Source of the DNA: Elusimicrobiota bacterium
GTDB lineage: Bacteria; Elusimicrobiota; Endomicrobiia; Endomicrobiales; Endomicrobiaceae
Assembly: GCA_031287735.1 (NCBI GenBank)
Contig: JAITSO010000014.1
Location: 1 to 39,208 of the forward strand
Reading direction: 5' to 3'
DNA length: 39,208 nt
Below are positions 1-39,208 of the stretch, piece by piece (within the stretch, counting starts at the first letter, position 1; every line of letters begins with the position of its first letter). Below the pieces are notes generated by a model, which searched no databases, was not told the origin of the DNA, and was given only the letters and a program-made list of their open reading frames with translations. A program made the translations under genes and the position numbers.

Positions 1-395
1 TTAATTGATTTCAAATCATCAATTAAAACCCCGTATTCAAAATTTGATTTTATACCGCCATAAGTTAGATTTGCCGATGTAATTATGGCGTAAGTTTCGT
101 CAATAATATAAATTTTAGCATGAAGTTTATTTAGACTTGAAACAACTGTTTTCTTAAAAGTATTATGCATTCTTAATAAAGCTATGGGCTGTGTAACATT
201 ATCAATAATATTTCGTGCTGACAAATTAGTAAGTATTTGTATAGATTTATCCGCTACGTTATCAAGAGAATCAAGCAAAATTGAAACTCCCGCATCATTT
301 ATATATGGTCTTGAAAAAACAATTTCTTGCTTGGTTTGGCTCAAAACATCCCTAAACTTTTCCTCAAATGGACTTTTTATTAAAGCAATAGACAT
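1..395 (-). CDS. PLD-domain (HKD) nuclease-like protein, partial at left edge
   Basis: This frame starts with ATG at 393-395 and stays open to the window edge, so only about 131 N-terminal residues are visible. An HKD-type motif is seen: H92, K94, D99, S107 and N109 have the H-x-K-x4-D-x6-(G)-S-x-N spacing of the phospholipase D superfamily, with Thr in place of the usual Gly. The start lies 6 bases beyond the stop of the methyltransferase relic, with a weak purine run (AAAGAG) before it, so the two were probably one transcript. PLD-fold proteins beside DNA methyltransferases are often restriction endonucleases (BfiI and NgoFVII types), which makes restriction the most likely role. That is inference: the C-terminal part is missing, and a helicase-associated or lipid-acting PLD protein is not excluded. 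Confidence 0.6.
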   Translation of the reverse strand, partial: MSIALIKSPFEEKFRDVLSQTKQEIVFSRPYINDAGVSILLDSLDNVADKSIQILTNLSARNIIDNVTQPIALLRMHNTFKKTVVSSLNKLHAKIYIIDETYAIITSANLTYGGIKSNFEYGVLIDDLKSI

Positions 396-401
396 GCAAA
401 A

Positions 402-784
402 CTACTCTTTTAATTGTTCTATTCGCGGCGTTGTGTATGCACTAGAACACATAAACGGCGTATTTTTCTTCTGGTATATCATTACATCGTGCATAGTAAA
501 ACCTATTTCTTGAAAATAAATACCTTGCCGGAAGCTTGTTAAACTTCTGACTCCGTTAATTTTATCGACTACAACCCAAACTAAGTCCCCACCCTTTTTA
601 ATAATCTTAAACAAATATCCGTTCAAACGCGAAAGAGTAACCTTTGTAATTCCGTAAATTATCATACGGCGGAGAGGTAACAACTAAATCAACGCACAAG
701 AGGCATGAACACCATAAAATCCACACAATCCGCAGTATAAAGACCCTCAATGCGTGTATCATGCTGTTTTTTGTGGGCGAAACA
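402..784 (-). pseudogene. Decayed site-specific DNA methyltransferase
   Basis: Three consecutive minus-strand frames together read as one N4/N6-type DNA methyltransferase. The first (about 784-700) gives an N-terminal segment with TRIEGLYTADCVDFM. The second (about 697-607) carries the catalytic motif IV in DLVVTSPPYDNLRNYKGY. The third (to 402) gives KKGGDLVWVV and a segment resembling GTSFRQALYFKDIGF of intact enzymes. Two frameshifts, near 700 and 612, separate the pieces. The protein then stops soon after MIYQKKNTPF, so the C-terminal part of the usual family length is missing. It sits directly upstream of the PLD-like gene and downstream of the nitroreductase. The family assignment is firm; which base is methylated, and the target, cannot be read. 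Confidence 0.8.
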
Positions 785-839
785 GTCACACCTTAGTGTA
801 GAGTATGTCGAACTTTTTGTTGGAGTATGCAAAATTAAA

Positions 840-1394
840 TTACCACCTATTGCGATGAAGTTTTTTATCGTCATATTTGTTTTTAGGTTTATTAATACCT
901 TTTGATTTTCCGATGGGAATTACGCACAGCGGAGTATATTCGTTAGGAACATTGAGTATAGTTCTTACGGCTTTGATTCTTTCTTCAGATGGAAAAGCTG
1001 CCATCCAAACGGCGCCAAGTCCTAAAGACTCAACTGCAAGCAAGATATTTTCTGCTGCTGCCGAGCAATCTGTAATCCAAAACAAATTTTCGTCTGTTTT
1101 TCCACAAATAATTATCGCTGCTCCAGCAGTTTTGAGATGCGAAAAAGTTTTAGACAAAGAATCTAAAACAGAAAAATCATCAACCACTACGAAACTCCAA
1201 GGTCTAATGTCTCTTGCACTTGGAGCTGCAAAACCAGCTTTAATTATTGTGTCCAAATCTTTGTCAGAAATTTTTCCTCTTTCGTAATTTCTAACACTCT
1301 TTCTATTCATGATGATGCTGATCGCATCTGTAGCAAAAACATTTGAAGCAACTGCAAAAACTAAAGCAAAAACAATAAGCAAAGTTTTTTTCAT
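840..1394 (-). CDS. Exported nitroreductase-family flavoprotein
   Basis: The 184-residue product has an N-terminal signal peptide (MKK, hydrophobic stretch, likely cleavage after VFA near residue 21). A nitroreductase fold follows: the N-terminal RKSVRNYERGKISDKDLDTIIKAGFAAPSARDIRPW block, which in this family contacts FMN, and the later AAENILLAVESLGLGAVWMAAF block. Family members bind FMN and reduce nitro compounds, quinones or flavins with NAD(P)H. The actual substrate here is unknown. The start is supported by AGGAG eight bases upstream. The gene is transcribed alone, away from the corrinoid operon. A Sec-type signal on a cytoplasmic-type flavoprotein is the odd point: no twin-arginine motif is visible. 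Confidence 0.85.
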   Translation of the reverse strand: MKKTLLIVFALVFAVASNVFATDAISIIMNRKSVRNYERGKISDKDLDTIIKAGFAAPSARDIRPWSFVVVDDFSVLDSLSKTFSHLKTAGAAIIICGKTDENLFWITDCSAAAENILLAVESLGLGAVWMAAFPSEERIKAVRTILNVPNEYTPLCVIPIGKSKGINKPKNKYDDKKLHRNRW

Positions 1395-1735
1395 TGTAAA
1401 TTCTCCTCACTTTATGTAAAAATTAAAACAACAGCGAGCAGTCCTATAACAATTTATCAGCAAAAATTCAAACTAACTACTAAAAATAACGGACGTTTGT
1501 TTTAAAAATGTGGTAAATTACGGTGCAATTTGTTTTTTTTTGTTTTGTAAGGCTTATTCACTCCAGAATGTGGGTTTTAAAAGCAAAATTCAAAGCACGA
1601 AAATAGTTTCGACTGCCAATCTGCAGTTCAATGTCCATTATTTTTATTGGAAGCAAAAAACAATAACGCTATAATGACGCAGTGTGCTTTTGTGGTTTTT
1701 TGGTGTAAATAGTGTTTTTACTATGGAGGAAAAAT
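1395..1735. other. Divergent intergenic region, nitroreductase / cobA
   Basis: This 341-base stretch separates the minus-strand nitroreductase from the plus-strand cobA operon. It holds the cobA promoter (described separately) and the nitroreductase leader. No reading frame, tRNA or cobalamin-riboswitch B12 box was recognised in it, although the downstream operon handles corrinoids. Confidence 0.6.
1647..1675 (+). promoter_or_regulatory. Probable sigma-70-type promoter of the cobA operon
   Basis: TTGGAA at 1647-1652 and a perfect TATAAT at 1670-1675 are separated by 17 bases. Transcription would start near 1682, about 54 bases before the cobA start codon. Confidence 0.6.
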
Positions 1736-2251
1736 ATGTTGATAATAAATACTGGCAATGCGAAAGGGAAAACTACAGCTGCTATTGGTCAGATTATTCG
1801 TTCTTTGGGACATAAAAACAGAGTTTGTCTAATTCAGCTTTTTAAGGGCGAAAACTTTTACGGAGAGCAAAAAATCCTTGCTAAATTAGAAAATTTTGAT
1901 TTTTTCTCTTATGCAAAAGAACATCCTTTTTGTATAAAAGGGATAACTGTTGAAGAAGTTTCAAAACAGTGCAGGGAGGCGGTAGAAAAAGTAAAAGAAT
2001 TGGCAAATTCAGATAAAAAGTATGATTTAATAGTTTTAGATGAATTTAATATCGCTTTGAGAGATAAATTCATTGATGAAAATGAATTTACTGAAATTAT
2101 AAAAAATTTAGCTCAAAAATTTGATATTGTTATTACTGGGAGGAACGTTCCTGATAACTTGATTGAAATTGCAGATTTAGTCACAGAAATGAAAGAAATT
2201 AAACATCCATATAGAAACGGGGTAAAAGCAAGAGCTGGGATTGAATTTTAA
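1736..2251 (+). CDS. cobA: Cob(I)alamin adenosyltransferase, CobA/CobO/BtuR type
   Basis: The enzyme transfers the adenosyl group of ATP to Co(I) corrinoids, making the coenzyme form. The 171-residue product shows the family P-loop GNAKGKT (residues 7-13), the LDEFNIAL segment, a TGRN segment, and the family's typical end, ADLVTEMKEIKHP followed by KARAGIEF. An upstream in-frame GTG at 1712 exists. The ATG at 1736 is preferred because GGAGGA lies five bases before it and because family members begin at this point. It is the first gene of an operon. btuF starts at the very next base after its stop, which supports corrinoid uptake followed by adenosylation. Confidence 0.93.
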   Translation: MLIINTGNAKGKTTAAIGQIIRSLGHKNRVCLIQLFKGENFYGEQKILAKLENFDFFSYAKEHPFCIKGITVEEVSKQCREAVEKVKELANSDKKYDLIVLDEFNIALRDKFIDENEFTEIIKNLAQKFDIVITGRNVPDNLIEIADLVTEMKEIKHPYRNGVKARAGIEF

Positions 2252-3088
2252 ATGAAAAAACTTCTTTTATTTTTATTTATTATCTTTTCAATAGTAAATT
2301 TTGCTCAAGCAAAAGAATACAAACGGATTATTTCTTTAGCACCGTCTGTTACAATATCGCTTTATGAGTTAGATTTGGAAAAAAATATTGCCGGCATAAC
2401 TCTATATTGTCCTAAAGGAAAGTACCAAAAAGAGTTGGTAGGAACTTTTTTAGAGCCTGATTTGGAAAAAATAGTAGCGTTGCGACCAGATTTAATAATA
2501 GCTTCAAAAGATGGAAACTTAAAAGCACCTGTTGAAAAACTTCAAAAAATAGGATTTGAAATTTACGTAATGGAAGCGGCGAAAAATTTTGAAGAAATTT
2601 GCCAGAATTTTATTTTGCTTGCAAAAAAAACAAATACAGAAAAAACTGCTTTAGAAATAGTAAAAAAAGCAAAAATGCAAGTTGCGGAAATTTACAATAG
2701 TACAAAACTTTCACAGGCTAAAACAGTATTTTGGGAGATAGGCACAAAACCGCTTTACACTGCCGGAAAGAACAGTTTTTTAAATAGCTATAATAAATAT
2801 TCCAATACTAAAAACATTTACGGAGAAACAATAAAATCCGCTTATAGTCCTGTTGATATAGAGGACGTTTTAATGAGAAACCCTGATATTGTTTTAATTG
2901 CAGATATGGATACGTCTGCCAAATACCCCCAAGAACAAATAAAAAAATATGCACTTTGCAATGCCGGCAAAAATGGAAAAGTTTATGTTTTAAAATCAGA
3001 TGAATTGTTTGGGCTTACGCCTTTAAGTTTTTCTGATGAATTGAAAAACATTTCGCTTTTAGGATTTTCAAAAACAAATGGAGATTAA
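2252..3088 (+). CDS. btuF: Periplasmic corrinoid-binding protein, BtuF-like
   Basis: The 278-residue protein has a lysine-rich start, a hydrophobic core and a likely signal cleavage after AQA (residue 20). The body fits the FecB/BtuF class III periplasmic binding fold: KRIISLAPSVT near the mature N-terminus, PDLEKIVALRPDLIIA in the first lobe and DIEDVLMRNPDIVLIADM in the second. It would capture the ligand in the periplasm and deliver it to the BtuCD transporter encoded next. Siderophore or haem binding is possible for this fold. Corrinoid is inferred from the direct abutment to cobA and the PduO-like gene at the operon end. Confidence 0.82.
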   Translation: MKKLLLFLFIIFSIVNFAQAKEYKRIISLAPSVTISLYELDLEKNIAGITLYCPKGKYQKELVGTFLEPDLEKIVALRPDLIIASKDGNLKAPVEKLQKIGFEIYVMEAAKNFEEICQNFILLAKKTNTEKTALEIVKKAKMQVAEIYNSTKLSQAKTVFWEIGTKPLYTAGKNSFLNSYNKYSNTKNIYGETIKSAYSPVDIEDVLMRNPDIVLIADMDTSAKYPQEQIKKYALCNAGKNGKVYVLKSDELFGLTPLSFSDELKNISLLGFSKTNGD

Positions 3089-3197
3089 AACTCAAAAGTT
3101 GCAGCCTTAATTTAAACAATTCTTTTAACCTAAACAAAAATTTAAAAAACCGCGAAATGAGAAACGAAAGAAATTGACTGAAGTGTGGAACTATGAA

Positions 3198-4187
3198 ATG
3201 GGTAAAAAAATTATATTTATTTATATTTTGCTGACTTTAGTGCTTTTTACAAGCTTTATTTTTTCTATTGCATTAGGTTCAAGAGATATCGATTTTGTAG
3301 ATATTATTAAATCTCTCTTTTCTGACCGTTTATCTGAAGATATCATTATAGTAAAAAGTATAAGATTGCCCAGAGCGGTAATGTCAATTCTTGTAGGTGC
3401 AGGACTTAGCACGAGCGGTGCTGCTTTTCAAGCGATTTTAAAAAATCCTTTAGCAGACCCTTTTACGCTTGGCTTATCCGGCGGTGCATCTTTTGGTGCG
3501 GCAATAGCTTTTGTTTTTGGAATTAGTGCAAATTTACTCGCATTGCCTTTTTTGGCTTTTGCAGGTTCTTTGTCAGCAGTTTTTATAGTTTACATTATGA
3601 ATTCAAGTAAAAGTTTTGGCACAAACTCAATACTGCTTTCCGGGGTGATTGTAAGTTATATTTTTTCATCTGCAGTAATACTTTTATTTGCCATATCAGA
3701 TGCTAACCGTCTACAGTTGGCTTTTATGTGGCTTATAGGAAATTTTTCGTCCTTTGATGAACGTTTGCTTGCTGTAACCACAATTGCTATTTCTCTTGGA
3801 ATTATTGTTCTTTGTTTTTTGGGGAACATAATAAATGTTTTATCTCTTAGCGGAGATAAACCTAAAACTTTCGGTTTAAATATAAAAACGCATATGAAAA
3901 TTATTTTTCTTATAGCTTCTCTTATTACGGCAGTTTGCACAGCTTCTTGTGGAATAATAGGATTCGTAGGCTTGATGACCCCACACATAATGAGAAAATT
4001 TGTTGGCGCAAACAATGTATACCTCTTGCCTGCCTGTGCTTTTGCGGGTGCCGCATTTCTTTCTTTTTGCGATACGTTAAGTAGAATAATTTTTGTGCCA
4101 GTAATGCTTCCGGTTGGAGTTATTACCAATATCGTCGGTGGGGCTTTCTTTGCATTGCTGCTTTTTAAGGGAAAAAGAAATGATTAA
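3198..4187 (+). CDS. btuC: FecCD/BtuC-family ABC transporter permease
   Basis: This is an inner-membrane permease of about 329 residues with many hydrophobic segments, matching the ten-helix FecCD fold. Family signatures include IRLPRAVMSILVGAGLSTSG early, NPLADPFTLGLSGGASFGA, and IGFVGLMTPHIMRKFVG before the last helices, which is the region that couples to the ATPase. An in-frame TTG at 3174 would add eight residues. The ATG at 3198 is chosen because the hydrophobic helix follows directly and a GGA run lies a suitable distance upstream. A gap of 109 bases follows btuF with no obvious gene. Its end overlaps btuD by eight bases. Confidence 0.88.
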   Translation: MGKKIIFIYILLTLVLFTSFIFSIALGSRDIDFVDIIKSLFSDRLSEDIIIVKSIRLPRAVMSILVGAGLSTSGAAFQAILKNPLADPFTLGLSGGASFGAAIAFVFGISANLLALPFLAFAGSLSAVFIVYIMNSSKSFGTNSILLSGVIVSYIFSSAVILLFAISDANRLQLAFMWLIGNFSSFDERLLAVTTIAISLGIIVLCFLGNIINVLSLSGDKPKTFGLNIKTHMKIIFLIASLITAVCTASCGIIGFVGLMTPHIMRKFVGANNVYLLPACAFAGAAFLSFCDTLSRIIFVPVMLPVGVITNIVGGAFFALLLFKGKRND

Positions 4188-4977
4188 AGTAAAAAAACTT
4201 TCTGCTGGATACGGTTCAAAAACAATTTTAAGCGAAGTAGATATTTCAATAAATAAAGGATCTTTCACTGCAATTATTGGGAGAAACGGTGCTGGCAAAA
4301 GTACTTTTCTTAAAGTTTTATGTGGTTTGATAAAACAATTCAAAGGTGCTATTTTTATAAATGGCAAAGATAAAAGTGAAATTTCAAAAAATGATTTTGC
4401 AAAAATTTTAGCATTTATGCCTCAAACTGTGGATATGTCTTTTCCTTTTACCGTAAAAGAATTTTTGATATTTGGACGCTATCCTTACATGAATGTTTTT
4501 AAAATAGCCTCTCAAAAAGATTATGCAGTTGTGGAAAACGTTTTAGATTTTATGGATTTGCAAAGTTTTTCAAGCAAAAGAATTGACGAGCTTTCCGGTG
4601 GGGAAAAACAAAAGGTTTTAATCGCTCAAACTATAGTTCAAGAAACAGATATTTTGGTTTTTGACGAACCTACAGCTCATTTAGACATAGGAAATCAGTA
4701 CTCTATTTTGGAAATTTTAAAAAATATAAACGAAAAACTTTCAAAAACCATTATAGTAACTTTGCATGACTTAAACGCCGCCGGAGAATTTTGTCAGGAT
4801 ATAGTTTTATTAGATTGTGGAAGAGTGAAAAATTTCGGGACGGCGCAAGACGTTTTGAATTATAAGGATATAGAAAGCACTTATAAAACTACTGTTGTCG
4901 TCAAAACAAATCCTATATCGGGAAAGCCCTACATTATTCCCGTAAGAGCAAAAAATTGTTTAGGAGAACAAACATGA
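4180..4977 (+). CDS. btuD: ABC transporter ATP-binding protein, BtuD/FecE type
   Basis: This is the ATPase partner of the preceding permease (265 residues). Walker A is GRNGAGKST (residues 34-42), the signature is LSGGEKQKVLIAQ, Walker B is ILVFDEPTAHLD, and the switch histidine lies in TLHDLNAA. The ATG at 4180 overlaps the btuC stop and has AAGGG upstream. A much earlier in-frame start at 4114 lies wholly inside btuC and is rejected. The next gene starts inside its stop codon (ATGA overlap), so the four transport and cofactor genes and the PduO-like gene are translationally coupled. Confidence 0.9.
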   Translation: MIKVKKLSAGYGSKTILSEVDISINKGSFTAIIGRNGAGKSTFLKVLCGLIKQFKGAIFINGKDKSEISKNDFAKILAFMPQTVDMSFPFTVKEFLIFGRYPYMNVFKIASQKDYAVVENVLDFMDLQSFSSKRIDELSGGEKQKVLIAQTIVQETDILVFDEPTAHLDIGNQYSILEILKNINEKLSKTIIVTLHDLNAAGEFCQDIVLLDCGRVKNFGTAQDVLNYKDIESTYKTTVVVKTNPISGKPYIIPVRAKNCLGEQT

Positions 4978-5513
4978 AAAAATTTCTTTCTTATTGTTTT
5001 TTATATGATGACACAAATGATTTGCGTTGCGATTTTGAAATTTTATCAGATGAAATTTCAAGTTTGATAGGTCTGCTACGTTCTATTGTTTTAGATAAAA
5101 ATTTACAAGACGATTTGAGTAAAGTAAATGAACTTATGTACCACATAAACCCAACTTTAAGAACTAAACTTTTAGTGACAGAATCTGAGTTTGATTGGCT
5201 ATATCAAAAAACGCAAAAACTACAAGAAGAAACAGAAAACATTCTGCCTGATTTTAATAGCGAAACTTCCTCGCTTCCAAAATTCGTGCTGCCTCAAGGG
5301 TGTACTGCCGCCTGTATTAGCCATGTGATACGCAGCAAGTGTAAAGTTTTGGTTCGTCTTTTAAGCAGGCATAAGCAACAGGGACATGACATTGATGTTT
5401 TGCTGTTCAATTTTACAAATTTGTATTCGGGATATTTTTATTTTCTCGCATTAAAACTAAATTGTTTAGAGGGAATAAAAGAAACAGAATTTAAGAGCAG
5501 AGCATACAAGTGA
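4974..5513 (+). CDS. Divergent PduO-fold (corrinoid adenosyltransferase-like) protein
   Basis: The 179-residue product aligns by eye along most of the PduO-type ATP:cob(I)alamin adenosyltransferase fold. DEISSLIGLLRS (residues 26-37) matches the family DELNSxIGLARS. KFVLPQGCTAACISHVIR (103-120) matches RFILPGGSEAAAxxHxAR. LLFNFTNLYSGYFYFLAL (143-160) matches the VNRLSDYLFxxAR helix. The N-terminal TRTGDxGTT nucleotide motif is absent. The RRAER cluster reads KVLVR, and the VNRLSDY Arg and Asp are lost, although Asn147 remains. The length is normal and the frame is intact. It overlaps btuD by four bases. It may therefore be a non-catalytic corrinoid-binding relative, or an early pseudogene. 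Confidence 0.65.
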   Translation: MKKFLSYCFLYDDTNDLRCDFEILSDEISSLIGLLRSIVLDKNLQDDLSKVNELMYHINPTLRTKLLVTESEFDWLYQKTQKLQEETENILPDFNSETSSLPKFVLPQGCTAACISHVIRSKCKVLVRLLSRHKQQGHDIDVLLFNFTNLYSGYFYFLALKLNCLEGIKETEFKSRAYK

Positions 5514-5724
5514 TACTACACTATTTGCACAATGTGGAGAAACAATAGTAGATTTTACGGAACAATACAGATCCATTGCTATAAAAAACGAGTGTTCGGA
5601 TGACGATATTGCGACAGCATTTCCAATGCTTAATGCCGGTAAAATACAGACAGAGCTAATTGGCAATGATGTTGTTTTGATTTTTGACATTGTTGATACC
5701 ACACTGTACCAAATATCAAAATAA
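5479..5724 (+). pseudogene. Open frame without a start codon, possible gene relic
   Basis: This frame is open for 81 codons, overlaps the end of the PduO-like gene in another phase, and ends at TAA 5722-5724. It has no usable start codon: the only Met is internal. The translation looks protein-like rather than random (for example CGETIVDFTEQYRSIAIKN, and GNDVVLIFDIVDTTLYQISK at its end), with few low-complexity runs. I do not recognise the family. A lost start or a frameshift from an upstream gene is likely. Confidence 0.3.
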
Positions 5725-5759
5725 AAACGAGAACACAGAAATCCAAAGTTGGTAAATTT

Positions 5760-6059
5760 ATGATAAAAAATTATATTTCGCACGGCACACTTGTTACAAA
5801 GAAAATGTCCGAATATTGCATGGTTGTTGTGAAAGAACTAATCGAACGCTATGAATTTTGGTCATCAGAAAACTTGCGTTTGAATTCCGAATGCGAATAA
5901 TAGCTATGGCAAAAAGTTAAAATTTTTGATTATAAGAATTGCATTGATAAACTGATCAACGAAGATAATTATTTTAAAATACAAGATAAAATACTGTTCT
6001 CTATAATGAAAGAGTTTCTGTACTATCGTTTAAAGGTATTCCTTCTAAATGTATTCTAA
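5760..6059 (+). pseudogene. Relic reading frame interrupted by two in-frame stops
   Basis: An ATG at 5760 opens 46 codons (MIKNYISHGTLVTKKMSEYC and onward) to TAA-TAG at 5898-5903. The same frame then continues for 51 codons to 6059, with another protein-like stretch (INEDNYFKIQDKILFSIMKE). The same phase on both sides of a double stop suggests a decayed gene. No family is recognised. No good ribosome binding site precedes the ATG. Confidence 0.3.
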
Positions 6060-6104
6060 TGTCTTTATAAAGTGTAAAAATCATGATTTTACAATTTTAA
6101 ATTT

Positions 6105-6320
6105 TTGTTAAGAGCATCTTTTAATTGTAACGGAAATCAAGAACGCAGAGAAGTTATTGTGCGGCAGTTGCTGTTGAATGCAGAGCATTCATTCCATAGC
6201 AATACTGTCGGTCAAACAGTAAATGCACTAAAACAAAACCACTATTTCAGCAGTCAGTTTTTAATAGATTTAACTAAAAACGAAAAAAACATTGACAGGA
6301 TTATGGAAATAATTGTTTAA
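6105..6320 (+). pseudogene. Short unassigned frame before nrdD, probable relic
   Basis: A 71-codon frame starts at TTG 6105 without a Shine-Dalgarno sequence. Its translation includes NGNQERREVIVRQLLLNAEH and an acidic, lysine-rich end. The gap to nrdD is 33 bases. I do not recognise it. It may be the last piece of the same decayed material that fills 5479-6059, or a real small protein. The relic reading is preferred because start signals are missing. Confidence 0.25.
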
Positions 6321-6353
6321 CAAATATTTAAGGTCTAATCAGAGGAACAAAAA

Positions 6354-8399
6354 ATGAAACAAGAAAATTTTGCATCAATTATAAAAAGGGATGGAAGCGA
6401 GGAAGCTTTTGATTCTAAAAAAATTGTGGCAGCTATTGCAAAAGCAGGTCAGGCAACACAGGAATTTTCCCAAGAAACGGCAAACAAATTGATGTTTAAG
6501 GTTCTGCTATCAATGCAAAACAAGGTAGACAAAAAGCAACCTTCTGTAGAAGAAGTGCAAGATATTGTAGAAGAAATTTTACTTTCATCTGCGTATAAAA
6601 AAACAGCTAAAGCTTATATCCTCTATCGTGAGCAGCACAATAAAATAAGAGAAGTAACTTCAGTTTTTAATGTTGATTTAGTGGAACAGTATTTGAAAAA
6701 AATAGATTGGCAAGTCAACGAAAATAGCAACATGTCTTATTCTTTACAAGGGTTAAACAATTACATTTCCTCTGAAATTAGCAAGGTTTATTGGCTCAAC
6801 AAAATCTATCCTGAAAATGTCAGAAAAGCACATACGGAAGGTGATTTTCATCTTCATGATTTGGGATTACTTGGCGCGTATTGTGTGGGTTGGGATTTGC
6901 AAGATTTGCTGATTAATGGCTTCAAAGGAGTTTTTGGAAAATCAGAAGCCAAACCGGCTAAACATTTCCGAACGGCGCTCGGTCAAATAGTAAATTTTTT
7001 CTATACACTGCAAGGCGAGAGTGCTGGTGCACAAGCTTTCTCAAATTTCGACACTTTACTTGCACCTTTTATTTATTACGACAATTTGGCTTATGACGAA
7101 GTAAAGCAAGCATTGCAGGAATTTTTGTTTAATATAAATGTTCCCACAAGAGTCGGGTTTCAAACTCCTTTTACCAATCTTACTATGGATTTGACGATTG
7201 CTCCCTACTACAAAGATGAGCCTGCAATAATAGGCGGCGAGCGTAAAGACAAAGCTTACGGCGAATTTCAAAAAGAAATGGATATTTTAAATCAGGCTTT
7301 TTTGGAACTAATGCTTGAAGGAGATGCCAAAGGAAGAGTGTTTACTTTCCCAATTCCAACCTACAACATAACTAAAGATTTTGATTGGAACAATAAGAAT
7401 ATAAGTGCTTTATGGGACATTACGGCGAAGTACGGTATTCCATATTTTGCGAATTTTATAAATTCCGATATGAAACCAGAAGATACAAGGAGTATGTGTT
7501 GCCGTCTTAGAATAGATAATCGTGAACTTCAAAAAAGAGGTGGTGGACTATTCGGAGCTGCTCCTCTAACAGGCTCTATTGGAGTTGTTACAATAAATTT
7601 GCCGCGTATTGGTTATCTTGCAAAGGATGAAAAAGATTTTATGAAAAGGCTTAAAAATAATATGGATGTAGCCAAGCAAAGTTTAGAGATAAAAAGAAGT
7701 GTGCTTGAGAGATTTACAAATGGAAATTTATACCCGTATATGAGTTTTTATTTGAGAAGCATCAAAGAACGTTTTAATGAATATTGGAAAAACCATTTCT
7801 CAACGATAGGATTAGTCGGTTTAAACGAAGCTTGTTTAAATTTATTGAGCCAAAATATTGGAACAGTACAAGGTAAAGCTTTTGGCGAGCGCGTATTGGA
7901 TTTTATGAGGGGAGTTCTTATAAAGTACCAAGAAGAAACAGGTTCTAATTTCAACCTTGAGGCAACACCAGCCGAAGGAACTTCTTACAGACTTGCAAAA
8001 ATTGATAAACAAAAGTATCCGGGCATTATTACGGCCAACTCATTTGGCGAAACACCTTTTTATACAAATTCAAGTCAACTTCCCGTAAACTATACAGATG
8101 ACATTTTTGAAAATTTAGATTTGCAAGACAATATGCAAACAAAGTACACGGGCGGGACAGTAATACATATTTTTGTTGGTGAACGAATTAAAGCACCTGA
8201 AAGCTTAAAGAATTTTATAAAGACAGTGTGCCAAAATTACGGCTTGCCGTATTTTTCAATAACACCTACATTCAGCGTATGTCCTATATGCGGTTACATT
8301 GAGGGCGAACATAAAGAGTGTCCTAAATGTAAGCAAGCAAAAATTGATGGCATAGATAAACAAATAAAAATTTTAGAAGAAATACTGTGTGCAAAATGA
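6354..8399 (+). CDS. nrdD: Anaerobic (class III-type) ribonucleoside-triphosphate reductase large chain
   Basis: The 681-residue protein has an N-terminal ATP-cone (about 8-100, IIKRDGSEEAFDSKKIVAAI), then the NrdD barrel: FHLHDLGLLGAYCVGWDL, NVPTRVGFQTPFTNLT, DTRSMCCRLRID (378-389, conserved cysteines) and GSIGVVTINLPRIGY. Zinc-type cysteines follow at 643, 646, 656 and 659. The enzyme makes deoxynucleotides without oxygen. AGAGGA before the ATG supports the start. The odd point is the tail: only 22 residues follow the last zinc cysteine, and no R-x-x-G-Y glycyl-radical motif is present there or in the other downstream frames. No nrdG activase gene lies in the window. The family call is firm; the radical mechanism is uncertain. 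Confidence 0.9.
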   Translation: MKQENFASIIKRDGSEEAFDSKKIVAAIAKAGQATQEFSQETANKLMFKVLLSMQNKVDKKQPSVEEVQDIVEEILLSSAYKKTAKAYILYREQHNKIREVTSVFNVDLVEQYLKKIDWQVNENSNMSYSLQGLNNYISSEISKVYWLNKIYPENVRKAHTEGDFHLHDLGLLGAYCVGWDLQDLLINGFKGVFGKSEAKPAKHFRTALGQIVNFFYTLQGESAGAQAFSNFDTLLAPFIYYDNLAYDEVKQALQEFLFNINVPTRVGFQTPFTNLTMDLTIAPYYKDEPAIIGGERKDKAYGEFQKEMDILNQAFLELMLEGDAKGRVFTFPIPTYNITKDFDWNNKNISALWDITAKYGIPYFANFINSDMKPEDTRSMCCRLRIDNRELQKRGGGLFGAAPLTGSIGVVTINLPRIGYLAKDEKDFMKRLKNNMDVAKQSLEIKRSVLERFTNGNLYPYMSFYLRSIKERFNEYWKNHFSTIGLVGLNEACLNLLSQNIGTVQGKAFGERVLDFMRGVLIKYQEETGSNFNLEATPAEGTSYRLAKIDKQKYPGIITANSFGETPFYTNSSQLPVNYTDDIFENLDLQDNMQTKYTGGTVIHIFVGERIKAPESLKNFIKTVCQNYGLPYFSITPTFSVCPICGYIEGEHKECPKCKQAKIDGIDKQIKILEEILCAK

Positions 8400-8586
8400 T
8401 TTTTATGGTTAGTGCAATATAACTTTTACCAATTGTTTTCTAAAAAAATATTTCATTAAGAATAGAAATCTTAAAAATGATCAGGAGCTGTTTTGCAACT
8501 TGCAAAGTATGCTTCTAGTGATAGATTATTGGCAGTAAAATAGTCCATTGGACAATTGCAGGAATTTGCGTTTTTAAAGAATACTC

Positions 8587-9837
8587 ATGTTTTTTCAACA
8601 ATTAGAAGAATACAAACTTATGAAGCCAGGACTTTTAAGGATAAAAAACTTCCTAAAAAGCACTGGCAATCCTCAAGATAAATTCAAATCAATTCACATT
8701 GCCGGGACAAATGGCAAGGGGTCTGTTTCAAATTTCGTTTCTGAAATTTTACAATCTGCAGGATACAAAACTGCTTTTTATTGTTCTCCACATCTAATAG
8801 ATATAACAGAAAGAATTAAAATAAATGGACAAAATATAGGGAAGAAAGTTTTTTTTAATTACTCGAAAAAATACCTTCAAAAAGCTGCTGAGTATAAGCT
8901 TTCGTATTTCGAATATTTAACAGCCATTGCTTTTACTTATTTTGCAGATTTGAAAGTTGATGTTGCGGTTGTTGAAACCGGACTTGGCGGACGGTTTGAC
9001 GCCACAAATATAATAAAAAATCCTCTTGTCTGTGTTATAACTTCCATTGCAAAAGATCATCAAGAAATTCTTGGAAAGAGTATAAAAGAAATCGCATTTG
9101 AAAAGGCTGGCATAATTAAGAAAAAATCACTTGTGGTGTGTGGCGATTTGTCCGGTGCTGCTTGCAAAATCATAAAAAGCAAATCTAAAGATGTGTGTTT
9201 TTTTAACAGAAATTTTAAAGCAGAAAATATAGAAAGTGGCATTTGCGGTCAAAAATTCGATTATATTTCGCAAGAAGCTGACATTAAGGATATTAAGATA
9301 AAAATGTTAGGTCGACACCAAATAATAAACGCCTCTGTCGCGGTTTGTGTAAGCTTTGGTCTAAACAAAAAAGGTTTTTTGATAAGAGAGGACGATATAA
9401 AACATGGGTTGGCAAGTGCTTTCTGGGCTGGACGTTTTGAAATAAGAGAGATAAAAAGTAAAAAAGTAAAGTTGATTTTGGATGGAGCACACAATACAGA
9501 AGGTCTAAATGTTTTTATAGAAACTTTCAAGAAAATGCATTTTGCAAAATCAAAAAAAACTTTTATTTTCAGTGTTATGAAAGAGAAGAACTATAAAGCA
9601 ATGGCAAAACTTATTGCTTCTTTTGCAAAGAAAATTATTTTGCCACATATTGGCAACATTAGAGCTGTCGATACTGAAATATTGAAGAATGAATTTTCAA
9701 AACATATTGCGGCTGATAGGATAGTTACGGTAGAAACTGTGAAAGAAATTTTTGAAAACTTAAAAACCCCTGAAACCGCATTTGCAGTAGGTTCACTTTA
9801 CCTTGTAGGAGAAATTTTAAAAAATATTAAAAATTAG
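8587..9837 (+). CDS. folC: Folylpolyglutamate synthase / dihydrofolate synthase
   Basis: The 416-residue Mur-ligase-like enzyme adds glutamate to dihydropteroate or tetrahydrofolates. The P-loop is GTNGKGSV (residues 40-47). It is followed by YCSPHL and ITERIKING, the VVETGLGGRFDATN block, SIAKDHQEILG, FEKAGIIK and the C-terminal LDGAHN motif, all in family order and at family length. The ATG at 8587 has only a weak purine run upstream. An inverted repeat lies 20 bases after the stop, and then the riboflavin promoter. A 187-base gap after nrdD shows no gene. Confidence 0.93.
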   Translation: MFFQQLEEYKLMKPGLLRIKNFLKSTGNPQDKFKSIHIAGTNGKGSVSNFVSEILQSAGYKTAFYCSPHLIDITERIKINGQNIGKKVFFNYSKKYLQKAAEYKLSYFEYLTAIAFTYFADLKVDVAVVETGLGGRFDATNIIKNPLVCVITSIAKDHQEILGKSIKEIAFEKAGIIKKKSLVVCGDLSGAACKIIKSKSKDVCFFNRNFKAENIESGICGQKFDYISQEADIKDIKIKMLGRHQIINASVAVCVSFGLNKKGFLIREDDIKHGLASAFWAGRFEIREIKSKKVKLILDGAHNTEGLNVFIETFKKMHFAKSKKTFIFSVMKEKNYKAMAKLIASFAKKIILPHIGNIRAVDTEILKNEFSKHIAADRIVTVETVKEIFENLKTPETAFAVGSLYLVGEILKNIKN

Positions 9838-9856
9838 GTAAGTCTTTTAAATACTT

Positions 9857-9877
9857 TTACAAAAATTGGTTTTGTAA
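9857..9877. repeat. Inverted repeat after folC
   Basis: TTACAAAA (9857-9864) and TTTTGTAA (9870-9877) are perfect arms around a five-base loop. No T-run follows on the plus strand, so it is not a classical terminator. It could still slow transcription after folC or bind a protein upstream of the riboflavin promoter. Confidence 0.4.
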
Positions 9878-9908
9878 TGGGTTGTCCGCTGGTATTTTTC
9901 AGGTGTAG

Positions 9909-9938
9909 TTGACTCGTCCCATTTAAAATATTTACAAT
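9909..9938 (+). promoter_or_regulatory. Probable promoter of the riboflavin operon
   Basis: TTGACT (9909-9914) and TACAAT (9933-9938) are 18 bases apart. The predicted start, near 9945, lies a few bases before the first riboswitch helix, as expected for an RFN leader. Confidence 0.6.
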
Positions 9939-9951
9939 GCTGGCAGAAAGC

Positions 9952-10136
9952 AAATCTTTCGGGGAAGGTGAGCGGGAGCTTCCGTTAATCCTTACCGGCA
10001 GTGATAAAGAATTTATAGATGTTCTTTTGAGCCTGCGACTCCGCAAAATGCGGATTGAATCTGTTAAAATCAGATGCCGACGGTGATAATGCAAAAAGAT
10101 TTAAAGCATTTCAGTCCGGATAAAAGAAAGAAAATT
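9952..10136 (+). ncRNA. FMN riboswitch (RFN element)
   Basis: The conserved RFN blocks appear in order. TCTTTCGGGG opens P1/P2, TTACCGGCAGTGAT closes P2 and opens P3, and GAGCCTGCGAC closes P3. CCGC-AAAAT-GCGG is the variable P4. ATCTG-TTAAAAT-CAGAT forms P5. GCCGACGGTGAT and CAGTCCGGAT flank P6, and GAAAGA (10126-10131) closes P1 against TCTTTC (9955-9960). It precedes the whole riboflavin operon, so FMN feedback repression is expected. Two loops are larger than usual: L2 holds an extra CGGGAGCTTCCG hairpin, and L6 holds an extra AATGC/GCATT stem. Confidence 0.93.
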
Positions 10137-10148
10137 TTATTTTTACTT

Positions 10149-10187
10149 CCCCGAGTGCAATTTAATGACTTGGGGTTTTCTTTTTTT
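10149..10187 (+). terminator. Intrinsic terminator (expression platform of the FMN riboswitch)
   Basis: CCCCGAGT (10149-10156) pairs with ACTTGGGG (10168-10175) around an 11-base loop. A 12-base tract of T with one C (10176-10187) follows. The tract ends at the ATG of ribD. The GGGG in the 3' arm is the only Shine-Dalgarno-like run before that ATG, so the hairpin may block translation as well as transcription. Confidence 0.85.
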
Positions 10188-11258
10188 ATGAATACAAAAT
10201 TTATGAAACTTGCAATTGAACTTGCCAAAAAAGGTAAAGGAAAAGTCAGTCCAAATCCTTTAGTCGGTTGCGTCATTGTTAAAAATAATAAAGTAATTGC
10301 AAAAGGTTGGCATAAATATTTTGGAGCAAATCACGCTGAGGTTGAAGCTTTACTTTCTGCCGGGCAAAACGCGCAAGGTGCAGATTTGTACTGTACACTT
10401 GAACCTTGCAATAGTTTTGGGAAAAAGCCGCCTTGCTCGCAGGCAATTGTAAAATCAAAAATAAAAAGAGTTTTTTTTGCCGTTAAAGATAAAGCGGTTA
10501 AAGAAAGCGTGAATTTTATGAAGGTGAACAATATTGAAGTCGTTGGTGGAATTTTAGAAAAAGAAGCAAAAAATTTGCTAAAAGATTATTTAATCCATTT
10601 AAAAAAAGAACCTGAAGTTTGCATAAAAACAGCGATAAGTTTAGACGGTAAAATAGCTACATATAAATACGATTCAAAATGGATAAGTTCTAAAAAAGCA
10701 AGAAATTATGTTCACAAATTGCGGGGTCAATATGATGCTGTTCTTATTGGGACAAACACGGCTTTAAAAGACAATCCTTTTCTCACTACCCATTCTAAAA
10801 CTTTGCAAAACCCGGTACGTGTTGTTATAGATTCAAACTTAAACCTTCCTAAAAAAGCACACTTGTTAGATGGGTCCGTTTCAACTGTGGTTTTATATGA
10901 CCAAACGTTAAAAAAAATCTCCAACCATTTCATAAAAGACGGCATTATTTTAACGCCCATAGATATTAAAGCTGCCAAAAAAAATTTCAACGTTATAATA
11001 GAAAAGTTAAATAAATTTTCTTTAAAAAGAATTTTAATAGAGGGTGGTGGAGAAATTATTTCTTCGGCTTTGTTTTCAAAAAGCGTGGATAAAATTTACT
11101 TTTTTTATTCACCTAAAATTATCGGTGGGAAAACGGCGGTTTCTGTCGTTGGCGGACAAGGCGTTGAAAACATAGTGGATGCCTTAAAGGTTAAAAATTT
11201 GGAAATATCAAAATTTGGAAAAGATTTTTTGGTTGTTGGGAATTTAAAAAAGGAATAA
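10188..11258 (+). CDS. ribD: Bifunctional riboflavin deaminase/reductase
   Basis: The 356-residue protein carries out two early steps of riboflavin synthesis: deamination of the pyrimidine and NADPH-dependent reduction of its ribosyl side chain. The N-terminal deaminase has the zinc motif HAE (49-51) with C74 and C83 in LEPCNSFGKKPPC. The reductase half starts near residue 145 (TAISLDGKIATY, SKWISS, RGQYDAVLIGTNT, ILIEGGGEI). The frame is open upstream to 10074, but that part lies in the riboswitch. ATG 10188 directly follows the terminator, and ATG 10203 is a possible alternative that lacks a ribosome binding site. ribE begins two bases after its stop. Confidence 0.94.
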   Translation: MNTKFMKLAIELAKKGKGKVSPNPLVGCVIVKNNKVIAKGWHKYFGANHAEVEALLSAGQNAQGADLYCTLEPCNSFGKKPPCSQAIVKSKIKRVFFAVKDKAVKESVNFMKVNNIEVVGGILEKEAKNLLKDYLIHLKKEPEVCIKTAISLDGKIATYKYDSKWISSKKARNYVHKLRGQYDAVLIGTNTALKDNPFLTTHSKTLQNPVRVVIDSNLNLPKKAHLLDGSVSTVVLYDQTLKKISNHFIKDGIILTPIDIKAAKKNFNVIIEKLNKFSLKRILIEGGGEIISSALFSKSVDKIYFFYSPKIIGGKTAVSVVGGQGVENIVDALKVKNLEISKFGKDFLVVGNLKKE

Positions 11259-11260
11259 GA

Positions 11261-11887
11261 ATGTTTACAGGAATTATTGAAGATGTTGGCAGAATAAAAT
11301 TAATATCAGATTCAAAAATTGAGGTAGAGACAAAACTCGACGATATTTCAAAAGGCGGTAGCATTGCCGTAAACGGCATATGTTTAACGGCGGTCAAATT
11401 GACGCAAAATTCTTTTTTTGCAGATTACAGTCCTAATACCGACAAAATTACTAATTTTTCAAAATTGCAAATAAATTCAAAAGTAAATCTTGAAAGAGCT
11501 TTAAAATTATCAAGCCGGCTTGGCGGTCATATTGTAAGCGGACATGTTGACGGTACGGCAAGCATCAAAAAAATAGAAAAACAAAATAATTTTTACAAAT
11601 TTTCTTTTGCTTGTGGCAAAAATATTTTAAAATTTTGCGTTGATAAAGGGTCTATCGCTATTGATGGAATAAGCCTTACTATCTCAAAAGTTTTTTCCGA
11701 CTATTTTGAAGTTTTTGTAATACCTGAAACCTTTAATAATACCGCAATAGCTTTCAAGAGTGTAGGCAGTGCAGTAAATATTGAAAATGATATTTTAGCG
11801 AAATATATTGAAAGGTTTTCAAACAAAAAAGCGAACGATATTTCTTTTGAAATATTGGAAAGGAGTGGTTTTACAGATGAAAAATAA
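11261..11887 (+). CDS. ribE: Riboflavin synthase alpha chain
   Basis: The 208-residue protein begins with the family hallmark MFTGIIEDVG and contains two similar lumazine-binding halves. The first has NGICLTAV and RLGGHIVSGHVDG near its end. The second has IDGISLTIS. It converts two 6,7-dimethyl-8-ribityllumazine molecules to riboflavin plus the pyrimidine precursor. A purine run (AAAAAAGGAATAAGA) precedes the ATG. The last 11 bases overlap the start of ribBA, so the genes are coupled. Confidence 0.95.
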   Translation: MFTGIIEDVGRIKLISDSKIEVETKLDDISKGGSIAVNGICLTAVKLTQNSFFADYSPNTDKITNFSKLQINSKVNLERALKLSSRLGGHIVSGHVDGTASIKKIEKQNNFYKFSFACGKNILKFCVDKGSIAIDGISLTISKVFSDYFEVFVIPETFNNTAIAFKSVGSAVNIENDILAKYIERFSNKKANDISFEILERSGFTDEK

Positions 11888-13085
11888 TTTTTCTGAAATT
11901 TCAGATGCAGTTAAGGACATTAAAGATGGGAAAATGATTATTGTTGCCGATAATCCTTTAAGAGAAAATGAGGGTGATTTAGTTTGTGCTGCGCAAAAAG
12001 TAACACCTAAAATCATAAACTTTATGGTTAAATTTGGTCGCGGGTTAATATGTGCACCTGCGAAAAGAGATATTTTAGAAAAGCTTAACATAAGAGATAT
12101 GGTGGAAAAATCTACGGAAAAAAAGGGTTGTGCTTTTATGGTTTCTGTAGATTTCAAGGAAGGAACAACGACAGGGATATCTGCTTTTGACAGAGCGTTG
12201 ACAATAAAAAAACTTATAGATCCAAGTTCAAAATCAGATGATTTTGCAAAGCCCGGCCACATTTTTCCACTTGCGGCAAAAGACGGTGGAGTTTTTAAAA
12301 GAGCAGGACACACTGAAGCCGCTGTGGATTTAGCCATTCTTGCAGGGTTAAAGCCTGCTGCTGTAATTTGCGAAATAATGAAAGAAGATGGAACTATGGC
12401 AAAAATTCCAGATCTAATGAAATTTGCAAAAAAGCATAAATTAAAAATTATCACGGTAGAGGAACTTATAAAATATAGAAAGCAAAAAGAAAATTTTGTT
12501 GCTGAAATTGTTCGTGCAGATTTTCCAACAAGATATGGACATTTTAAGATTGCTTTGTTTAAGGACCATATTTCAAATGAGGAACATTTGGCAATTATAA
12601 AAGGGAATGTCCGAGGCAAAGAAAAAGTTTTGACTAGGCTGCATTCCTCATGTGCTACGGGCGACATTTTTCATTCTCAACGTTGCGATTGTGGGCCCCA
12701 GCTTGAAATGGCTTTAGCAAATATTGAAGAATCAGGTGAAGGAGTTGTTTTATATATGGACCAGGAAGGACGTGGTATTGGACTTGCAAATAAATTGAAA
12801 GCTTATGTTTTGCAGGAAAAAGGTTTAGATACTGTGGATGCGAATATTGCTTTAGGCTTTGCACCGGATTTAAGAGATTATGCGGCTTGTGCAAAAATTT
12901 TGACTGCACTTGGGGTAAAAAGCGTTATGCTTATGACAAACAACCCCAAAAAAATAAAAGGTTTGCAAGATTTTGGCTTGAAAGTTGAAAAAGCAGTTGC
13001 TATTGAAATTGAGCATACAAAGTTTAATAAAGAGTATCTGAAAACAAAAAAAAATAAAATGGGACATTCCCTAAAAAAAATATAG
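11877..13085 (+). CDS. ribBA: DHBP synthase / GTP cyclohydrolase II fusion
   Basis: This bifunctional protein of 402 residues makes both riboflavin precursors. The N-terminal half is 3,4-dihydroxy-2-butanone-4-phosphate synthase ([40 protein letters not shown]). The C-terminal half is GTP cyclohydrolase II, with the zinc-binding pattern in [20 protein letters not shown] and [20 protein letters not shown] 11877, with AGGAG 11 bases upstream, is preferred to 11808, which lies inside ribE and lacks family similarity. ribH follows after eight bases. Confidence 0.95.
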
Positions 13086-13093
13086 GAGAAAAT

Positions 13094-13564
13094 ATGAAAG
13101 TTTACAGTGGAAATTTAAACGGTAAAGGAAAAAAGTTCGCAATTGTTGCTTCAAGGTTTAATGAATTTATTACAGACAAATTGATAAGCGGTGCTGAAGA
13201 TATTTTAAAAAGGCATTTTGTGTCAGAAGAGGATATTTCTTTATACTGGGTTCCGGGTGCTTTTGAAATTCCTACTCTAGCAAAAAATATTGCTGAAAGT
13301 AAAAATTATGACGCCGTAATTTGTTTGGGCTGTGTTATAAGAGGCGACACTCCGCATTTTGATTATGTAAGTGCAGAAGTTTCAAAAGGGATTGCATCTG
13401 TAAGTTTTCAAACAAAAATACCTGTGATTTTTGGAGTATTGACGACAGAAACCATTCAACAAGCTATTGAAAGGGCTGGAACTAAAGCCGGCAACAAAGG
13501 TGCTGACGCAGCGGTAAGTGCGATAGAAATGGCAGATATGTATTCGCAGATTTTTAAATGCTAA
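13094..13564 (+). CDS. ribH: 6,7-dimethyl-8-ribityllumazine synthase
   Basis: The 156-residue protein shows the lumazine synthase order of motifs: [44 protein letters not shown] with the catalytic His, [21 protein letters not shown] and NKGADAA. It condenses the products of RibA/RibD and RibB, and usually forms a 60-mer or pentamer. AGGAG before the ATG supports the start. It ends the operon. No terminator hairpin is evident after it. Confidence 0.95.
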
Positions 13565-13612
13565 TAAATTTGGTTAAAGAGTTGTTTATGGTGTAAAAAA
13601 TAGTACACAATT

Positions 13613-13798
13613 TTGGTACTCTATAGATTTAGAATAAATGTTGGCCAGGAAAAGAAAAGCAATTGCACAGGAATATTAAATTTCAGAAATCAGCTCAATA
13701 CATTGCATGTTGAGTGGTTTGATAAAAAAGGTTTCATTTGGCACAATGATAGATACGCAAATGCGAATTTTTTAAATGATGTGGAGTACTTTAAATGA
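13613..13798 (+). other. Possible small frame in the ribH / PHP gap
   Basis: The 230-base gap holds a 61-codon frame beginning at TTG without a ribosome binding site. Its stop overlaps the ATG of the next gene. The later part (LHVEWFDKKGFIWHNDRYAN) reads like protein. The run GGAG inside it serves the PHP gene. It is probably a relic or chance frame. No other feature is visible in the gap. Confidence 0.2.
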
Positions 13799-14457
13799 TA
13801 GATTTGCACACGCATACTTTTTTTTCTGACGGGGTTTTAAGTCCATCTGAGCTTGTTTATAGGGCTAAGTGTAATGGTTATAAAGCTATAGCGATTACTG
13901 ATCATGTTGATTATTCTAACATGGAATTAGTGATTCCAAACATAGTTAAAGTAACTCAAATTCTTACTAAAAGTTATGGCATTGGTGTTCTTGCTGGAGC
14001 GGAATTGACTTACGTTCCGCCTAATCTCATAAGTTTGGCAGCTAAAGAGTGTCGGAAGCTTGGTGCGAGGGTTCTAGTTGTTCACGGAGAAACTGTCGCT
14101 GAAACTGTTCCGGCTGAAACTAACTTTTATGCTGTTTGTGCCGATATAGATATTCTTGCTCATCCTGGTCACCTAACGCCGCAAGAAGCAGAACTTGCTG
14201 CTAAAAACGATATAAAAATAGAGATTACTACAAGACGCGGACACGGTGTCACTAATGAAGAAGTTGCCAAGACAGCTTTGTCAAAAAATGCAAAACTTGT
14301 TTTAAATACGGATTTTCATTGCCCCGATAATTTTTTGACAAGCGAATTGATAGACCAAGTTTTAAAAGATTGCCATTTACCTGGAGATTATTATCAAACA
14401 ATGAAAAGCAATTCGCTTGAGATAATAAAAAAATATGGAGGCTGTAGTGAATTTTAA
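13795..14457 (+). CDS. PHP-domain phosphoesterase, histidinol-phosphatase-like
   Basis: The 220-residue product has all the metal-ligand positions of the PHP fold: H5 and H7 in DLHTHT, D12, H37 in ITDH, E70 in GAEL, H97 in VVHGE, H123 in LAHPGH, and D173 and H175 in NTDFH. PHP proteins hydrolyse phosphate esters or nucleic-acid ends with two or three metals. Histidinol phosphatase is common among stand-alone forms. No histidine genes lie nearby, so the substrate is not assigned. GGAG eight bases before ATG 13795 fixes the start. The gene overlaps the next one. Confidence 0.8.
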   Translation: MIDLHTHTFFSDGVLSPSELVYRAKCNGYKAIAITDHVDYSNMELVIPNIVKVTQILTKSYGIGVLAGAELTYVPPNLISLAAKECRKLGARVLVVHGETVAETVPAETNFYAVCADIDILAHPGHLTPQEAELAAKNDIKIEITTRRGHGVTNEEVAKTALSKNAKLVLNTDFHCPDNFLTSELIDQVLKDCHLPGDYYQTMKSNSLEIIKKYGGCSEF

Positions 14458-15037
14458 AGTGGGTAAAAAAAGCGTTCTAATTTACGTGATAACATTAGTC
14501 TTTATTCTTGCCGGAATAGGTTGTTTTAAGTTCCTTTATAAAAGTCGGGAAACAAAAGCAGTCGAAAAATTATCTGGTGCATATGTGTTTTTTAGCCGTG
14601 GAGACCAAAACACTGGTGCCGCACTTATAGATGAAACAATTGCTCAATATGCGGCAACTCCCGCAGCTTATCAAGCAAGCCTTATAAAAGCCGATTTGTT
14701 AACTCAGCAACGCAACTTTGATGAAGCATTGCAGCTTTTGCAAAACGTGGTTGCTAATGGAATACCTTACGATATTAGACATTTGGCAAGCTCAAGAATT
14801 ATAAATATTTACGATGCGCAACAAGATTATTTTAATGCTATAAATGCGGCCAATCAATTCGTCAATAATTATCCCAATAGTTTTCTTGTAAAAGATGTTT
14901 ATCTAAATCTGGCGGTTTGTTATATCACGACGGGGTCAAGAGATTTGGGAGTAAAAACTCTTAATGTTATATTAGAAAAATTTCCGGCAACGAGAGAAGC
15001 AGAAAGAGCACAAAATATACTTTACCAATTAAAATAA
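14447..15037 (+). CDS. Membrane-anchored TPR protein, YfgM-like
   Basis: The protein of about 196 residues has one N-terminal membrane helix (SVLIYVITLVFILAGIGCF, about residues 8-26). A helical tetratricopeptide region fills the rest: EALQLLQNVVANG, FNAINAANQFVNNYPNSFL and LGVKTLNVILEKFPATREAE. The layout resembles YfgM-type proteins, which hold clients near the Sec translocon. The function is inferred from layout only. GTG 14447 has GGAGG five bases upstream and is favoured over ATG 14435, which contains that GGAGG. gcvH follows after nine bases. Confidence 0.65.
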   Translation: MNFKVGKKSVLIYVITLVFILAGIGCFKFLYKSRETKAVEKLSGAYVFFSRGDQNTGAALIDETIAQYAATPAAYQASLIKADLLTQQRNFDEALQLLQNVVANGIPYDIRHLASSRIINIYDAQQDYFNAINAANQFVNNYPNSFLVKDVYLNLAVCYITTGSRDLGVKTLNVILEKFPATREAERAQNILYQLK

Positions 15038-15046
15038 GGAGGGAGA

Positions 15047-15421
15047 ATGAATATTCCACGAAATTTAAAATATACAAAAACGCATGAGTGGGTTGAAATG
15101 CTTGTCGGAAAAGCGAAAGTTGGAATTACAGATTTTGCTCAGCAGGAGATTTCAGACATTGTCCACATAGAACTTCCTGAAGTTGGAAAAATTGTGAAGA
15201 AAGAGCAACCAGTGGCAGTCGTAGAATCTGTGAAATCTGCATTTGACATTTATGCTCCTCTAAGCGGAAAAATTATAGAAATAAATGATGCTATTTTAGA
15301 TTCTCCAGAGATTGTAAATCAATCGACTTACGAAAAAGGATTTTTGTTTATAATTGAAATTGCAGACGCTAAAGAAATGGAAACTTTACTTTCTTCAGAC
15401 GATTACCAAAAGCTTATTTAA
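15047..15421 (+). CDS. gcvH: Glycine cleavage system H protein
   Basis: This 124-residue lipoyl carrier protein shuttles the aminomethyl group between the P, T and L proteins. The lipoylation site is K63 in VVESVKSAFDIYAP. THEWVE near the start and VGITDFAQQEISDIVHIELPEVG are family signatures. GGAGGG before the ATG supports the start. gcvPA begins eight bases downstream. No lipoyl ligase or gcvT gene is in the window. Confidence 0.95.
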   Translation: MNIPRNLKYTKTHEWVEMLVGKAKVGITDFAQQEISDIVHIELPEVGKIVKKEQPVAVVESVKSAFDIYAPLSGKIIEINDAILDSPEIVNQSTYEKGFLFIIEIADAKEMETLLSSDDYQKLI

Positions 15422-15429
15422 TAAATCAA

Positions 15430-16761
15430 ATGAATTTCATTCAAAAAAACAAACGTACTCAAAAACAAATGCTTGAGACTATTGGCGTTAATTCAATAGA
15501 CCAGCTTTTTGATTCCGTTCCTGAAAATATCAAAACAAGTCAGCTTAACATATCCGGCGGAAAAACTGAACAGGATATCTTAAAAGACTTTTCAGAGCTT
15601 GCCAATAAGAACAAAAAATTAATTTCGTTTAGAGGTGCTGGAAATTACGATCACTTTGTCCCGTCATTGGTTTCAGAAATAACGGAACGTTCAGAGTTTT
15701 GGACGGCTTACACTCCTTATCAGTCTGAGGCCAGTCAAGGCACTTTGCAAGCTATTTTTGAATATCAAAGTTTGATTTGTGCTTTAACTGGACTTGACGT
15801 TTCCAATGCTTCACTTTACGATGGTGCTGTTGCTGTTGCAGAAGCCGCATTGCTTGCTTTAAGACTATCAGGAAAAACAGAAATTATTGTGTCAGAAGGG
15901 TTAAATCCTCAATATATCCAAACCTTAAAAACTTATCTTACGAATTCAAATGCAAAAATAAAAATAGTTCCTCTTTCTCAAAACGGAAATCTTGAAAAAG
16001 CAGATATTGATAATTTATTAAGCGATAATATTGCAGCAGTAATTGCTCAATCTCCAAACTATTTAGGTATAGTAGAAGATATGAGTTGCTTGTCTAACTG
16101 TGTAAAAATTAAAAAAGCTTTGTTTATATCTGTTGTAAATCTACTGTCTCTTGGTGTTTTTCAAACGCCAGGAGAGTATAATTGCGATATCGCTGTTGGC
16201 GAAGGACAGCCGTTAGGGTTAGAAACGAATTTTGGCGGAGCAACTTTTGGTTTTATGGCTGTGCACAAAGGATTTGAGTGGAAATTGCCAGGCAGAATTG
16301 TTGGGCAAACCGTTGATATAAATGGCAAAAGAGGTTTCGTTTTAACTTTACAATCGCGGGAGCAACATATAAGGAGGGAAAAAGCTTATTCAAACACTTG
16401 CACGAATGCTTCCTTAAATGCTTTGTCAGCTTGTGTTTATTTAGCTGGTTGGGGTAGCGATGGTTTAAAAAAACTTGGCTCAGTAAATATTTCAAAAGCA
16501 AGATATGCTTTTAATAAAATAAAAACTATTGATGGGTTAGAGGCTAAATTCAAAAATGCTATATTTTTTAATGAATTTGTTTTTGATACTGGCAAAAACA
16601 TAAAAAAACTTCAGCAAGCTTTTTTAAAAAACAACATATTGGGTCCTCTTGAATTATCTGCTTTTGGAAAAAATTTCAAAAATTCACTGCTTTTTTGCGT
16701 AACAGAGCAAAGAACAAAAGAAGAAATAGACAAATTAGTGGAAATCTTAAGAACCACATGA
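15430..16761 (+). CDS. gcvPA: Glycine dehydrogenase (decarboxylating) subunit 1
   Basis: The 443-residue protein matches the N-terminal half-protein of split P-proteins: RGAGNYDHFVPSLVSEI, WTAYTPYQSEASQGTLQAIFEYQSLICALTG, NASLYDGA, and later EGQPLGLETNFGGATFGFMAVHKGFEWKLPGRIVG. The PLP lysine belongs to subunit 2 (gcvPB), which should pair with it but does not follow. After the stop there are only 55 bases before tlpA on the other strand. gcvPB must be elsewhere, or the system is incomplete. Confidence 0.93.
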   Translation: MNFIQKNKRTQKQMLETIGVNSIDQLFDSVPENIKTSQLNISGGKTEQDILKDFSELANKNKKLISFRGAGNYDHFVPSLVSEITERSEFWTAYTPYQSEASQGTLQAIFEYQSLICALTGLDVSNASLYDGAVAVAEAALLALRLSGKTEIIVSEGLNPQYIQTLKTYLTNSNAKIKIVPLSQNGNLEKADIDNLLSDNIAAVIAQSPNYLGIVEDMSCLSNCVKIKKALFISVVNLLSLGVFQTPGEYNCDIAVGEGQPLGLETNFGGATFGFMAVHKGFEWKLPGRIVGQTVDINGKRGFVLTLQSREQHIRREKAYSNTCTNASLNALSACVYLAGWGSDGLKKLGSVNISKARYAFNKIKTIDGLEAKFKNAIFFNEFVFDTGKNIKKLQQAFLKNNILGPLELSAFGKNFKNSLLFCVTEQRTKEEIDKLVEILRTT

Positions 16762-16816
16762 ATATATTTGCTCAGCCATTAACTGTTGTGATTATGTGAA
16801 ATTTATTTGGTTGGGT

Positions 16817-17296
16817 TTATTTTAATAACTTATCTACAGTTTCCAGCCATTCCTTTTCCAATCCTTTCGTGTAACCTGCATATCGTCTTACTACTTCTCC
16901 GCTTTTATCTATTATGAAAAATGCCGGTATGCCATTTACTGCGTAGGCTACGCTCACTCTGTTTTCGCCGAGTAATATTTTGTAATCAATGTCATGCTCT
17001 TTAATGAACTTATCAATTGTAGCACGGTTTTCGCCAACATTTATACCAAGCACTATAAAGTTTGGATTCCCAGCTTTTAATTTGTTTAGTTGTTTTACAG
17101 CAGGAAGCGATGCTCTGCAAGGTGGGCACCAAGTAGCCCAAAAATCGATGAAAACAACCTTTCCTTTTTGCTCTGACAGTTTTACATAATTGCCATCTAA
17201 ATCTTGGAGTTGAAAATCTGGTGCTGAAACAGAATAAGAAATACTTGTAGATGAAAACAGCACAAATAAAGCAAATAAAAATTTTTTAAAGTACAT
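16817..17296 (-). CDS. TlpA/ResA-like periplasmic thiol-disulfide oxidoreductase
   Basis: The 159-residue protein has an N-terminal signal or membrane helix (FKKFLFALFVLFSSTSISYS), then a thioredoxin fold of the TlpA type: APDFQLQDLDGNYVKLSEQKGKVVFIDFWATWCPPC, with the redox pair C57 and C60, a cis-proline region (GIPAFFIID) and a charged end. TlpA relatives reduce disulfides on cytochrome c apoproteins or other exported proteins. The partner is not visible. It overlaps the upstream trxA end by 11 bases, so both are cotranscribed. Confidence 0.88.
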   Translation of the reverse strand: MYFKKFLFALFVLFSSTSISYSVSAPDFQLQDLDGNYVKLSEQKGKVVFIDFWATWCPPCRASLPAVKQLNKLKAGNPNFIVLGINVGENRATIDKFIKEHDIDYKILLGENRVSVAYAVNGIPAFFIIDKSGEVVRRYAGYTKGLEKEWLETVDKLLK

Positions 17297-17603
17297 TTTC
17301 TAATACTCCTTTTAAATATTCTTTAGATTTAAAACCTATAATTTTTTCAATTACATTCCCACTTTTAAATAAAATCAGGCATGGAATAGACACTATTTGA
17401 AATCTTGCAGACAATGAAGTGTTTTCGTCTGTGTTGACTTTGCCGATTTTTATTTTACCTTTGTATTCATCTGCAAGCTCATCTACGATAGGACTGATCA
17501 TTTTGCAAGGACCGCACCATGGCGCCCAAAAATCTAACAATGTTGGTTTGTCAAAGTTTGCTATTTCGCTTTCAAAATTTTCTTCATTAATTTCAATTAC
17601 CAT
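17286..17603 (-). CDS. trxA: Thioredoxin
   Basis: The 105-residue thioredoxin has the WCGPC active site (C30 and C33), the buried Asp in LLDFWAPW, VNTDEN, and the cis-proline loop VSIPCLILF. ATG 17603 is preceded by AAGGAGGAA, so the longer frame from 17633 is rejected. It would reduce cytoplasmic disulfides and can donate electrons across the membrane to TlpA-like partners through a separate transporter not seen here. Confidence 0.93.
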   Translation of the reverse strand: MVIEINEENFESEIANFDKPTLLDFWAPWCGPCKMISPIVDELADEYKGKIKIGKVNTDENTSLSARFQIVSIPCLILFKSGNVIEKIIGFKSKEYLKGVLENVL

Positions 17604-17653
17604 TTGTAAATTCCTCCTTTTTAAGTGGTGCATAACTCTTAATTTTTTTTTGC

Positions 17654-17668
17654 TTGTATATTATACAA
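17654..17668 (-). promoter_or_regulatory. Palindrome overlapping a possible trxA -10 box
   Basis: TTGTATA-T-TATACAA is a perfect 15-base inverted repeat. On the minus strand it contains TATAAT (17660-17665), 57 bases before the trxA start. No good -35 box is seen, so the promoter reading is weak. AT-rich chance symmetry is possible. Confidence 0.35.
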
Positions 17669-17923
17669 AATAATTTATAGTGCGGCTGCAACGAAAATTA
17701 TCCATACTGCATTTTACTGTTTTTGCTAGAAAATTGCGGCATTGCCGACTTATACCAACTGGTATTGATTTTGTCAGTGCAACAATAGAAATATTTTTGT
17801 CAGAGTGAAAGTTAGAACAAAAACTACCGGGATTATATAAAGTTGCTATTTATGATACAATAACAGCAGACGTCGTTTTGTATTTATAAAATCGTTCTAC
17901 TGGTTAGGTTAATTGGAGAGGAA

Positions 17924-19192
17924 ATGTTAGACATTAAAGCAATAAGAGAAAATGTAGAAACTGTAACGCAAGCGATGCTAAACAGAAATCAGGACATAAA
18001 TTTTAACAACCTTCTGAAATTGGACGACAGAAGAAGAGAAACCATCTCAAAAATTGAGAACTTAAGATTTGAAAGAAACCAAGAAACTGAAAAAATCGGA
18101 AAACTTAAAAAAGAAAACAAAGAAATCCCGCAAGAAATTCTTGAACGCGTCAACAAAATAAGAGATGTTATTCAAGAATTAGAAAAGCAGCTTTTGACAA
18201 TTGAAAATCAAATGGAAGATTTTTTACTCAGAGTTCCTAATACCGTAGACGAGAATGTTCCATTAGGAAAAGACGAAAAATCTAATAAAGTAATCAGATA
18301 TGTCGGAAAACCAAAAGAGTTTTCTTTTAAACCAAAACATCACTGGGGAATCGGTGAAGCGTTAGGGATACTAGATTTTTCAGCTGCTTCAAAAATATCC
18401 GGCTCGCGTTTTGCCGTCTTAAAAGGTAAAGGTTGTGCTTTAGAAAGAGCAATAATTTCATTCTTTTTAAATACACATACACAAAATGGGTACAAGGAAA
18501 TAATGACGCCTTACCTTGTTAACCGCGTGAGTATGACAGGAACTGGACAGCTTCCGAAGTTTGAAGAAGAAGTTTTTAAGTGTTGCGATGACGATTTGTA
18601 TTTAATTCCAACAGCTGAAGTTCCCGTTACAAACATGTACAGGGACGATGTTTTAGAAGAAAGCTGCCTACCTCAAAAATTTACTTCTTATTCCGCTTGT
18701 TTCAGAAGAGAAGCCGGTTCTTATGGGAAAGACACAAAAGGACTTATCAGAAATCATCAATTTAACAAAGTAGAGCTTGTAAAATTCGTCAATCCTGAAA
18801 AATCAATGGAAGAACTTGAAAATCTTGTTTTAGACGCTGGAAAAGTTTTGGAACTTTTAGAACTTCCTTACAGGGTTATGCTTTTATGTTCTGGTGATAC
18901 TGGTTTTTCGTCATCTAAAACTTATGATCTAGAGGTTTGGCTTGCAGGCGACGGAGCTTACAGGGAAATTTCTTCTTGTTCTAATTTTAAAGATTTTCAA
19001 GCAAGAAGAATGAATATAAAGTATAAAAATTCACAAACAAAAAAAAGAGAATTTGTGCATACGCTAAACGGTTCTGGTGTTGCTGTAGGTAGAGCGTTTG
19101 CAGCTATTTTAGAAAATTTTCAACAGGAAGACGGTTCTGTAATAATACCTGAAGTTTTAAGAAAATATACGGGTTTTGACGTAATAAAGTAA
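17924..19192 (+). CDS. serS: Seryl-tRNA synthetase
   Basis: This class II synthetase (422 residues) charges tRNA-Ser. The N-terminal coiled-coil arm lies at about residues 30-105 and is rich in E, K and L. The catalytic motifs follow: [26 protein letters not shown] (motif 2), [26 protein letters not shown], and [22 protein letters not shown] (motif 3). GGAGAGG before the ATG fits. A 320-base gap from trxA to this gene holds only the trxA palindrome and leader sequence. mtnN follows after 11 bases. Confidence 0.97.
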
Positions 19193-19203
19193 AGGAGAAC
19201 ACA

Positions 19204-19929
19204 ATGCTTCAAAAGTTTATCGCAAACAGAAAACTTAAAAGTATTGTTGTCGCTATGAATTCAGAATTAACACCAATTTTAGAGATATTAAAACCCTACA
19301 AAAAGTTGGATAAACTCGGCAAAACTTTTTTTTATAATGAAAACGCTATAGTCATAAAAAGTGGAATTGGACAGATCTGTGCAGTAGATGCAGTTTCTTC
19401 CCTCATTTCGTTTTTAGGTGGAAAACAAAATTTGGAATGTATAATAAATGTCGGTCTTTGTGGAAGTTTGGTAGGTGAGAAATATAAAGTTGGAGACATT
19501 TTGATGGTTAAAGATGTTGTAGACTATGATTTTGATATAAGTAAAATAGATGGACTAAAGCCCGGACAATATCCGGGGTATGAAAGTGTTTTTTTTGAAG
19601 CGGATTTAAGCTATTTCAATTCTTTAAAGGAAATTTATGGTGATAAGATAAAAGCTGTTCGTTGTGCAAGCGGTGATAAATTTATTGCCGATAAAAACAC
19701 TCAAGATAGTTTAGTAAAAAATTTTGATGCCGATATTTGCGATATGGAGTCGGCGGCAATTGCAATAATTGCTAAAAAGTATGGAATACCTGCAATTATT
19801 ATAAAAGCGGTTTCCGATGTTGTCAATGATGAAAGTTTCCAAAAAACTTATCAAAATTCTACAAAAACTGTCACTAGAAATTATATAGGTGTCTTAAAAA
19901 TTATATTAGAAAACAAGCTTTTTGGGTAA
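19204..19929 (+). CDS. mtnN: Methylthioadenosine / S-adenosylhomocysteine nucleosidase
   Basis: The 241-residue protein fits the PNP/UDP family nucleosidases. It has AMNSELTPIL near the start, GIGQICAVDAVSS, NVGLCGSL, and the substrate-site block CDMESAAIAIIAKKYGIPAIIIKAVSDVV, holding the conserved Glu and the catalytic Asp. It cleaves MTA and SAH to adenine and a thio-ribose product, preventing product inhibition of methylation. AAGGAGAA precedes the ATG. It is probably cotranscribed with serS. Confidence 0.85.
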   Translation: MLQKFIANRKLKSIVVAMNSELTPILEILKPYKKLDKLGKTFFYNENAIVIKSGIGQICAVDAVSSLISFLGGKQNLECIINVGLCGSLVGEKYKVGDILMVKDVVDYDFDISKIDGLKPGQYPGYESVFFEADLSYFNSLKEIYGDKIKAVRCASGDKFIADKNTQDSLVKNFDADICDMESAAIAIIAKKYGIPAIIIKAVSDVVNDESFQKTYQNSTKTVTRNYIGVLKIILENKLFG

Positions 19930-20249
19930 CATTTTTGTTATTGCTTGTTCTGCTAATTGTAGAAACCGTGCAGTACTTATCTTTTTTTCAGCATTTGTGT
20001 GCATATTTTATAACATTTTTCTACTCAACAATACTATCTTGTCTTTACAGAAACAGGTATTAGACGTTTTTGGTTTGGCGAATTAGCTAATTCTGTTTCA
20101 TATAAGATTTTCATGATAATTAAATTTGTAAACCTTACAAAAGAATTATATAATCCGCGAGTACGTGTGCTGAAGTGCGATTGCGTAGCGACAATGTTTT
20201 TATATGAAGCGAGACGACTTAAGTTTAGTAGTTTTGAAGGATAATGATA
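19930..20249. other. Gap between mtnN and secA
   Basis: This 320-base stretch has no convincing reading frame. It holds the secA promoter and a leader of about 90 bases with a mildly symmetric GCGATTGCGTAGCGAC stretch. No secM-like gene was recognised. Confidence 0.5.
20125..20154 (+). promoter_or_regulatory. Probable secA promoter with a palindrome at -35
   Basis: TTGTAA (20126-20131), a 17-base spacer and a perfect TATAAT (20149-20154) give a likely promoter about 90 bases before secA. The -35 is part of TTTGTAA-ACC-TTACAAA (20125-20141), a seven-base-arm inverted repeat that could bind a regulator. Confidence 0.55.
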
Positions 20250-22847
20250 ATGCTGAAAATTTTACGGTCTGTTTTTGGGTCACAAAATGAGAGAGATATA
20301 AAAGCTATAAAACCTGTTGTCGAAAAAGTAAATTCTTTTGAACCACAAGTCAAAAAGCTTACCGATGAACAATTAAAATCAAAGACTACTGAATTCAGAG
20401 AACGTCTCAAAAGCGGAGAATCGCTTGACAAAATTTTGCCTGAAGCTTTTGCGTGCGTGCGTGAGGCATCTGTACGAACGATTGGCTTAAGGCATTTTGA
20501 CGTTCAAATTATCGGCGGGTATATTTTGCATAAAGGAAAAATCGCTGAAATGAAAACTGGAGAAGGAAAAACTTTGGTTGCAACTCTTGCTGCTTATCTT
20601 AACGCTTTGCCTCAACTTGGCGTACATGTTGTTACAGTTAATGATTATCTTGCCAAAAGAGATAAAGAATGGATGGGAGTGGTTTACGAAAAACTTGGGC
20701 TTACCGTCGGGAACATAGCACATGATACAAGCAATGAAGATAGAAAAACCGCTTATAATTGCGATATAACTTATGTCACAAATAACGAAATCGGCTTTGA
20801 CTATTTAAGAGATAACATGGTATCTACAAAAGAAGGCAGAGCGTTACGTTCTCTAAATTACGCTATCGTTGACGAAGTTGATTCTATTTTAATAGATGAG
20901 GCGCGTACGCCTTTAATAATTTCTGGTGCTGCAGAACAAGCAACGGACAAGTACTACGTTTCAAATAGAATTGTGTCTATGTTAAAAGGCAGACATATTA
21001 CAGAAAATGAAGAAATTAAGGCAAAATATGCTGGCGTTGATTTAGCAAAAGGTTACGACTATCTTGTGGATGAAAAAAACCACAATGTTGTTCTTACCGA
21101 GCAGGGCGTTCAAAAATCAGAAAAAATTTTAGGGATTACAAATATTTACGATGATTTGCAGTCTGAATGGGTGCATCACATAACGCAGGCTATAAAAGCA
21201 CATAATTTATTTCGCAGAGATGTAGAGTATATTGTTAAAGACGGTGAAGTTGTTATTATTGATGAATTTACCGGAAGACCTATGCCTGGCAGGAGATGGT
21301 CTGACGGTCTTCATCAAGCTGTGGAAGCTAAAGAAAATTTAAATATAGCCGGTGAAAATCAAACTCTTGCCACAATAACATTTCAAAACTTTTTTAGAAT
21401 GTATAAAAAGCTTTCCGGAATGACTGGAACAGCCTCCACAGAAACTGCAGAATTTTGGGAAATTTATAAACTTGGAGTTGTGGAAACTCCTACGAATAAT
21501 CCTATGATTAGAAAAGATTATACCGATGTAATCTATAGGACGGAAAGAGAAAAATATGAGGCTATCTCAAACGAGATAGAACAATTGTGGAAAAAAGGTC
21601 AGCCGATTCTCGTTGGAACACGTTCGATAGAAAAATCTGAAAAAATATCAGGGATTTTAAGAAAAAAAGGAATTCCTCATCAAGTTTTAAATGCTAAATA
21701 CCATGAACTTGAAGCCCAAATTATTGCAAATGCCGGGGCAAAAGGTGCTGTGACAATAGCCACGAATATGGCTGGCAGAGGAACTGATATTGTGCTGGGA
21801 GCGAGCGATAAAGAGCAAAACGAAGAAATAAAAAAACTTGGCGGTTTGCATATAATAGGTAGCGAAAGACATGAATCACGAAGAATTGACAATCAGTTAC
21901 GAGGACGCTCTGGAAGGCAAGGCGATCCGGGTTCTTCAAGATTTTTCCTATCTATGGAAGATGAACTTATGCGGCTTTTTGGGTCAGAAAGAATGTCTAT
22001 TGTAATGCAAAAATTAGGACTTAAAGACGGAGAAGATATTCAGCATCCTTGGATTTCAAAAGCTGTTGAAAGCGCTCAAAGAAAAGTTGAGGGAATGAAT
22101 TTTGACATAAGAAAACAGTTGATAGATTTTGATAATGTTATGAATAAACAACGCGAAGCGGTTTATAATTTGAGAAATGAAATTCTTGAAGGTGAGGATT
22201 TAACCGATACTATAAAAGATATGTTGAAAGAAACTGTAGGTGAAAAAGTATTGGAATGTTCTACTGCAAAATATGCTGAAGAATGGGAATGGACAACTCT
22301 CATTACTTGGCTTGAAAGAAATTTTGGGCTTAAATACGAAATTGAAAATAAAGAAATTTTAAATTATCTCACAAAAGAAGCTTTGCAAGAAGACTTGAAT
22401 GAAAAAGTTTCAGCTGCTTATGAAAAAAGACGGGAAGAGTTAACGCCGGAACTTATGTCGCATATTCAAAGAATGGTTCTTTTGCAGATGATAGATTCTT
22501 CGTGGAAAGACCATTTGTATGAATTAGATCAACTAAGACGTGGAATTGGTTTTAGAGCTTACGCTCAAAAAGATCCAAAAATCGAATATCAAAAAGAATC
22601 TTTTATACTTTTTGAAACTATGATGAAAAGAATAAGAGACAATACTGTAGAATATATCTTTAAAGTGCACATTGACGTAAAAACTCAACATCAGCAAAAA
22701 ATAAATCCAAATTTGGCAGGTTCTGCAGGTTCAAATGGAAAGAAATCTGAAGAAAAAAAATCAGTAAAAGATTTAAATAAAATTGGAAGGAATGATCCTT
22801 GTCCATGCGGAAGTGGAAAAAAATACAAAAAATGCTGTGGTGCATAA
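20250..22847 (+). CDS. secA: Preprotein translocase ATPase SecA
   Basis: This 865-residue motor pushes preproteins through SecYEG. The DEAD-type motifs include MKTGEGKTLVA (Walker A), VDEVDSILIDEARTPLIISG (Walker B region), SGMTGTASTE, TNMAGRGTDI and QLRGRSGRQGDPGSS. The C-terminus ends with the zinc-binding SEC-C motif DPCPCGSGKKYKKCC. AAGG at 20237-20240 fits ATG 20250 (nine-base spacing) better than ATG 20244 (three bases). It is probably the first gene of a cluster running through argF, maf, mtnP and aroE with gaps of 2-58 bases. Confidence 0.97.
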   Translation: MLKILRSVFGSQNERDIKAIKPVVEKVNSFEPQVKKLTDEQLKSKTTEFRERLKSGESLDKILPEAFACVREASVRTIGLRHFDVQIIGGYILHKGKIAEMKTGEGKTLVATLAAYLNALPQLGVHVVTVNDYLAKRDKEWMGVVYEKLGLTVGNIAHDTSNEDRKTAYNCDITYVTNNEIGFDYLRDNMVSTKEGRALRSLNYAIVDEVDSILIDEARTPLIISGAAEQATDKYYVSNRIVSMLKGRHITENEEIKAKYAGVDLAKGYDYLVDEKNHNVVLTEQGVQKSEKILGITNIYDDLQSEWVHHITQAIKAHNLFRRDVEYIVKDGEVVIIDEFTGRPMPGRRWSDGLHQAVEAKENLNIAGENQTLATITFQNFFRMYKKLSGMTGTASTETAEFWEIYKLGVVETPTNNPMIRKDYTDVIYRTEREKYEAISNEIEQLWKKGQPILVGTRSIEKSEKISGILRKKGIPHQVLNAKYHELEAQIIANAGAKGAVTIATNMAGRGTDIVLGASDKEQNEEIKKLGGLHIIGSERHESRRIDNQLRGRSGRQGDPGSSRFFLSMEDELMRLFGSERMSIVMQKLGLKDGEDIQHPWISKAVESAQRKVEGMNFDIRKQLIDFDNVMNKQREAVYNLRNEILEGEDLTDTIKDMLKETVGEKVLECSTAKYAEEWEWTTLITWLERNFGLKYEIENKEILNYLTKEALQEDLNEKVSAAYEKRREELTPELMSHIQRMVLLQMIDSSWKDHLYELDQLRRGIGFRAYAQKDPKIEYQKESFILFETMMKRIRDNTVEYIFKVHIDVKTQHQQKINPNLAGSAGSNGKKSEEKKSVKDLNKIGRNDPCPCGSGKKYKKCCGA

Positions 22848-22905
22848 TTAGAAGTTTTTACAGATTTTCGACTACTGACAGCATAAAATTTTATGGAAAA
22901 AACTT

Positions 22906-23817
22906 ATGAAAACAAAACATTTGCTGTCAATTTATGATTTATCTAATGAAGAAATTAAAAAAATACTAACCTTTGCTTTTGAACTCAAAAAAAAGAAAAA
23001 ATCAGTAGATACTTTCAATGGCAAAACTTTAGGCTTGCTTTTTGAAAAACCGTCTACAAGAACACAAGTTTCTTTTGCCGTTGCAATGATGCAGTTGGGT
23101 GGAAATTCCTTAATTTTAAATGCGGACACTATTCAAAGAAAAAGAGGCGAGTCTATATCTGATACCGCAAGAGTTTTCTCGCGTTATTTAGACGGGTTAA
23201 TGATAAGGGCTTTTAAGCATAGTGATGTTGAGGAATTTGCAAAATATTCTTCAATTCCTGTGATAAATGGTCTTACAGATTATGAACATCCCTGTCAGAT
23301 TCTTGCAGATATTATGACTATTATGGAATTGCATAAAATCAAAAGTTTTGAAAGCTTGAAAAAATTAAAGATTATATTTATTGGAGACGGAAACAACATC
23401 GTTCATTCTTTGATTGCTATTTCGGCTGTTTTAGAGCTTGATTTTACGTTAATTTGCCCAAAAGAATATCAACCTAAAAAAGAAATTTTAAATAGAGCTT
23501 GCGAACGTGGTGCAAAAATTAAAATTACAGATAAAATAAGCGAAGTAAAAGACGGTGATGTGGTTTATACCGATGTGTGGACTTCTATGGGGTTTGAAAG
23601 TGAAGAAAAAAAGAGAAAAAAGTTTTTAGAGCCATATCAAATTAATGACGAACTTTTAAAAAAAGCCTCTACTAAATGCATAGTTTTGCATTGTTTGCCG
23701 GCAGTTCGCGGAGAAGAAATAACTGCAGCAGTTATGGATAAATACGAAAATTCAATTTTTACTCAGGCTGAAAATAGACTTCATGTTCAGAAAGCTGTTT
23801 TACTGCACCTTCTTTAA
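22906..23817 (+). CDS. argF: Ornithine carbamoyltransferase
   Basis: The 303-residue protein carries the carbamoyl-phosphate motif STRTQ (in LFEKPSTRTQVSFAVAM), the second motif HPCQILAD, GDGNNIVHSL, and the ornithine-site HCLPAVRGEEI. That last motif separates it from aspartate carbamoyltransferase. It makes citrulline for arginine synthesis, or works in the arginine deiminase direction. A short purine run (GGAAAAAA) precedes the ATG. No other arginine gene is present here. Confidence 0.93.
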   Translation: MKTKHLLSIYDLSNEEIKKILTFAFELKKKKKSVDTFNGKTLGLLFEKPSTRTQVSFAVAMMQLGGNSLILNADTIQRKRGESISDTARVFSRYLDGLMIRAFKHSDVEEFAKYSSIPVINGLTDYEHPCQILADIMTIMELHKIKSFESLKKLKIIFIGDGNNIVHSLIAISAVLELDFTLICPKEYQPKKEILNRACERGAKIKITDKISEVKDGDVVYTDVWTSMGFESEEKKRKKFLEPYQINDELLKKASTKCIVLHCLPAVRGEEITAAVMDKYENSIFTQAENRLHVQKAVLLHLL

Positions 23818-23819
23818 AA

Positions 23820-24392
23820 ATGGACATAATACTTGCTTCATCATCTCCAAGGAGAATTTCTCTTCTAAAAAAGTGGGGGTTAAAATTTAAAATTATCCCG
23901 GCTTGCGTTGACGAAACGACGAAATTGACGAAACCTTCCTTTACAGTACGTTATTTAGCTGAAAAAAAAGGAGATTTTATTTACAGCAAGTTCCCTAATT
24001 CACTTATAATATCTGCAGATACCGTTGTAGCTTTAAACAGACGTATCGTCGGTAAACCTAAAACAAAAAAAGAATCTGAACAAATTATTAGAGAATTAAA
24101 CGGAAGTATCCATAAAGTTTATACAGGAGTAGCTTTAATTTATAAAGGTAAAAAAAATGTTTTTTATGATATTGCGAGAGTGAAAATGAAAAAGCTGCCT
24201 GAAAATCAGTTGAGAAAATTTTTTGGGAAACATTTAGATAAAGCCGGCTCTTATGCAGTTCAAGACGAAAATGATAATTTTGTTGAAAAAATTTACGGCG
24301 ATTATTATACAGTAGTTGGTTTACCGTATTACAAATTGGCAAAAGAATTAAAAAAATTTGCGGTAAACTTAAAAATTGCAGCAGTAATATAG
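23820..24392 (+). CDS. maf: Maf-family nucleotide pyrophosphatase
   Basis: The 190-residue protein starts with the Maf signature LASSSPRRISLLKKWG. It contains the family core DTVVALNRRIVGKPKTKKE, and ends with DKAGSYAVQDEN and VVGLPYYKL. Maf proteins hydrolyse dTTP, UTP or modified nucleotides to monophosphates and can delay septation. The ATG follows the argF stop by two bases, so the genes are coupled. The exact substrate subfamily is not assigned. Confidence 0.92.
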   Translation: MDIILASSSPRRISLLKKWGLKFKIIPACVDETTKLTKPSFTVRYLAEKKGDFIYSKFPNSLIISADTVVALNRRIVGKPKTKKESEQIIRELNGSIHKVYTGVALIYKGKKNVFYDIARVKMKKLPENQLRKFFGKHLDKAGSYAVQDENDNFVEKIYGDYYTVVGLPYYKLAKELKKFAVNLKIAAVI

Positions 24393-24419
24393 TGAAACTA
24401 AAATTACATGGAGGAAATA

Positions 24420-25292
24420 ATGAAGGAAGATTTAGTGAAAATAGCGTTTATTGGTGGAAGTGGGTTGTATGAAATTGATGGTATTGCAGATGTTGTGGAA
24501 AAAGATATAGACACTCCGTTTGGAAAACCGTCTGATAAAATAATAATTGGAAATTTAAATGGAATAAATTGTGCTTTTCTGCCAAGACATTCGCGTAATC
24601 ATACTTTAATGCCTTCAGAAATAAATCAAAGAGCAAATATATATGCTTTGAAATCCATCGGTGTGGAAAAAATTGTTTCTTTCACGGCAAGCGGCTCGTT
24701 GAAAGAAAACATAAAACCGAAAGAAATAGTTATACCTGATCAAATTTTTGACAGAACAAAAAATAGACCTTCTACATTTTTTGAAAACGGAATTGTTGTC
24801 CATGTTTCTTTTGCTGAACCCTTTTGCAATGAAATAAGAGATTTAATTCACAAAACCGTAGGTGACCTTGCTTTAGAGCATCACTTCGGAGGAACTTATG
24901 TCTGCATTGAAGGTCCCCAGTTTTCCACAAAAGCGGAATCTGAAGTTTATCGCCAGCTTGATTTTTCTTTAATCGGAATGACTATCTGTCCTGAAGCAAA
25001 ACTTGCAAGAGAGTCGGAAATCTGTTATGCAAATATTTCGCTTATTACAGATTTTGACAGTTGGAAGTTTGGAAGTGAAGTAACCAATGATGCTGTAGTT
25101 TTGGTTTCACAAACAAACAGTTCAACTGCTAAAAAAATTATAAAAAATTTAGCGGATAAGCTTGAAAAAATGGAAATAAAATGTTCCTGTAGAAATGCTT
25201 TAAGGTCAGCGATAATGACTTCCTATGATAAAGTTAAGACAAGTCCGCACTACAAAAATGTATCCCTGCTTTTGGGTAAATATTGTGAATGA
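24420..25292 (+). CDS. mtnP: S-methyl-5'-thioadenosine phosphorylase
   Basis: The 290-residue protein opens with the phosphate-site IAFIGGSGLYEIDG and contains FLPRHSRNHTLMPSEINQRANIYALKSIGVE, FTASGSLKENIKPKEIVIPDQ, GGTYVCIEGPQFSTKAES, and GMTICPEAKLARESEICYA in place of the usual GMTxxPEAxLARE. It phosphorolyses MTA to adenine and 5-methylthioribose-1-phosphate. GGAGG upstream fixes ATG 24420; the earlier ATG 24408 contains that GGAGG. The family also includes purine nucleoside phosphorylases acting on related substrates. No further methionine-salvage genes are nearby. Confidence 0.87.
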   Translation: MKEDLVKIAFIGGSGLYEIDGIADVVEKDIDTPFGKPSDKIIIGNLNGINCAFLPRHSRNHTLMPSEINQRANIYALKSIGVEKIVSFTASGSLKENIKPKEIVIPDQIFDRTKNRPSTFFENGIVVHVSFAEPFCNEIRDLIHKTVGDLALEHHFGGTYVCIEGPQFSTKAESEVYRQLDFSLIGMTICPEAKLARESEICYANISLITDFDSWKFGSEVTNDAVVLVSQTNSSTAKKIIKNLADKLEKMEIKCSCRNALRSAIMTSYDKVKTSPHYKNVSLLLGKYCE

Positions 25293-25347
25293 TTTTTGAG
25301 ATAAAGCAAACAAAATTTAAATTGTAGATAAGCTGAAAAGCAAAATA

Positions 25348-26166
25348 ATGATAAATACTAGTACTAAGTTTTTAGCAATTTTAGGCAATCCTGTCAGTCA
25401 TTCTTTTTCACCTCAGATGCACAACATCTGGTTTGCAAGAGAGAATCTAAATTTTGCATATCTTGCGTTTGCACCTTCTCAAAATAATCTAAAAAAAACT
25501 GTGCAATCTTTAAAAATTTTAGGTTTTTACGGTGCAAATATTACCGTTCCCTACAAAGTTTCAATAATGAAAGAATTGAAATTCATAGATAAAGCGGCAA
25601 AAAAGATAGGCAGTGTCAATACTTTAAAATTTAAAGACGGTAAACTTTATGGATACAATACTGATTATTTAGGACTTTTAAAAGATTGGGAGGATAAAAA
25701 GATAAATTTTAGTGACCAAAATGTTTTAGTGGTAGGAGCCGGTGGAGCTGCAAAAGCCGTTATATATGCTCTTAAAATAAAAAAACCTAAAAATATTTTT
25801 ATCACCAATAGAACTTTATCTAAAGCAGCATCTTTAGCCGGTATTTTTAAAATTAAAGTTTTGCCGGTTGATAAAGTTGAAAGTTCTTTCTCGAATGTGG
25901 ACATTCTTATCAACGCATCGTCTTGCGGTATGAATAAAGATGACAGGTTGTTTTTTAAAATATCTGATTTTAATAAACAGACTATAATGTATGATTTAAT
26001 TTATAACAAAAATACTCCTTTCATTGAATTTGCAAAAAGCAAAAAGCTAAAATTTTACTCTGGAATAGGAATGCTTGTCCGACAAGGTGCGTATTCTTTT
26101 AAAATATGGACTGGGATATACCCAAGCATAAAAACTGCCGAGAATTTTTTTAAAAAATTAAGCTAA
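25348..26166 (+). CDS. aroE: Shikimate dehydrogenase
   Basis: The 272-residue NADPH-dependent enzyme reduces 3-dehydroshikimate. It shows LGNPVSHSFSPQMHN (shikimate-binding serines), ANITVPYK with the catalytic Lys, GSVNTL, GYNTDYLG, the Rossmann GAGGAAKAVIYAL, NRT for NADP, NASSCGM, and GMLVRQGAYSFKIWTG near the end. Start ATG 25348 has only a weak binding site. It lies 55 bases after mtnP and probably ends the secA cluster. Confidence 0.93.
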   Translation: MINTSTKFLAILGNPVSHSFSPQMHNIWFARENLNFAYLAFAPSQNNLKKTVQSLKILGFYGANITVPYKVSIMKELKFIDKAAKKIGSVNTLKFKDGKLYGYNTDYLGLLKDWEDKKINFSDQNVLVVGAGGAAKAVIYALKIKKPKNIFITNRTLSKAASLAGIFKIKVLPVDKVESSFSNVDILINASSCGMNKDDRLFFKISDFNKQTIMYDLIYNKNTPFIEFAKSKKLKFYSGIGMLVRQGAYSFKIWTGIYPSIKTAENFFKKLS

Positions 26167-26462
26167 TTGTTTTGAGGATTACTACAAAATTTTAAATTTT
26201 AATAACTATTACTTTAGTGGATAGTCTGGTTGTTGCTCATTTCAATGTGGTACTTTAAAATATAGGCTAATTGAAAATTATAACAATAGCCCGGTGCTAC
26301 AGCAAATCAACTTGTCTTTAAGTGATTTTTCTAGCAGGTAAATTGGCAAGTCTGCACAGAAGCAAAAAATAACTATGCAGAAAAATGTGCAGTGTCAAGA
26401 GATGTACCACAGAAGCTGCTACTATTGTAAAAACATCAAAACTTAAAAACAGGAGATTAAGA
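26167..26462. other. Gap between aroE and glyA
   Basis: These 296 bases hold no convincing gene. An in-frame extension of glyA back to 26385 does not look like the family N-terminus. AGGAG at 26451-26455 belongs to glyA. No terminator or riboswitch was recognised. Confidence 0.5.
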
Positions 26463-27701
26463 GTGCAAAGCTTAAAAAAAACTGATTTTGAAATTTATGA
26501 GGTGCTATCAAAAGAACTTAAAAGGCAGAAAGAAACTATTGAGCTTATTGCCTCCGAAAATATTGTCTCTGCATCTGTTTTAGAAGTGCAAGGGTCTTGC
26601 CTTACAAACAAATATGCGGAGGGTTATCCGGGTAAAAGGTATTATGGTGGATGTGAAGTTGTTGATATTGCCGAAAATCTTGCTATAGAAAGAGCGAAAA
26701 AATTATTCAATGCAAAATTTGCAAATGTGCAACCGCATTCGGGAGCACAGGCCAATTTTGCAGTTTTTATTGCACTTTTGAGACCAGGTGACACTGTTTT
26801 AGGATTGAATTTATTGCACGGCGGACATTTGTCTCATGGAAGTCCTTACAACATATCTGGCAAATGGTTCAATGTTGTGTCTTACACCGTTAAAGATGAT
26901 GGTTATTTAAATTATGAAGAAATAGAAAAAGCTGCTATAGAGCATAAACCTAAAATCATTATTAGTGGTGCGAGTGCATATTCGCGCAGATGGGATTGGA
27001 AAAAAATTTCAAATATAGCAAGGAAGTGCGGGGCATATCATATGGCTGACATGGCGCACTATGCAGGGTTGATAGCTGCTGGTGTGTATCCTTCTCCTGT
27101 AGAATTTGCAGATATTACCACGACTACAACGCATAAAACTTTAAGAGGTCCTCGTGGTGGGTTAATTCTTACAAACAATGAGGAGTTTGCAAGTAAAATA
27201 AATTCTGCAGTTTTCCCCGGACAGCAGGGCGGACCGTTGATGCACGTAATAGCGGCTAAAGCGGTATCTTTTGCGGAAGCTTTAAGCCCTGAATTTATAG
27301 AATACCAGAAACAAGTTTTAGCAAATGCAAGAAAACTTGCTGAAATTTTAGAAAAAGGTGGTTTAAGAATTGTATCTGGTGGAACGGACTGCCACATGTT
27401 TTTGGTAGATTTGAGACCTCTAAATGTTAAGGGAAAAAATGCTCAAGAAGTTCTTGAAAAAGCTAGCATTACTTTAAATAAAAATGGCATCCCATATGAT
27501 ACTGAAAAACCAGCCATAACTTCAGGCATTAGAATAGGTTCTCCGTCGGTAACAACAAGAGGCATGAAAGAAAAAGAAATGGAAATAATCGCAAATGGGA
27601 TAATTAGAATTTTAAAAGATATTTCAAATGAAAAAACCATGGCCGAAGTTAAAAGTGAAATGTTGAAACTTTGCAAAGATTTTCCGATTTATGCCAATTG
27701 A
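26463..27701 (+). CDS. glyA: Serine hydroxymethyltransferase
   Basis: The 412-residue PLP enzyme interconverts serine and glycine with tetrahydrofolate. Motifs in order are [65 protein letters not shown], the PLP-lysine segment [14 protein letters not shown], and [14 protein letters not shown]. The GTG at 26463 with AGGAG seven bases upstream is the best start and gives normal length. It supplies one-carbon units and glycine, which links it to gcvH/gcvPA and folC. Confidence 0.96.
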
Positions 27702-28139
27702 GTTATTAGAGAACTACTGCAGAGTCGAATTGCATAAGTAGCCAATTGATTGGCACGAAACACCTAAAAAACAAATCGGCAATGTGGGAGTTTTTGGTTA
27801 TTAGTTGTTGTTTCATGTTGTTATGGATTTGGTGGATATTTTTAATTTAAGTGATTAGCATTCAAATGTGGCATGGAATCAGCCGCTTTTGTTTACATGC
27901 TGTTTTTCGATGTTTCTTTAAATAGCATTTATGTATTTTATTCGTTTTCTATACCTGTGTCGCTGTAAAATGCAGTAGCTTGAATTGTAATGAGCGGCTG
28001 GTCGTTGTAGACATAGACTTTTTCCTAAAAATGGTTTTAAATTTATGCGAATATTTTAGGTAATTAATGGCGTAGCTTCCTATTTAGTTGGCAGTTGCTT
28101 TAAGATTCATCAAAAACTATTAAAATCAACGGAAATCCA
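27702..28139. other. 438-base gap between glyA and smc
   Basis: No reading frame or RNA gene is supported. A short symmetric GCCAA-TTGA-TTGGC (27741-27754) lacks a T-run. The region may carry the smc promoter, but I see no convincing box pair. Confidence 0.5.
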
Positions 28140-31100
28140 ATGTATTTAAAAAAAGTAGAAATTTGCGGATTTAAAACTTTTGCGGATAAAACAGACTTAA
28201 CATTTGCACCTGGCATTTCAGGTATTGTTGGTCCGAACGGTTGTGGAAAATCTAACCTCATAGACGCTATTCGCTGGTGTCTTGGGGAAACCAGAGCAAG
28301 TTCGTTAAGGTGTTCTAATATGAAAGAATTGATATTTGCAGGAACTACCACAAGGCAATCATCAGGAATGTCAGAGGTTTCGCTCACATTTGATAATTCT
28401 CAAAACGTCTTGCCAATTGAATACGCAGAGGTTACCGTTACAAGAAGAATGTTTAAGACGGGCGAGAGCGTTGAAAGCGAATATTTTATAAACAAAAATC
28501 AATGCAGACTGAAAGATATCAAAGATTTATTCTTAGACACAGGTATTGGACCCGATGGATATTCAATTATAGAACAAGATAAAGTTAAATTTTTGACAAC
28601 GGCAAAACCTGAAGACAGAAGATCGTTTTTTGAAGAAGCGGCAGGAGTTGCAAGGTATAAAGTTCGTAGAGAAGAAGCTTTAAGAAAACTTGAAAAAATA
28701 GATGCAGATATGGGACGTTTATCTGATTCTTTAGAAATTCACAAAGAGCAAATCGAGCATTTGGATAAGGCCGCTAAAAAAGCTAAAGAATATCAAAAAT
28801 ATCAGGAAGATTTGGCAAAACACGAAGTGGCAGCTTTAGTCAGCCACATAAAATATGGAAAATTGCAGATAGAGAAAACTAGAGAAGTTTTGGAGCCGAA
28901 GTTTAAAGAATTCGAAATCAGCAATACTACTTTAACGCAAACCGATGCGGAAATTTTAGATGTACGTATGGAATTGGACGCTAAAAACAATGAATACGTC
29001 AATGTAAATAGTGATTTAGGAAATTTAAAAGCACAAATAAGTGCATGTGACCAAAAAATTCAACATGCATTAGCTAGAATTGCAGAAATTAGCGATGAGC
29101 AAGAAGAACTAACTCATGAAATAGAAATAAGCAAACAAAAATCTGACCAAATGAGTCAGAAATTAAACTATTCTACTGATAATACCGGTGATTCGTCTGT
29201 AAATCTTGAAATTTCAAAACTTGAAAATACCTATAAAGAAAAAGGAGAAGCTTACAATCTTATAAGAAGCAAAATGGTAGAATTTGAGGCAAAAGAGGAC
29301 GAAGTAAGAGCCAAAATCGTCGAGATTGAAAATGAAAAAGAAAGTGAAATAAATTTCAAATCACAAAGCACTGAAAATAAAATTAGACTTGATTCTGAAA
29401 TAGAATCCATCGGTAGAATGATAAAAAGACTTGAAGAAGAAGTGGAACCTTCAAACGTTGAAATTGCAAACCTTGAGCAAGATCTTATTAGTCTAAAAGA
29501 GGATATAGATTCTTCAGCAAGCAAAAAGCAAGAATTTGAAAATAAAATCAAAGAAAGCGAAGAAAGTATTGCGGCTTTGAAAAAAAATTTAGCTCAATGT
29601 AAAAACGAACTTTCCGCAGATATATCGCGCATAGAAACTTTAAAAGAATTTGATCAAAAAGACCCAATACGTGCGTCTATAAATGCAGTTTTAAGCCTTG
29701 GCACTGCAAAAGGACCTATCGGAAGAATTATAAATGCAAAAGAGGGTAAAGAGCATGTTGTGATTTGTGCCTTGGGCGATAAGCTGAACTATTTAATTTG
29801 CCAAACCGCTCAAGATGCTGAACGTTCTATAGAATTTTTAGAAGATAATAATTTGCATAGGCTTTCTTTTATAATTGCTGAAAAAATTAACGATGTCAGC
29901 CGCTTTTTGCCATCTTCTTTGCCGGCCGGGCATAATGAGCTTATAGAGTTTTTACAATATAATTCCGAATATGAAAAAGTTATTTCTTTTTTGTGTTCTG
30001 ACATGATAATTTTTAAAAATAAAATTTATAGCAGTGTAATAGTTTCCGGCGGTGTGGAATTAACCAACGGAAAACCTATTTTAATTGAAGATCAGATCAA
30101 AAAACTTAACGAAAAAGTTCAAGCAACAAATCAAAAAATAGCAGAAATTTCGGTTGAAAATGGTCAACTGGAAGCAGAGCTTGCCAATTTGCGTTTTGAA
30201 AAATCCACATTAGACAACAACAGCGTAAGGCTTAAAGCTCAATTCGAGGTAAAAGAAGATCAAATTGAAGAAAAAAGGCAAGCTATTAGGAACAATATTG
30301 AAGAAATTGCAAGTCATAAAGCTGAAATTGAACCAAAAATTACAGAACTTTCCACTATAAGTGAAAAACTTTCTATTTTTGAAGATAAAATTGCTGCTTT
30401 TGAAAACCAAAAAAATGTGCTTGAAGAAGAGTTGAAAGCTATAGAAGCAAGTGCGATATCTATAAAAGATGATGAAGAAAGAGCATTAGAGTTGATGATG
30501 AATGCTCATAGTGAGCTAGATAAGAAAGTTTCTGAATTTGAAAATAATCAAAAAGGCAGACAAGATATTCTTGATAGCATTGAAAGTTTTAAGTATCAAG
30601 TGCAAGTGTCTGAAAATAAGCTTTCGCAAAATAGTGAAAAACTTGCTGATCTCACAAATATTCAAGAAACCGAAACCGAAAAGATGCAAAAATTTTTAAA
30701 GGAACAGGAAGAAAAAGAAACTCAAATACAAGTGCTTTTAAATGAGCGCGAGGAACTGCAAACTGCAATAGATTTGAAAAGCGATCAAGTAAGGCTGCTT
30801 CGTGCAAAAACAGACACTTTAAAATCAGAGCTAGATGCTATCCAAGTTGATCTGAAAAATTTTGAATTTCAGAGTGAAGATTTGAAAAAAAGACTATTTG
30901 AAACTTATTGTAAAGAGTACGAAGTAATTAAAGATGAATTTGACGGTGTAGAAGCGAATGCTACAGAAATTTCAAGGTTAAAAAGAAAAATGGAATTGTT
31001 AGGACCTGTGAACCTTGCAGCTCAAGAAGAGTACGATGCTTTAGAAAAAAGGTATAATTTTATTTTAACTCAGCAAAGCGATTTGTTGAAAGCAAAAGAA

Positions 31101-31616
31101 GATTTGCTTGAAGTTGTTAAAAAAACTAATGAATCCACTATAGGAAATTTTAAAAAAACCTTTGAAGCTGTTAGAGAAAATTTCAAAGGAGTTTATAAAA
31201 AACTTTTTGGAGGAGGCGAAGCAGACTTGATGTTGACCGATGAAAACAACTTGTTGGAATGTGGAGTGGACATTCGTGCACAGCCGCCAGGTAAAAAATC
31301 TCAAAACATATCACTTTGTTCTGGTGGTGAAAAATCTTTGACTTCCGTTGCTCTTTTGTTTGCGTTTTTTATGGTTAAAGTTTCACCATTTTGTATTTTA
31401 GATGAGGTTGATGCACCGCTAGATGTAACAAATGTGGGAAAATACAACGCAATTGTTAGAGAATTTTCTCAAAAAACTCAATTCTTAATAATAACTCACC
31501 ACAACCGCACTGCTGAAATTTCTGACGTTTTGTACGGAGTAACAACCGAAGGCAAAGGTGTTTCTAAAATATTTTCAATAAAGATGATAAAGCAAGATAG
31601 TAATGTTAGTCAATAA
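28140..31616 (+). CDS. smc: Chromosome segregation protein SMC
   Basis: The 1158-residue ATPase organises and segregates chromosomes with ScpA and ScpB, which are not in the window. The N-terminal head has Walker A GPNGCGKSN (31-39) in the usual FKTFADKTDLTF context and RRSFFEEAAGVARYK. A long coiled coil follows. The hinge lies at about 505-640 (GPIGRIINAKEGKEHVVICALGDKLN). A second coil leads to the C-terminal head, with LCSGGEKSLTSVALLFAFF (from 1059) and Walker B FCILDEVDAPLD (near 1084). Start and length agree with bacterial SMC. Confidence 0.97.
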   Translation: MYLKKVEICGFKTFADKTDLTFAPGISGIVGPNGCGKSNLIDAIRWCLGETRASSLRCSNMKELIFAGTTTRQSSGMSEVSLTFDNSQNVLPIEYAEVTVTRRMFKTGESVESEYFINKNQCRLKDIKDLFLDTGIGPDGYSIIEQDKVKFLTTAKPEDRRSFFEEAAGVARYKVRREEALRKLEKIDADMGRLSDSLEIHKEQIEHLDKAAKKAKEYQKYQEDLAKHEVAALVSHIKYGKLQIEKTREVLEPKFKEFEISNTTLTQTDAEILDVRMELDAKNNEYVNVNSDLGNLKAQISACDQKIQHALARIAEISDEQEELTHEIEISKQKSDQMSQKLNYSTDNTGDSSVNLEISKLENTYKEKGEAYNLIRSKMVEFEAKEDEVRAKIVEIENEKESEINFKSQSTENKIRLDSEIESIGRMIKRLEEEVEPSNVEIANLEQDLISLKEDIDSSASKKQEFENKIKESEESIAALKKNLAQCKNELSADISRIETLKEFDQKDPIRASINAVLSLGTAKGPIGRIINAKEGKEHVVICALGDKLNYLICQTAQDAERSIEFLEDNNLHRLSFIIAEKINDVSRFLPSSLPAGHNELIEFLQYNSEYEKVISFLCSDMIIFKNKIYSSVIVSGGVELTNGKPILIEDQIKKLNEKVQATNQKIAEISVENGQLEAELANLRFEKSTLDNNSVRLKAQFEVKEDQIEEKRQAIRNNIEEIASHKAEIEPKITELSTISEKLSIFEDKIAAFENQKNVLEEELKAIEASAISIKDDEERALELMMNAHSELDKKVSEFENNQKGRQDILDSIESFKYQVQVSENKLSQNSEKLADLTNIQETETEKMQKFLKEQEEKETQIQVLLNEREELQTAIDLKSDQVRLLRAKTDTLKSELDAIQVDLKNFEFQSEDLKKRLFETYCKEYEVIKDEFDGVEANATEISRLKRKMELLGPVNLAAQEEYDALEKRYNFILTQQSDLLKAKEDLLEVVKKTNESTIGNFKKTFEAVRENFKGVYKKLFGGGEADLMLTDENNLLECGVDIRAQPPGKKSQNISLCSGGEKSLTSVALLFAFFMVKVSPFCILDEVDAPLDVTNVGKYNAIVREFSQKTQFLIITHHNRTAEISDVLYGVTTEGKGVSKIFSIKMIKQDSNVSQ

Positions 31617-31752
31617 AATTTTAAATTAGGCGAGACTTTTTTGGTAAGAGTATTTCTATTGAACAGATTTTTGAAAGTGGTATTTGCTGCAAGCTAACAT
31701 TTATTTTATGAGTTTTTGCACTCCAATCGCAATTCTCATGATGGGTTGAAAG

Positions 31753-32376
31753 TTACTTAAGCTGAAAAACATATGGAATGCGGACAATTTCACAATTTTT
31801 GGGGATAATTTTTCTATTGCGGTACCTTAATTTTACTTGACGGGATGCGGTTAATGCGGCTTCATCAAGACTTTTAAAACCGCTTGAAAAAACAATAGAA
31901 CTCGAAATAATTTCGCCTTTGGGAGAAATTACTGCCTCTATTACGACCTGTCCTTCTTGTTTTGCTTTTCTTGATTCTTTAGGATAAGCAGGAATTGGGC
32001 ACTTTACTACTTTCCAAGAAGCTCTATTTTCAGAGTCAGAATAATCAGAGTTGCTACGCGGGACATCGTTTCTTTCGGTTTCATAATTGTCTGGTTTGCT
32101 ATCTTTGTTAGCATAATCTGAAATTTTTTTGTTTTTCACAATTTTTTTTCTTCTTAAGTACACTTCTGATTTGCCTTCAAAATAGTCATCTTTTGCATTC
32201 ACTGCCTCATGAAATTTTTTTGAATTTATAAAATTTACCTCAGCGTAACCGATATTCGAGTTTTGGCTTTGATAAGCAAAAGCTTTATTTGCGTTTTCCA
32301 TAAACCAAAACATTCCTATAGAGTGAAAACTTAAAGACAAAAGCAAAGACGGTAAGAAAAACTTAAAAGTCGACAT
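31753..32376 (-). CDS. tonB: TonB-like energy transducer
   Basis: The 207-residue protein has an N-terminal hydrophobic helix (FFLPSLLLSLSFHSIGMFWF), a charged linker without the usual proline-rich repeats, and a C-terminal TonB domain: CPIPAYPKESRKAKQEGQVVIEAVISPKGEI, then SGFKSLDEAALTASRQVKLRYR. It would pass proton-motive force to the receptor encoded just before it, with which it overlaps by 14 bases. exbB and exbD are absent from the window. Confidence 0.85.
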   Translation of the reverse strand: MSTFKFFLPSLLLSLSFHSIGMFWFMENANKAFAYQSQNSNIGYAEVNFINSKKFHEAVNAKDDYFEGKSEVYLRRKKIVKNKKISDYANKDSKPDNYETERNDVPRSNSDYSDSENRASWKVVKCPIPAYPKESRKAKQEGQVVIEAVISPKGEIISSSIVFSSGFKSLDEAALTASRQVKLRYRNRKIIPKNCEIVRIPYVFQLK

Positions 32377-34372
32377 TGAGCTTTAACCAAAAAATTCTAC
32401 CAGGTTCGTAGATTTTTTCATTTGCCGAAAAACCCCAATTTGAATTTCCCGCTAAATTTAAATGTTCATAATAAGCTGTATCAAAAATGTTATCTATTCC
32501 GATGCTTAATTTAATGTGTTCTCTCAATAAAACTGATACGTTTGCAGATAAAATATTAAAAGCGTCGCTTTCAGAAAAGTCTTTTCCGACAACGTTTCCT
32601 TGATTGATAGACACTCTATCTTGCTTTGCAGTTAATCTCCAAATAAGACCTGTTTGCCACTTTTCGGTATCGTAAATAAGGCTTATTTTTCCTTCAAGTG
32701 GAGGAATTTGTGGTAAAGGATTATTGTCGCTTTCGTTTTTTCCATAAGAATAAGACAAGCTTGTTTTTGCTTTTACTTCTTGGGTAATTTCATAATTAAT
32801 CCCAAATTCAGAACCATAAATTTGAGCATTAATATTTTGAACGCTTTTTGATTCCATACCCATTGAGGTGGAATAATTGAAAAGAATAAAATCCTCAACC
32901 ATTCCCGCATAAGCAGAAAGCCACAAATTAAATTTATTGATTTTATATTGAGCACCTATGTCTAATTGCGTAGTTTTTTCCGGTTCTAAATATTGGAAAG
33001 CGTTTTTTCCGGTTATAATGGTATTGTTCTGAACCAATTCCCAATAATCTGGAAACCGCTGGCTATGACCGATTCCCGCATACCAAATCAAATCTTTTTC
33101 GTCTATGTTTTGTTCAAAACGCAGAAAACCGCCCGGCAATAAATTTTTACGATCATCATTTTTTGTGTAGCTGTCGTCACGGAAATCTTCTGCCTCATTT
33201 GCGTCAAAACGCACCCCTGAAATTATTTTATTTTTTTCATTTATTGACGATGTAAGCTCTGCAAAAACACCATATTTATTAAATTGCAGATCTTTGGTAA
33301 ATGAAGGTTTTGCTTTTGTTCTATTTTTGTGGGAATCTATTTGGGCGTCAATACCGCCTGTGAGATTGAAAATTTTATTGAAATTAAACGTTGCGGCAGT
33401 TCGCCCGCCATAAACAGTTCTTGACGGATTGCTCCAACTGCCACCCGCCATCATTCCGGAATTTGGTGGAGTTCTCAGCGTAAAATTATCCATAATATGA
33501 TTTGCATAATTATAATACGAAACAAATTCAATTTTATCTAAAACATCGGCTATATTTTTCCTTTCAAATTTAACGTTCGCACTTTCTCTTTTAAACTTGC
33601 TTCCGTCCATAGCACGCCCGCCATAACGAGCATATCCGCCTCCAATTCCACCGCCGATTTTTAAAATAGTATTTTCGTCAGGTGTCCAGCCTAATTCGGC
33701 GTCGCTGTTCCATTTTTCCCATTTTGAAGGAACGATATTTCCATTGCCGTCTTTATAGTCGCCGCTGCGATCGTTATTTCCAAAAAATCTGAAATATATT
33801 TTCTCTGTTCCTGCCGACGCATCTATATTTGCACCTATTCGGTTAAAAGAACCGGCAATGATATCTGTTTTTATTTCATAAGATTTGTTTTTATTTGCAA
33901 AACCTAAATTTTCTCTTTCAAAAATTATAGTTGCTCCCGACGTTCCACCTCCATAAAGCGTAGTCTGGGGACCTTTTATTATTCTGACCGAATCATATAA
34001 TTCCGGAGCAATGTATGACCCCGGAGAATCCATTCTATTTGCGCAGCCTCCAAAAATATTGCCTCCATCCGTAACAATATTTATCCGCGAGCCAAAAGAC
34101 CCTCTAAAAACAACATCAGAATTTGCACCCCCAGAACGCATTGCGGTAAAACCGGGAACAGTTTTAAGATAATCCGTCCCGTCATTTGACGGAACGGGCT
34201 GTCTTGATTGTTTTGTATTGAGTTTTATTTCCAAAGGCGAAGAAAGCGGTGTGGCTATTACGATAACATTATCAAGAGTGATAATGTTGTCGGCATATAA
34301 ATTTGATTTTAAGAAAAAAGCAAAAGTAATGATGTATGCTGCAAAAGTCCAATTTGAAATTTTGGTTTTCAT
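32363..34372 (-). CDS. TonB-dependent receptor, copper (OprC/NosA) type
   Basis: The 669-residue outer-membrane protein has a signal peptide (cleavage likely after NLYA), a TonB-box-like DNVIVIA, a plug (QPVPSNDGTDYLKTVPGF, IKGPQTTLYGGGTSGATIIFERE) and a 22-strand-type barrel ending in WLKLNVDF. Plug and barrel follow the copper-receptor family closely: GSRINIVTDGGNIFGGCANRMDSPG, GWTPDENTILKIGGG, GRAMDGSKFKRES and YYNYANHIMDNFTLR. The OprC copper ligands are conserved: a CxxxM pair (C110, M114) and HxM (H292, M294). ATG 34372 with AGGAAAAA upstream is preferred to 34408, because the signal peptide then starts properly. A BtuB role is less likely. Confidence 0.88.
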   Translation of the reverse strand: MKTKISNWTFAAYIITFAFFLKSNLYADNIITLDNVIVIATPLSSPLEIKLNTKQSRQPVPSNDGTDYLKTVPGFTAMRSGGANSDVVFRGSFGSRINIVTDGGNIFGGCANRMDSPGSYIAPELYDSVRIIKGPQTTLYGGGTSGATIIFERENLGFANKNKSYEIKTDIIAGSFNRIGANIDASAGTEKIYFRFFGNNDRSGDYKDGNGNIVPSKWEKWNSDAELGWTPDENTILKIGGGIGGGYARYGGRAMDGSKFKRESANVKFERKNIADVLDKIEFVSYYNYANHIMDNFTLRTPPNSGMMAGGSWSNPSRTVYGGRTAATFNFNKIFNLTGGIDAQIDSHKNRTKAKPSFTKDLQFNKYGVFAELTSSINEKNKIISGVRFDANEAEDFRDDSYTKNDDRKNLLPGGFLRFEQNIDEKDLIWYAGIGHSQRFPDYWELVQNNTIITGKNAFQYLEPEKTTQLDIGAQYKINKFNLWLSAYAGMVEDFILFNYSTSMGMESKSVQNINAQIYGSEFGINYEITQEVKAKTSLSYSYGKNESDNNPLPQIPPLEGKISLIYDTEKWQTGLIWRLTAKQDRVSINQGNVVGKDFSESDAFNILSANVSVLLREHIKLSIGIDNIFDTAYYEHLNLAGNSNWGFSANEKIYEPGRIFWLKLNVDF

Positions 34373-34523
34373 GAATATTTTTCCTTTTTTGTGTTTTTTT
34401 CTAATCAAGAGAATGAAACCGATTTAGAGTTATCTGCATTTAATAAAACGAAAATACTAAAAATAATTGAAATTCTGCATCAGTTATTTTCTTCAAAATG
34501 TCTTAAAAAACTTAAACCTATAT

Positions 34524-34535
34524 AACATATATGTT
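34524..34535. promoter_or_regulatory. Operator-like palindrome 1, over the transcription start
   Basis: AACATATATGTT is a perfect 12-base inverted repeat two bases downstream of the -10 TATGAT, where a bound repressor would block initiation of the receptor gene. The same core occurs in palindrome 2. Confidence 0.6.
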
Positions 34536-34615
34536 TAATCATATAACAATATTTTTGTTTTTGTCAAATCACAAAATAGTCTTTAATATACGATGTTTTG
34601 ATTTTTGAAGTTTGC

Positions 34616-34645
34616 TATAAATAAAACATATATGTTTTATTTATA
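34616..34645. promoter_or_regulatory. Operator-like palindrome 2, 30-base perfect inverted repeat
   Basis: All 15 base pairs of this stretch are symmetric around its centre. It contains the core AACATATATGTT. Its centre is 101 bases from that of palindrome 1, and it lies 49 bases upstream of the -35. Two copies around one promoter suggest a dimeric regulator, possibly with DNA looping. Confidence 0.6.
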
Positions 34646-34853
34646 TACTATAAGATTGGTAATCAGATTCTAATTTGGTCAATATATTATTTGAACTGAC
34701 GGCCGAATGAGATTGCAAAAACGTGCTATTAAAATATTTATTTATAAAAAAATAGGCATTAGCGTAACTTGCTTGCAAACAGGAAAGCATTATTACCTAA
34801 ATTTTTTAATACGAATGGGTAAAGAAGCGGAAGAATGTGTTTGAAATGATAAG

Positions 34854-36359
34854 TTAATAAAGAAGGTATTTTTCTGGAAATATATTTGAGCGACCTAATA
34901 TGTTTGCGGGATCTAAAGCTTTTTTCAATTTTGCCATTTCAATAAAGCCGTTTTCGCCGAGCATTTTCTCTAAGAATATATGTCTTGATTTGCCTATGCC
35001 ATGCTCTGCTGAAACTGTTCCGCCAAGTTCAACAACTTTTTTTGCAATTTCTATATACATTGACTTGCATTTTTCGTATTCGGTTTGAGTTTGTGCTAAT
35101 ATATTTGCGTGTAGATGATTTTCTCCGATATGACCAAAAACTAAATTAAAAATTCCAATTTTTTCAAATTCAGCCCTCAAAAAATCCATAATATTGGCTA
35201 ATTTACCTTCAGGAACTGCGAAATCAGTACCGATTTTAGGCACTTTGTTTTTCTTAATTATTTCGTTTACACATTCTGGAATTTTATGTCTAAACGTTCT
35301 AAATTTTTCCATTTGGTCCAAGTTTTCAGCAAACCAAATTTTTTCCAAATCAACTACTTCTTTTTCAATAAAAGCTATCCAAATTTCATTTAACAAAGTT
35401 TCATCATCATCGCCGTAAATGTCTTGTTCAAACATTACGGCAGCATTTGAATTTTTTGGAATATCAGGATAAATGGTTTCAACAAGCGACAAAGCATTTT
35501 TGTCAAAAAACTCCACAGACATAGGATTTATGGAAGATTTTAAATTTTCTTGTTTTGTTTTTGCAGCGTTGATTTTTATTTTTTTGACAAAATCGTAACA
35601 CTTATCAAGATTCTCAAAAAAAACAACTGCCCCAAAAACTTCTTTAAAATGTGGTATCAAATTTAAAATTGCAGATTCTATCACGCAAAGAGTTCCATCA
35701 GAACCTATCAAAACATCTATTAAATCGGCGTTTGGATAGTTATAGTAGCCAGCTGCATTTTTGATGTTTTTAGGCAAAACATACTTTGGAAGTTCTATAA
35801 ATTTTTCACCCTTATCCGAATTGAATTTTATTATTCCTTTATTATTTGCAATGTGCTTGCCTCTTTCAATAAAGCTTTTAGAACCATCTGAAAAAACAAC
35901 TTCCAAAGCACAGACATGCTTTCTTGTAGCACCGAATTTAAACCCCCTGGCACCTGAAGCATTTGTTGAGATATTGCCACCGATAAAAGCTGTATACTCC
36001 GTTGGATCAGGAGCATACATCCAACCTTCTTTTTTTACTTTGTCTTTTATGTCTGAAATTCTTGCTCCAGCTTGAACTTTAACGAATGCTTCTTTGCCGT
36101 CTGCAACTTCTATATCACCAATTTGGTTCATTTGCTCCAGAGATAAAATTGCTCCGCCAAATGCCAGACCGGAACCGGTATTACCTGTTAGAGCACCTGC
36201 AACAGTAACGGGAATTTTTGACCTTGACATATCTGCAAGAAAGCTGCAAATATCGTCTTCGTTTTGTGCTAAACAAACAAAATCCGCAAAAGCACCGGTG
36301 ATACCTGAGTTGTCTTCAAAATAATGTTGCATTGCATCTTTTGATTTTTTTATTATCAT
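34854..36359 (-). CDS. FAD-linked oxidase, GlcD/D-2-hydroxyacid dehydrogenase type
   Basis: The 501-residue flavoprotein belongs to the VAO family. The N-terminal FAD domain shows VTVAGALTGNTGSGLAFGGAILSLEQMN and YAPDPTEYTAFIGGNISTNASGARGFKFGATRKHV. The C-terminal oxidase domain shows FGHIGENHLHANIL and GGTVSAEHGIGKSR. Relatives oxidise D-lactate, glycolate or other 2-hydroxyacids and feed electrons to quinone, ETF or Fe-S partners. No GlcE, GlcF or ETF gene is adjacent, so the acceptor is unknown. ATG 36359 overlaps the stop of the preceding hydrolase by four bases, so the pair is one operon. Confidence 0.85.
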   Translation of the reverse strand: MIIKKSKDAMQHYFEDNSGITGAFADFVCLAQNEDDICSFLADMSRSKIPVTVAGALTGNTGSGLAFGGAILSLEQMNQIGDIEVADGKEAFVKVQAGARISDIKDKVKKEGWMYAPDPTEYTAFIGGNISTNASGARGFKFGATRKHVCALEVVFSDGSKSFIERGKHIANNKGIIKFNSDKGEKFIELPKYVLPKNIKNAAGYYNYPNADLIDVLIGSDGTLCVIESAILNLIPHFKEVFGAVVFFENLDKCYDFVKKIKINAAKTKQENLKSSINPMSVEFFDKNALSLVETIYPDIPKNSNAAVMFEQDIYGDDDETLLNEIWIAFIEKEVVDLEKIWFAENLDQMEKFRTFRHKIPECVNEIIKKNKVPKIGTDFAVPEGKLANIMDFLRAEFEKIGIFNLVFGHIGENHLHANILAQTQTEYEKCKSMYIEIAKKVVELGGTVSAEHGIGKSRHIFLEKMLGENGFIEMAKLKKALDPANILGRSNIFPEKYLLY

Positions 36360-37873
36360 TTTATTTTCTTAAATCCCGGTTCAACTCCGTCTGTCATTTT
36401 CTCCACAAGAACGCCTTGAACTTCGTCATTTAAGACATTGAAAATGAACATAGGGTTTTTAAAATTCCAACCTGCAACGGCAACAGCACTGAAAGAGTTG
36501 GCGTTGTAATGCTTTAAAGTTATCCAAAATTCTCTATTGCCGGTGCTAAATTGCAACTGTTCGTCTTTAATCCTAACTTCCGCTTCACCGTAGAGACTAT
36601 TTTGATAAATACCGACATATTTTTCTAAATTTAAGAATGGTGCAAGTTTAGTTGTTTTTTTTGTTTGTTTTTTTTGTTTGTTTTTTTGGGAAGTGTTCGT
36701 TTCTCTAAGCTTTACTACACTCCAGTCTGTAGGAATATTCCCTAAGTACAAATCGTAAAATTTTTTGCTCAAAGCTTCTGCCATTTTGCCGTTTGGCAAG
36801 TTCATTAAAACTACAATGCCGATTTTTTCTTTTCTTCTAATAGAAATATAGGCACCTTGTCCATCAGTAGCACCTGCATGCCAATAAATATCATCGGTAG
36901 GATTTTCTTCGCAACGCCAACCGAGGCAATAATAATTATTAACAGAATTGTTTTTTCCAGTATAAGTTTTTTTTTCAAATAATTTTTCAAAATTAATTTC
37001 AGATATTTTTAAGCGGTTCTTGTTTACAAGAAATAAAAGCCACTGCGACATATCGTCTATATTTGAATTTATTCCTCCAGCAGGTGCGAATTCGTAAGGC
37101 CATCTGCTATAAGGGACATTTTCAGGAATAGTTTCAAGAACACTGTTTTTATAAAAATGACTTGAAGATTTATTTTTCGTGTTTCGGAAAGTTTCGTAAT
37201 ATGTTGAAGTGTTGGGCATTTCCAATGGCGTAAATATCATTTCTTTAATGTTTTTATTCCAGCTCCTACCTGTTGCTTTTTCTATAACTCTTCCAAGCAC
37301 TAAGTAAAGATTATTCTGATAGCTATAACGTTCTCCTAACTTTCCTATCGGCTTTATATACCTCATAGAATTTATAATAAAGTCCCTATTGTATCCAAAC
37401 AAAAGCATTAAATGTTGCGAGTAAGGAGGCAGACCACTGTTTTGTGAAAGCAGGTCTTCTATGGTAATGCTGCTGCTTTCCGTTTCATCAAAAAGTTGGA
37501 AATTAGGTAGATATTTTTGAACTTTATCTTCCCAGTCAAATATATTTTTATCTACAAGCATTGCCGTTAAAAGAGCGGTAAAAGATTTTGCACAAGAACC
37601 AATTTGAAATACAGTTTGATTGTTGACAGGTATTTTTTGATATACATTTGTTACTCCAAAAGATTTTTTATAAACAATTTGATCGTCTATAACAATTGCG
37701 ACAGAAATGCCCGGCACATTCCATTGCTTTTGAGCATTTGCTGCATAAGCGTCAAATTCAGTTATTATGCTTGAAATATCGGGAGAAAATGTTTCAGGTT
37801 TTGTTTGAGCATAAGAAAATGTATTGGAAAAAATAACAAAAAGAAGTGATACGAGCAAATATGATTTTTTCAT
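36356..37873 (-). CDS. Exported serine hydrolase, class C beta-lactamase fold
   Basis: The 505-residue protein has a signal peptide cleaved near SYAQ (residue 23). The fold's catalytic set is complete: S93-C-A-K96 (SxxK), Y185-Q-N187 (YxN) and H-A-G in WHAGATDGQG. A Lys/Gln/Thr-rich linker (KNKQKKQTKKTTK) leads to a C-terminal lipocalin-like domain (LEKYVGIYQNSLYGEAEVRI). Such proteins are usually esterases or D-peptidases rather than beta-lactamases. GGGAAAG before the ATG supports the start. The periplasmic hydrolase and the cytoplasmic oxidase downstream may act on the same nutrient; that is speculation. Confidence 0.85.
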   Translation of the reverse strand: MKKSYLLVSLLFVIFSNTFSYAQTKPETFSPDISSIITEFDAYAANAQKQWNVPGISVAIVIDDQIVYKKSFGVTNVYQKIPVNNQTVFQIGSCAKSFTALLTAMLVDKNIFDWEDKVQKYLPNFQLFDETESSSITIEDLLSQNSGLPPYSQHLMLLFGYNRDFIINSMRYIKPIGKLGERYSYQNNLYLVLGRVIEKATGRSWNKNIKEMIFTPLEMPNTSTYYETFRNTKNKSSSHFYKNSVLETIPENVPYSRWPYEFAPAGGINSNIDDMSQWLLFLVNKNRLKISEINFEKLFEKKTYTGKNNSVNNYYCLGWRCEENPTDDIYWHAGATDGQGAYISIRRKEKIGIVVLMNLPNGKMAEALSKKFYDLYLGNIPTDWSVVKLRETNTSQKNKQKKQTKKTTKLAPFLNLEKYVGIYQNSLYGEAEVRIKDEQLQFSTGNREFWITLKHYNANSFSAVAVAGWNFKNPMFIFNVLNDEVQGVLVEKMTDGVEPGFKKIK

Positions 37874-37909
37874 TTCTTTCCCTTAGCTAATCATTCTATC
37901 CGCAGTTAA

Positions 37910-38092
37910 ATTTTTAAGGAACAAAATTTCGCTTCCGTTTATTATTGGGTGACAAAAGGTTATTTTTTAGAAAGTAGTGATACTAACACCGATTGGAATT
38001 TTTTACCGTTGCCGGCAAATTTTTTTACTTTAAAAGAAGATGTCTTCATATTATTGTCTAATCTTCGGTGGTTTTTCTTGTTTCCGTTTTAA
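37910..38092 (+). other. Open plus-strand frame without start, in the gap before the hydrolase
   Basis: A 60-codon frame with no start codon covers most of the 177-base gap 37874-38050 and enters the methyltransferase end antisense. Its translation includes YYWVTKGYFLESSDTNTDWN. It could be a relic. The promoter of the hydrolase must also be here, but I see no convincing boxes. Confidence 0.2.
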
Positions 38093-39208
38093 CCATTGCT
38101 CTTGGGTTTCAATTGTTCTTTGAGTGTGCTCAAAATTATCGCAAACCCATTCTATTTTTTCCCTTATTGTTTTAAATGCTTCTTGACCATATAAACGCTC
38201 GTCTATCACATCAAAAGGAGTTTTCCCTTGCGTTCCTTCAAAATTTGCAACTTCAGCAATGTCATACACGTCTAAATTGTCGCCATACGGCTTGTTTTTT
38301 TCTAACCATTTAAAGTTTTTTGTTCCGTCATAACACATGCCAGTCATTATTCTTTTTAGACGCTTGACTGTGACATCGTGTGCAATGCCACAATGATTAG
38401 TGTCTGTTTTTTCGTTGTTTGTAGCTAAAATAAATGTGCGTTTCCCGCCATCTTCTTTGTTGAGTTCAAGAACAGCTTGTGCTGTCGTACCACTGCCGGC
38501 GAAAAAGTCAAGGATGAGAGATTCTTTGTTTGAAGAAGCGACTTTTACTATATTGCAAATTAGTTCTACAGGTTTTGGGTTGTCAAATATTCGTTCATCT
38601 CCAAATATTTTTTTTAGTTGATTGGTGGCAGATAAATTGTCACCATATTCTTTCCCAACCCATAAATTTATAGCTGATTGTCCGCCAATAATTCTTTCCT
38701 TCTTATATATTTTTTTTCGTGGCTTGCCGTTTCCGTTATTGGGAAAAATAATCCTATTGTCCAGCAATAATTTTTCAAAAGTTTCTTTTTTGCCAAGCCA
38801 AACCTCATCATATGAGATACCGGTAGGAGTAATAATGGTATACTTTGTACCACCTTGTCCTTTGCTTGCACACCATGGTGTGGATGTCCATTCTCCCATA
38901 ATATCGTCATCCGGGTTGGCGTAACTATCTAATCTTTTTTGAGATAGAGAAATTTTTCCAAATGTTTGGTAATTTTTTAATGCAATGCCATTTTTTGCGT
39001 AAACAATCAGATATTCTAGTACTGTTGCAATCATTTTGGCCGCGTCGTTTGGCTGGTTACTGCGGCGCCGCCAACCAATACTTGCTTCGAAATTCTTTTC
39101 CTCAAAAACCTCATCGAAAAGACCTTTGACATATGCCTGATTTCGGTCATCTATGCTGCAAAAAATAACACCTGTCTCACTCAAAAGTTGCCTCGCTAAT
39201 ACTAAACG
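38051..39208 (-). CDS. Type III-like DNA methyltransferase (Mod), C-terminal part
   Basis: The frame is open to the right edge; the TTG at 39184 is internal, since RLVLARQL precedes it in frame. The visible 385 residues carry SETGVIFCSIDDRNQAYVKGLFDEVF, a target-recognition stretch, PKPVELICNIVKVASS, and AdoMet-binding motif I LDFFAGSGTTAQAVLELNKEDGGKR. Motif I after the (unseen) catalytic DPPY is the beta-class order of type III Mod enzymes. A stop at 38051 gives a normal end. A res gene does not follow: the next gene is an unrelated hydrolase. N6-adenine methylation is expected for the family, but the catalytic motif is outside the window. Confidence 0.88.
   Translation of the reverse strand, partial: RLVLARQLLSETGVIFCSIDDRNQAYVKGLFDEVFEEKNFEASIGWRRRSNQPNDAAKMIATVLEYLIVYAKNGIALKNYQTFGKISLSQKRLDSYANPDDDIMGEWTSTPWCASKGQGGTKYTIITPTGISYDEVWLGKKETFEKLLLDNRIIFPNNGNGKPRKKIYKKERIIGGQSAINLWVGKEYGDNLSATNQLKKIFGDERIFDNPKPVELICNIVKVASSNKESLILDFFAGSGTTAQAVLELNKEDGGKRTFILATNNEKTDTNHCGIAHDVTVKRLKRIMTGMCYDGTKNFKWLEKNKPYGDNLDVYDIAEVANFEGTQGKTPFDVIDERLYGQEAFKTIREKIEWVCDNFEHTQRTIETQEQWLKRKQEKPPKIRQ

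Follow-up and report, generated by a model that had tools for sequence, protein, structure and literature searches.

What binds two matching palindromes that bracket the promoter of a predicted copper receptor, and to which signal would that promoter respond? The question is raised by a window of 39,208 nucleotides (the whole stretch of DNA analysed here) from a termite-gut-type bacterium. The window is part of a 1.36-Mb genome whose relatives are Endomicrobium-type Elusimicrobiota, including E. proavitum Rsa215 (G009; 1,588,979 bp).

A copper receptor and its bracketed promoter

The gene concerned (32363–34372, minus strand, ATG at 34372) encodes an OprC/NosA-type TonB-dependent copper receptor, which scores 696.8 bits against TIGR01778 (cut-off 472.45). 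The CxxxM–HxM copper site of OprC (PMC8610252) is kept as CANRM at residue 110 and HIM at residue 292, and both motifs are found in four of four Endomicrobiaceae receptor copies. The ligand cysteine is the sole cysteine of the receptor, save in the copy of genome G012, which has one more. Family and ligands are thus shared with OprC/NosA receptors. A gene for a TonB-family energy-transducing protein (31753–32376, minus strand; PF03544 and TIGR01352) overlaps the 3′ end of the receptor gene, and the two are probably in one operon. At the far end of the window (38051–39208) lies, as judged by eye, the C-terminal part of an apparent DNA-methylase gene of restriction-modification type.

The intergenic region 34373–34853 has the receptor gene on one side and the 3′ end of an FAD-oxidase gene on the other. 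Since the latter is transcribed in the same direction as the receptor, the region serves the receptor only. The best minus-strand promoter is TTGACA-18-TATGAT (−35 hexamer at 34567–34562, −10 hexamer at 34543–34538, 18-nt spacer; 11/12 match), which puts the expected start point at about 34531 and gives an untranslated leader of about 160 nt (34373–34531, minus strand). A riboswitch in this leader or in the metY leaders is rejected, no Rfam family being matched at threshold in either.

Operator A (34520–34539, core AACATATATGTT at 34524–34535) lies directly 3′ of the −10 hexamer, beginning 2 bases past it, and covers the expected start point. Operator B (34616–34645), like A assigned to no strand, is TATAAATAAAACATATATGTTTTATTTATA, a palindrome perfect over 30 bp, with the same core at 34625–34636 and its centre 101 bp upstream of that of A. 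A sequence-only reading had described this layout, and the exact positions bear it out: the palindrome edge given there as 49 bases upstream of the −35 is measured at 48–49 bases, and an exact search of the whole window returns the 12-mer core at these two positions only, as had been stated. The next best palindromes of the window have 10-bp arms and a loop. With up to two mismatches the 12-mer has 8 matches in the window versus 4.4 expected, so that only its exact and extended forms are informative. Two other inverted repeats were seen. One (AACATTATCAAGAGTGATAATGTT, 34265–34288, 10-bp arms, 4-nt loop) lies inside the receptor gene, in the 5′ part of its coding sequence. The other, the perfect palindrome TATCATATATGATA in the same genome (G000:C19, near 1908), lies between small regulator-like genes in a short intergenic region and is perhaps a toxin–antitoxin operator unrelated to the sulfur regulon discussed below.

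A motif shared with sulfur genes

The distribution of the core in the genome points to sulfur metabolism. The exact 12-mer has three copies in 1.36 Mb (reversed control: 0 at 0 mismatches), and the third copy is just upstream of cysK. The relaxed motif WWNCATATATGNWW has nine genome sites versus none for its reversed control; five of them are upstream of four transcription units, namely cysK, metY (coding for O-acetylhomoserine sulfhydrylase), a sulfur operon and, twice, the receptor, while three fall within genes and the remaining one in a small intergenic region. The sulfur operon is of the metB/cysK2/metNIQ/mar-like type and encodes, in order, NifX-like, cystathionine-lyase-or-synthase-like, CysK2, NifB-like, MetN, MetI, MetQ-like, NifX-like and NifH-like proteins. 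In other genera the motif precedes cysK, metY, metN, a symporter gene beside metNIQ and nitrogenase-like clusters, with the core at the cysK promoters of genera g1, g2, g7, g10, g13 and g14; a number of exact 12-mers that fall within coding sequence of the relatives look like chance matches. The motif is thus not random in the genome but common to sulfur-gene promoters. On these sequence grounds, the palindromes are the switch sequence of the Endomicrobiaceae sulfur and cysteine genes (cysK, metY, methionine importer and mar-type operons).

A 22-bp matrix was trained on 24 sulfur-gene sites of other Endomicrobiaceae genomes, the receptor and own-genome sites being left out. Among all window positions it ranks B first, at 26.3 bits (maximum 28.1), and A second, at 19.3 bits; the third rank reaches only 11.3 bits. 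In 400 kb of a dinucleotide null of intergenic composition the maximum was 16.2 bits, with none at the level of A or B. Both are therefore very probably real operators, as judged from sequence. The third-ranking match (TAAATAGCATTTATGTATTTTA, 27919–27940), about 200 bp upstream of an SMC-like gene, is in the chance range. The sites are conserved at orthologous receptors to differing degrees. In G012, whose receptor is 59% identical, sites of 22.6 and 15.1 bits bracket a TTGATA–TATAAT promoter. At the G001 receptor a single weak site scores 12.4 bits, and the receptor of G021, with a different gene order and a contig that ends early, has none in the DNA available, so that strong conservation rests on the G012 orthologue. 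E. proavitum has motif sites at cysK, metY and mar genes, and no orthologue of the receptor was detected in it. In G012 (C37:98000–116000), the receptor gene is preceded by genes that resemble those for FTR1/P19 metal uptake, FtsX-type permeases, an ABC ATPase and ApbE, and it has its own operator-bracketed promoter.

These data bear on a reading in which only A is regulatory, B being either a terminator or RNA hairpin that belongs to the FAD-oxidase gene upstream or an AT-rich palindrome that arose by chance. B does have a good RNA fold (z −5.1) and is situated about 209 nt beyond the upstream stop codon; the fold score, however, reflects the palindrome itself and nothing further. Both the G+C stem and the T run of a terminator are absent, on which ground the terminator/RNA hairpin was rejected. 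The near-maximal score of B in a matrix trained elsewhere speaks against chance, and the G012 receptor and sulfur promoters also have an upstream partner site. A non-regulatory B is accordingly highly improbable.

The identity of the targets speaks against a metal sensor. The sequence-only reading had proposed a dimeric, perhaps metal-responsive repressor of copper-type uptake. Its first part is supported, as operators of a dimeric regulator do bracket the copper-type receptor's promoter; the metal response is not supported, given that the targets are otherwise cysteine, methionine and organosulfur genes and that Fur is absent from motif-bearing genomes. Control of copper uptake by Fur, Zur or a copper sensor bound to the palindromes would suit the OprC ligand set of the receptor, the single FUR-family gene of its genome and the FTR1/P19-like surroundings of the G012 orthologue. 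It is nevertheless very unlikely, as the remaining motif targets are sulfur genes and FUR was not found in G046, G013 and G001, which carry the motif; a Fur-type box was rejected for the latter reason.

Paired sites around a sigma-70 (TTGACA/−10) promoter are found at metY and at the following marX-like operon of E. proavitum, at marX/H-like genes of G012 and G021, at metY2 of G021, at a gene of G014 and at both receptors. The upstream site is at or near the −35 in the sister genomes and unusually far upstream in the receptor studied here. Looping between the two palindromes, also suggested by the sequence-only reading, is a variant of the operator explanation that is compatible with any regulator identity. 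A promoter at which a single dimeric regulator has two matching sites would allow such a loop. The centres of the pairs are, however, 44, 55, 55, 59, 66, 68, 68 and 101 bp apart, several of these distances being short for looping, and correspond to 4.19, 5.24, 5.24, 5.62, 6.29, 6.48, 6.48 and 9.62 helical turns. Whole-turn spacing is not observed and there is no common phase, so that the pairs lend no support to a loop in which the helical faces must be fixed. A repressor-mediated loop joining A and B is quite unlikely.

A CymR-like Rrf2 protein as candidate regulator

The best candidate for the regulator is a CymR-like Rrf2 protein encoded elsewhere in the genome (G000:C7:17618–18007, minus strand). 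It belongs to the Rrf2 family (PF02082, 94.8 bits, cut-off 30), has no cysteine and thus lacks the Fe–S ligand cysteines of IscR and NsrR. It matches S. aureus CymR end to end (E 1.5e-15) and is 61–67% identical to the G001, G009 and G014 proteins. In the CymR equivalog model NF047409 it scores 89 bits, under the cut-off of 195, and is therefore named CymR-like rather than CymR. Its C-terminus is DGYMFYL; the GYMFY tail is kept among the relatives, followed by a terminal Leu in most copies and by Ile in G013 and G022. The protein thus resembles CymR of B. subtilis and S. aureus in its Rrf2 fold without Fe–S cysteines, in a similarity that spans the full length and takes in the GYMFY tail, in the prediction that it controls cysteine and methionine supply, and in the adjacency of rrf2 and cysK in sister genera. 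The differences, apart from the sub-threshold score, are an operator centred on CATATATG and often paired around the promoter, a Gram-negative host, and the presence among the predicted targets of an outer-membrane copper receptor and a methylthio-alkane-reductase-type operon.

Gene neighbourhood and co-occurrence link the protein to the motif. The rrf2 gene is divergent from cysK in G009 (E. proavitum), G021, G012, G014, G013 and G022, with a CATATATG site in the intergenic region of all but G022. In genus g7 it is near the metNIQ/symporter cluster. The rrf2 gene of the genome under study has no motif site of its own and does not adjoin cysK. Genome-by-genome motif counts are too noisy for a co-occurrence analysis, and the metN promoters of g7 were compared instead. 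Of the genomes with Rrf2, 7/7 carry the metN operator (G046, G049, G052, G065, G073, G075 and G079, with intact or decaying rrf2; one core change, CATGTATG, in G049 and G065), and it is absent from 7/8 in which rrf2 was not found (G017, G041, G044, G045, G054, G055 and G062), giving a Fisher p of 0.0014 with kinship ignored. The exception, G067, is 69% complete and was counted against co-occurrence. Within g7, cysK and/or rrf2 are split or interrupted by stop codons in G069, G073, G075 and G079, and the cysteine regulon is seemingly decaying in these lineages. A regulator gene that keeps company with the motif, for which the sequence-only reading had suggested looking, is thus found in rrf2, beside cysK and in step with the g7 metN operator.

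Another sulfur regulator, for example of the ArsR or LysR type, might own the sites. The survey covered the Rrf2 and FUR families, the Rrf2 role is predicted from sequence, and cysK promoter sites and Rrf2 genes are not one-to-one: G022, G004, G015 and G011 have Rrf2 and no exact core at cysK, and G019 has the core at cysK and no detected Rrf2. This alternative is unlikely in view of the two neighbourhoods in which Rrf2 adjoins motif-bearing genes (cysK and metNIQ/symporter) and of its tracking of the g7 metN operator. Rrf2 is inferred to be the protein that binds the cysteine- and methionine-gene operators. The explanation as a whole, that A and B serve as operators for the repressor of a cysteine/sulfur regulon and that this repressor is the CymR-like Rrf2 protein, can be held with good confidence.

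Copper uptake, cysteine status and sulfur salvage

How oprC is down-regulated has been described as unknown, and NosA is reported to be copper-repressed (PMC8610252); the present receptor differs from NosA in its putative sulfur-regulon operator. Copper uptake here appears to be under a cysteine regulator and not a metal sensor. Most likely, the CymR-like repressor stops receptor synthesis when cysteine is plentiful. Rrf2 would then occupy A, over the −10 and +1, and B, upstream of the −35; A would block RNA polymerase and B would add occupancy. As cysteine falls and O-acetylserine rises, binding would weaken and the receptor–tonB operon would be made. The least certain step is sensing, for which the repressor may form a complex with CysK by means of its C-terminal tail, DGYMFYL. 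CymR of B. subtilis works together with CysK, and O-acetylserine, the substrate of CysK, serves as a readout of the cysteine pool (PMC2940859); partners of CysK tend to have a terminal Ile (PMC4961446, PMC12895370). The cysE and cysK genes are present, and by analogy the same mode of sensing may operate in Endomicrobia.

The nitrogenase-like members of the predicted regulon resemble the MarBHDK sulfur-salvage system. Its MarD/MarH structure, 9fmg, is that of methylthio-alkane reductase (PMC12552129). The NifD-like subunit of E. proavitum scores 434 bits against MarD, versus 128–149 bits for nitrogenase alpha-labelled chains outside that pair, and the NifH-like subunit of G021 scores 489 bits against MarH versus 282 for nitrogenase, so that both match the Mar proteins far above nitrogenase. 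In E. proavitum (C1:835000–849000) the D and K genes are downstream of metY in the same direction. Unlike the described MarBHDK system, the Endomicrobiaceae cluster is predicted to be under an Rrf2-type operator, and that of E. proavitum has been published, as cited in PMC11257099, as a nitrogen-fixing group IV nitrogenase. The sulfur operator at this cluster argues for a role in sulfur salvage, though it does not prove one.

S. aureus without CymR becomes copper-sensitive (PMC2869319), so that an interaction of copper with thiol status is known. Such an interaction, or a copper-bound sulfur cargo, is a speculative reason for sulfur control of the receptor. It is conceivable, if somewhat short of probable, that Endomicrobiaceae couple copper uptake to thiol status by a CymR-like Rrf2–CysK switch under which an OprC-type receptor, cysteine synthesis and the methylthio-alkane-reductase cluster are repressed in concert. 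Low cysteine would then be the only condition under which copper import is safe or needed, or the receptor would import a copper-bound organosulfur compound, and the ‘group IV nitrogenase’ of E. proavitum would serve sulfur salvage.

A literature search on regulons turned up none described for Endomicrobia. In a phylum for which few regulons are described, the present analysis predicts a transcription-factor regulon whose operator is defined, and places an OprC-type copper importer under a putative sulfur regulator. As E. proavitum is cultured and has the same operators, the response of its nitrogenase-like cluster to sulfur versus nitrogen becomes testable.
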